Shown piece by piece: positions 1-64,000 of a DNA stretch of 64,000 nt. The notes under the pieces are model-generated. The model did not search any database, had not been told where the DNA came from, and was given only the letters and a program-made list of their open reading frames with translations. How positions within the stretch are numbered: position 1 is the stretch's first letter; each line of letters opens with the position of its first letter. The DNA is from Clavelina lepadiformis. Its lineage: Eukaryota > Chordata > Ascidiacea > Aplousobranchia > Clavelinidae. The DNA is taken from the NCBI RefSeq assembly GCF_947623445.1, contig NC_135242.1:25420001-25484000 (forward strand), written 5' to 3'. The translations under genes were made by a program, and so were the position numbers.

Positions 1-46
1 CTGGCGCAAAGATTCTGCGTTAATTTTAATCCAAATTGTTTTGCAG

Positions 47-473
47 AGATTCACCAACAAGTCCGACGTCATCCGTCATTACAACATGCACAAGAAGCGC
101 GATAATTCGCTCGCCCACGGTTTCATGAGGTTCGCGCCGAACGATAATTGCACCCCCCAGTTTGGTTTGTGCCATTTTAAAGGCAAGAGCACGCACTACC
201 ATTGCCTGCATGTAAGTCGTAGTGGTTGTTCATTGGATGGTTTGATGCCACGCGCTTGAAAGTGATTTTTCCTCCTTCGACAGACAAACTGCTGCAAAGT
301 TTACACGAGCACTTCTGACGTCATGACCCATGAAAACTTCCACAAGAAGAATCAGCAATTCGTCACAAACGGCTTCCAGCGGTACAGGGCGACAGAGCTG
401 TGCGGGGCAGACCATTGCCCCTTCAGTTCCCAGCGCACAACCCACTTCCACTGCACGTAAGTTGAGTGACGGC

Positions 474-519
<46 letters not shown>

Positions 520-3500
520 ATTGATTGATTGATTGATGATTGAGTGCGTTTGTAGGAGGCGAGACTGCAACTTCACGTTCAAGAACAAATGCGACATCGA
601 GAAGCACAAAGCTTACCACACGAGGGATGACGCCTACACTAGACAGGGCTTCAAGAAATTTTACAAGAACGAACCCTGCAAGTAAGTGGTCGCTTCTTTA
701 TATTTTTGTTGTTTCTTTAGCTATCTGTGACGTCATAATTCATTTCTAGTTTTCCGTCCTGTGCTTGGAATCGGACGGCAAATCATTTCCATTGTTTACG
801 AAAGAATTGCGACTTCTCCTTCACTTCGACTAGTCAGATGGTTTCACACAAACGCAAGCACGACCGGCAGGACCTCATGGGCGTCGACACCAACCGAAGT
901 GAGCATAAAGCGACCAGATTTCAACAAAATTTTCTTTCTTTTGATTTTTTCTTCCAATTCCCAAAAATCAGCTCTTGTCACTACTTCCGCCTCTATTCTT
1001 CCTCGCCCTGTCGTAGCCATGCCAACCGTTGCCAGGTTACCGCATCAGCTAACACCAGCATTCGTGCGCCCCCCCATCGCCCCCTATCTCGGTTGTCAGG
1101 GGCAACCGCTGTCTACTTTCTCTTTCCTCTCTCCTTTCGTTACAGCGAATTTAATCAACCGTAAGCAATAAAGTGTCAAGATTTTTTTTAGATTGTTGCA
1201 AATTTAAACCTAAACGTAAACTTTCAGGCCCGGTCCCGCCAACCTTGTTCGAGTCGAGAGGGAACCAACCAAAATACGACCCTGCATTTTACCAGGAGAC
1301 TGCGAGGAAAGTTTTGGCGAAGATTCCATCCTCAGTCGCTGCCGGTATGTCACGTGACTGACTTTGTTGAAGCCTTCATTTGGAAATTTATTTTATTTTA
1401 TCTTCAGGAGCGTTGCCGAAAAAATTGTCGGATTTTGCGTCAAAACCTGAAAGCTCTAGTCTCCAAGCAGCGCTTCTGCCCGTGTCAACCTCATCCACAG
1501 CGTCGCCTAGCGAGGACGGTAGCTTCCAGCTACAGTAAGTGCGATGGCGCTGTTTCCTGCTAACACTTGTTTATTATCATATTAAATTCGAAATTTCTTT
1601 CTCTTTTGCTTATTTTTATTTATTATTGTTGTGTTTAAAGTTTACGGGATGATAAAAAACAAAAAAACGTTGTAAAATCGATAATTTTTTCCAGGCAAGA
1701 GCGCCCCCCACCTCCTTATATGGAAGTACCAGACAACTCGGTATGACGTACTTTATGGCCATTGGTCGATTGCAAAACTTTTTCTGAGGACCAGGGTTGC
1801 CAACAAAGATTTTTTGTTCCAGACTTTACGTCAGTCGCCAGATTACGAAGAAAACGATGGTTACCATGGCGACGATCAAGATAATTGGACAAAGACAACT
1901 ACGTCACAACGGATGAAAGGTTTGATTGGGTTTGAACATTTCAAATAGATTTAAAGCAAAACCTGAACTGGTTTGACCTTTTTGCAGGTGAGTTCAAGTC
2001 GAGGTCAACGGGAAACAACGAAGGTGGGTTGGAAGATTCTAAAATATAACTTTTAATCGAAATTAACTTTTAGTTCTTTTCTAAAATTGACAAATGTTCA
2101 GAAAGCGAAGCCCTCAATCTTTCGTCGAAAGGAACCGTCCAATCAGACGAAGTTAAATCGGTAGGTTTGTGCTGATGACGTCATGTACAGTAGTTATGGT
2201 TATGGTTATGACGTCAGTAACGCGATTGTTTTGTTGTTGTTGACAGGAAGCGGATGCGGATGAAGAGCCGACGCAGGCGGTGTTGAAGTACTTCAGAGGG
2301 TGAGTAGAGGCTTAAGTTGTGGATGAAAGTCCATCGGTAGCTCCCGTTCCAACTCCCTCCTCCTCTTCTTCCAGGTTGGCATCTGGGGAGTGCGCCCTCC
2401 CCGCGTGCGTATTCGCGTCACGTCATCACTTCCACTGCATCGTACAGGATTGTTGCGCGTTGTTCGTCGACAAACAACTCGTACTCAGCCACACGCTGTG
2501 AGTCTCCACACATGCACACACACGCACACACACACACACACACAATCCATGCTACAAGTAACAATCCATGTTTTTCAGCTTTCACGAAAGATTGGAACGA
2601 TCGGGGATCACCCAGGTCACGTGCACCGATCTTCCCTTTCTCTGCACTTCCACGTCACGTGCTGAGTCATCAAGGGACCCGGATTCCCCCCCACCTGGCT
2701 ACATCGCGCTTTCGATGACCAACCGCACAAGAATCGTCCCAAAACCCATTGATGCGGAACTGCAGGAGGTACCAACTGAAGGAAAGACCCCAGAAACGGT
2801 GTCCCGGCTCCCTCGGATTTCCTCCGAGAACTTGACCCCGGTTGACGCGAGCAGGAGCGCGATGCTCAGCTACCTCAGGATGATCCAGGAGAAGTCGCTC
2901 CTCGCCTCGGGTGAGGCAGGGAAATCCCCGTACATGACCATGCAAATCCCCGCACAGCAGAGTTTGAAGATCCACGGGGATTCGTCCAGGCTTAACGACG
3001 GATACCTCCACGTTCGACCTGGGTAAGTGACGCTGTGACTTCACAATCGTTATGATTGTGTTTCCTTATAACGAAAACCACGACCTTTCCAGGATGGCGT
3101 GCACGCGGCAGGATTGCAAGTACCTGATGCAGAACCACTGGCACTGCACGTTGAACAGGTGCCGGTACGTGTGCAAGTCCCTGGGCAAGGCGCAGACCCA
3201 CAGAGAGGCGCATGACAGCTTGGAAGCATACGCCAAAGCGGCCAAGGAATGTTTCAAGAGCTACACCGTGAAGAAGAACTGTCCCAATCCGGTACGCTGC
3301 GTCCTGTGTTGCGTCATAATATTCCTTCTATGCTTGCGTTTATTGCGTTGTTGGAATGTTGCAGAACTGCGAGTTCCGACTCCGGGGACATTATCACTGC
3401 TTGAAGCCCGGATGTCAGTTCGTCACAATCGGGACATCGAAGCTTCCCTGGCACATGAAGAAACACGAGAAGATCGCGAAGAGAGAAGCGAGCGGATTCA

Positions 3501-5818
3501 AATATTTCACCAAGAAAGAGCAGTGCGGGAAATGCGGTGAGTCCGCTATATGGCGCGCTTGCCCCTACCCCACTTACACGCCCTGTCCATTGCAGAGTGC
3601 AAGTACAACGGCTTGTTCAGCCACTACCACTGCATCCGCGCCGGTTGTGCCTTCGCCTTTCAGTATAAACACCAGATGTCCACCCATGTCCGCAAGCACT
3701 TGAGGAGAATGCTGGGTCGGAGTTACACCGGGACAAGTGAGTTATTTGATGTCTTTGGCCGACACTAGGTGCTGATCGTGATCCTCTACGTAGATCTATC
3801 CGACGAAGCTGACGTCGACCATACCAATGTTGACTCTGGAGATGACTCTTTACCGCTCATTGTGGATGAAGCTGATGAAATTGAACAACGGCCAGGTGTC
3901 GCTGGAGATTCATTCTCGGTGAGTATTGTTCGCCACCAGTTGGCGCAATAATGAGATTCTGATTGAAATTGTCCCTTCTAGTACCAGGCCCGTCCAAGCA
4001 ACCCGACAAACGAACTGAACCAGCTCCAACTCGCCGTATTGGAGCAACTTTCCCGGGGTGGGTGCAGTGAAATTTTACTCTGTTCTTCTCACCTTGCTTT
4101 CTCTAACAAGGCGTTTATCGTAGGCTCGAAAAGCTCTTTCCCGCCAACTAACGAGGGTTTTGACATGATGAATATGGACACTAGTGGGATGAACACAAGT
4201 TCTTTGAACGGAGACGGTGAGTTGGAACCTGCTCAATCAAACGCGAGTTCACCTTCAACCAGTTAACGTCCGACTTTTAATACGTCATCAGATATGTCAA
4301 CTGATGACGAAGTGTTGGATCTTCGAGCGGGGAATGCACAAGACGTGGATTCCAACAGTCTGGCCTCTGGATCCAATGGTGAGTCTCCTCCTCATCGAAG
4401 ATAATCTTCTGTTCTTCGTCAATAAGATAATATTCTGCTTCAGGGTATTGCAACGAACAACAAGTGCTCCCTGAAGCGGATAAATATAACGAGGATGATG
4501 GACATACGATGGCAAAAGAGAGCCTCTTAGCAAGGTATGTTTAGTCGTTATGAAGTTTCGACGACGTTTGTTGTATTCACAACAACTCCATATTTGGTAG
4601 TTTTTCTAGCAAGCAAAACGACGAACTAGGTCAAGGGTCATTCTTCAACAAGTTTAAGCTGAATAATGACGTCATGGAAGGATTTAAAAGATTTGAATCT
4701 TCTGAGAACTGTGGCGACCCCGAGTGTGTGTACACATGCAAGGTATGAATCGGTGTCTATTTCATAGACATCTTCAATTCAGAAAGAGTATCATTTATGA
4801 CGTCATAATGCAGGTGTCCCACTACCATTGCCTACGTGAAGATTGCAATTATCGCTTCACGGGCAGGACCCACATGTTCAAGCACCATCAACACCACGAG
4901 AGGGTGGCCGGGCTGGTGAGAGACGACTTCAAGAGGTTTAAGCCGTCTCAGAGTTGCGAGATGGACGGATGCCAGTACGACGGGACGAGCACACACTTCC
5001 ACTGCCTCAGATGCGACTTCAAGTATGTCCATGCCGTGCCATGAGCCACGTCACGTATTAACGCATCTTCTGCGCAGGTGCGCTGACACCGCCAAGGTCG
5101 GCACCCACAGACGCCTGCACGTGAAGAACGACACCCTCGAACAATGGGGCTTCGAGCGGTTGAGGGGGAAGGACGACTGTAGAAGGGAGAATTGCAAGTA
5201 CAGGTTACTACTCAAGTTTACAATTAAGTCTATTTCCTGGCCATTGTTACGCAATAAGTCTTTTTTATGACGTCACAGAGAACGCAACACGTCCCATTTT
5301 CATTGTCTCCAGCCCGGGTGCTCGTACACTGTGGTCGGTCTGTCCAGCATCGAGCAACACTACAAGAAGCATAAGATGATGACGCAGACGAGGTGAGATG
5401 ACGTCATGTTGCTAGGTGACGTATATCGTACGAACGGTTATTGACGATTTGTTGTTGCAGTCCTCAGGTCAACTTCAATATTCTGGCGAAACATTTCATC
5501 AACCAGAGCGCTGACTCATCCTTCAACTCGTCAAATTATGCTGACTCACCGGTGAACGCTCACAACGTTTCATGCAGCTTTCCATTCAGCGCCTCATCCA
5601 GTACCCCGAGTATGGGTGAACGCAACAGCACAAGGTCAAGTCCAGGGCGGGAGGACCGCGCCGTTGCCTCCCCCACTTTCAATACGTCAGTTCTGACGTC
5701 ACAGCTCAATCCAGGCATGCTGCAGGCTGGTGCGGAAGTGACGTCAGTCGATTTTTCAAAGACCTTGAACCTCTCCCTCGGTGACAGGAGCGGCGCGATT
5801 GCCGGCGTCAGTTTGTAG
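47..5818 (+). CDS. CASZ1: Castor (CASZ1-type) zinc-finger transcription factor, 3' part of gene
   Basis: Nuclear transcription factor of the castor family, which controls neural and cardiovascular cell fates in other animals. The window opens inside the gene. The exons I can join are 47-211, 284-456, 556-681, 750-898, 1228-1344, 1408-1534, 1695-1740, 1823-1919, 1988-2023, 2102-2160, 2247-2299, 2375-2497, 2579-3022, 3093-3291, 3365-3536, 3596-3736, 3794-3918, 3982-4057, 4124-4216, 4292-4378, 4444-4534, 4610-4742, 4814-5022, 5078-5197, 5279-5392 and 5461-5818 (stop). All have GT-AG borders and fitting phases. Ten castor-type paired fingers are seen. Each starts with a short C-x4/5-C knuckle, then a T/S-H-[YFW]-H-C core, then a normal C2H2 half ending in H-x3/4-H. 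Low-complexity acidic and Ser-rich linkers separate finger groups 3/4 and 7/8. Ten fingers resemble the long vertebrate CASZ1 isoform rather than the shorter fly protein. A poly(A) signal AATAAA overlaps position 5820. The 5' exons lie outside the window. Confidence 0.93.
473..539. repeat. (TGAT)n microsatellite in a CASZ1 intron
   Basis: About 16 tandem copies of TTGA/TGAT, with one TTGG interruption, fill most of the 99-bp intron between two castor finger exons. Confidence 0.95.
2507..2544. repeat. (CA)n microsatellite in a CASZ1 intron
   Basis: Imperfect CA dinucleotide run with two interruptions, just upstream of the acceptor of the exon that begins at 2579. Confidence 0.95.
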
Positions 5819-5825
5819 AAATAAA

Positions 5826-6918
5826 TTTATTATGACGTCATACACCCCATTATGGGATGATCGCATGTTTTGGAAATTCGATTCTGTAAAAGTTTGCCAA
5901 AACTTAAGCGGTTAAGCAAAACTGATCGCACCCGTGTTGGGCCGAAACCCGTAGTGTTACGTCATAATTGATTTTATATCTTTATTATTACAAGAGCCAT
6001 GGAAAGTTTTCTGCATTGGCTGTTGTTACGTCACTTGATTTCTGTAGCCCTTGGTTTTATTTATTATTCAACGTACTACTCCACCTTCAGCATTTTATTC
6101 TAACAAAGTACTACCGCTAGTTGGCGTTATTGAGCTACTCAGGTTGCCAGCATTACTGTGAAATCAATTCTTTTAACTTAAATTATTACATTATAGGCCC
6201 AGAATAATGGAGGTGTTGCGTCACCAAGATGTTTTTACGTTTTTCTTTTATATTGTCGATACTTTCGGTCAGGTACTCTAATGACGTCACAATTAATAAA
6301 TAATGTACATGTTCCATCTTCAATCAATGTCTAAACTGGGACGTGCTCATGTGTTCGTGCTACTGTGTCATTTTCACATCTGTTGGTGCCTCGAAGAGGT
6401 GTTTCGAATCACGAGTCGCATTTTTCATCCATTTGATTTTGTTTTCCGACCTAATTATGAAGTTTTAACAGGGGATTCCCCTGAATGCGTACTATGGAAA
6501 GTGTGTGTGCAACTACTTCTATGCATTCACGTGATTAATAAAATTGCATGCTCTAGTGGGTTTGCATCTGGTTTATGACGAAACAATCGCATCTTCTTGC
6601 TGTATTCCTTGTTATCGATCAAGTGACACGCGATTCCGCCGCTCATCTTGACCTTATAGAAAGTTGCCGCGCTTAAATGGCCCCCCCCCCCCCCACCTGC
6701 GCGCTGTCGAGCTATCCTGGAAGGTTGGACCAATTGAGAGAAACATTGGACCAGAACATTTCCATTGAAATACTTCCTGTATTGTTTCGTAATAATGGCG
6801 CAGGAAGTTTTCTCAGCTACGTAATAAGGAAGCAAAGGTATTTTGGAATCAGTCAAGGAAAGTTGTTTGTGAAGTGCAGATGAGAAATAGTTTGTTGTCG
6901 ATGATCTGAGGATAAAAA
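5826..6918. other. Intergenic: CASZ1 3' UTR and MAM-gene upstream region
   Basis: No convincing coding exon. It holds the CASZ1 3' flank, copies of the TGACGTCA palindrome and a run of 14 C residues at 6681-6694. Short open frames here have no splice context and no recognisable motif. Confidence 0.7.
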
Positions 6919-8356
6919 ATGATCTTTGGTCTCTTATGGAAGTTATTTGTGACGTCACAATTGACAGTAGTATACTTGCAAGCACGAGCGTTAAGCCCAG
7001 GTATGAGAATTAGGTCGATTGTGAGATAATAATTGGACTGAAGGATGCTCTTTCATCTGCAGCCTTCACCAACGACTGCGACTTCAACCGGAATACTTGT
7101 GGTTGGCAGAACACGCAGCGATCGAACCACGATGACTTCGACTGGCGACGCGGCACAGGTTCCGCCGGAAAACAAAGCGGAAGTGGGGCTAGAGACGACC
7201 ACGGAGGAGGTTTGTGACGTCATACGTATTTGTGCAGTTTAACCGATCTTCGAGTTTCTTATCATGACGTCACAGGCGGTGGTTACATGTACATTAAATC
7301 CAGCAACCGGAACCGAATCGCAAAACTGGTGGGACGACCTTTGACCTCAAAAAACGCGACTTGTTTCCAGTTTTGGTATTACATGAAAGGTAAGCGCTCG
7401 CCTTTTATGAGGTCACAACCGCTGTGTGGTCTCCACTTTTAAAATTACGCAGGGAGAGACATCGGCCACTTAAAGGTGTACATCGCGCGGAATCGGTTCA
7501 TGTTGGGGGGGAACCTCAAACTAGTCTGGTACCTGAGGCGCAATCAGCGCTCTGGGTGGCGCAATGCGAAGGTGAGGCGTCGCCATTAGAATCTTATTCC
7601 TTTCAAACAATAATCTTTGTTCGTTCATCTTAAGATACCGCTTCCGGCCGGGCAGAAGGGAGTTCCCCTGTTCGAAGCTCTTGATTGGAAGAGAGGACGC
7701 AAAGGAAACATTTTAATTGATGACGTCACAATCAGCAATATAACCGACGACTGTGAGGGTAAGTTGAATGACCTTTGCCCTCAACCGCTTCAAATAATCT
7801 TCGAACTTCTGTCTCAGTCGTACAACCGCCGCTAGCCGCCCCCTACCAACCACCACCCAGAACTATTGTGACGTCGGCAATACAAACAACAACGGCACTT
7901 ATGACGTCAAGGACAGCAAATTATTCTATAAACTACCTAGAAGAACAAGCGACGTCACCATTGTCGTCTACAGTAACGACGTCGCCAAAGATTTCAAGGC
8001 CAATGTCAAGTGGAACTTCCAAACCACCCAGTACAGTTGTGTATACGTCATCCAGCTTTTCAAGTTCAACCTTTCCGGAAGTGTCAAAGTTTGCAAACAA
8101 TTACACCACAGTGACGTCTTTTAACAAAACGAGCACAAGAGAGAAGCAAGCAAAAAGTTCAAAGGTCGTTGTCGTAGCAATCGTTGTGAGCGTACTTGGA
8201 ATTCTGCTGATCTTGGTTGCCCTTGCATTTATCGCCCACCTACGGCGAAAGAAGAAGCGAAGTCACGTGTACGCTGACGATTGTTCGGTAGTTATGACGC
8301 GGATGTACCCAGAAATAACCTCTGACCCCAGCCTGGAGTACCGAAAGTTGAACTGA
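6919..8356 (+). CDS. Single-pass membrane protein with one MAM domain and a Ser/Thr-rich stalk
   Basis: Six exons join in frame: 6919-7000, 7063-7209, 7276-7389, 7453-7571, 7635-7758 and 7818-8356, giving 374 residues. The ATG at 6919 starts a hydrophobic N terminus (MIFGLLWKLFVT...) that looks like a signal peptide; an upstream ATG at 6901 meets a stop at once. Residues about 30-200 form a MAM domain: the opening CDFNRNTCGWQN, the central G-x-x-M-Y-I-K, CFQFWYYMKG, and the closing ILIDDVTISNITDDC. A Thr/Ser/Pro-rich stalk of about 100 residues follows. Then comes a transmembrane helix (VVVVAIVVSVLGILLILVAL), a basic stop-transfer RRKKKR and a short cytoplasmic tail ending LEYRKLN. MAM domains are extracellular adhesion or dimerisation modules. 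I cannot name an orthologue. A poly(A) signal lies at 8389-8394. Confidence 0.85.
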
Positions 8357-8394
8357 AAGATACTTGAATTATTGTCTGTTTGTGACGTAATAAA

Positions 8395-11300
8395 GTGAAA
8401 AGAATTGCGCAGCAAGTCACCATCAAGTGACACGAAAGTTAATAAAATGACGGGAAACCCCCAATTGTGACGTAAGTGCGTGTTCAGTTTGCGGTTGAAT
8501 TGTTCATATCTGGCGATCAATCATCATTAAAATATATTGCATAAAAACGACAGCTTTCAAAGTGTTTGAACTTGAAGATAATAAACCATAGAAAGCGTCA
8601 ACACCAGCGAAGAGTGTTCTGACCAGGTTATCAAATTCAGATTTCAATTTTGCGATATTCGCGCGATATGCAAAATTCAATACAGCTCGTTATGTGCAAT
8701 TCCAATCAACACGAGCTTTAAAACAGGATAATTCTTAAATTCATCCTTCCTTGAAGTTTTAAGAAACTATTTGATTGGTTGGTGCCACCCAGGTGCTTGC
8801 GCCGATCACCGTTCAACCATTATGGCGAGGAGACTGCTGATTAAAATAGACATCAGCTACATTAGCACTCTCTGCCACTCGTGTCGCTGTTTATCTGCTT
8901 ATTTTCTGCTTCCACGACTATAATTGAATACGCGACCAGACTTTCCAGGTTAAAAGAACAAACAAGGCCATAGAAGGCCAATAGGTGATACAGTTGCAGA
9001 TGTAATTTAGAACTTAACTGTAGAGCATTCTCCAGACTTGACCCTCTTCACATAACTCCACCTAGAAGTGACCTAAATAGACAGGAATACTTCTAGAATA
9101 TTCTCTCATGAGACGAACGCAGATGACATGAAGCTGGGTTTAACTTTTAACCGGTTCTTACTTCATTTGTAGCGCGGAGTAATTTGTAGCCAAAGTGCGC
9201 AGGACATTTCGTCTAGTTCGCGACGAACCGCGGCATCGACCAGTGTGGACCAATGTCATTGTGACGATTGATCTTGTTTCGTCATAATTGAAGAGATTGC
9301 CTTCGAGTTATCTCTTTGGTTAAGTCGCCACAAACAACTTGCACCAATAACTTGCACAAAACCAGCGGTCACTCTTAAGCCAAGATCAAGCAACTTATGA
9401 AAGATGACGTAATTGCGATGAGGGGTCGAAAAAGATCCAACATGGGCGATTATTGAAAAAAACGATTACACAAAGTTCGGTTATGACGTCACAAATTTCC
9501 TTTGCATCTAGGTTGTGAGAATGACAATCGAATCAAGTTTAACAACTATCACTACCTGGTGGCGCGTTTTTCCAAAAACTGTTTCATAAAAGTTCGACGA
9601 CGACAAAGCGTTCGTTGACTTTCTCATTTTCTTACATATTTTTCTGGATCAGTCGTTGGTCGATGAGGACTCATTAAACTTCATCACATCCTCTGACCTG
9701 ACCACATGCCGGCTATGACGTGGATTAGTCACATAATGCCGGATTGTGGTCGCATTATTGGCAAACAAGAAGGTGCTTTTTCGAGTTGATCTGTTTCTTG
9801 ACAATGATACAAACGATCTTCACGCCTTATACAATGACGTCACAATGTAAATTGTGAATCATAGCAGATGCATTGTGATGTAAGAATGGTGACAAGAGCC
9901 ACTTCCTTCCGTGTTGTAAAAGTTTGAGAAGATTTCTGCCTCACCTGAGCAGCATATACAGTAAGTTTATGAAACGTTCCAGCCAATATGAGTCCAACTT
10001 AATCTTCGACTCATCCCGTCATTTTCCGCTTGAGTGATTTTCACGCTTCACCGACCACGACGTCAAAAAATTCGCACAAGAAACTCAGAATGAAGAGTCT
10101 TGATATTGCGCACCAGCCGCTGCAGCCACTTGCAGTCGAACGATTACGTCACTGCTAAAAATGTCATTTCTGCAAAATTCTAAAACTGTGTGTTTAAGAC
10201 TTTTCGCGACGTAACAAAGGTGTTTGTTTGTGTGCGGGTGACGGGAAGGAAAGCTCAAGTGGGCGGAGCGGTCACGTTGTGGGTGGGACCGGTTTGCGGA
10301 CGAACTTGAGATTTTTCTCTCCGGCTGAAATCTACCGAAGTAAATTCAGCGAATAAGACAAACACAAGATAATTTTCGGAAGATTTTTTACTGAAATGTC
10401 GACTTGTGCGTCACCGCATTAGATGCGCCCCAGAAAGTTCCTGATCGGTTTAAAAAATGCATTTTGCCCAAATTATTTTCCTGAGAAACATTTCTCTGCG
10501 AATGAAGTCGAAGGTTGGCGGCGAATTTGCTGATTTGGGAGGAAACAATTTGCCCAGACGCAGATAATCAAAACGTTTCATTCGACTCAATCACTGCTGT
10601 TGGTGTGCTTCCAAATATATCAACTCGTTGAAGCTTAGATCCCGTCATCCTTCCATGAAAGAGCGAAACCTGAAATTTTTCATCAATTTCAATCTGATTT
10701 TTTTTGCTATTTTGTCTTCTCCTGCCCGATGAAGAAGCAAATTAACTCGTTTATAATCAATTCGAATGAGGATGAATCATTTTGTTATCAAAGATGAGAT
10801 TTCTTGAGGTCACGTCCTTTCAACGCGACCAACTTCGCGCTATTTCCGTGACTTTTTACAACAAACAAACAAACATCGAACGGAACACAATCAAGCATTG
10901 TTACATTAAATTGGAAACATTCCTTTTGTGCATTGACCTGATCGCGTCTAAGCGCGGGGAACGTGGCGGTCCATTGTTCGCAAATCAATTAAAACGCTTT
11001 CACCTGATAAGGTCGGGTCGCGTTCTTCTTTTACAAAGACCCAGGTTTGCAGGTTTGCAGAAGAATCGTTGAAAACATCCTTTCAAGTAGCGGGGTGATT
11101 ACGTAACATGTTGTGGTTGGTGGTTAGAATGAGTCATGCGTTTGTGGCGCGACCGAGTCAGCAAAGGCCACGGCTAGGCAGTTGAAACTCGTCCAAATGT
11201 GAAGTGGGCTTATTGTTAAGCTGGAAGCCTGAACACGATAACATTCGAGAGAAAACTGAACTGAGGCCCTTGCACCTCAAGCTCATGCAGTTTTGCCGCA

Positions 11301-14300
11301 GTATACGTCACAACGCTGAAGCATTTTTTCTGCAATTCTCAATCACATTTTAGATTGTGATCGCACAATTATTATCTTTATTCTTTATTGATGTTTTATT
11401 TCGCGAGTTGACAAACTTCGCTGCTTTATCTTTAAACTTATTTGCTGTGAGTTTTAAATTTATCGATTGTAAGTTGGTGATGATGTCCACTAGGTGGCGC
11501 GTTCGATTCATGTTTACTTAAAGTCGTCATTGTTTACGAATGGATTTTTATGTAAGAATGAATCATTTAATCTTGTTGATGCAGACACGAGCTCTATTTC
11601 TCGGCAACTTTGATCAAATCCGATTTTATCTTTAAATTTCCCGACCCGCACAACTACCAGGAACTGATTTAACGCTCTGAGGCGCGCTTGACAATCAAAT
11701 AATTCTAGACCGGGCGTCTGTGTGTGGAGACGTGACAAAGAAGCGAAATAACAATCTGCTTGGAACGGTGACAACCTGTGTTTTATGCAGGTTGTGGTCC
11801 AGAATTTATTGCAAGGTCGCTCTACACAAGCCGCATTATGAATGGGTCAATTCAGAAGCTGCCGGTTGCCCAAATGGAAACTTCCCAGCGATAAATGACG
11901 CAAAAATTCAATGCCGCCACTACCACTGCACACAATCAATCGCATAAATTCGGATGTGGTGGCGTTTTACAGCAACGTTATTCCACAGTGATGATGTATT
12001 CTGATAAACGTGACTTAATCAAACGTTGAAAATAAGTTCCACTTGAACAAAAAGCCTTGTACGTTGAGCGGAGTTGTGCGGCTGGGCAGGTGCAATTCGA
12101 TGATTGCGGAAAACGTCTTCTGCGGTTTGAGAAATTTCGATTTACGGGTCTATCAAGAAGCACTTGAATTTTAATCGATGGCAAAACATTGTCACGTCAC
12201 AATAAAGATTGTCATCTTGAAACCACACACGTCGCCGCCCATGATGATGGGAACACCGAGAACAAAAGTTTTCTCATCATCACCGAGAAATGAGTTAAAT
12301 GAACAATAAAATATCGACTGATGACGTCAGAGGTCTTTAAAAGTCCATTTTTATCCCCAAATGCTTTTGAAGGGAAGGTCGATGCACGCAATTGGTTCAA
12401 CATTGAAATTAAAATATCGAACTTAATTATTCCACCGTATCCATGACAACCGGCAGATGACGCGGCACAGAATCACGATGTTGGACTTGACCTTCCACGG
12501 TGGAGAGACGTGACTCCGCGCACGATTTATCGCGAAAGTTTGTAGAAAGGATGAGCATTGGTGGAATGAAGGACTTCCCGGAAAGGACCGCTCCCCGCTT
12601 CCACGTATCGCGTTGGGGAGTGGAGGATCAATCAACATCTGCGACGACAATTTAAACCTATAATTAGACCCAAAACAAAAAATGGGTAAACAAACACACC
12701 CCTATCTGACCCAACACGCTTATAAACACCCCACCTGATCGCGACCATTATGATGTCATAGTGAAATGGTCATTTTGTGCGATTGTAATGGAATGGAGCG
12801 GGAAAAAGTGATCCCTGGTTACGCTCCGGTGAGAAGGTTTAGTTCGTCAACAATGGGGTAATTGTGACAACACAGAAGATGTTAAGAAAAGTTTACATAC
12901 GTCGGAGGCGGCCTGTCATCGCCGCTGCCGGTCTCAGCTTTTCAATGAAGTCTTTTACGCGGAAATGAACCCGTTGTAGCGTTTACACCAAAATATCTTC
13001 AACATTTGACAAAAATATCGAGTTCGGTCATTTCCCAATCATAACAATGCAATAATTACGCCCGTGGGAAAATGCCGCCAGTGATGTATGCGGAAGTCGA
13101 CATGCACACACGTCACACTTTTATTGCTTGTAACGGTTCATTAGTTTGACGTGTGCGACGTTATTTGAATTTTGTCGTGAGTAAAACGTTGTCAAAGTGA
13201 TTTGTGGGGCGCAGAACCTCCCTTCTTGGGTCTATTTTTAATTGGGGCTCGGCTTTGTTCCCTTCACACTGACAGCGCCGTCTGTGACAAAAATGTTCCA
13301 AGAAAAGATTCATAAACAAATAAAAGACAAAACTAGCATTGTGATGTCATACAAAGGTCGATTGCTGCAGACTCGAAAGAAAGTAGAGTGTTGAAGACTT
13401 TATCACTTGAACGCGATCATTCGCGAATGAGACTTTGACAGCGGTGACATTAGTCATAAAAACATATCATGTTCCAACCATTATGACCGAACAAATGCCC
13501 CTTGTTTTAAGCCTGTGACGTCTTTTAATGTTGAAAGGTTAAGATGGGTCAGTTTGGGTCGATTTGTCGGAAAATTGACAGTTTCAGGTTTTAAACGTAA
13601 CACTATTTTGAGACATGTCTAATATTCTGTATTTTCGCATTTCAAAGTTGGCAAAAATAGCAATTTTTCGTCATAATCATCCCGGACAGACGTTTGATTG
13701 TTGCTTTCTACTTGACAGTTTCACCGCCAAGGTCTTGTCCCTGGACAAATTCTTTTTCTGAGCAAAGTTTAGTCAAATGATTATTTCTAAAGAATGAGCT
13801 GGAATAAACTAATCTTTCCATCGGAAGGTAACACACTTGCTGTATGACGTCATATTTAGATTAACGAGCCGCTGACCAATCAATTCAACCGAAGAATATT
13901 TGTTGATCACAAAGTTGAGCTTTGTTGATGTTTTCTATGACATCACAAAGCGACGAGATATAAACATCAGTTGAGTTTCCGGCGCCTTTCAAACATGAAT
14001 TGAGTTCCAGGTGGTTGAGCCTATTATTACATCATAATAGTGCCGGTCAATCTCTGAATCACCGAGTCTAAATCGTTGAAGACATTCTAGAAATTTTAAT
14101 TTTTGTTTGACAACTTCAGGAAGAATTATCTTGGTTTAACAATAATAATTTTCACGGTCGGTTGGTTGCACCCGGGTTTGGGTAACCCGACCCCCCACAG
14201 CCCCCTAACATCCGGGGTTAAATTAGGGGGGAGGTTCTTGAGCAAATTTCTGGGACTTCGTTGACGAAATATGATCTGTTACAAATCCTCCAATCAAATT

Positions 14301-17300
14301 AAGTAAATTTAATCTGCTTTGTCTCGTCATAATCGCATGTATCGCGCCGTGTTTCTCCTCGGATAAGTAAACGCAAAAGATTTGTCGAAAATGATTTTTT
14401 GCCGAGAAAATTCGAAAAATGAAAATTTGCTTTGGGATCAGTCAAGCGGAACGGACCGACCGGCTGGGATTTTCCCTCCGTCACAAGGACGCAAATTTAT
14501 GAGACTTCTATGTAATGTTTACGTCATAATAGCTTCTCGTGCAAAAACCAGTTTGATAATTATGAATCGTTGTGCAATTGTCGTCGCCGAACTTCATGTT
14601 TTTCTTCCATTATGACGACATAAACACATTTTAAGTAAATAATCTGAAGTGTGTTTCATCATAAACATGTTTTTCATCCGCATAAGCAGAGCGAAATCCT
14701 CTCTCACTAATTGCGACGCAACAATCACTGTGAAGTCACAACCAAGATGTATTATTGCAAAATAGAAAATCGAAATGTTATCGAAGATGACTCTTTGCAT
14801 GAGATACGATGAGTCACAAGTAAGTCACCAGATAAAACATTGCGGGAAGACAGTTGTCCTTGTGTGCTAATTATAGATTTATGATGTCACAAAAGAATTG
14901 TCTAGCTGGGTTTTAACAGGAAAGAGGGTAAAATAAGACGTCATAAAGCGGTAAGGGTGTGCTGGGGTGATAAAAGTTGTGACGACTTGAAATCTAGAAT
15001 TTGAGTTGCTATACAAACTGAGCGGTCCTCCCCGTGAAGATTTGAAGTGGAATGTGACTCACACCTTCATGTTCGTCACAATCATCTTTGTTGATCGCGC
15101 TTGCATCCATATTTCGACGCTAATCGTTTCCTCATTTCCTTCCGATATTGTAATAATCCAATCCATAGAAATCACAAAAATCTCAGTGATGCGTGAAGCT
15201 ACTAATGACGTCAGATGAATTTAGCCGAATGCTGGAAACTTTGATTCGAGAATTTCGCGTCATCGAGGTTACTTCAGGAAACTTTCGTTGCAAATTTTTC
15301 TTGAGCGCTCGCAAAGGCGACAAATACCAGAATAACAGCACTCGTGGCCGAGTCGACGATAAACAATCGGCCGATTCTGGAGGCCGTTGCGACGGGTAAA
15401 GTTAGACTTGTGGTCGGTCTGTTTATTTGAGCGGATTAGCTCGGTATGATGTGGAGAATAGGAAGTGGCCGGCTTGCTGTTTAATACTTATCTGACGTTT
15501 CAAGCATCCTAATAAATCACCGAACATCGATTATTGAATCATAATTGCTTTCCTTCCTTGCTCATTCTTTTTAATTATGACGTAGAAGGAAGTTGGAAAG
15601 AAATCCCCAGAATTTAATTTAAAGTCCGATGTTTTAAATTCCTGACACGCAAAAAACTTAGTTTCGGGAAAAATTGAAATTCTCTTAAAAACAATCCGTT
15701 TTGTCGCCGCCACGATAAAAATTACGTCATAGATACAGCATCGATTAAAATGTTTGTGGTTGAACTGACAATGGAAAGTTTCGAAATCGCGAAGCGGTTG
15801 AAGTCATTTTGAATTGGGTTGCTATTATGAGGTCACAATCGAATCATTGTCAAGTCTCACTGAAGCGAACATTTTCAAAATAATTCGAGATGGTTGAAAT
15901 TCAACAATCACAACTGTGACGACACAAATGAAATTCCAAAAGTTTTGGAAAAATTTCAGTTTCTAGAATATTGTTTATATGGAATATGAGCGAAAATACT
16001 TGGGGTATTTTTAAAAAGTGTCCGCAAATTTGCGTTTCGTTGCTGTTTAACAAAAGTTTTTATTGTTCTGTCATAGAGAAGATATTGAGATGGGGAGGAG
16101 CAAAATTGTTTGAATTTTTGATTTTCGTAGAGTCCAGCACAGTATGTCATTATGACGCCATAAATGACATTCGACATCTCAACTTAAACGCTGATCTTAA
16201 ACGTCGCCAAATTTGGTTTCAGGAAATATTCTTCAGAATCTCTGAAAGCAATTTTCGTCTCCGATGTAGCTCGAATACGTCAGATGAAATGTTGCCATCT
16301 GGCACCTGCCCCCCACCCATCGATACCGCATTATGAGGTCATAATGAAGAAGAATAATTGCTTTGCACCAACACGGCTTGTTATTATTAGCACGTTCGAG
16401 AAACTTTGCATCGAAGTAATCGCGGGTCGCCTGGTCGTGGTCGATTTAAATCGCATCTAGACTTGAACCTGGACAGAATTTCAATGAATTTCAACGAAAA
16501 TAGGGAAATTCTTTGGCACAAAATTGTCCGCCGCCGAATATAACCCCCCACGCATGGCGCGGTCGAATTCAAGATGACGCGATAATGGACCGGCTTGGGA
16601 CCAATTTCATCGCGACATTTAGCGTCGGTGATGTTCTAAGGACGCGCGATGTTCAGACAAAATTTGACGAAGATCGAATTCCTGGTGAAGTATTGGGGGG
16701 AGAGGAGAGGTACTGTCGGGCGCTTGAATTATTACGTCACTGTCGAGATTATTACAACCGAGTAATTTATTGGCTTAGAAAGTTTTTTCTAATTTAAATA
16801 TTTAAAGTCTGGAGCAACAATTTCCTTGAGTTATTCGAGACAGAGAGGAGACAGAGATGAAATCCCTGCCTCAGACACATTTTACGAGCTTGCCATGGAA
16901 TGGAAAATTTCAAAGATAGAAAAATATTCCAGAACAAACCATGATTGGCTGATTGTGACGTAGAGGGTACAACCGATATAGCTCCACCGCGTTCCATAAA
17001 AACTTGGAATCGTGTAGACAATGACGTAGTTAATGACGTGTCAAAATTTTTCATTCCTTTTACATCATAAAGTACATTTTTTACGTCACAATTCAGTTGC
17101 TACTCAACAACAAAACCGAAATCTTGCAAAATATTTTGCTCCACAAGAAATCTAAATTTCAAGTCAACGTTTCTCGGGAGATTTTGGAATACCTCCTGTT
17201 GCTAATTGTGACGTCAAAATCCAAGTTTCGACTGGGCTCACTGGAGCATGATAATTTCCAAGAAATGAGAGAAAATGAAAAATCGAAAGATTAATCGAGC

Positions 17301-18725
17301 CAAAACGCGATTTTCCGCGTCGTGTTTATCGCAGCATCATTGACTGAATCATTCCGCGAAACGTGAACGTGCTAACGATGTTTAGAACAAGATTGTTATC
17401 ATCAATAAAAGCGTATCAGGGAAGAGTTCATTGTGATGTTATAAAAGCGATTATGATGTATTCGGAATCAATCTATAAAGAGAATTATGGAGCATGAGAT
17501 ATTTTTAAACGTCGGCACAGATGCAATTGTTTCGTAATAACTGGATAATAAAATTAAAGCAAGTATATTGTGAAATGTCTAAACGACTTCGTCTGCGAAT
17601 GAAGCGCGATTATGAAATTATAGAGTGGAGCGGAAATTGAGAAAGCGGCGATGGAACAGAGCGGTATCTGCTTCTTTCGCAACCACAAAGCTACGGATGA
17701 AAATAATGAACTTTTCTGACAGTCTTTATATTTATGATTCTATGATGTCATAAACGAAGTTCGAAATGTGTACTAAATCGGATGCGTGGAAAGACCGCTC
17801 CTTCGATCTATAGATTTGTATGAAATTGGTCAACAAACAAGTTGGATGTGATCCCACCCTTAAAACTTCCATAACGCCACATGTATCATAGATAACGAAA
17901 CATTATCACGTAACAGGCGGTCATCACACAGGGCAGATTATGACAAAACAAACGACCTTGTTTGTGTAGTTCCATCTCAAAACAAATCAAACTAGAATTT
18001 TATATCTCATTCATAAAACTGAGGAATTCGTTTATTTTCGTCACAATGTGTTTGCTGCGTAACAACAAATGAATTTTATGTCGCGGTCTCCTGTTTTCTT
18101 GTTCGATTCTACTTTGGGCGAGGAAGCTGCGAGCAATGAAGCGGAACGCGCGAAACAGCGACAAATGAAAAGATGGACAACTTGTAACTTGTTTATGACG
18201 AAACAATGTGAGGCTGGCTCGTTTATTTCTATCCCAGCATATTGTTAAGCGCGAAACTTTATGAGGTAACAATATAAGTATGACGTCAGGAATCTTATAA
18301 GACCGGTCCAATTAGTGTAAAGTGAGCTTTATCTGATGTCTGTGTTGTTTAACAGCCATTATGATGACACAAAGCAGTTTGATTGTTTGATATGGAACAA
18401 AATGGGCGATTAAAATTTAAAATAAAACGCGGTGGCCGCTGTAGTTGGGGGGGATTACATCAAAATAGGCCAAAATATTTAGAATTTGACCTTCCCGGCG
18501 CGAATTTGCGATGAATAAATCATCCGACAGCCTTGTTTTAACTGGCATGCACGTCACAATACTGCCAGGCGAATTCTAGAAGCAACTCTTTGGTTATTTG
18601 CTCGAAATAGAAGCAGCGCTTACATCACTGCTGCATCCATCGATGTGCGTCGCGAACGTGAGAAAAAAGATCCCAGATCGAAAACCGCGTCGCTTCGTCT
18701 TTTTTCCTCGTCGACACGCGACTGG
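8395..18725. other. Gene-free 10-kb intergenic region
   Basis: I found no exon with matching splice sites and no domain in either strand. The sequence is AT-rich. It carries many copies of TGACGTCA and of degenerate relatives such as TTATGACGTAATAA, ATTATGATGTCATAA and TGACATCACAA. Open frames of 60-121 codons are scattered on both strands, as expected by chance. It lies upstream of the peptide-hormone-like gene and could hold its control elements, but nothing in the sequence proves this. Confidence 0.6.
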
Positions 18726-18732
18726 TATAAAA
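18726..18732 (+). promoter_or_regulatory. TATA box of the PTH/TIP39-like gene
   Basis: TATAAAA in GC-richer surroundings, about 240 bp upstream of a strong donor (AAC|gtgagt, 18963/18964) that would end a non-coding first exon. The first exon would start near 18755 by normal TATA spacing. Confidence 0.55.
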
Positions 18733-19215
18733 GGAGCGAAATATCGTGGAGAAGCATCAGAAGTTTGAGATGAAATTCTTTGGAGAATCCGAGATTGTTA
18801 AGATTTGAGAGAGATATTTTGCAACGAATAAGTTTTTAGTTGTTTTCATTATTTTTGCAGCAAAATTGAAATAAATTTGTTGATTGTTGCTGATTGAAAA
18901 GTTGATCAATTTGTACCAAGCTACAACAGCAATTTTCAACTCAACATTTTCCATCTTTAAAACGTGAGTATTTTTCATGATTTTGCCGATTTCGTAATTT
19001 AGTTCAAAAATATCGAACCACGGATGTGTTATTTTTAACAAAATCTCGTGTTGCCTCGGGCTCAGTTCGTTTTAACGCTTCGTAATGAGCTAAACATACC
19101 GTGACTGGTCCTCATGCTGCCCATCAGCTTAAAATGCTTCGTAAAATTCTGCGCGCACTAGAAATAATTTTGTCGCCTGTTAAATAAATTAACTTTATTT
19201 TTCTAGATTGAAAGA

Positions 19216-20327
19216 ATGCATTCCACACAGCAATTCTTATTAAAATCTTTGGTGATTGTTTTCGTCATAATGGTCGTTGGTTGTTACGCAAGACCGACCG
19301 GCTCAATGGAGGAAGAAGAAAGTCCATTGCATTCGCGTCGCATCTCCCAACATACAAGGTAATTTTTCTATCGGAGAATTTTAGTCTCTTTGCCGGAATA
19401 GAACGCTTCTAATGTAGCAGAATTAAAAATCGAAAGCCGATGTTAAAATTCGACCGGTTGTCTCTGTTTGGATGATCTTGAGCAGGAAGGTAAATGACAT
19501 AAACAATAACAACAAATGCTCTTCCAGAACACTGGCCCGCAAGCGACACGCCGAGATCCGAGTTCTGCAGGAGATGGCGAAGAGGATGGCGGCGTACAGG
19601 AGGCTCGCCACACTCAACAACCTGCTCGAGGGAATCGATTCAAGCAAAGTTGTTTCACTTGAGGTAGGCATTGTGATGTAACAGATAAACTGCTTGATAC
19701 GCTTATGTGGTCATAAACAAGCTTCGATTGCGAACTCGCATCGATCCATTAAATACCGCGATGTCGCGGTATTTGCGCTTTTTAATCTGCACGCTTCACA
19801 ATTATTGCATCACAATAGCAAACCACTTTACCACAACGCAAGCTTTTGTGAGGTCACAAGATGCAAGTTTTGTGTCGAAATTAACCAGTCAGCGACTAAC
19901 AGAATGCAAAGTGCTCGTAGAACAGACATAAACGCTCGACCCGGGCCGCGCTTCTCACAAGACACTTCACAACATCATAGCACTTACTATCACGTCACAA
20001 TCGTCTTTGATAACTTCACGTCAAGAAACAGACTTTTGAGTGTTAGCGGGCGCCTTGAACAAATCTTTATAAAATTCAGCGAAAATTTCGTAAATTTCTT
20101 GATCAAAAGCGAGATTCCAATCGAAGTTTTTTGACCACTTTTAGTAAATTTTATGTGTTTTCAACAATAATTTCAACAATAACAATCAGATGGCAACCTT
20201 GTCACTTTTGTGACGTCATAAAGCGCGGCCCTCTCAAGTGAGCGTTTATTTTCAGGACAAAGAACAAATCGCCCAATTTCGTCATAGGCTTTTGAGGAAA
20301 TTGTATCGAAGGCGCAGAAGAGCGTAA
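19216..20327 (+). CDS. Candidate parathyroid hormone/TIP39-family peptide precursor
   Basis: Three coding exons, 19216-19358, 19528-19663 and 20256-20327, join in frame to a 116-residue precursor (human preproPTH is 115). A non-coding exon ends at 18963 and its intron stops 9 nt before the ATG. Residues 1-26 are a clear signal peptide (FLLKSLVIVFVIMVVGCYA). A short acidic pro-region follows, then ARKR, a convertase site. The next residues, HAEIRVLQEMAKRMAAY..., align without gaps to PTH from residue 2. Matches are Glu4, Ile5, Lys13, Arg20, Leu24 and Leu28, with hydrophobic 8, 11, 15 and 31. Against TIP39 the Ala, Glu, Ala, Ala-Ala, Arg, Leu-Asn positions also match. The C terminus is very basic (RKLYRRRRRA). 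Trp23 of PTH is absent. I infer a secreted ligand for a class B receptor. Identification by residue pattern only; a CRF-like reading was weighed and judged weaker. Poly(A) signal at 20740-20745. Confidence 0.62.
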
Positions 20328-20745
20328 GGTCCAGGAAGAACCGGCGCCGCGCTTAAATCTCAGGAATAATCATCTTCAACACAGAGCAAACCTTTAGTGC
20401 AACATTTACAGAGACAATTATTGATAATTATAAGAACAGACCAGAACGAGTCCAATTATGACGTAATAAGCGGCGCGTGCTTGTTGTTTGTGATGTAGAT
20501 TGTCGTCGTAAAAGCTGCTAACTGTGAAAGTTCCTATAAAACTATTTATATTTGTATCATCGTCGTCAAACTGTGTTTTTTAAGTTATTTTATCTTTTAT
20601 TTATTTATATGCAAAATGTATCACGTAGCATTCTGCTTTTTGTACTTATTTAACGTTGTTTTGCAGAAAAAATTAAAAATTTCCAAAAAAAAAATTTGAG
20701 CTCAGTTCTAGGCTGTGAGGGCGCAGTTTAGCTTTAATCAATAAA

Positions 20746-22415
20746 ACGCATGAGCGAGAAGGAACTCACTGCACTGCATGAGCCGAGCATGCGCTTGAGC
20801 TTTGGCAAAATTTCAAATGAAATAATTTAAAATTTTGTTCGGCAGACAGCCCATGGAGGCAGAGGAGAGCCGTCTGGAGGCGCGGAGGTTAGAAAATTTT
20901 GAACTTGAATTTTAATGATTCTTGTCACGCGCGCAATTTGTTGCATGGGCGGCACACACATGACCACCCGGCTTCAAATCTTCGCATATCGACGTCTTAA
21001 ATGTTTGTGACATCAAACATTTAAATGCATGAACCGACATTAGACGACGCAAAACTTATCTGCCAACACGTCACGTTAACAACTTAATTATCGCGTTTGC
21101 TTCATGCAAGAACCCTGGGTTTAGACCCCAAACATTTGTCGCTGAATCGCAAGATAGGGTGCGTTGTTATGGCAACGGTGCATTTACGTAATAATTGGTT
21201 TAGATTGTAAACTTGTGTGTTATGAAACAAAGCATCCCACATCAATGTCACTATCATGTCACGCAATAAGTGGCCGTGACGTCAAAATGTCGTGATTATC
21301 GCAAACAATCGATCTAACCCGCTTGTATCTGTCGATGCAAAAGGAGGCGCCGTTGCAGAAGTGTGGCCAATCACGAGGTCACTGCCACGGACTGGGGTCG
21401 GGATTGGTTGGGTTTCATCCAATAAAGTTTGAGGAAACTTTTTGGCATCGTGAGGTCATAATTCAACGAAAAATCGTTGAAATAAAGTCAGTTTCAAGAT
21501 TAAAGAAACGCAAAATTAATTCTCGGTAAAGGGAACATCACCGTTTGTATTTGAAAATATTTTTTAACCAGGGGACTGTTTCTTTGTGACGTGAAAGAAG
21601 CCGCTGCATAAAGCAGAAATCTTTATTAAAGATTTGTTCGTCTCAGTTTAAAACCAGAGATCGGACAAATTGGTTTAAAAATCTCAAAAATAATCCACAA
21701 TCGCGTCTTACATGAAGCGGCCAAGCTCACCGCTTTAACCTTCCGTCAATGTTGTGGCTTCTTCGGTTAAACAAAAATAAACAAACTTCACCAATCTCAC
21801 CCGTCAGCTCCACGCTTCGCAAAAGAAAGCCTTTGTTTTAGTTGTTATGACAGCATAAAGCGTCGTGCATGAGGTCATCGCATAAAAAGCTGGGGTAAAT
21901 TTTAATTATTTGATGCGTGAAATTTGGGAAGAGGAAGTGTCCAACGAGCTAAACACTGTACCCATTATTGTGTCATAAAGTGGCATTGTTCGCTTCATAT
22001 TTGAACTCAACACAAACCTCAAGCGTTTCAACAACCGCATCTCTGTGACGTCACTTACTGGCTGCAATTAGTTTGGTAAATAAACTGAAAGATCGATGGT
22101 TGTTGGGTGATGGCAGGGTCGGGGCGAGATGTCAAACCGAACTCAAAACTGACAACTTGCCGGCAAAACTATTTCGACCAGTACTATCACGTTACGTCAC
22201 CAGATAAGTATCAACACGCAGACTTTGTGACGTCATAGTAAGCCAGAGAGGTTTTCGGCTGAAGAGTTTTTATCAAAGTCCTTGAAGGTTCAATGTCAAG
22301 TGTGATTATGCCCCGACCTTCAAACATAACAACACGTTCCTGTGGCGTAATAATACCTTAGTGTAGTGATTGTGAGCAAATAATCGGAAAGATTGATCCA
22401 AAAGTTTACTTCCAG
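20746..22415. other. Intergenic, nothing recognisable
   Basis: AT-rich sequence with several TGACGTCA copies (for example near 21278, 22045 and 22228). No exon, RNA gene or repeat that I can name. Confidence 0.6.
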
Positions 22416-23132
22416 ATTTATCCGACGGCTCCGTCCCATCAAGAGATCAACTCCGAGATCATTGATCAACTGAATGGGAGCCAACTTACTGGAGGAATCA
22501 GAATGAAAGTCATCCAGAACGAGCAACCTAGCACGCCACCTGCCGGAAAAGATTATTTAAGGTAGCCAACCCTTTATGACATCATTATTAGCTCAGGCGG
22601 GTTGTCAGACAAGTAAAATAAGTGGCTGAAAAGAAAGATCAGTTATAATTGGGCAGATCTCAGAACTCTGATCTATGTCCATCCAGGATAAATCCGCCAA
22701 TTTTAAATTTTTATCTGAGGCCGGCTAGGGCAGCTTCAAAAAGCGGTAATTTGCAACGAATGCTGCAAAATTAGGCCATTGAGGCATTGAGGTTGATAGG
22801 CGTCAATCTTAGAACGACATTGAACAAGAATTGTTTCTGTGATTTTGGTTATAATAGAACCAGCAGAAAAACTTCCAACTTCATATTTAACAATAAAAGC
22901 TCCGTGCTGGCGATTATTACGGGCACTGTGAAGCAATGTTGTCGTTTATTGCGGCCACTGTGAAACAGTAACGACCGTGTTTCCTTTCAGGTTTATCCAA
23001 CAAACCCAGAACGCGGTGGCTCTGGCGAAGACATGCAGGGACATGCAGGAAATGATCGCCAAGAACAATCTCCGTCTTCGAATTCGATGTCATCACTCGC
23101 CTTCCTCAACACGTCACACAAGCAGGCAGTAA
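22416..23132 (+). CDS. Doubtful two-exon gene 3' end, unknown product
   Basis: A pyrimidine-rich acceptor (ttacttccag) opens a frame at 22416 that stays open to a possible donor (TTTAAG|gtagcc) at 22561. A strong acceptor (tttcctttcag) opens the next exon at 22991, which continues in phase to a TAA at 23130-23132. The predicted peptide begins IYPTAPSHQEINSEIIDQ, has a helical stretch (TQNAVALAKTCRDMQEMIAK) and ends Arg/His/Ser-rich. The frame could start further upstream at 22362. No start codon, domain or family was recognised, and the gtagcc donor is weak. It lies 1.7 kb downstream of the hormone-like gene on the same strand, but shows no clear similarity to it. Confidence 0.28.
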
Positions 23133-26100
23133 TGGACATTATGATGTCATAATCATCACAGTGGCCTTCGATCACTTTTTGGTGCCAATTGCTGCCTTAA
23201 ATCTTCAATAATTGTGAATTTTTTTAAGAATCCTTTCACATTAGTATAATTAAGCGAGCAAGGCGGCTTTGTCTTGCTCGCTCGAAACCTTATGTAGAAC
23301 GTTTTGTAAAAACTTTCCACTTTTTCTGTGTAATTTAGCGGTATAGTATTTAATTTTGCCTTGTTTTGCCAAACTTTTGCTACAACTATGGCGTCTTCCC
23401 TAGAAGACAGGTCACGACAGTTATGTGGCATCCATGGAGCCAAACTTTCTTTGCTGTGTCTAAGTTCCAACATTGTGTTAATTTTGACGACTTTCAAAGT
23501 GTGTTCATGAAAGTCGACCGCGGAATAAATTTTGTATTTGATGTCTATGTCTGCTGAACTTGGCCTCACAAACTGAAGCTATGATAGTTGGCAAATTTCA
23601 ATCAGAGGTAAATAATAAGAACGACCTTAGTAACCTGGCCTAAATATTACATTAAAGTTCTTAACAAAAAAGATAAAATTAAGATTGCTGCTAACCAAAA
23701 TCTGGTGATGAAGCGTTGGTAGAAATAAATTTGGCAGAAATAAATAAAGCGTTGACAGAAATAAAAATTTGTATTTCACCAGCGGTGCCTCGTATCTGAT
23801 GCTAATGTTGCTGCGTTTAACATTTACGTAGATCGCTCATAACGCATTGTTTGTGCTGAAGACAACGAAATATGTCGTCCGCACTCAGGTGGTTTCGCCA
23901 ACTTCAATGATGGATTGTTTGATTGACAGCTCGTGTCGAGGGATTGTTATTGGGCGGCTTAGACGAATATAACACAATGCTGCTTGTTGTGAATTGACTT
24001 CCAACAACCAGTGAGTTAAAAGTTTAATAAAATCGACAAAGAATTTGTCTTTATAAGATGTTTATGACAATCAGTGGTATATATATAGTTGTTTGTAAGA
24101 CTGGATACAACCATGGATGCAAATTTAATCCTACTTGGAAGCAAACATCGACTCAAAATATCCAAATTAACCCTCTTATGACGTCAATTAAAATCTCAGT
24201 CTTCTAATTACACTCATGTAGTGACGTCATTTGAGTAAAGCAACTGGAAATTCTAAAATTTACAAAATATTTTGTTTTTTCCAAAATTTTGCGGCACGAG
24301 TTCTGATGTGATTGCTCCGAAATTACAAATATAGCGCCGGTGGTTCCGCTCCGTTGAACACGGCCGGTGAAAAATATGTTTTGGAGGATTCAGCCGCAAA
24401 ACAACTCAAATGTCGTCTCCTATGAGTTCGTGCGTCATGCGTCGCTTGATACGCAACGACGCAAAATACGTGAGCTGGGTTCATATTGCGTGGGCGACGC
24501 TCAGGGCAGTCGCGAGACAGAACGCGGCAAAAGCGTAAAGAGCCGCTTTGAAAACTATTTCCGAGAAATAAGGTTTTTATGGAACATTTTACACCAATTT
24601 TGGTTCCACGAGTTGTAATTAAGGGGCGAGGCTCGAATTAAAACTCTTTTTTATCTGACTTATTTTTGAGAACCTTTTAATGGAAACGTCTGGTCAAGTA
24701 AATTAAAGCTTCTCCAGCCCATCAGATCGCGATTCATCATTTCTTGTCGGGAAAAAGTTTTTCTGTTTTATGACGTCACACTTTCCCCAGTTGATGAAAG
24801 CAAGATCGACCTCTGTGACGTCACACAATGCAGTGGCCTACGAGCACTTCGAGCAACTTCGCACGTTGCCACCTTCGGAGATAAAAGGCGAGAGCGCGGT
24901 TGTGTTGATAATAAGCTCATCGCTGACCTTCAACTTGGAGCGGATTTTGGTTGAGAGGAAACTTCCGCCGCGCAATTAATCATCGATCGAGAGATTATCG
25001 CAACCACCGCGGCCAAATCGGTTTTTCGTCGAATTTAATCATAAACAGATCGAGTGTTTCGTCACACAAGGAGTCATTGTTGTGCAGAGAAGTTTGAGCC
25101 GACTAGGGGATATCCCTGAACCGAGAAACCTTTGACTCCAAGGCCACTATTCAGTCCAGATCTGACCCCACTATTGTCCTGATTGTTACGTCACACCCGA
25201 ATACTCACGAGCTCTTCGCAACAATTATGCTCGTTGAGCGCTTTGCGTTGTGACGTAATAAAACATGTTTTTCCTTTTCCAATAAAATCGAAGTGGAGAG
25301 CTTACGAAGACTGTGGCCGCTCGCAGGGAATTCTGACTCGACGGAATACAAGAGTCAACTACCACCTGACCGTGTTGTATTGTGACGTATTAACCGTTGA
25401 TTTCAAACAAAAATCAGCTTGCCAGCATCCTCTAGCGGCAAGCTGCTGGGCATTACAACATATGACGTCATTCGCACGTTAGTAGTTTATTCAAAGTTTA
25501 ATGCAAACAATTTGAAAATGTACAAATGACGTAAATGATGACGTCAACATAGCGCAGAAAAAATCATAATAAATGATGATGCAACGATCTCATCTTGCCA
25601 TTGTTTAAAAGTCTCATTATGACGCAACAATGAGCAGTAATATAGGACTGTACGAGTAGAAAAGCAGTGACGTCATTGCTATATTGCAACATCCTAACTT
25701 GACCAATTACGTTATAAAATAGCTTATGAGCAAATAAACAATGCTCTATTCTATTCTGACTGGTCGAAGGCACTCAAGTTCATAGAATGATGGAGACAAC
25801 ACTGTTCATGTTAAAATGAAATTAAAAACAATACAAGCAAGATAAAAGAGCCGCCAATAAGATCCCGACACGTCAACGCGCAGAGGCAATGATGATTACG
25901 TCATTATAGCATTGGGTGATCGTCGTTGGAGCGTTGAGGACCTGTCAAAGATCAGAGATGACGTAAATTACAAGAGAGAACGAGCGAGCCAAACCTCACC
26001 TTGCCATCTGTAGCAGACATCTGATGTGCTCGGTGCTTCCCCTTCTACGTCATCCCGGGTTGCGACGTCATCGGCTCGGCTAAACACACGAAACAACGTT

Positions 26101-26270
26101 GTGACTCATGCAAAGTGTAACTCGTGCAGGATACAACATTCAACCAACCTTGAACCGGGTAGTGTGACGTCATCATCTTGAACTTGGTCGGGGGCAGTGA
26201 ACCTGAACAAGAAGTGACGTCAGCAATGACGCAGAATGGAGCCATGTTGAGATGAAACAGAACTTACCTT
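23133..26270. other. Intergenic, no recognised gene
   Basis: Contains a 10-bp-stem hairpin (AGCGAGCAAG at 23253-23262 with its complement at 23273-23282) and a cluster of TGACGTCA copies around 24178-26215. A 137-codon open frame on the minus strand (23156-23569) has no known motif and no splice support. Confidence 0.55.
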
Positions 26271-29200
26271 TCATCGAAGTTGACAGCGACACCAGGCGAT
26301 GGCAGTCCTGAGCACATTGTATCGTTAAATGTTAAAATAAACTCGATCATTTCATTTTCATTTATGAGCTACTCACTCACCAGAATGACTTGGCGAAGTT
26401 TCATTGGCTGATTGGTATTCTATGGAGTCAATGTTATGATTGCCCAATGGAGTTGATGACGTCACAGAAAAACATGCATCTTCGGAATCATAATCGGTAC
26501 TATGAGGTCATAATGACAGTTAACAGGAGCAAAATACTAAGCCAGAGGGCATGAAATAAATAGCAGGGTCAAAATTGCGAAATTCAACTTTGAACTCGAA
26601 TTAAACTGGGAACCGTGAAATGTCTTCAAATGAAACAATGCCCATGGTTATCTATTACTAGACTCATCGGAGGTGACGTCATAATACTAATTATTAGGTA
26701 ACACAGCAGTGAATTAATATATACCTGTTAACTTCCATCAAGTCTGCACCAAAACTGCCGTGAGGTTTCGGAGAAATATCTAAGAAATAAACGCAACATC
26801 AACATCAAATTGCGCCACGACCACAGACATCATATTTAAAACTCACCTGCACAAACCAACACTTGGTGGGGCGGAGATTCACTCACCACATGGTCATTTT
26901 CCATGACTACTCGGCCATGAAGGTTGTCATGGGAACTTAACGCATCAAAGGAGGGCGTGGCCACATCGGAAGGGGCGGGGCTGGTAAACAGGTAAAAGAT
27001 TAGGTTAAATGAGTTCAAGTTTGAATGATGAACAGATTCCACGTCACATGAGGCACCTTTCACCTCCCGCCGATGTGATCGTGCTCGCGGCACTTGAAGA
27101 GTAGTTTCTCAGCGGATTGTCTGATCCCGTCCCGTACCTCGTGCTTCCTTGTGAACTCGACTCAGAATTTCGCAACAATGGTGCGCTTTCATCATCACTC
27201 TCTGTGATGTAACAATTGAACAAGAATCAACTATTTGGAATAGAATCGCTGAACAATGGGAGTAGTTCGAACCGTAATCGTCTTCGGAGTTTGACGTTTC
27301 ATCGTCGCTAAGAACTCTCCGTTTGCAGAGCGGGCAAACCCTCTTGGTGGCGGTGAGCCACGGGTCGACACATTTGCAGTGATAGGCTGTGACGTAATAA
27401 AGTTGTTACCACTCGTCCACGCTTCAACCTCATACGCTACAAGTTACCCACCGTGTTGGCATGGCAACACTCGGAGTTTGTCGCCCTCCTCGTAATCATC
27501 CAGGCATATCGCACAGACATCATATTCATCGCCTATGTCACAAATATTTCCATGAGGTCATTACGAATCGTTGAGAACACATAAAATATTCCAAATCAGC
27601 GCTTTGCAGTAACCCCAAGTAACCTTTTTTGTATTGTTTGACTGGAAGTTGTTTTAGCCGTTGCCGTGACAACCGGTTTCTTCTCTGTCGATGCCTACCT
27701 CGAACGAAACGAACCAACTGGAACAAAAAATATTCAAATCTTAACTGGTCATGTATGAGCAGAGTGCATAGCAATGTTATCGATAACATGAAGAATTGCT
27801 CAGCTGTGCCTATCAAGGAACTCCTGCCCGAATGCAAATTGCTTCCAAATCTAGTTTATTTTGTTTGATTGTCAAACTCTGTTATCTCCAAATGACTAAA
27901 TTGTCAATCAAGTTATTTCAAGCAACGATCACCACCAGAAGAACCAAATGTATATTGCCACCTGGTGGCTAAATGGTCATTTCGTGGACAAGTTTCCATA
28001 GATATCTCATAAAGCTTAAACACCACATTAAAGATGGGCTTCCAACTCACCATGAATAAAATGAGTGCAACAAAGCAAGTTCCTATGACAGTGATGAATG
28101 GAACGATGTAATAGTCGATGGAGAACGGGGTGTTGTGGTACAATGTCACGCTTGGGTTGTTTCTGCTCAACACAATTTAATTTTAAGATAGCCGCAGTCA
28201 CATCTGACATAAGATGAATAAGTCAGTGTTCCTGGGGACCAAAACAATCTCTCAAAATTAATGCTTCTGCAACCACAGAAGGAAATTAGCTGTGGGTCTA
28301 TAAAAGATCTCTGAAACTTTTTAGTGAAACCAAGTCAAAGTGAAACCTTAAAACACACCAGATTGGTGCAAGCCATGTATGGCGCCATGCACCAGGAACC
28401 CAGATGGTGTCATATAACCAGTGATTAAGAGAAATGATGAATGAGCAAAGAACACAATTCCACGCAAAAGATGGATTAAACTCAATAAAAGAAACACAGA
28501 CAATGGTGTGAACCAGGATAAAGCAACAGAACTTACTTGAAGTAGTAGAGATAGTAGCTTGCCAGCGCTTCACCTGCTGTTATGCCGACGAATACTGAAG
28601 GAATAGCAATGTCTAATTCTGGGCCAACAAAAACAATATTAACTTTGTAAGAAAAAAATTAAGCTCCACCAAAACACAAGAACCAGTTCATGGTGTGGTT
28701 ATACTATGGTTAGTTTGACCTGGGCCGTGTGGTCAAATTAGCAACTTTCAACTCCGGTTTTAGTTTGCTTTTGGTGAATTATTTTTAAAGAATTATAAAC
28801 AGTTCCACAAACATGGCAAAAATATTTATCTGGCAAAAAATTTAAGATTGTAATATAATTTTATAATTTATGTTCAGAATTTGGCAAAACAAATTTTCAA
28901 AAGCTTGTGAAGGGATGCAAGCTACACATCGATAAGACACAAAAGCTTTATCCATCATATTTGCAACAACTCAACAATGCAAATAATCACATGACAAACG
29001 ATGTCACAATGTGCTTACAATGAGGTAATAAAGAGTAGACAATAGGCTGCCAGAGGCAACTGAGTTAGTTGCTAGCAACACATAATTGACATATAATAGC
29101 CTTAAACTATCTGCTGGCGGTCAAACATGAATATGTGGAAAAGAAACGATGCACCAACCATAGGCTGTGTTCATCCTAACCAGTTCATCAGACTCATCGT

Positions 29201-31104
29201 TGTAAACAATGACTGCATCAAACCCAGCATTCTGTGCGTTCAGAACCTGAAATTTATCAAAGTCATAAAATTCTTTATAATTATTGTTTTGTTAAGCATT
29301 GGCCAAATCAAATTTGATTTAAAACATTTCTCATATATCAGCAACTCTTAAAATATTGTCAGTTAAATTATTATTAAAGGTTGAAAAGTCAAGATAGATT
29401 TTTCCAAGCTTACTTATACAACAATTATCCAGTCCAATATAAATGAGGTAGCTCAGTGGTTCTCAAACTGGGGTCCGCCGCCCGCGGTCCTTTTGGGGTC
29501 CGTGAGACAATTTTCCGGGACCGCAAACGGCACTACTTGCCATTAAACCAAAAGCTCGAAACCGGTTGAATGTAATTCACGATATTAGGGTTGCGTTGTC
29601 CAGAACGGAAGCAAACATAGCCGAACTGGTTGCAAAGAAGCAGGTACACCCGTCACATTGATACCATAAAAACCAACGTGTTGTTTTGTGTTTATTTGTG
29701 TTGATTTTTTCAGGGACCGTGAGGCATTTACAAAATTGCTAGGAGACCGTTGCGTACTTTCTTTTAAAAAAGTTTGAGAACCACTGAGGTAGCTTATATG
29801 ACAGCTCAAGTTAACCGCTGAGTAAAATTCACTTCAATCATGACACTAAGCTAAAGGCAACCCACATCTATCACAGTGAATGCATCTCATTTATGACAGA
29901 GCATGACATCACAATAAACAAGTCACCTTCTTTCCAAAGTCGCATCCACCGCGTATGACGAGGGCGAAGGCATTCAACGTTGAGTTTTCATTGGTCGTGT
30001 TGACAAAAGGCCTCCGTTTTATCGGATCGCACGCGTCATAAGGCTCAGCAGCAGCTAATAGACCCTGAGTTAAACCAGATATAAATGCACGGCACAGGAC
30101 ACAGCAAGTTCACGCAATACAACTCGCCCCTACTTCACATAAATCATCGAGAGACGACAGGTCTTTGTTATCGTGGATTTCTGTCCTTCCTTGGGTTACA
30201 ACGATGAAAGTGAAATTACACAACTTACAAGTTTAAACAGAATCAAACAGGGTTGGGGGAAAAACATCTCAGTATTAAACAAAGCGAAAATATTTTGTAG
30301 GTTTTTTTTTTGTTCTTTGAAAAAGCAAACTTTACATTTTTTATCACAAGCCAATACCATGACACCATCACTTGTGCAAAATTATATTTTTATAGGTTGC
30401 AAAACCGATAACTGGCTGCGACGGATATCGCTGCAAGCTAAAGCTACACAAGAAGCTGAATCAACTACGGTTACGTGGATTTGGGCAGTTGTTGATCTAT
30501 TAGTGGAGTGAGAAAGGTCTGAAAATGATGTCTATTCTAACTTTGAAATCGAGAAAACCATTGAATGAGTGGAAATTATAAGATTTAAGCTGACTTACTC
30601 CGATGCCGGATTGGCCGACGTTGGTTCCGAATTCTGCCTCATAATCAGAAAATGCTATCGATCGATTGGTGGAATCAGTCTAAAAAATAAAAAACCTTAA
30701 ACTTATTCAGCGGGACGTTGACAAAACCAACTTAACATTCTTGCACAAGCTTTCGTTAACTTAGTCGATTAAACACGTCTCGTCAGCGTTAAATGTAACA
30801 ACAATTACTACAAGATCTGCAGCAATTACATAACTGTGCTACAGTTATAAAGTAAACAGCTGAGTGTAGAGCAGAAGAGTTACTCGGCTACAGATCAACG
30901 CAAACAGTGTGGTGCATAATTTATATTATACAGAGATTTTGAGATATATGCAACTCAAGTTGATGGAAAATCGAGCCTGCTGTCATTACATGTAACAAGA
31001 AGCCGTAAATCAAACAAATAACTCACAGCAACCACATCAGCGTCCGTTTTCATCACCAGGACAGGTAGGATGAGGAAAATCAGCAAAATGTTCAACTTGT
31101 CCAT
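26271..31104 (-). CDS. RNF13: RNF13/RNF167-type PA-TM-RING E3 ubiquitin ligase
   Basis: Endosomal/lysosomal membrane ubiquitin ligase. Thirteen exons join in phase to 385 residues (human RNF13 has 381): 31104-31027, 30679-30599, 30064-29927, 29246-29159, 28618-28537, 28162-28051, 27717-27624, 27532-27452, 27386-27273, 27201-27138, 26980-26847, 26779-26725 and 26307-26271. Order of parts: signal peptide ([17 protein letters not shown]); PA domain with [28 protein letters not shown] and [15 protein letters not shown]; transmembrane helix ([19 protein letters not shown]); the basic juxtamembrane RHRQRRNRL; the KKLPV-like [18 protein letters not shown]; and a RING-H2, C-x2-C...C-x-H-x2-H-x2-C...C-x2-C. 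The tail carries a di-leucine-type APLLR motif. The last exon rests on weaker evidence. It could equally be orthologous to both vertebrate RNF13 and RNF167. Confidence 0.88.
29454..29786. mobile_element. hAT-type MITE (non-autonomous DNA transposon)
   Basis: A 333-bp element inside an intron of the RNF13-like gene. It has 16-bp terminal inverted repeats (CAGTGGTTCTCAAACT at the left end and the exact complement at the right). It is flanked by a perfect 8-bp target-site duplication, AGGTAGCT, at 29446-29453 and 29787-29794. The end sequence and 8-bp duplication are typical of hAT elements. No transposase frame is present. The intact duplication suggests a fairly recent insertion. Confidence 0.92.
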
Positions 31105-34100
31105 GATCACATCAAAATATCAAACACAAAAATTTGAAGATCACGCGGAACACGGACTCATCTCTAAATCTAAAGTATAAGAAGAAATATGACAAAAGCA
31201 ATCTTTATCAGATGTATAAGAGGACAAGTGTATGCTTCTACTTAAAAGTGCACAACCAGATGACGTCACAATTTAAGTAGCTATGGGGTCTAGTTTACAA
31301 AGGCATCCTGTGGTTGTGCACTTGTTTTCTTGATAAACAACTCAATTACTGGGAATGTAATTAAAATAACTTGGACTTGCTCTGTTAGTTACTTGACTTG
31401 TTTGCACCAGTGCAATTGAGTCTGCCTATGCCTGAAGATAACCTTGTAGCAATTAGTCTAATTGTGATATTTCGGCATTACCATGGGTAATACTTCTAAA
31501 AATAAATTGCAAAACAACAAAACGGCTGAAAATGGGACACTACAGTTGCGCTTGGTCCCTTGCTGCTCTGACAATTTATGTGACTATCCAGTTGCTATGT
31601 TTTAATGTTTAACACAATTGCTGAACTGCCACATCCAAACCACCACGCTGCCACAGACCTGTTGACCCATAAAGTATTGATTAAAATGTAGGTCGATGGC
31701 AGCTTATGTTGACATGTAGGTCACGCCTTAAAAGAATGAGGATTATAAAAATGACGAACAGATGAAAGTCAATTAAAGTTCTCCGATGAATTTATGCAGC
31801 AACAGGTCTGTAGATCAGATGCCGGTAAATAAACTAAACTGGCTGTGATGTCAGGATATCTGGATGTAAATTAGGCCAAGACAATGTTCATGTTCACTGC
31901 ATAATACTAACTACCACAATTATAGTGAAGAGTGGATCGCACTAAAGCCATTTTCGCCAAATCTGTCACCTCAAACAATTTCCTGTGTGCTGCGTTTTAA
32001 CCCAGTTTAATGTGTTAACAGGCCGTGCAGACCAATTTTAAAAGCATCATCTTCCGTGTTTTAAGTTCTGCTGCATTTCCCCCATCCTGGGATATGATCG
32101 TGTCTCCTTTCGCTTTGTTGGTTGGCGTCATCATCAACCCCCATCAATGGAGAGAAATGAAAACAACCTTTACAAACTTCCTGTATTGTGACTTTATATG
32201 ACGTCATAATTTGTTTTTCTGAGGGATTGTGGGTAATAAAAGCATTTCTATAGACATCTTCTATAGACGAATGCAGTCGATAGTTTAAGTTATTATTCGT
32301 TTTAAGTTGGACGTTTAAAGCCAACATATGACTGACGTCTCACAACTGACAACTTATATAACCTACTTTGCACTTCAGGTTATATGCTTTTCAACTGAGC
32401 TCCCTGAAGTAAACTAAATGACAGAATAATCAACCGCCTATGACGCAGTATCTCGACAAAGGATGCGTGAAATAAATTCTTTGAATCACGAGACAGATAT
32501 TTAATGACCGGCCAACAACCATCTTCTGCAAGTAGAACAGAAACACGACTGGTCTGTTTAAGATGATGCGCGAATATAAGATGATGCACGAATCGGCGAA
32601 CGTGTAGTTAACTAACGTTCTAATCTTCTTTGTTTGATAGAAGAACTAGGGCTTTAGAAAGACGTTTACGATGAGAAACAATTATCCGATTTTTGACAAG
32701 AATTGAAAGCAACTATCCATTTAGAAGGGCCCTGCACAGCACGGCTATTTATAACTGTATCAGTGTTGTCTTATTTTCAGTAACTGAAACTGCGCATTTA
32801 AAACAATTTTACTTTTGGCGGCATACATGCATATTATTTCATTGATACAAACTTTTCTGTTAACAGTAAAAAAAATTTTGGTACAGTATTGCCAAATTTA
32901 TACCCCATGTTTGACTACACCTTTAGACAGTGGTATGATAAGTTGGTTGTTACGTTAAAGGCAAGTCGTTTCGTGCATATTATTATTAGGATATAATATA
33001 TTGGAATATCCAAAATATTTTCGCATGAAAACAACTAGATTTCTATATTACCTATTAAGCTACAGTTAGTTCCAGTGATACCAAAAACTATTAAAGTAAG
33101 ATTGCTGTTAACGACATCGTCGCCTTAAGAGTAGTTTAGGATAACTTAATTGCATAATGGGCTGCTAGCTGCCAATTCTACCCAATTAACGGTACAGGAC
33201 ATCTTACGCAACCATCCTTAATCCTGATGCTTCCGCAAACTTTGCGACCTCAGGCAACAGAAAGTGGTTCTTGCTCACTTTGTTTATGATTATATTTTGA
33301 CATTGAATGATAAAATTCACGCCCTGGAGTCAGACTAACACGGCGTACAGGCAAGATTTGTCTTGGGACGAGCATGAGCAAGATTTGGGACTTTGCGGTA
33401 AAGCGCACGTTTTTTGGCGACTTTCATGACATCCCGTAAGCGATTCTGATTGGATTTATTTTAAAGGTGAAACTTGAATCTCTGGCTGGTAAAATTGAGG
33501 GAGCAATTGGTGCGTTACGTCTAAGCTGCTCTCAGCTTGATGTCCTCCCTCACGGTTGCTATTTTATCTTTAGTTGACAAACGTCACAAGCGCCACAAAG
33601 GAAGTAGACTTCTAGCATGTGGCTTTATGTGAGATCAGCTTCATTTTATTTTTGTGTCACTTTTAGGAGCTTTCATGTGCACTGAATTGAGGATTTACCT
33701 TCGATAAACTTACAAAATTTTCATGATTTCCGTATAAACGATTTCATTTAATACCAACGTGGCTTATCATTAGGTCTTTTTTACCTTAATCCATAATGTG
33801 ACCTAGTATGCTGGGAGAAGTCATTTGTGTTTGATGCACAGCAGCATTAACTAATTATTATTTAACCTTAATTTCTTGAAAGTAATTCTTGCGATTATTC
33901 TTATTATTGATGTAGAATTGGAAATATCTCGAAAGTTTGCCTTCAAACAGGTCTTATTATTATGTTTTCAGTGTGTGGCGTTACGCCACGTTTTATTAAC
34001 AATATTTTAGCCCACTCACGTGCAATCGTAGATACAGGTAAACTGGTAATCAAGCCTAGAACAAGGAATGTTACATGAGTGTGTGGTAAAGTGAAACGTA

Positions 34101-34208
34101 TTTTACGAAAGAAACTTATTCAAATCTGTGAATTCGAATTATTCTCGTTCTTTTTCTATTCAAGTTAGATCTTTAGCTTGCTGCTTTGTTGCCAAATTCA
34201 ACATAAAA
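31105..34208. other. Intergenic between divergent RNF13-like and UTP3 genes
   Basis: About 3.1 kb, AT-rich. Two TGACGTCA copies (31261 and about 32199). No exon, RNA gene or transposon end recognised. The palindromic 20-mer TATAGGCTAGGCTAAGCCTA, also found near 57979, lies within the first UTP3 intron just beyond this stretch. Confidence 0.6.
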
Positions 34209-36802
34209 ATGGTGAAGAAAAGCAAAAACGCTAGTAAAAGGTATCATACCAGTATAGGTATACTTTTTTATAGGCTAGGCTAAGCCTACCTTGTGACTTA
34301 CGAGTAAAGGAAAGTGTGTCTTAGCCTTACAACCTTACTTTTTTTAATTATTATTATACTATCATTTAGACTTGGGCCTTTGAGGTCCACTGTTACCATA
34401 GTTCACCCGACCAATAAAATTGTTTTGCAAAACTTTACGAGACTGAAGAGTTGATGAAAATTAAAAATTTTTCACTTGTTTTGGTATTATTCTATTCCGC
34501 ATTAGTCTAATCATCAGCCTTGCGCCAGCGTGTTTTCAAAGCCACGAGAACTTGCACTAATTGCCTCCTTCAGTGGCAGGAAATGTTTCATTTAATGTAA
34601 ATGTTGTGAGCTTTTCCCGACAGAATCATTCAAGATTGCAATGACTTTTAAAATCTAAACCGACCAGTCGTTTAATTATGTGTCGTGTCGCACTAGACTT
34701 GATAATGCAAGAGACTGCTGGCATCAACCTTACGGCAATATTTATTCATTTTCCAGGAGGAAGATTTCATCAGGACTTGATGAAGCCATCGATGAAGATG
34801 CTGCTCTGGATCCTGTTCGTTCTAAAATTTAATTAATAATCAAATTTCCGTGCAAGTTTGTAAAATCATTGTTACTGTTCAGGAGCTGGAAGACTTTTAC
34901 CAGGATGAGGTGGACAGATTTCATGCGGACCTCGATGCAAGTCATGAAGATCACAGCAGTGATGAAGAACTAGCTGATGAGGTAAATTTTTGTCATTTGT
35001 TTTATTCTGCTGAATTTTTATCGTCATTTTAGTAAATTCTGTGCTTACAGGAGGAAGTGTTGGGCATCGATGATGTAAGCAGTGATGATGTCAGCGATGA
35101 TGCAAGCGAAAGCGATGGTGAAAATCAGAGGCTTTAATTATATGACCACATTGTGCAGTTATAAACCAGGTTCTATTTGTGAAGGTATTCCGAGCAGCCA
35201 GGCGTGGGGAAAGAAACAATCAACATTTTACGGAGCAGAACGCCTCGATGGGCTGGAAGGTAAGTTTCCTCCTTGCGACCACGGTCCTTGTCACAGTTTG
35301 ATATCTATGGAATTCCTCCAGGAGTGGATCGGGATGCTGTGGAAGATGCAGAAGAAGAGGAAGCACTCAAAATCCAGCAGAGACTTGTTGAGGAGATGGA
35401 CGAAGATCAACTCGACTTCTTCCAGGTTTGATCCAGCAGGAAGTCGTCCAACTCTCCATTTAACAACCTCTCAACTAACGAAATAATTTCAACAGCTAGA
35501 AGCTGCTGAATCAGAAGACCAGAGCATGACTCAGCAGGCTGAGAAGGTGGTTGTGGATGTGAGCCAACTCTCGAGCAAAGCACAATGGAAACTTCTCAAA
35601 CAGGATTCCCCAGAAATTCAAGATTTGATAAATGATTTCAAGGTACAAATAGTCACAGTTTAACAACGAACACAAACTTCAAATATAATTGCTCAAAATC
35701 TATTCGAAATTTTGTTTCAGTCGAAGGCGAGAGAAGTTAAGGAGCAAATTCATCCTTTGGTCAAGTTGGTCGCTGATGGAAGAATTCATGGTAAAGCTGC
35801 AATCTTCATCGAAACAAAGTTCAATTTGTATTCGTCGTATCTCATCAACGTCTCGTTTTATTTGGCCATGAAGGCAAAGATGCAAAACATGAAGCGCCAC
35901 CCTGTGATAAAGAGAATGCTCCAATATAGAACGGTATTTGCCGCTTGTCTTGCAACATCAAACCAAATTATGTTGATCACGACCTGGAATTTGTCTTGGT
36001 TTTTAGTTGATCAACAAACTTGCTACAGTTGAAGAGAGATTTGAGAACGAGATTGAAGCAACCTTGGAAGATCCCGGACGCACTGATAACTCGGATGAGA
36101 AGTTTGTGGCAATTTTTATTATTTTTCAATCATAATTTTGAAAGATTTCAGCTAATTCTCTATTTTTAATGCGAAGTGATGAGAGCTCGGTTGAGGAGGA
36201 TCCCCTGTCGCCTTTGAAGCTGCGACCAACGCTTGACAAGGTGAGGTCATCGCCCAATATCCATAGACATCTTATGATAGTTGAACTTGGAATCAGTTGT
36301 TGTCGTATTTTTCAGGATTCGACGAATGTTGAGTCGCAAAAGCACAGCAGAGTGACCCTGAGTGAGAGACTCGCGATGATGGAGTCGGCAAGCCGGTGAG
36401 TCCAAGACTTCAGTCTCATTATTAGCTCATTATGACGTTGTTGTATGATTGATGTGTTGTCAGGGACCCACCAGATGACAGCTTTGATCAAAAGCCCGAC
36501 GATGAAGAAGATGTAGAAAGACGTGCCATCGATTACGCGGTAATTATGGCTTATTATTGCGTCATAATAAGCTCGAACAGATTATGAACTGAATTATTCT
36601 TCAGATGAGCAAGAACAAAGGAGCTCAAGCGAAGAAGCGGAAAGTTGATCGGAACCCGCGCGTCAAGCATCGCGAAAAATACCGGAAGGCAAAGATACGA
36701 AGAAAGGGTCAAGTGAGGTCATACAAACCGGAAATGAACAAATACTCGGGCGAAGCTTCCGGTATTCGGGCCGGAGTGGTTCGGGGTGTTAGGATTCGTT
36801 GA
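34209..36802 (+). CDS. UTP3: UTP3/SAS10 small-subunit processome component
   Basis: Nucleolar protein needed for 18S rRNA maturation. Thirteen exons (34209-34240, 34757-34814, 34883-34981, 35051-35117, 35185-35259, 35322-35425, 35496-35642, 35721-35933, 36007-36101, 36177-36240, 36316-36395, 36464-36539, 36605-36802) join to 435 residues. The N-terminal half is acidic (DDVSSDDVSDDASESD), followed by the conserved AWGKKQSTFYGAE. The Sas10/Utp3/C1D domain is in the middle, with YLINVSFYLAMKAK and HPVIKRMLQYRT. The C-terminal Sas10 block is very basic and diagnostic: KKRKVDRNPRVKHREKYRKA, then KIRRKGQVRSYK and GIRAGVVRGVRIR at the stop. The acceptor at 36176 (gcgaag) is unusual, because the better acceptor upstream meets a stop. 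Poly(A) signal at 37284-37289. Confidence 0.95.
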
Positions 36803-38065
36803 CCACATTTGTGTGTTACGTACAAAGTGTCGTGGTTGTTATGGAGACGATTATGATTTATCGCCGGGATGTGATGACGTCATTTCCTACCTCGCGCCGC
36901 CGAAGGAGTTTGATTTTTTGGAAACTGTTGCATTCTGCGCCTCCACTGTGTCGTGAATATGCGTCGCATGAACGAGCTTTGTAGAGCTTTAGAGCTTCAT
37001 TGTGACTATTGGTTGCGTGAAAAGTCGCGTTTAGGTCGAAGATGCATGAGCAGTCAACCGTGAAATGACAGGTCCTTGAACATTTGTGCTTTAAAATTAG
37101 GAGCTATAATTCATGGTTGGCTTCGACTGTCTCGGCAATTTGAGCTGCCAGCAGTAAGATTGCGGCTCAGCATGTTGACACCACTTACCTGTGTGCATGG
37201 ATAGAAGTTAAAGTTGTTGAGTTGGAGACATGGCGCCCAACCGTCTAATATTTTGTGTTATTGTCTTGTATGTGAAGGTTACAAATAAAATGTCTTTTTG
37301 CAAAGGCAATTCAAAAAGATCTTGTCAATTTTTGTGAGAAATGATGCACAGAGGTGTCGAACTAATTCTCAGGCTGTCTGCTTATTTTGAAAGAGTGCAG
37401 TTAAATATTCTATAATGATCCATACCTTGTAAACCGAATAGAGTATTTTATAAATAATAAGAGGGCTTTAAAGCTATCTGCTGATTATTTTAGCACGACT
37501 AGTAGCATATGCTGCGGCATCGGAAGCGTTCAGTGCTTATATTAGGGCCAGGTCGTGCGCAAACATCGTGATTAGATTAAAGTTAAAATTAAAATGAAGC
37601 CCCGATCAAAATATATAGAAATCATTCAAGTTATTTCGTGTCTTCCACCTTCGTGATAGTTCCAGTTACGCACAAAATTTTAAGCGAGGTTATTTGTGGA
37701 CTTAGAATGCGCGAAAAACTAGTCAGTTCTTCACACTGCCCTATCAATGTAAGAAATGTTGAGACAGAAAATATATTGGAAATCACTGACAGTGAATTTC
37801 TCCCTAGTCACGGTGATGAAGCAATTCTGTAATGGAATGGCGGCCAGCACAAACTCACAACTTAACCAGGTTCACAGATTACAGACTACACGCAGTGGAC
37901 GGCAAATTATGGCATGAGGGTGGTACACAGCATAAGGGAAGCACGGAGACAGATATTTAGTGCATCTTGGTTAGATATTTCTAATTTGAATGTTTTCAGG
38001 TTAAGTTAGGCTTCGCTTTTATTTTTGTCTTCATTGTACTGACCAAGCACAACGACCAGCACACT
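36803..38065. other. UTP3 3' UTR and PGD upstream region
   Basis: The first 480 bp are the likely UTP3 3' UTR, ending at AATAAA 37284-37289. The rest is AT-rich, with a 64-codon open frame at 37638 that I could not support. The PGD ATG follows at 38066. Confidence 0.6.
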
Positions 38066-39947
38066 ATGGCAGAGTAAGTGAAGTACAATTAAAACTTTAC
38101 CGTTAGCTGGTTGTTTTGCTGCTTCTTATTCAACTATAGTGGTATTTATAAGTTAACTTTGTGCAAATTGTGTATTTGCAGAGCAGACATCGCGTTGATT
38201 GGTTTGGCAGTTATGGTAAGTGAAGTTGTCTTTCATACCTTCCTGTAATCCTGTATTATGACAAGTTAGCAGTTTTCGATGAAAATTGTACGTGCCAAGA
38301 TATAAATTTTGCTATGACGATGTGAACTGACAATCATATCATGGGCCGCTTTTCTTTGACATTGAAAGTTAGCTTATGTGCGAATTTATTTGCACAATAT
38401 TCTGATATGCCACATACTTTACCATTACAGATATAAAATTGGGGTGGTGCAGTTTTTAGCGTTAAATAGATATATTGATGTATTTGTCCAACGAACTGAA
38501 AGCAAACTGACTCCATGAAAATTTTTACACGCAAGCAGAACTTCAGGGATTGAAGCAACTTGGCCACGAACTGATCATAATTTTATTTGTTTCAGGGCCA
38601 AAACTTGATCCTCAACATGAACGACCACGGCTTTGTGGTGGGTACCGACACATCACAGGTTGTTTCAAAGCTTTGCAAGTTTTTAATTTTTCTTTCCCTT
38701 CAAGGTCTGTGCTTACAACCGAACTGTGGAGAAAGTGGAAAGATTTCTGGAGAACGAGGCAAAAGGGACAAAAATCATCGGAGGGAAGTCAATCAAAGAT
38801 ATGGTGAGCAAATTGAAGAAGCCGCGGCGCGTGATGATGCTTGTGAAGGCCGGTGCCGCAGTCGACAGCTTCATCGAACAACTCGTGAGTTTAAACACAA
38901 AGAACGCAGCGTTTCTGAGTATACAGACAGCTTCACTTTTTACTGTTTATTGGCACCTTGTTTAATGTCACATGACTTGAATTGTTGTGTCATAAAGGTG
39001 CCCCACCTTGAAAAAGGTGACATCATAATTGACGGTGGAAACTCCGAGTACACAGATTCTATAAGAAGAGCAAAACAACTGGAGGAGAAGGGGCTGCAAT
39101 TTATTGGGTGTGGGGTCTCAGGGGGTGAAGACGGGGCAAGATACGGCCCCTCACTTATGCCCGGGGGTTCCCCTAAGGCATGGTACGTTCATCGTCTTCA
39201 ATTAAGTCAAAGTGTTTTAAATTATCCTTATGGCATCACAATCCCTAAATTAATCCTATCACTCTGTTTAATCAAAACCACTCATTATGACATAACAAAT
39301 TGTCCTGAATTGACCTTTAGGCTTCATGCATATAAATTTGTTTTGGGTAGAAATGGTGTTGACAAAATATCGGTGCAGTTTCGTGCCACGTTTTCATGAT
39401 ATTTTCACTCAACTTTCAACAATTTCATACGGCTCCAAGTAGTTTAATAAGATCTTCAGCTTTCCGCATATTCCATTTTATTTTCATTTTTCCGCACGAG
39501 ATTGATAAAGATGTCGGTCTGACATCCTCACAAAACTGCAGACTTCACCCCAGGACTTAATAGTGTCAATATTTAGTTTGGTCTTTATCATATAAATGTG
39601 CTTGAACATTTTCTTCGCAACCCAAAGTTACAGGAACAGACAACAGTTGCTGTCATAGTTATTTATTTATCTTAAAATTGTTTGGTTAGATCTGCAAAAA
39701 ATTAGATATTTCTTGTGCAAGAGCTAAACTTCAAATCATTTCTTCGTAAAACGTGACCAGATACTTGATGAATCGTTATTTTAACACAGGCCCGCTGTGA
39801 AGGAAATCTTTCAAGGAATTGCTGCAAAGTCTGGAGGTGACCCGTGCTGTGATTGGGTGAGTCTGTCGGAAATCATTTTGCTCGATCTATTTGCTATTCT
39901 ATTCCTGCCACTAGGTGGGGGAAGGTGGCGCAGGGCACTATGTGAAG

Positions 39948-39982
<35 letters not shown>

Positions 39983-41251
39983 GCTCATCTGCGAGATCTA
40001 CAGCATCATGAAGAACGTTGTCGGAATGAGTAACGATGAAATATCTGACGTGAGTTGCTGAAATTCTAACAAACATTTCTTTCATTTCCTGCTGAAATTA
40101 ATCGATATCTTGTGCCAGGTGTTTGCTCAATGGAATAAAGAAGAATTGGATTCGTTTTTGATAGAGATTACGAGGGATATCCTGAAATTCCGCGACACCG
40201 ATGGAAAACATTTACTCGATAAAATTCTTGACTCGGCCGGACAGAAGGGGACAGGGAAGTGGACCGCGATATCTGCGCTTGACAAAGGGATGCCGGTTAC
40301 TTTGATTGGTAACTTCACACTGATTCACAATTTTTCTTCATTTCTCTGACTTCATTGCGGTAATTAACCTTTGACCTCAGGCGAGGCAGTTTTCGCTCGA
40401 TGTCTCTCTGCGTTAAAAGACGAACGAGTGGAGGCTTCAAAGCAACTGAGTGGTCCCAAAGTCAAGTTCGAAGGAGATAAAAAGCAGTTCATGGACGACC
40501 TGAAACAGGCAACTTCCTGAAATTTATGAGTTTACCATCACTCTGTTGTCCTCGTGCTAACATCAGCTGACTCACAGGCGCTGTACGCTTCCAAGATCAT
40601 TTCCTATGCTCAAGGCTTCATGCTGATGCGAGAAGCCGGGAAGATTTATGATTGGAAGTTGAACTACGGAGGGATCGCCCTCATGTGGCGTGGAGGATGC
40701 ATCATCAGGAGGTAAGATGTCTATGTGACAATAATTAGCTCATATATGAAAGTGTTCGATGGTTTCAGTGCGTTCCTGGGAGATATAAAGAAAGCGTTTG
40801 ATAAGAATCCGAACCTGAGTAACCTTCTCTTGGATGATTTCTTTAAAGACGCCATCCTCAAAGCACAGGTTTGTTGCTGGCAATAACATTGCTTTACGCA
40901 TCGCAAGTATTTAAAAATCTTAACGGATCGTTTAACACAGGCTGGGTGGCGCAGAGTGGTTGTTACGGCGATCAACAACGGTGTTCCGAGTCCGTGCCTA
41001 AGCACAGCGCTCTCTTTCTACGATGGATACAGGTCAGAGACGGTGCCGGCCAACTTGATTCAGGTAACCTCGATCAGATGATAACGGTATTTGTGGAAGA
41101 TTTTGAACTGATGTTTGTAAATACTTTCCAGGCACAGAGAGATTACTTCGGGGCCCATACGTACCAGTTGTTATCGAAACGCGGTGAACACGTCCACACC
41201 AACTGGACTGGGCACGGAGGAAACGTTTCTTCATCGTCTTATAATGCGTAA
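38066..41251 (+). CDS. PGD: 6-phosphogluconate dehydrogenase, decarboxylating
   Basis: Cytosolic enzyme of the oxidative pentose phosphate pathway: 6-phosphogluconate + NADP+ to ribulose 5-phosphate + CO2 + NADPH. Thirteen exons join to 481 residues (human 483): 38066-38073, 38182-38215, 38596-38637, 38705-38884, 38998-39182, 39790-39856, 39915-40049, 40119-40308, 40381-40508, 40578-40711, 40769-40868, 40941-41063 and 41132-41251. Seen are the NADP-binding [18 protein letters not shown], the substrate loop [30 protein letters not shown], the catalytic [17 protein letters not shown] region (Lys and His/Asn present), GQKGTGKWT, and the C-terminal HTNWTGHGG...SSSSYNA. The first exon codes for fewer than three residues. 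The intron after 40508 starts with GC, not GT. Poly(A) signal at 41459-41464. Confidence 0.97.
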
Positions 41252-41493
41252 TTCAGTTCCACACATCAGCAGCCTGAACTACAAATTATTGAAAATTTTG
41301 TGCAAAAGTAGAGGCAATATATTGTTCAAGTCTATAGCAATATTCCCGCAAATTCCTTCAAGTGCACTTCCTAACATAACCATGTATGACTTCTGTAGTG
41401 AGTGTAATTACTAACAATGTTGTATTTGTGACAAAACAAAGTAGGTACAAGTATGCAGAATAAAATATATATTCCGAGTCCTCTGCTTCTGCT

Positions 41494-42014
41494 TTAAGGT
41501 TTTACGATGACAATTTGATCGATATTTTCCTCGTTATCATTCCAAAGCGAATAACTTGGGTCGAGGAAAAATCTTCGAGAATATCCACAGTCCAAACAAT
41601 GGACCATTGTGAAGCGTTCCCTTCCACCTGGTGAAAAATACAGATTTTAGAAAGCTTCAGTGAAGCACATCAGATATGTGCAATTCTCCTCACTTCTGTT
41701 CCGGACCTTGCAGGTGACACCTGGCACCAAGATGATGCCACACTTCTTGCAAATTGTTCGTTTTATCTGCGGACTTCTGAAAGACGTGGAGGAAAATTTT
41801 CAGATTTATGAGGGAGGTTTAAACCATCACAAATTTCCAAACAAACTGATGAACAGCCTGCGCTTGTTCAATGCGACCTTGCATTGAAATTTTGTGAGCT
41901 GCCATGAACTTACAATCGAACGACGTTGCGCAGGGCGAGTGCTTTCATCGTGGCTGCGTAGTATCTCGCTAGTTCATGATTGGCCGGTTTCATTGAGAGG
42001 GCAGTGTAGGAGGC
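41494..42014 (-). CDS. RPP21: RNase P/MRP protein subunit RPP21 (5' part not found)
   Basis: Zinc-binding subunit of nuclear RNase P, which trims the 5' leader of pre-tRNA. Three exons join in phase: 42014-41914, 41776-41694 and 41627-41494 (TAA). They encode the helical part (ELARYYAATMKALALRNVVR) and then LSPQIKRTICKKCGIILVPG. The second zinc half follows with FTMVHCLDCGYSRRFFLDP. The four cysteines form two C-x2-C pairs, as in the Rpr2/Rpp21/SNM1 family. The N-terminal exon, with the first helix and the ATG, should lie to the right, but no candidate fits in phase. The stop lies only 242 bp from the PGD stop on the other strand, so the two 3' UTRs probably overlap. Confidence 0.85.
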
Positions 42015-44325
42015 CTGCAAGTAATATCAGAATTCAGAAAATCACCATAACTAAGAGCAGCGTGTAATAAGCACAAAACAGTGTGATGCAGTTTCTTTTC
42101 AACAACGACCAATGTAAAGCGCCTCCAAGTGTCAGGCTGATCAGTATTTCTAAAAAGAAGTTTTTGTGCCAGAGCTCAAAATTATACCGGGCCACGCTCA
42201 ATCCCTTATCATAAATAGAAACTCAAAAAAACAAACTTGTCTCCTTTGCATATAAGCAAGTACGCTTCATTTGTTTATCATATCTACATTAATATGTGCA
42301 TGTGTGCCATTTTCATATCATGGTCAACAGAGGCATATGATGAACTGCATATATTCATATATATCAGCTAAGTCAAATTAGAAATGCAAAATAACTCTGA
42401 CCAACTCACTGCTTTTTAAGACTGACAAAAACTGCTTTATTTCTAAAATTTGGTTATGCAATTTTTATCTTATCTGATACAACATTGACATCACATCATA
42501 CATGAAGATTAGAAATTCAAGGTGAGAATCACAAAATAGAGGCTAGTTAAAAATCACTGGCACTTCCGTATTTGTGGTCGTCATTGTTTTGGCAGTGGGG
42601 CTGTCAGTCGCAAGCACAGGAGTCAGATGAAGACAATAAAACAAATTTCATACTTTCACATAGTTTGGAACAATAAGCTGCCCCCACATTGAAATCTTAT
42701 TGTGATTTATTCAATTGTCTACACTTTGGAACCGACGAAAAAGGTTTAACCTGCTGCTGGTCAAGCTGCACAATTACACTTAATACTGTTTTCTATGGAC
42801 TACAGTGATGCACTTAAAGCGCCTAAGTTTGCACTAAATGACTTGAATACCTGTATGGAAAGTTTGTATGATACGCCAGAGATCTCCAGCGTGGTGAAGG
42901 AGCAAATATTGTTGCGTCACTGACATAAACATCTGCTTCAACCTTTATAGCGGGACGTCACAAAAAGCCACAAGAGACACGCAAACAACGATTGCAGAAG
43001 TTCTCTTTAGTTTTATCTCTTGAGAGTGGTGCAGGTAAGTAGAGTGAAGTCAAAGGCCTTAGCATCGGGACATTTTTTTAATAGGAATTAGTTGCGGCGG
43101 AAAATAATTTGAGTTTTAATATTGACGCAAAACATTGACCTTAATTTTTTCAGCATAAATCTCCCAGTGCTAAAATGCAAGGTTTTCATGCAGGTTTGAA
43201 CAGAACTTCTGCGAACTCAATTTCTAATTAATTCAGAGACTAAATTAGTCAAAGTGTTCATATTACTGTGAAGTTGCGCACTTCTATTGAGTCCGAGTAT
43301 TTTTGTGCATGGCACTCCTCATTTTTGTTGTTTGGGGCAACACAAGATCTTGCTAAAATTTTGCAGTTCAACCTTTTGATACGTCATAACCGGCTTAGTT
43401 ATTCACCTGATAAAGAAAATTAAGTCTTTGAAAGACATCTTTCTTCTGCACTGCTCTTCCCAGCTTACGTTTCTTCTTTCCCATCAATGCCGTCTTTCTC
43501 GAAAGAACTGTCACATTCGGTTAATTCAAACTGCCAGAAGATCTGGAATACGAACACTCAATGCCAATGACTCAACTACACAGTCTCACTTCGTGTACAA
43601 AAATAAACTGTATGTGAGCCAGCCTGTAGATCATAAAATTACTTTGGGAAAATGTTGAAATGTTTAAACCTACAGCACTTCCATGTTATTCTACAGCGGG
43701 GTTAGTGACGTACTTTTTGCTTCTCATAGTCATTGGCGAAAAATAAACGATACGACACAAAGCGAACGTCCTAACCCACAAAATTTTCATTTCCTTAAAT
43801 TCCTTCACATGTTAGCTTGGTCAAGGGGGAATTTCCCTATTATAGAAGCAAATTCTATGTTGACAACTTGCAAGGCAATATGTGAGTTGTCTGATTTCTA
43901 CGAAAGCATCTCCTTGAAAGTTATCATCCTGGCTCCTTTTATTTCAAGCAAGGATATGTAAGGCGCCACTAAAGTACATATATATGGCGCCACTAAAATG
44001 CCGTAAGTGCAAGGCAAAGACGGATCGATCTTCTAATCTAAGGTCTGGATTGGCAAAGCTGCATAAAGCAAGAAATGGAAGGGCGAAGAAGGCAAAAACG
44101 GTGAAACCCAAATTACATTGATAACACTGAACAGCGAAAGCAATTTTGGCAATGCTCTTAAAGTCACAATTTTTTGACTTGGCGTGTGGTGGCGTGACGT
44201 GGCGTACATAGCGTACATAGCGTAGGTAGGTCGTGTTGGCGCTAATAGAAACACAAAACATCTCTACTGCCATCTTGTGATTTGTCAATTAAAAGAAAAC
44301 GAAAAACTTTCAGAAGTCAGAAAAG
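42015..44325. other. Region between RPP21 and TEX36, no confirmed exon
   Basis: Should contain the RPP21 start and the TEX36 3' flank. Near 43970-43999 GGCGCCACTAAA occurs twice, 29 bp apart. Near 44204-44222 GCGTACATA is repeated. Two plus-strand open frames (43428-43658 and 43683-43961) have no motif I can name. Confidence 0.5.
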
Positions 44326-46524
44326 TCAAGACACCAAAGGCCTTCTTCCCTTTTTCGATCTGACGGCAAATGAATGAGCATGGTAGGAATATTTCCACGG
44401 GTTCGGCTTTGAATGAGGTTCCTTTGAATTAAATTCATAAAAAAGTTAATAAAATAGTCGGAAGCAAATCACTGCAAGATGAAATAACGATCGTAAAAGA
44501 TTTCTACCTGAGTATTTGCAAGGGTCTGAAGGTACGTTCGAGGAATGTCTTCGTCCTTAGTGACCCACAAAGTCGTGTTGGATGATATCCCGATCAAACC
44601 ATTGCTTGGGACGGGGTACTGCTTTGAATATCTGCGATGTAACTCCTGACTTCTGATTTGTTTATCTGAAACAATCGGACAAGAATGATAAGCACTGGGC
44701 AGGTAGAAGCAGATGGAAAGACCCAAGATCGTTCAAAATTTACATGAAAAGTCTTCCCGGTACAAACTATTTCGGTCTTGAGAGAAGGTTGGTGAAATCT
44801 GTCTGCCCCATGTGAGCAGATCCGTGGACGAGTGTTGACATTTGTCGCCAAATATTTTCTGCTTCCCGAGCCCCTGAACAAATGGGTTAAGCTGCTACTT
44901 TGAAAGGAATAGGCAATTTAAACCGACTGTTCTGTGAAGGTGTCACTGCTTTAAATTGCCGAACTTATTGATCAAATTAAGAGTGCAGCAGCAGCAGCAG
45001 ATAAAGCAGATGAAGTTGTGGAAACTTAGAACTGACCAACCTGTGTGAAGTAGACGCCGTGATCCTGGAACGAATTTTTATTGTCATGCGCGGTAAATGG
45101 GTTTTCTCTTTTACGCAGCATCTACAAGTACATGGGAAGGAATTAATATTGAATTGGAATCATCAATCAATTAATCACTTTATGCCCTTTGTTAACTGCA
45201 TTACGTAGTTACTACGTAATGCCTGACTGTCCTCGTTTCTGCCGAGAAAGAACCGTCAGGAAATGTAAATGCGGCTTGAACTGACGCAAATTTTAGAGCA
45301 CTATTTGGGGAAGACGAACTCAGCAAACTAAACTCTCTTTTGAGATTCACGGATCGGAATTACTTATGACGTCATCGCTTTTACCTTGATTTGGCTTTGG
45401 AATATGGGGGGGCACTTGACGTGGGAACTGTTGTCGACACTGCTGCCGGTTTCAAGCATGATGCCGGTTGTGGTGCCGGTAGAACGATTCTCAATTCTGT
45501 CTGGCATGTTAAGATGACGGAACTGAAAAATGGAGCGAACCGGTCAGATTTGTTTACCATACGATACAAATATTGTCGAAAATATTGAATACAATTATTT
45601 TATGTGACTTTAGTAACTATATGTTTGCATTTACTCGAAAGATATAAATTTCCCAGAACAAATCGTTATATCTCGTTTCTCTAAAACAAAAATATTGAAA
45701 AAAATTTCCTGTCAAACTTTTAGAGTTGTGTTTCATCTCGGTCTTATATCTTTAGTTCTTTATGACGTGATTTCCTGTGTTGGTTTATAACAACTGTCTG
45801 TACATAATGCAATGATTATGCTCAAATTAATTACTTTTCTGCGGTAACCTATCTAATTTGGATCTTTATCAGACTGGTACACAAGCCTGTGTTCCGTGAC
45901 CTTGTTCTAATCTTAGTGGAATTGGAATATATTGCGATGGCAATGAAATGAATCTTTATATGGACAAACTTGAATGTTGAATGTAAGTTTAGTAATTTCA
46001 GAAATCGGAAGATTTCACGACCGACAGATACGAGACTCATCGAATACAGCCAGAACAAGTGAAGCTATAAACATGAACTATCAGCGTAACTCAGTATCAA
46101 TCGTAGTACTCAAAAAGCTTGCAATATTTGGTTTTAAATAAACACTTAAAATCGACTTACGTTCAAGTGTAATTATTATTCAAATATGACGGATTAGCTT
46201 TCCAGCAGCAGAGAAATTTCTATATTTTTTGCAGCAGGGTTTGCTATATGAGAGGGCGCACACTCATACTGATTGCGATTGAACTGTGGTGTATTTTTGC
46301 ATTAACATTCAAAAAACTACTGATTTATAACCTAAGTTACTTGATTAAAATTAGCATATTAATGAAGTTGAGACAATGAAGTGACTGAGCTTAGCACAAG
46401 CAAAAAGTTACCGTCACGAGCTAGCTAGCATAGGCTAGCTTAAAGATGTAGAATTTTAACCCTGTCGTCTTACCCACAACCCATGCTCTGATGTCGCTGG
46501 AACAAACTTTCTACCTTTCGTCAT
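44326..46524 (-). CDS. TEX36: TEX36 (testis-expressed 36) homologue
   Basis: Six exons join to 217 residues: 46524-46474, 45522-45385, 45121-45041, 44873-44744, 44665-44508 and 44421-44326. All phases fit. The start MTKGRKF matches vertebrate TEX36 MTKGRRF, and the tryptophan at the first splice junction is followed by FRHL where human has FPHI. CPPIF and then, after the same 12-residue spacing, PFTAHDNKNSFQDHGVYF match PPIY and PFSVHDNRHSLENSGCYL. GLGKQKIFGDKCQH matches GLGRKKISPDKRQH. The C-terminal half (YSKQYPVPSNGLIG) is more diverged. The human protein has 186 residues. Function is unknown to me; vertebrate expression is testis-biased and the fold looks like short proteins that bind microtubules of cilia, which is only a guess. 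Confidence 0.82.
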
Positions 46525-48285
46525 GACGACACCGAATCAAGAATCAGTTCATAAAACAAAACATCCAAAGTTTTCAAAGTTACAGAAACAAAATTCATGC
46601 AAACGAACAGTTCAACCATTTGCCCGGCGCTTTCTGCTGCCACTACAATTGACGTCATGCGTCCAAGTTGTTATGGTGATGAAGCGCCACCGCGTGTTCA
46701 AAAGCATGTTTATTTTTATACGCAAAGGAGTTCAGAAAAGGTTTTTACGATGGGCATGAGGTATCATTGGCGGTAAAAAGAGGACAGTTGTGAGGTTAAC
46801 GCCATTTTATTTAAAAAACTTTGGGCGTATAAAGTAGTGCTAGAGAAAGTATTTGTAAAAGCGAGACAACCGCTTCTCGACGCAAAGAAGCACAAATTGT
46901 GTTTAGTAGAGAAATTAATCTAGTACTGTAACACCTAAGCGGCAAGCTTAATATAACATAACAAAATATTTACATCACCAGAAAATTGTACCTCGATTAA
47001 AAATCTATTTGTCGCCTTACTTGTTTAGACATTAAGTTTGGATTTTTTGGGGGGTTATAGCTCTTTACCTCCCGACCACGTCTATGTGTCTATGCCAGAG
47101 AATTCAAATGTTACTTTTAACATGAATCTTGAAAAGACAAGCGAAAGGAAATTTTTTCCTTGTTCACCAGAGCACAGCCCGAACTCGATATTTTCTACAA
47201 TCAACTTGCAATCGCACTTGAGCGCAGTGTTACTCCACTTTGTGAATGGAGAAATAAGATTTTGTGAAAACGCTGTCTTGTCAACAAAGAAAATTGGAAG
47301 AAGCGAGCGCATAGCTACTGTGAGGATGTTACTAATCATTAACTGGAAAAGTAATTTTACAGCAGACATAGAACTGGTCAAATAAATACAACGAACCCTT
47401 GATTAGAAGCAGCACATTAAGAGGTCTGTACGAATGAGCAAGGCACGTGCCCTCTGTGAAAGTGGCCACGTGATGAGGGCTAAGTACAGATGACAAACTC
47501 ATCCGGTCAAAACCCAAACCATTGCAGACAAGGAAATATTTTATTGTATTTAATAAAATTATAATCACGCGCCCTGTTGTACACAATACTGAGTAGATCT
47601 ATAGCTCCTCAAGTGGACAAAGTACAAGTTGCTACATGTTAATTTTCAAGAGCGTGAAAGAAAGATTAAAAAAGAACCAGAACAGAATCAACAAATACCG
47701 ATTAATAAAGCAAATATATCAGATACTTTACCATCAATGAAGAAGAGTTGACAATTTAATTTTAGGTAACAGGAGTTAGTAGGATTAACGTCTCATTAAA
47801 ATTTTATGACGAGCAAAAAATCAAACACGGTAAACTGATGAAGGCGATCATATTATGACATCATAAAGGCGGCATTGTTACTCCAAATTACTAAAATTAT
47901 TGCGTGACAGTTTGGCAAGTATCAAGAAGTACAGAATTGCATAAAACGTCGGAACTGACGAGGTCTCGCACCAGGTCGTGAAAAGCTCTCATAGATGGCA
48001 CCAAACAACGTACATGGACGTAACTGAATGCAAGGGCAGAATAGCACAGGCTGTTATAAATCAGCATACTGGGGCAGATTGCATGGGGTCCCTACACCTT
48101 GCCTGCCTTATGACGTCATGAAATTGAAAAACAAGCAATAACTGGAAGTGAAGGCATCAAGAAATAAAAAGTTTCTTTGAAACTTCATGTCCAACGATGA
48201 GGTCATTGAGATGATGACGTAATTAACCGATGATGTCATTCTTCATCAGGTCGTTGATATTTGCACAATCGGGGACGTCACGTGA
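46525..48285. other. Intergenic between TEX36 and CASK 3' end
   Basis: Holds the likely CASK 3' UTR; minus-strand AATAAA candidates occur near 47540. A 115-codon plus-strand open frame (47038-47385) has no recognisable domain. TGACGTCA occurs near 46651 and 48112. Confidence 0.5.
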
Positions 48286-51200
48286 TTAGTACACCCACGA
48301 AACCGGAACCCATTGTTCGACCGACGACGCTTCTTCGATGGCGTTCTGCAAAGACATCTTTGTGAGATAAATCATAGAACCCAGTAAATGATTTATATGA
48401 CTCAGCATGCCATCAAACCTCGAGCTTGCTAATCGTCTGGTCTATGTCATTGTTGACTATTGTGACGTCAAAATAGTGCTGGTAGGCATCTTTAAGGAGG
48501 TCTGACTCTCGCTGCAATCTTTCCAAGCTCTCGTCCTGAAACGATGACATCATTAGTGACGTCATCCAAGGTGGGGTCAAAAATGGGGACTTACCGGTAA
48601 TTGAGTGAACCAGTTGTCGGTCTCCGCGCAGCAGATAAACAAGCGATAGGTAAGCCTTAAATAAAATAAACAAACTAGAATTAAGCACCCACCTCTTCAA
48701 GGGGGGCGGCGTGGACGTCTGGGGCCGCGATGAAGACGACGTAGGGGGCGAACTCAGCACTACGCAGAATCTTCAAAGCCTGAAAGTGACGTCATTAAAG
48801 TGATTATGCTCGAGCAATTATGACGCGAGTGATGACAAAGGCGGCACCTGTGGTTCGACGTCGAGGATCGCCATCAGCCCGTCCTGGTGGATCTTCTTTA
48901 TTGTGTCCAGCTTCGTGCCGTAACAAGCGTTCTCGTGTGTGCCGTATTCGAGATACTGACTGTTCTTTATTTCGTGCATCATTGTCTCGTATGTTGTGAA
49001 GTAATAATTAATCCCCGCCTGCTCGTCGGGTCGCTGCGGCCGCGTCGTATCTGGAAAACCAATTCAATGACGTCATAAAGAACTTTAAAGGCAAATAGGT
49101 AGATGCCATACTTACGCGGCACGGGGTATGCAAACTTTCCTGGGTACCGGCTTATGAGCGTGTTCTTGATGTGTCGCCGCCCAACACCGTGTGCACCTGC
49201 CATTGGACAAACGAGGTAAGACGTAACAATGGCAAGCAGTCATGTGATCACTCACCTAGCAGAACCAGAGTTTTTCTTTTGAACTTGGGTTGTCTCACCA
49301 CCTCCTCATACGTCACAAGGTCAAGTTGGTCAAACACTGGAGAATGAAAACAAGAGTTGTTGTGATGATTGAGCAACATGACCGTCAACAACCGAGATAA
49401 GACGAACCAGCGTTGTGCTTGGCGAGGTATTTGTCCTTCTGTGGCTTCTTCTTCTTCCCGAACCACGAGTTCCCACCACAGTTCTGCTGCTCTTTCGTCC
49501 TCTCCATGGCCAGGCAAGCGACGCGCCTGACACAGAACATCAATTAAACCGTCGCCATAGCAACCGCAGGGGGGGTGAACTCACCACTCTTGAAGCTCGG
49601 GGGAGGGAACGAGGCCGGCGGATGAATTGGCGTCGCCGACAACCATCGCCTGCCACCAGTTGTGGTCGTCCTTGCTGATGACCTGGAGGATGTCGCCGGT
49701 GTCGAACCTGACCCCCGCCTCACGACACGGGATGAGGTCATCGGAGCGCGGGTCGTACGAGAACTGAGCCCGCACATAAATCTAATAACGACATAGCGCT
49801 GTTATGGTGTGAACTTCGAAATGGTGATTACAACCAATCTGAGACATTAATGGAATATGACTGTTGAAATAATCTGCAGCAAGTCGTCAATGATCTTACC
49901 TTTATAGTTCGAATACTTAGAAAGCAAAAAAATAGCAGTGACAAAAATGTTGATCAAACCAAGACCATGACACACCAAAGCAAGATCAACAACTTACCTC
50001 ACAGCTTGGTGGCGGCGCTCGGTAACTCGGGACTATCTTGAAAGTGATGTTGCCTCGTAGTTCACGCTGACATGCAATGACATCACAATGAGATTATGAT
50101 GTAATAATTTAACACACTACACTAATAACTTACGAGCATTTTCTGGAGATTATCGATGGACTGGTTGCTGACATTGACGCTGTTTATTTCACGAATTTCA
50201 TCCCCGACATGAAGTGTGCCTTCGTTAAAATATTAACTTCATCAAAACAAGAAACCAAACCACACAAAAAATACTCAAGTTTGACACTTTGTTGAAATGG
50301 TAAAAGGAAAATGAAATACCTTGTCTATGGATCATGCCGCCGTGCATAATTCTCGCCACAACGCAGTGTCCTTCGTCGTTCATCTTCAGCGTTATTCCCT
50401 GCAAAATGATCAAAATGAGTGATAATAATTCATAGAGCTCATAATCACATCCAACTCACAAGTGGTTCATTCGTGTTTTTCATGAACTGGATCAGTCGCA
50501 CCCTGGTGATCTCTGTAACTTCCCCTCCATTGGCCGATCCGTTCTCCAAGTTGTCGACACCATTATGAAAGTGACTGTCAGGTGCTGGTGTGACCTGGTA
50601 GGCCTCGTCGCTGTACACCTCGTGCGCCACTACATCATGGGCTTGCAACAAACCCTGTGTGATTAAATCATATAATCATGAAGCCGGTAGATATTCAAAC
50701 CACTCACACAGACAACTAAATCTCTGACCTGTCGAAAGGCTTCAACAGAGCAGAGTTTCATGACTTTAAAATACCTTAAAATGCGGCTGAGTGAGCAAGG
50801 CCATCAACTCGAGCGCAGAGGAACTTTGGAACTCATTCAACATCGAAAGCACCTCGCGTGTCCAATTCACTGCTTCGCTAGGTGGGGTGATGTTCTTGTT
50901 CTGTGATGTGTTGATTTTGTCATAAAGCTGAAATAAAGCAACAAAAGTTATAACATCTTCCTATACAGCAAGTGAGAGTTCTTCAAACCTCACCAGAAGA
51001 ACCTGATCAACGTTTCTGACCAGACACCAGGTTGCCCGAACCAGTGCGATATCAAATAAGTAATTTAAGTATTTCTCTTCTTGCTCTCGAATAAACTTGA
51101 AAACTTTCTTAGCTGTGCTACAAGTTCTCAATTCAAACCTGAAAGAGAAATCTCAACTCTTGGATAAAATTTTTCATAAATCTGCAATTATTTGAACATC

Positions 51201-54200
51201 GGCCTCCCCCCTGCCATGAACAAGTAAAAACGAACATTTGATGGTTTGTTCACAGAATGACGGACTGGAGGCTTCAACGTATTCTCTTTATTCAAGATTT
51301 TAACCAAAACAATTCATGAATTTTCAAAAATGTCTTCAAACCGGAAACAGCACAAAATAAAATATCACGATAAGATCAATTTTCACTGAAAACAATGTTT
51401 TGGGTAATTTTGTCACCATCAGCTGCTGACAATTCAATCCAGCAGAGCCTTCATTGATTCAGGTAAGCATCCCACAACCTCAAATTACTGAACAAATTTA
51501 AATCACAATCTATCAACAAACGATTTGTGATGACCTCACAATGAACATTGATGATGTCACTTCACGCTGAGAGCTCGTTTAAGGGTCCGGGGGCTCGGAG
51601 GAGGAGGAAAGTTCTCGGGACTCGGTTCATCGAGTCCGCTCTCTCCTCTTGTTGGACTCAACCTCACCGACGTTCCAAACGTGTTCCGGGACCCTCGATT
51701 GGTCGGGAGTTCCCCCGTTGAGAGATCCTTCGGAGATGCGCTTGTGGGCGACAACTCCGGACTCGATTTGTTCTCCAGCCCAGGAGCGGAGTTTTGTTGG
51801 TTTATTTTCCACGGAGTTGATTTTAAAAGCGGGACGCGCTCCTCTGCGACCACAACCTGTCTGGCTCCCACTAGTGGCTTTTCAGGAGTAGCAGCGCTCG
51901 AAGAGTCATTGAGATGGAGTTCTTCGGAGGCTTGCCTGGACGTGCCTGCTTGTTTATACTTCGCCTTCCTGATCAAAATTGGAGATTGTTCGTACCTGTA
52001 CAAGCACAAGACATCACATAATCGCTTCAATCAAAGTTTTATCTAAGAACGTGTAGAGACCTGTGCGGTGTTGCACGACGAAGCTCAGACAACGCTTTGG
52101 CGCTGCTCCAACGCTTCTCGTAGGAATCTTCAAAACCAAAGCTTTCCACCGATCCATGCTTTGAACTTGTTTTACCGACTTTTATGGAAGATGGTCGCCG
52201 TGACATCACTTCCCCTGCAGATATTAGAATGGTTTCAATCACATGAAAGATGGTTTGAAACGTCAAACTGACTGTGAAGAATATCACCCACCTCATATGA
52301 TCTCATCAAGTGATGACGTCGTCAAACTTTCTTGGTTTCTCAAAAAATATCCAATCTATGTATCTACAGCTGCTCATGCAGTGCTGCAGGTCTGATCAAA
52401 CAAAGCACGATGAGGTCAGATTATTCTGATGAGAACCCGTAACTGGTCAAAATTAAGTTCCACTAACTCCTCACTAACAACGTAGCTGCCATAAACCTTA
52501 TCAAAGATGTCTATGGTGCAGACACAACCACTGAGCTAATCTGTCTAACGTCGAACTGTGTGACTCTGTCGCAAGAATTTGGGGAAAGCAAACATAGCAA
52601 GTTGGCTCGATACTTTGTCAACTGTCAATGATTGAAAACCACAAGCAGCGATCATTTCAATGTCATAACATCTCCTACACTGGTTAATCATTGCCAGTAG
52701 CTTGTGTTAGAGGTCACTCACGGAAGGTTGTTCCACGCATGTACATCTCCCACCCTTACATGTTTGTATATGCTGTATCTTAGATAAATTCTGTCTACGG
52801 GGACATATTTAGGAAAACTCTTCATACAATATTATTTGCAAGCTCCATAAACTTATTGAAGACCACAACAAGGCAATATTTTGCCACCAATCTATACCAC
52901 AACATCATTTATAAACCATCCAAAGTTGTGGTATGGTGCACTATGACAACATAGTAAGATAAAGAAATCATAGAAACATTAAAATTGAGCCAAAGTCAAA
53001 CCTCAAGCATGCTGTGGAGAGATTTGTCATCGAGTAAACTTTGCAAGAATTCGAGGTCGTTCTCGGCGCCGTCTGAGAGAGCGTGGACTTCTTCTAAACT
53101 ATCCAGGACGTGGGCAACTGCACCTGCACACGGCATCGACATCTTATTCATGAAACTAACAATCAATGTGATTCAATGTGTGATACCTGATGATGTTGGG
53201 TCCTGCTCTTCGAACAATAGCATGTCATCACCCTCTAGTGGCGGATCGTTATAAAATGAAGCAAATTTAGCACTCGAGACGGCTGCAAGCACAGCACCCT
53301 GCACATCAAAATAATCAAGCCTAAAATTTCCATGATACTTTATGATTCAAATGATTTAACGACAATTCAACCCATTGTGATATTTCCGTTAAGATAAAGT
53401 TCGAGCTTGGGAGCACCTTCAACTTCCTTCTGGCGTTGAATTTCTTCAACTGCTCCACAGACTCATTTAGGTGGATCTTGGGAGCGTATCTCTCCCTCTC
53501 TTTGATCCAGGGATGGTTGAGGCATTCGAACACGGTGATCCTCTCATTCGGATCAATGGTCAACATCCTCTGGATGAGATCCTTGCACGACTCGCTGATG
53601 TGCTCCCACTGTCGCGGGTTCATCTAAACCATAGAAATGTCATCACCAAATATTCAAACAGTTTGGATGAGGCGGAATTTGGCTCACTTTGTACTTTCCC
53701 TGCGTGATTGACTCGTACAAACGCTCTCTCGTTCCGTAGAAGGGTAAACTGCCGCTGACAAGAATAAACATCATCACCCCACAGCCCCATATGTCCACTG
53801 GCATGCCGTACGGCTCCCCTTGGACAACTTCCGGGGCCATAAAGTGCGGAGTGCCAATATTCCCTGGGAAACAAGAGCTTGTTATAGAGACGCAAGCTTG
53901 AAATTGTCACAAAGCATTGTTGTCAGTGAACTCACAATCATAATCACAATTAACCAGAATTTCTCATCCGTGTGCTACTGCAAATATTTCATAACTTAAA
54001 AGGACCTATCAAGTTGACAGCGATTAACACAATTGGTCATGATCCCAACTGCTAAGATATCTATAGCCCACAGCTTTTAAGTAGTTTGTTTTTTTTTGTT
54101 TAGACCGACGCATCTAAATTGCGTTTCCCCATTGTGACATAAAGATCATAGATCGGTGCAACAGCAGAAACTTAGGCGGGCATGGAGCCAATACCCCATC

Positions 54201-55857
54201 AATTTCATTAAAAACTACTTTGCATAGTGACAGAACCTTATCCTAATGTGCACAAGTCAATGTTCAATAGATTTTTCTTATTTTAAATGCTTATCACTTA
54301 TTATGTAACAATAAGAATAATTGTGAATTAGTAAGGAGCACTCCACTTGAATATTATAATGCGTCGTGTGCCTTGATAGGAAAAAGTTTTAAAACCGCCA
54401 ATGTAGATAATAAAATTGCAAACCTCCACTAATGAAACCATTGCTTTCAATTTGGACGGCGAGTCCAAACCCACCCAACTTGACAGCAGCAGAATTCTCT
54501 TTGGAGGCGAGAAGCACGCAGTGTGGCTGGTGATGCAAAGTTTAAAGTTACTTCCATGACATTGAAACCATTCAAGTAAATCAAAGATTACCATCAGCAC
54601 TAGATAAATTGTAAAAGAGCCTTCCTTGGCCGAACAATATTGTGACTGAAACAAAATAAGAATAAATCGAAAAGCCAAGAAAGTTGAAATCATTTTATTT
54701 GCTGATGTGTCGAGTCGTCATGAAACTCAGGTCTTATTTCCTTGGCTGAAGTATTTGTTTTTGGAGCAGCCCGCACATCAAACAACACATAAACACTTCA
54801 TTATAATTATGAGCTTGTAAATGTGACCTTTGTACCTTCAGGCATGTTCAAATGACTGCGTGCGATAACAAACAAGTAACTATGATGCAATAATATCAGT
54901 GCTTAGGTCAGCCATTTTGTATGACCATAAAGTCTTACATTACTAAATCACTAAGGTGTATTCCCATATAAGCCAACCTTAATATCTCTGTGGACAACAT
55001 TGTGCTCGTGGCAGTACCTCAAAGCCTCCAAGATCTGTTTCATGTAATGACTGCAAATACAAGAACAACTTCTGCAAAACTCGGACAATTTTCAACGAGG
55101 AAATTCATAGCAGTGTTGCCATATAACTAAATAATAAAATTTGTAGATGATATCTTTACAAGATATTTTGCTCGGGTTCACCTGGTCACCGCCTCACTGT
55201 AGACAAATCCCATGTTGGCTCGCTTCACGATTTCAAAACACAAATCTGCGCCGTCCATGCTGGTGATAAAAAAATAGTGTTGTGGCATTGTGATGTAATA
55301 ATTATCAAACAAAACATAAAATATTTTCTATTTTTACAACTATTTCATGGACTTTGTTTCAAAATATCTACTAACGGTCACACAAAGCACTAATAGCATG
55401 AAGATTACCCACAATTCAAAGACCATGTAGAGGAGACCGTTTGAGCTGTAGACCTCGATGAGTTCAACGACGTGTGGATGCTTCAGCAGGTGACAGATGC
55501 TTGCTTCTCTCTTCAAATCTGCTCGGAGCGAGAAAAATCATGAATTTGTTGTCAAACTTCCATAGAAAAAACAACAAGTGCCACTCACCGTGGGTGCTTA
55601 GGCCTGGACTAGCCGTAAATTTGGCAACGTCAACAATTTTAACGGCAAACTGCTGACGGGATTCTTTGTGGATGCATCTCCGTACGATGCTGAATGGACC
55701 TCTGAGTATTTAAAGGAATGTAAAAATAAACAAAACTCAATTGAACCGAAGCATCACGAAGATATCAGCCTGGTTGACTTCACTTAACACCAACTCACTT
55801 GCCGATTGTTTCATATTGTTCATAGATATCTTCAAATAGTGATTCGTCTTCAGCCAT
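48286..55857 (-). CDS. CASK: CASK, calcium/calmodulin-dependent serine protein kinase scaffold (MAGUK)
   Basis: Membrane-associated scaffold at synapses and epithelial junctions. Twenty-three exons sum to 892 codons with every phase matching: 55857-55799, 55701-55589, 55518-55413, 55259-55182, 55050-54978, 54526-54424, 53863-53688, 53623-53417, 53298-53187, 53123-53002, 50927-50775, 50654-50460, 50398-50320, 50219-50134, 50066-49998, 49781-49585, 49526-49408, 49336-49256, 49196-49116, 49050-48848, 48779-48693, 48535-48419 and 48345-48286. Domains in order: CaMK-type kinase ([39 protein letters not shown]); two L27 motifs ([26 protein letters not shown]); PDZ ([20 protein letters not shown]); SH3 ([10 protein letters not shown]...DDHNWWQA); 4.1-binding hook ([16 protein letters not shown]); guanylate-kinase domain ([16 protein letters not shown]) ending [12 protein letters not shown] stands in place of DFG, as in other CASK proteins. 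A 2-kb intron in the middle holds extra exons, described separately. Confidence 0.97.
50994..51138 (-). CDS. Extra exon in the central CASK intron, phase 2 to phase 0
   Basis: Flanked by ctttcag and CTG|gtgagg. The frame reads [15 protein letters not shown]...[18 protein letters not shown] and stays open throughout. It ends in phase 0, so it can join the second L27 exon at 50927, but its 5' phase fits the exon ending at 52061, not the canonical first-L27 exon. I do not recognise the sequence; it looks helical. Confidence 0.5.
51557..51995 (-). CDS. Terminal exon inside the CASK intron with its own stop
   Basis: Acceptor ttgtacag at 51998-51996, then a 146-codon frame ([17 protein letters not shown]...) rich in Ser and Pro, ending [16 protein letters not shown] and a stop. 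A minus-strand AATAAA lies at 51292-51287, which fits a real 3' end. Its entry phase (2) matches the exon at 52214-52061. It could be the end of a short CASK isoform that keeps the kinase domain but loses PDZ, SH3 and GUK, or the end of a gene nested in the intron. No family recognised. Confidence 0.5.
52061..52214 (-). CDS. Cassette exon inside the CASK intron, phase 1 to phase 2
   Basis: Acceptor atatctgcag and donor CACAG|gtctct. The frame reads [20 protein letters not shown]...[21 protein letters not shown]. Its entry phase (1) equals the exit phase of the CASK exon ending at 53187, and its exit phase (2) fits both 51995 and 51138 exons. The gtctct donor is weak. No domain recognised. Confidence 0.45.
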
Positions 55858-58800
55858 TTTTAAACTTTTATTTGCATTACAGGCCACAGCAATTTTAAAA
55901 AGAATTAATTCAATCAGCTATTTATGTTGAAAATAACCTAAAAATTTTCAAACAAATCAGAACAATGCCACAGATTAGATCATCAACAATCTATCAGCAT
56001 AAAGTATAATGAACAAGTTTAACATATATCTTAGTTTAATCTAAAAAGATTAAATGGAGCGCCTGCAATAATCAAAATACAATGAGCTTAAACTATTAAG
56101 TTCCTTAGAAACAAGACCACAACCAGGTCAAGCAATGCTGTAGATGGATAACAAGTGCAGTTACAAATTATATAGGGCACTGAACTTTTGGCTGAACCTT
56201 TCATTGGAATTGACCAGATAAACACGAATTCAGTTTCAGCTGAATTGAATTCTAGATTTGGTTCAAACCAAAAGTTTAATTTAAAAAACTCTTTGGAATA
56301 TTTTTCATTCCAACATCCAATGAACTTGGAGCTCTACTACCTACATAAATTTAGGCCTAATACACTGCTCAAGCTGTTGAGTACGATACTTAGCCTAGGA
56401 AACTGCCCCGGTGTGAACCAAGGGAAGGAACCCAGCAGTTTACATCATGCTTTGTTCTAAAGGCAAGATTCAATTTTCTTATGGAGTTAAAATAAAATCC
56501 CTTCAATAAAACAAAAAGATATTCCAATGCGCTGCGTCACTTTTCATGAGCGTACTTTTGCTTGCATCTACAATATTTCTTGTCAAAATGGGTTTTCCTG
56601 AAACAATTCTCACCAACACAGCGCCCAATAATTAGCAATAACTCAGGACATCAAATTAACACATTCTAGGAGGCTATTTGAGTTTTAACTTCCAAAATTA
56701 CATTTCCCATAAAAACAACGTAACTTAATTTGTTTCCAGAAAATATAGGGAAAACAAAAACCTTCATCACGTCATTTTGCCAAGAAAACTTTGGTATATA
56801 TATACAAAGACTAATTTATGCACAACATAAGTTTAAAGGATACTGATATTGACATTAATCAACAACACAGCACGTATTGCAGATATACAACAAACAGACT
56901 TACAAAGGAAAAAGTGCAAAGTTGTATATTCGCAGAATAAATCCAAGTGAGGCATAGACCTATGACATGTTGATAAAATTTTCTAATTTGTTAAAATTTT
57001 CTTGAGTTGTTCAAATTTTGAGAAATGCTTTTCAGATTCAAAGTTTGAGACTTGATTAAAGATTTAAGTTGATTGGAGACATGATTTAACTCTGACTCCA
57101 GAACTCCTGAAAAACTAAATAAACTTTTACACTGCAGCCCGCCATATTGGTGCTCGATCTAACCTTCGTTTATCTTTAACATTCTGACAATGAAGAGTTC
57201 CAAATGTTTTAACATTTTTGCTAAAATTAAAAAACGCTCAAAAGTAAAATTACAAATGTTTTTAACTTGTGAGGATAAGAAGATATTATACCATTTTGTT
57301 TACGGAAATCGCCTTCATGAAACGTGATATAAAAATGCTGACGAGCTTCTGGTTTTGCAAATCTGCTCAAAGAAGCTAAAGCATTGTGTGTCAAATGACA
57401 TCCTGTTTCCTGATTATTGTGCGTGCATTATGAGTTATTCATTCATTCTTGCTATTACGATCAACGCCGCAACATGTACGTCTTTATGCTGTTGCTGTAC
57501 CAATGTTTTATCTAAATGTATTCGTTTAAAGAAGCTTCAATATAAACAGTATATACAGTTATCATGCTTGTGTAACAATTGTGAATTCAATTTGAAGAAG
57601 TACAGTGTCAAGTTAGACAACTTTGTTGTCACCTTCACAAGACAATAATTCGTTAAGGTGAACAATCAAGTCTGTGGGTGAGAAAAGCAAACAACGACCT
57701 TATGAGACTCATACATCATCACCCGCAATAAACAATTTGACAACCTAACATTGTAGTGAAGTGGATCAACCTTACAGGTTAAGGTACCATATATCCATTA
57801 CAAACTTATTGTCAAGAAATTTTATATTTTCATCTGGCCTAGTTTTTTATAACACTTTAAAATGATTGAACGCAACTTTTCCAAATTTGTGTAAAATGTT
57901 GCCAAACTTGTGCTATCACAAACTTTATCTTCCGATTGAAGAAATTCTTCAAATGATATGCCTACATCGTAATAGGCTATAGGCTAGGCTAAGCCTATAG
58001 AGGCTATAGCTTCGTTTACGGCTGAGAAACAAAATGGTCAATAACGAGGCCTAACAAATGGTCTATTTCAAATTTCAATACGGCGGGCAGCAGTGCAAAA
58101 AAGATCCATTCATTGCAAATTTCACTTTCGTTTCACTGCCACCCTCACAATTTCTCTTATAAATTTTACATACGAGCGACGTTTGGCCTGGAAAGTTAGA
58201 CAGCAGCCTTCGGAAACATTATGATTTCTATGTGAAGCTTCATGAATGGGATAAATGTTTATTGCTGGGCCCGGCCCTGGTGAAATCGGAATCTGGTTCA
58301 ATGTTTTCTTAACGACTAACATGCGTGTTTTCACACTTTAGAAACTTATCTGAACTTATGAGCCGGGGTCATTGCTGTTCGATTTTGTTGTGGGTTGTTT
58401 TAAATTTGGGTAATTACTGTGAAAAATACATGATAGACGGCGATATTTCCTACATCTCTGTGCGAAGCAAACGGCATGACTTGATTTGTCTTGCATTATA
58501 TTTTAGCATGACTTGACTTGACTTGACTCGAGCAAATTGGTAATTTGACTCAACTTGACTTAAGTCAACTTCCCACATGACTTGACTTGACTCGAGTCTA
58601 AACAAAATGACGTGGTTACAACAATGATAAGTGATACAGTCTACAGTAATATGCTAAGATAACCCAGGGCAGAATAATCAAACTTACCAAAGTCCACAGG
58701 CACACGTTTACTGCTGAGTCAAATAATTTATCAAAGTTTATCAGACGATGAATTTATTACGTCACAAAAGGGGTTAAACATTTGGCAGAAGGTCACTACT

Positions 58801-59730
58801 GTATTTGGCACCACACAGGTGTCGTGCCAAATTTGTTCCTGCTACCAGATTTGTTCCGGGCATCGTGATGTAAAAATGTCGCAATAATCAGCGCAAGTTT
58901 TTCGACCAAAAACCTTGTATTCCCGATGAGTTTGAATTTATTGTTTTCTTGTTTGTAAGTTAAGTTGGTAACCTTGTAAGTTTCCCTAAACCCGAGGTTA
59001 ATCCGCGGTAGATACCTCGGTATATAGGTTTAGCAAACTTGCAAATACAGCCTAACAAAGCTGTGCCTACTAATTTCACATATTGCATACAAGTATACTA
59101 TGTTTTCAAAAACATTCTAGTATAAGTGCCAGGTCAGGTGACAAGTGTCACAAAGTCGACATTGTTGAGGTTGTGATGATAAGGAGAGATTAAAATATAC
59201 ATAAGGAATACTGTATAGAGTTATGTTCACGGAAATCGGCTTTACGAAACGTGAGATGAATATCTTGCCGACAATTTCCTGAGGAATTTCAATTTGTTGA
59301 GGTGACCGAGGACTTTTCTGTAATATCTGTAATAAGTTATAGAAACTTATAGAAGAATTTTTAATTTCGTTGTAGGCCAATTTCCGCTGTCGATTGACTC
59401 CATCGCGTTCTTGTGATGACCTTCATCAGTTAAACCGCATTATGCCGGTCTGATAACTTTAATCTCACTTGAACCGTTAACTTTGTCAGGAAAGAGCATC
59501 GCTAAGGTTACAGTTTCTGTCTTTCAAAATATTCTAGAAAAGAATTCGAGATAATCTAAGTTATCTTATAATAATCAAATATTATGAATAGTAGGTCTAA
59601 ATCTTCAAAGACCGGTCATGATGACTCATTATCACATAGGCTATGTGACGTCACACTTGATCGCTTACGTTGTTTGTGAGCTCGAGGAAAGTGAGAAAAT
59701 GCTGTTACATGTTTCACACATCATATCATA
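55858..59730. other. Intergenic upstream of CASK
   Basis: AT-rich, almost free of the TGACGTCA palindrome. It contains a palindromic TATAGGCTAGGCTAAGCCTA (57979-57998), a TTGAC-rich repeat tract and two related 44-47-bp segments (57302 and 59229). No gene recognised; the 97-codon frame at 57355 is Cys-rich but unsupported. Confidence 0.55.
58508..58599. repeat. Degenerate (TTGAC)n tract
   Basis: Imperfect tandem pentamers CTTGA/TTGAC on the plus strand, including two ACTTGACTTGACTCGAG blocks about 70 bp apart. Confidence 0.8.
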
Positions 59731-61395
59731 GGGGAGACCGGGGCTAGTTGGAAAACGGGGTTAGTTGAAAAATCGATGCTTTAGTATTCCCCGAACATCT
59801 TTGTAAATCTTTACTGCCTTTTAGTGATTGACAACGATGTTATCTATTTGCCATGTTAATTTTATTGGTCTAAGAGCAGAAGCAAAAAAGTGGCACACGT
59901 TTTTCTGTTTTTTATACTTTGAACTAAAAATCGAGATTGTTGGTAAATTTCGTGTAACATAGTGCTCTAGAGAGACTATTGAAAGTTCATTAGTCTATAT
60001 TGACCGTAGGTGCCATGGTACCAGAAAAGGCAGAGGCAATTAAATTACCTGGTTTAGTGGCTACATAAAAAGTAATTTTTCTCTCTCATGTGCATAAGGG
60101 GTTAGTTGGAAAAATTTGAATGAGGTTAGTTGGAAAGTAAGACAATGCCAAAGAGCATGGCATTGTCTTACTCTCATTTCCACCCCACTGCTCTCATAAG
60201 CTGCAGCCGCTAGAATAAGGCTGTTTATGGGCCTTTCAAGCGTTATTACAACAGCGCTTGTGACTGCTGGATGAAAGAAAATCGAGGAACAACAATGACT
60301 ATTTATGACATCCCTGATATAGTAGGGAGAAGTTTCCCCAGAGCATTCACACCAGTAAACATACAATCAGGGTTCAAGGTTGCTGGGATCTATCCATTCG
60401 ACAGTGACATTTTTACTGATGCAGAATTTCTGCCTTCTGATGTGACTGACAGGCCTATCCCGATGGATGTTGCTGACAGTGCCAGCACACAACCAACAGA
60501 CCAGCAAACAACCAGCCAACAACACCAAATATCAGGTAGGTCTTCATCATCAACAATTGATTGTCTTATGAATGTCACAGCTGAAGGCATAAGGCCATTT
60601 ACAATAGCTGCTCCCAGAAAGGAAATCCAACATAAATCGTGGAAGAACCAGAATTTTAACTGATACCCCGAAAAACAGGAACTTATGGCACAGGTTGAAA
60701 AAAAGAAAAAGACAAGTAAGAAAATTTGTAAATGCTTGATAAATGCTTCAAAGTCTGACTCTGACGAAGCACCGCCGCCACTCTTATCAGACGAAGAGGA
60801 CTGCTCAGACGGGAGTACAACAGACGATGAAGAAATGACAGAGGTTAATCAACCAAATGACATTAAAGAAGGTGAATTTGCACTGGTCAATTTTCTGCAA
60901 GAAAAAGTGTGCAGTACTACGTTGGCAAGTAAGTGATGTTTTTGAAGATGGGGACGTAACCTTCAAATTTTTGAAGCGCTCCAATCACTTTAAATTAGCG
61001 AATGAGCGCCCCTGGTTTATTTTTCCTATGGACACTGACGAATCGGAATTCACTCAAAATTTAAAAGACATTGTGTTCAAATTTCATGTTCCTTTCAACA
61101 GAAGAGGAACGAAACGCTGTCAGCAGAACTTTATCTTCCCTGTTGACTTGTCGGGCTACAATCCACAATAGATTGATTGACATTCAAAGAACAGACACTT
61201 TTGAATACTGTATATAACAAATCGATGTATTTTCCAACTAACTCCGTGTGGTTTTCCAACAAACCCCGGCGTCGGGGTTAGTTGGAACACGTGACGAAGA
61301 TCGAAGTTCGATCGATCGATCGATTTCGAAGATCATTCTGAATTTTGGTGGTTTAAATTTTCCTAAAATTTTTTCCAACTAACCCCGGTCTCCCC
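59731..61395 (+). mobile_element. Internally deleted pogo/Tigger-like DNA transposon
   Basis: 1665-bp element bounded by TA dinucleotides (59729-59730 and 61396-61397). Its inverted ends share GGGGAGACCGGGG and TAGTTGGAAAA with complement. Inner copies of GGTTAGTTGGAAA lie near both ends. The interior keeps only C-terminal transposase sequence: frame 60271-60663 has MTIYDIPDIVGRSFPRAF and NIQSGFKVAGIYPFDSDIF, typical of the C-terminal part of pogo-type DDE transposases. Frames 60685-60936 and 60857-61171 continue (FALVNFLQEK; DVFEDGDVTFKFLKRSNHF) to PVDLSGYNPQ. The CENP-B-like DNA-binding half and the DDE core are missing, and the frames are interrupted, so it cannot act alone. Confidence 0.85.
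60136..60172. repeat. 14-bp-stem hairpin inside the pogo-like element
   Basis: AGTAAGACAATGCC at 60136-60149 and its exact complement at 60159-60172, with a 9-nt loop, right after a subterminal GGTTAGTTGGAAA copy and just before the surviving transposase frame. Confidence 0.85.
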
Positions 61396-61574
61396 TATAT
61401 ATTTAAGCACAGAGATGACTATTCCAACCACACAAAATCATGTAAAAAGATCCCACGCACAACATAAGAGCGTACAGCTATCACAGCGTAATTGTTGCGT
61501 AACAAACACATCCACAAGTGAATATTTTTGAAAAAGGTCATGGGATGCGCAAATCTGCTATAAATAGCGATGCT

Positions 61575-62760
61575 GTTCGGCAGCCCGTCTGGCATAAGGG
61601 GTGGTCCAGTGTCTCCTCACCTTTATCTTCTCAAGTTCCTCCATCAGATCCTGGCGGTGGTCTTCTATGAAGTCGAGGACCGCTTGTTGGAAGCGGTCAG
61701 GATAATGCCCGAGGTAGACTTGGGGAGGAAATATCGCGGTTTAAATCGAAAACTTTGTTCTCCTCAACATCTGATCACCAACCTCGTCGCTGAGAAAGCG
61801 GAAAGAGCGAATGTTGTCGCGATGACCTCCGATGCGGTCATAGAGCTTGGAAACGATTGGAGAATTCTGTCTTTGGTTGCCTAGAAATTGTCAGATTGTG
61901 GTTAGAATGTCGCTGACGTCATAAAAGTGCGGGCAATTTCCCCTGCCCTTCGCATGAGGGGGGAACCTCATCGACGACGGACAGTTCGGAGCGAATAGAA
62001 CTGACCGAATTTGATCGCTGTGTAGCGGGCTGAGATGATGAACATCAGCGTCAGGCAAATTTCGACCTGAAGTTGAATGCATCAATCTCTGACTCGATAT
62101 TTATCGGTATTTATCGGTATTCATCTCGACTTATCAATTGATCAATGGCGGTCAGATTCTCGGGGACGCAGCGCGGATTCTCGTCCTGCCAAGCGAGCCC
62201 GTTCCTGACGACGTCCTCAACCCAGCTATCCAGCTCATAGTCGTCGCAGATATCCTGCAAGAGCATTTTAAGGACCTCTCTAAACGTATGATCTCGTATC
62301 TCTCACCTGATCCGACTTGTAGTAATAACGATTTCTTCGAAGGTAAAAGTCGTGTAATGTCGACAGGGCGGTAGCAGCTGCAGACATAATAGAGAGATTA
62401 TGAAAATTATGATTACAAAGACACAGAGAACGTAGAAAAGTGGAGAATTTCATCTACAAATCGATATCGCTCCATTTGCCTGGCTTCCAGGGTTGATAAG
62501 ATCCGTTCTAGCCTCCACGTTGATTGTACTCACTGTACGCAACTGTGACCTTAGTAGCTTGTAAATTGGATGAGAGCAAGGCAGGCAGTGGAATAAAGCA
62601 ACAGCAAAAGGTTCCACGATGTTATGGATCAAGAGGAAGAAGAAGAGGAGGAAGTGACAAATCCACTAACCAGAGACCGTTTATTTGTTTGGTTGGGAGC
62701 AAAGCGGGCCAAGAGCAACCAACCTCGTGCATCTTAGCAAGCAGCGAGTCCTCCTCCTCC
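61575..62760 (-). pseudogene. Lipoxygenase gene, apparently decayed
   Basis: Minus-strand pieces match the C-terminal half of animal lipoxygenases in the right order. They are: LNDKEEEDSLLAKMHE (to 62724); HNIVEPFAVALFHCLP, HPIYKLLRSQLRTV and DLINPG (62632-62450); LHDFY...YYYKSDQ (62377-62307); DYELDSWVEDVV and ENLTAIDQL (from 62254); VEICLTLMFIISARYTAIKF then, in another frame, FAPNCPSSMRFPPHAKG (62066 down); RILQSFPSSMTASEVIATTF (61880-61779); VYLGHYPDRFQQAVLDFIED (61718 down); and LPNSIAI at the end. Defects: the reading frame changes inside two exons; the donor after IDQL reads ATAAGT instead of GTAAGT; the second iron-ligand histidine of the H-x4-H motif is replaced inside a low-complexity Phe/Leu run; and the normally terminal Ile is not followed by a stop. 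Intact lipoxygenases oxidise polyunsaturated fatty acids. Assembly errors could mimic some of this. Confidence 0.75.
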
Positions 62761-63643
62761 TTGTCATTGAGAGTGAAGAGTTGTCACTGTCTCCCGGCAC
62801 CATTTCAATGGCATGAAAAGTGGATGAAAATGATTCTATTGCCGGTCAGGTATTTTCATAAAACAAACTGTTTTTGCCTTTCTTTGATGATTGAAAAAGT
62901 GAAACCTATATTTTCTTACCAGATTTTGGACAACAGGTAAAAAAAGTTTTACAGAACAATGGACTTAGATCCTGTCCTATGACATCATTGAACAGGATCA
63001 CATGACGAGTCTGTTCACACAGTAATTTATTTGATGACAGACATCTAAGCAGTGAAAATCGAAGCAAGATTTACTTTTTAAAGATTAAAAGTAACTTAAA
63101 GGAGAGAAAAGTTTTTATTTCTAAAATCATTCTTTTAGATTCTTTCTTCTTTAAACAGCGTTCTGTGAATTCCCGGCAAACTTGGGCAAAGTTATCACTT
63201 ATGAAGAAGCTCTGACTGCGTCATTTAGAGCACATAGGAAGCACATGAGCGGAGCATCTTGTGTTTTTGTGGTGGGAATCCCCAAATCGTCGTTCTTTGA
63301 ATGTGACATCACAATCTTAATGGTCTACTGTGTTGACTCTACACAGACAATGGCGACATTATGCGGACATAAATTAAAAGCAAGAAGGAATCAGAAACAG
63401 AAATCGAAGTCAAAGATGTCTATGAATATAATTTGAGACAAATCTCAATAAAAACCTCTTTACTTTTAATTTGTACAGAGTTGTGAGCTGGAGTCGCTGA
63501 CGTCACACTCCACCGCGCTTGATGTAACGAATCCATTTGTTATATGACAATTGAAAGTGCTTCAAACCTGCCGATCAAAAAAGTGGCGCACTTGAGCGGA
63601 AATCGCGAATTGAATCTCGTCTATGAGGTACGATTGGAACTAC
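62761..63643. other. Region between lipoxygenase remnant and GH9 gene
   Basis: May hold the N-terminal lipoxygenase exons and the last GH9 exon, but neither was found. A plus-strand frame at 63182 reads ANLGKVITYEEALTASF, which recalls the C terminus of Gfo/Idh/MocA oxidoreductases; a single short match is too little to call. Confidence 0.4.
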
Positions 63644-64000
63644 TTAATTCCTATCAACCCAGCACCTAGCACTCCCACCTGCAACCGTCCCTTGCATTCC
63701 AGCGTTGTAGTCAAGGCCGACCCCGTTCGCTTTGTAGTTGCTCCTGTCGTCAAGGTAACGGTCAAGTTCATCCGGTCCACCAACAAGCGCCCCCTGGAGG
63801 ATTTGTGGATTCGAAGACTTTTTCCGGTAGGCGTCCCACCCGCACGGACCGGCCATGCTGCACGAACTGAAGTAAAGATAACAGGGTCACAGGTCACACT
63901 TATGACCGCATAATAAGGTCGTACCTTGCGCGATGGTGGGGCTGGCCGGGATAGTTCCTCCCATAGCCCACAACGAAGCTGCGGCCGGTCCTCCCCAGGA
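63644..64000 (-). CDS. GH9 endo-beta-1,4-glucanase (cellulase), C-terminal part
   Basis: Secreted glycoside hydrolase family 9 enzyme that cleaves beta-1,4-glucan. Two minus-strand exons are visible. The one at 64000-63925 (cut by the window edge) encodes GRTGRSFVVGYGRNYPGQPHHR, with the active-site His of the RSFVVGFG...PHHR motif. The next starts at 63866 and reads SSCSMAGPCGW, then PQILQGALVGGPDELDRYLD (with the catalytic-motif Asp pair region), DRSNYKANGVGLDYNAG and MQGTVAG. The conserved DYNAGF block has Met for Phe. The exon either ends at a donor (GCAG|gtggga, at 63679) and continues in an exon I did not find, or runs to a stop at 63644. Animal GH9 genes are known in tunicates, molluscs and insects. 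Confidence 0.88.

Follow-up and report, generated by a model that had tools for sequence, protein, structure and literature searches.

Does a tunicate make a parathyroid hormone (PTH)-like ligand of its own? This is the question raised by a locus of the aplousobranch ascidian Clavelina lepadiformis, in whose 209 Mb assembly we analysed a stretch of 64,000 nucleotides (C3:25420001-25484000; hereafter the window), and we think the answer is likely to be yes. Judged by comparison of sequences, the product is probably the prohormone of a secreted PTH/PTHrP/TIP39-type peptide, its gene being a tunicate co-orthologue of those of vertebrates; a preliminary description of the locus had proposed a PTH/TIP39-family hormone. 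Its parts, in window positions, are as follows.

18726..18732, forward strand: TATA-box-like motif TATAAAA, the sole match to the pattern in 17901-19216, of presumed function
18757..18963, forward strand: predicted non-coding first exon, drawn by eye, start approximate, donor GTGAGT at 18964
19207..19358, forward strand: first coding exon, with a phase 2 donor (GTAATT); it holds 9 bases of 5'UTR (by eye), the signal peptide and most of the pro-region, and its coding part, 19216-19358, is identical to NCBI
19216..19290, forward strand: predicted signal peptide, residues 1-25, cut between VGCYA and RPTG by the -3,-1 rule and hydropathy
19528..19663, forward strand: second coding exon, identical to NCBI, with the end of the pro-region, the KR site and the entire PTH-like core
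19541..19546, forward strand: KR dibasic site, Lys53-Arg54 in the translation, a predicted cleavage site
19547..19657, forward strand: PTH/PTHrP-like core HAEIRVLQEMAKRMAAYRRLATLNNLLEGIDSSKVVS, its first residue equivalent to PTH position 2, from alignments and profiles
20256..20327, forward strand: third exon of the preliminary description, with an Arg-rich C-terminus and stop; open, in phase, AG acceptor
20846..20887, forward strand: optional exon of isoform X1, 14 residues, which reproduces P0002 exactly
22416..22561, forward strand: coding exon 3 as modelled by NCBI (C-terminal tail), which reproduces P0001 exactly
22991..23132, forward strand: final coding exon as modelled by NCBI, which holds the stop codon and reproduces P0001 exactly

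Is there a real gene here? A protein database search with the precursor returned three proteins only, and no orthologue from another tunicate. Two are 100% matches, isoforms X2 (P0001) and X1 (P0002) of LOC143450464, an 'uncharacterized protein', and the other is P0003, a 176-residue ENA protein from a 2.8 kb contig. Joining 19216-19358, 19528-19663 and 20256-20327 at GT/AG sites does yield the open 116-residue precursor originally described, and its first two exons are exact in NCBI, but its third exon is in neither NCBI model. There, exon 2 is joined instead to 22416-22561 and then to 22991-23132, with 20846-20887 added in X1, and for this reason the 116-residue precursor corresponds to no annotated product. 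With the NCBI exons both isoforms are rebuilt exactly from the window, the phase fits at all three acceptors downstream of exon 2, and the hormone-like part is identical in all three models. Exon 20256-20327 is thus a candidate alternative terminal exon, unsupported by the NCBI models; in P0003 its 23 residues are preceded by unspliced sequence, so that this protein places the stretch elsewhere too and does not demonstrate the splicing. The idea that the gene is mis-modelled or decayed, with no peptide made, might draw on that exon's absence from the NCBI models, but it strikes us as highly improbable given exons 1 and 2 that both NCBI isoforms share, an open frame, canonical splice sites, and a TATA motif and first exon that can be drawn.

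Is the product built like a prohormone? The precursor runs from a predicted signal peptide through a short acidic pro-region to KR at residues 53-54, directly before a core that starts at His55, so the dibasic site stands where it had been placed. The proposed signal peptide is likewise borne out by a hydrophobic N-terminus (hydropathy maximum 3.38) with a possible cut between VGCYA and RPTG, a position that comes from the simple -3,-1 rule rather than SignalP and is one of four that the rule permits. A phase 2 intron lies in codon 48, four codons upstream of KR. Passages of a review (PMC4354418) describe a first intron that precedes the KR site in elephant shark pth2 and a classic organisation of PTH and TIP39 genes in three exons; a pro-region intron ahead of KR is consistent with the PTH family. 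Past the core, X2 and X1 lack a dibasic site and none of the three models has a Gly-dibasic amidation site, while the tails hold a single Gly-Lys (137 in P0001, 151 in P0002) and, in P0002, a Gly-Arg at 98. Vertebrate PTH, PTHrP and TIP39 are not known to carry a C-terminal amidation signal after the core. Within the core there are two dibasic sites, at residues 66-67 and 72-73, which are possible cut points and where cleavage would abolish the hormone; internal dibasic sites also occur in human PTH, PTHrP and TIP39, however, and the PTH reading therefore survives them. By hydrophobic moment the amphipathicity of the core is not above that of shuffles, a measure that is uninformative for real PTH too, and a structure model of P0001 from one sequence is of low confidence (pLDDT 46.7).

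How far, then, does the core resemble known ligands? The 35 residues after KR align without gaps to PTH 2-36, and the identities to human PTH (E4, I5, K13, R20, L24 and L28, or 6/35) and the hydrophobic positions 8, 11, 15 and 31 are as first claimed; with TIP39, 8/36 are identical in register. Against PTHrP in register the count is 8/35 for human, 10/35 for avian, 9/35 for crocodile and 11/35 for marsupial sequences, and on these alignments the likeness is greater to PTHrP than to PTH or TIP39. Arg20 and Leu24, the columns invariant in 9/9 reference rows, are both in register in Clavelina. Of the N-terminal activation motif [SA]-V-S-E of PTH and PTHrP (not of TIP39), Glu4 alone is held in common; PTH residue 1 is missing, residues 2-3 differ and the aromatic at 23 is replaced by Thr, and potency at a vertebrate receptor may therefore be low.

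Could such a likeness arise by chance? When the 37-residue core was compared with 24 class B1 ligands, the highest ungapped score was 28, for PTHrP and PTH alike and in one register (urocortin 2 next, with 20), a value reached by 0.002 to 0.007 of shuffles; gapped local scores were close, at 34 for PTH, 33 for PTHrP, and 31 for both urocortin 2 and TIP39. The gapless score of 53 for avian PTHrP was reached by 0/5000 full and 0/5000 hydrophobicity-preserving shuffles, the corresponding fractions being 0.0022 and 0.0028 for human PTHrP, 0.0022 and 0.011 for human PTH, and 0.013 and 0.020 for TIP39, while chicken PTH was not above shuffles (0.20 to 0.51). It should be said that avian PTHrP was met after database retrieval, and human PTHrP and PTH were taken beforehand. 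In a free local scan of the 1325 ORFs of the window, with matches allowed at any position, the exon came first for avian PTHrP (53, next 32), sixth for human PTHrP, third for human PTH and fifth for TIP39.

A stricter comparison is with segments that also follow a dibasic site. We scanned 273,886 bases, overlapping loci included, with 1566 open segments and three possible starts, omitting two loci with copies of the candidate (L001 and L050) and keeping the copy in the window. Avian PTHrP gave the candidate a score of 50, human PTHrP one of 30 and human PTH one of 27, the next independent segment reaching 13 each time; with chicken PTH the core was again first (14, next independent segment 6), and with TIP39 it was second, at 19 vs 21. 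Expressed as z-values, computed with 3 residues of slack against 1164 unique background segments from which the candidate had been removed, the match is 7.9 for avian PTHrP, 5.0 for human PTHrP, 4.8 for human PTH and 3.7 for TIP39, for which two background segments score equal or higher. Of 48 distinct vertebrate PTH/PTHrP cores, drawn from 120 of 347 proteins, among the matches listed, 41 give the Clavelina core a score above every background segment. When the 100 highest background scores are extrapolated exponentially, a conservative procedure, about 4.7 such segments are nonetheless expected by chance in 209 Mb. At the scale of the genome the sequence match therefore does not decide the matter by itself, and for that reason the case for the PTH family rests on the match, the prohormone anatomy and the receptor together. 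It is on this extrapolation, on precursors that match no Pfam family and on the fact that the closest reference, avian PTHrP, was not chosen beforehand that one might build the view of an unrelated secreted helical protein whose 34-residue match to PTHrP is coincidence. We regard this as unlikely, since the match starts exactly past the KR of a signal-peptide protein with an intron just upstream, a PTH receptor orthologue is present in the same genome, and human PTHrP and PTH, both taken beforehand, are also top of the 24 ligands.

What do family profiles say? The Pfam Parathyroid profile, suggested earlier as a check, went against the candidate: PF01279 matches neither the precursor nor the core. 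As controls, human PTH and avian PTHrP match PF01279, and human TIP39 matches PF14980 (TIP39 family) only, which the Clavelina precursor does not match. TIP39 itself thus lies outside PF01279, and the missing match therefore excludes that Pfam family and not the wider ligand family. A PF01279 search of the whole genome gave no match, with the tool's controls matching nowhere, and avian PTHrP against the whole genome gave none either; the latter missed the known candidate locus too, which marks both searches as insensitive. A Pfam scan of the precursors returned no family (best at chance level, a ZFYVE26 TPR with E 0.083), and a PDB sequence search no PTH (best at chance level, a viral phosphoprotein with E 1.4). 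A 9-row PTH-family profile was aligned by hhalign to P0001 straight after KR (E 0.00095, in one comparison; probability 22%), and the HMMER version gave 11.1 bits for the core, 8.5 for the 116-residue precursor and 7.0 for P0001, with 5 of the 1885 scored hydrophobicity-preserving shuffles (2000 were made) exceeding 11.1 bits.

Might the peptide belong to another class B1 group, most plausibly a glucagon/secretin-like one, with its PTH likeness a general likeness among class B1 helices? Its mature N-terminus would start His-Ala-Glu, as in GLP-1; exendin-4 has the top z outside the PTH family (3.7), followed here by secretin at 3.5 and PHM at 3.3; no background segment reaches the candidate for exendin-4 or PHM; and there are other class-B1-like receptor loci in the genome (C1 12.246 Mb and C7 16.388 Mb). 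We consider it very unlikely all the same, because the group's profile gives hhalign E 0.34 over 5 columns and -0.2 bits in HMMER, Phe6 and Thr7, which are typical of the group, are absent, and z is higher for PTHrP and PTH. The start pattern of glucagon, secretin and PACAP is [HY]-x-[DE]-G-x-F-T, and membership of that group was rejected, as there is no profile likeness and, by eye, only H-A-E in common. CRF/urocortin/DH44 membership was rejected as well (hhalign E 0.083 over 12 columns, HMMER 1.8 bits, CRF z 0.9); urocortin 2 was third in the free comparison of the 24 ligands.

Returning to the PTH-family reading, is there a receptor for such a peptide? Matches to PF00002 lie at no fewer than 119 places (at least 119) in the genome, presumably a mixture of secretin and adhesion types, and the search for a receptor of the PTHR clade found one PTH-receptor locus, on the reverse strand at C5:20,744,982-20,750,858 (20.745-20.751 Mb), with a PTHR-type TM2 motif and PTHR-like exons. 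The 428-residue query assembled from it, with exons put together by eye and approximate joins, scores 453 bits with PTH1R, 443 with PTH2R and 316 with the secretin receptor. The best three of 2301 matches are 'parathyroid hormone 2 receptor-like' proteins, two of them from Ciona (70% and 69%) and the third from Styela (64%); among the matches listed, four proteins at 57 to 61% come next, ahead of the PTH receptors of vertebrates (47 to 56%). In the Clavelina genome itself, the query, which was built from that same C5 locus, finds eight pieces of 76-98% identity (E 1.7e-10 or better) and weaker ones, all at one locus; the next receptor loci are those at C1 12.246 Mb and C7 16.388 Mb, with 43 to 50% identity. 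In alignment with human PTH1R, the C5 receptor retains Tyr195, Arg233, Gln451, Leu41 and Asp137, has Asp for Glu444, and is changed at Asp30, Gln37, Ala44 and Tyr136. We take the compared residues, such as Tyr195, Arg233 and Gln451, to be hormone contacts. A word search of a structure paper (PMC9586930) found no passage on Arg233, Tyr195 or Gln451. Ciona PTHRs were described earlier, according to passages of PMC2396169 and PMC3483286. With the C5 orthologue, PTHrP and PTH at the top of the 24 ligands, and a PTH profile that scores above those of CRF and glucagon/secretin, the PTH-family reading of the preliminary description remains the best supported.

Two further observations concern receptors. 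Two similar exons of the PTH receptor locus, each coding for the last part of the hormone-binding domain, lie about 1.3 kb from one another (L033:18-176 and L032:8648-8794, both on the reverse strand); they are perhaps mutually exclusive, a choice that would alter ligand binding. Elsewhere, 7tm_2 receptor fragments form a large local cluster at C4:0.49-3.24 Mb, and the scores of many of them are the same or nearly so, which suggests a tandem expansion.

Is this the first such peptide from a tunicate? Here the earlier claim has to be withdrawn, since two reviews, in the passages concerned (PMC4354418, PMC5640766), cite Mirabeau and Joly 2013 for PTH-like peptides or genes in tunicates and amphioxus, and the Clavelina peptide is therefore not the first. 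In parts of an older paper (PMC3483286), PTH receptors are predicted in Ciona, no TIP39 gene was found in Ciona or amphioxus, and PTH/PTHrP ligands are described as apparently absent from invertebrate genomes; a passage of PMC4354418 holds that it has yet to be clarified what the PTH-like peptides of invertebrates truly are. Our literature searches found no paper joining 'Clavelina' with 'parathyroid' and no sequence of the earlier tunicate peptides, and a word search of the main text of a 2022 review of ascidian peptides (PMC8936170) found neither PTH nor parathyroid. The Clavelina peptide probably adds a member, as yet without a name, to a known family that has already been claimed for tunicates.

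Which relative does it resemble most? With PTHrP (PTHLH) of birds, crocodiles and marsupials it aligns ungapped over 34 residues, sharing Arg19-Arg20, Leu24, Asn26-Leu27 and Glu29-Gly30, and both precursors have KR ahead of the core and a tail past it. The C-terminal variants in the Clavelina annotation also have a counterpart in PTHrP, for which splice variants are described in a passage of PMC3009671. Unlike PTHrP, however, the Clavelina core starts at PTH position 2, with residues 2-3 differing and 23 not aromatic, its tail has no likeness to that of PTHrP by eye, and PF01279 is unmatched. With PTH it has in common the register, the intron ahead of KR and a non-coding first exon (predicted by eye in Clavelina), but it is less similar to PTH than to avian PTHrP. 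It is like TIP39 (PTH2) in that PF01279 matches neither, and unlike it in that TIP39 starts two residues before PTH. The earlier tunicate and amphioxus peptides would, by the reviews' description (passages of PMC4354418 and PMC5640766), be of the same family, those of tunicates from the same subphylum. Insect iPTH and lophotrochozoan QSGamide are neuropeptides too, as parts of PMC7224569 and PMC8557429 have it; there iPTH is amidated before a dibasic site and less than 12% identical to human PTH, PTHrP and TIP39, and it activates insect PTHR-like class B1 receptors (PMC7224569). The Clavelina core differs from iPTH in having no Gly-dibasic site after it.

Does the neighbourhood help? TEAD and BTBD10 are neighbours of vertebrate PTH genes. 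Macrosynteny lends no support, with TEAD on C1 and the best BTB_3 match (BTBD10-like) on C2; a weaker BTB_3 match lies on C3 at 9.0 Mb, 16 Mb from the candidate gene, and BCAT family matches in the genome are below the cut-off. Within the window there are also genes for 6-phosphogluconate dehydrogenase (PGD; 38581-41248, forward strand) and CASK (48413-53906, reverse strand; a kinase piece best matched to CASK and a guanylate-kinase piece), a RING-H2 finger piece of an E3 ligase-like gene (27109-27402, reverse strand; below the Pfam cut-off), and zinc-finger-like ORFs at 2562-5818 (forward strand), by eye castor-like (CASZ1), three of which gave no Pfam match when tested. CASZ1 and PGD lie close together on human 1p36, and castor-like ORFs near PGD could therefore be old microsynteny.

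How might the Clavelina hormone work? Once the signal peptide had been removed, a prohormone convertase would cut after Lys53-Arg54 and release a peptide that begins at His55, has a tail that depends on splicing and is expected to fold as a helix. Arg20, Leu24, Leu28 and Ile31 (PTH numbering) of its C-terminal half would bind the extracellular domain of the class B1 PTH receptor at C5, and the N-terminal Glu4, Val7 and Leu8 would enter the transmembrane pocket and so activate the receptor. A bolder proposal, which we hold with considerable doubt, is that Clavelina has kept, as an ascidian, the one PTH ligand that existed before duplication, that the closeness of this ligand to PTHrP of birds and marsupials rather than to PTH or TIP39 means that the ancestral chordate ligand was PTHrP-like, and that its alternative C-terminal tails, spliced at the 3' end and one of them Arg-rich, parallel those of vertebrate PTHrP. 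Greatest similarity to PTHrP, seen in the sequence of one species, is suggestive in its bearing on the ancestral state. What a tunicate precursor with a PTHrP-like core and a receptor in the same genome would allow is a direct ligand-receptor test in the sister group of vertebrates, one that bears on the role of PTH signalling before bone and parathyroid glands.
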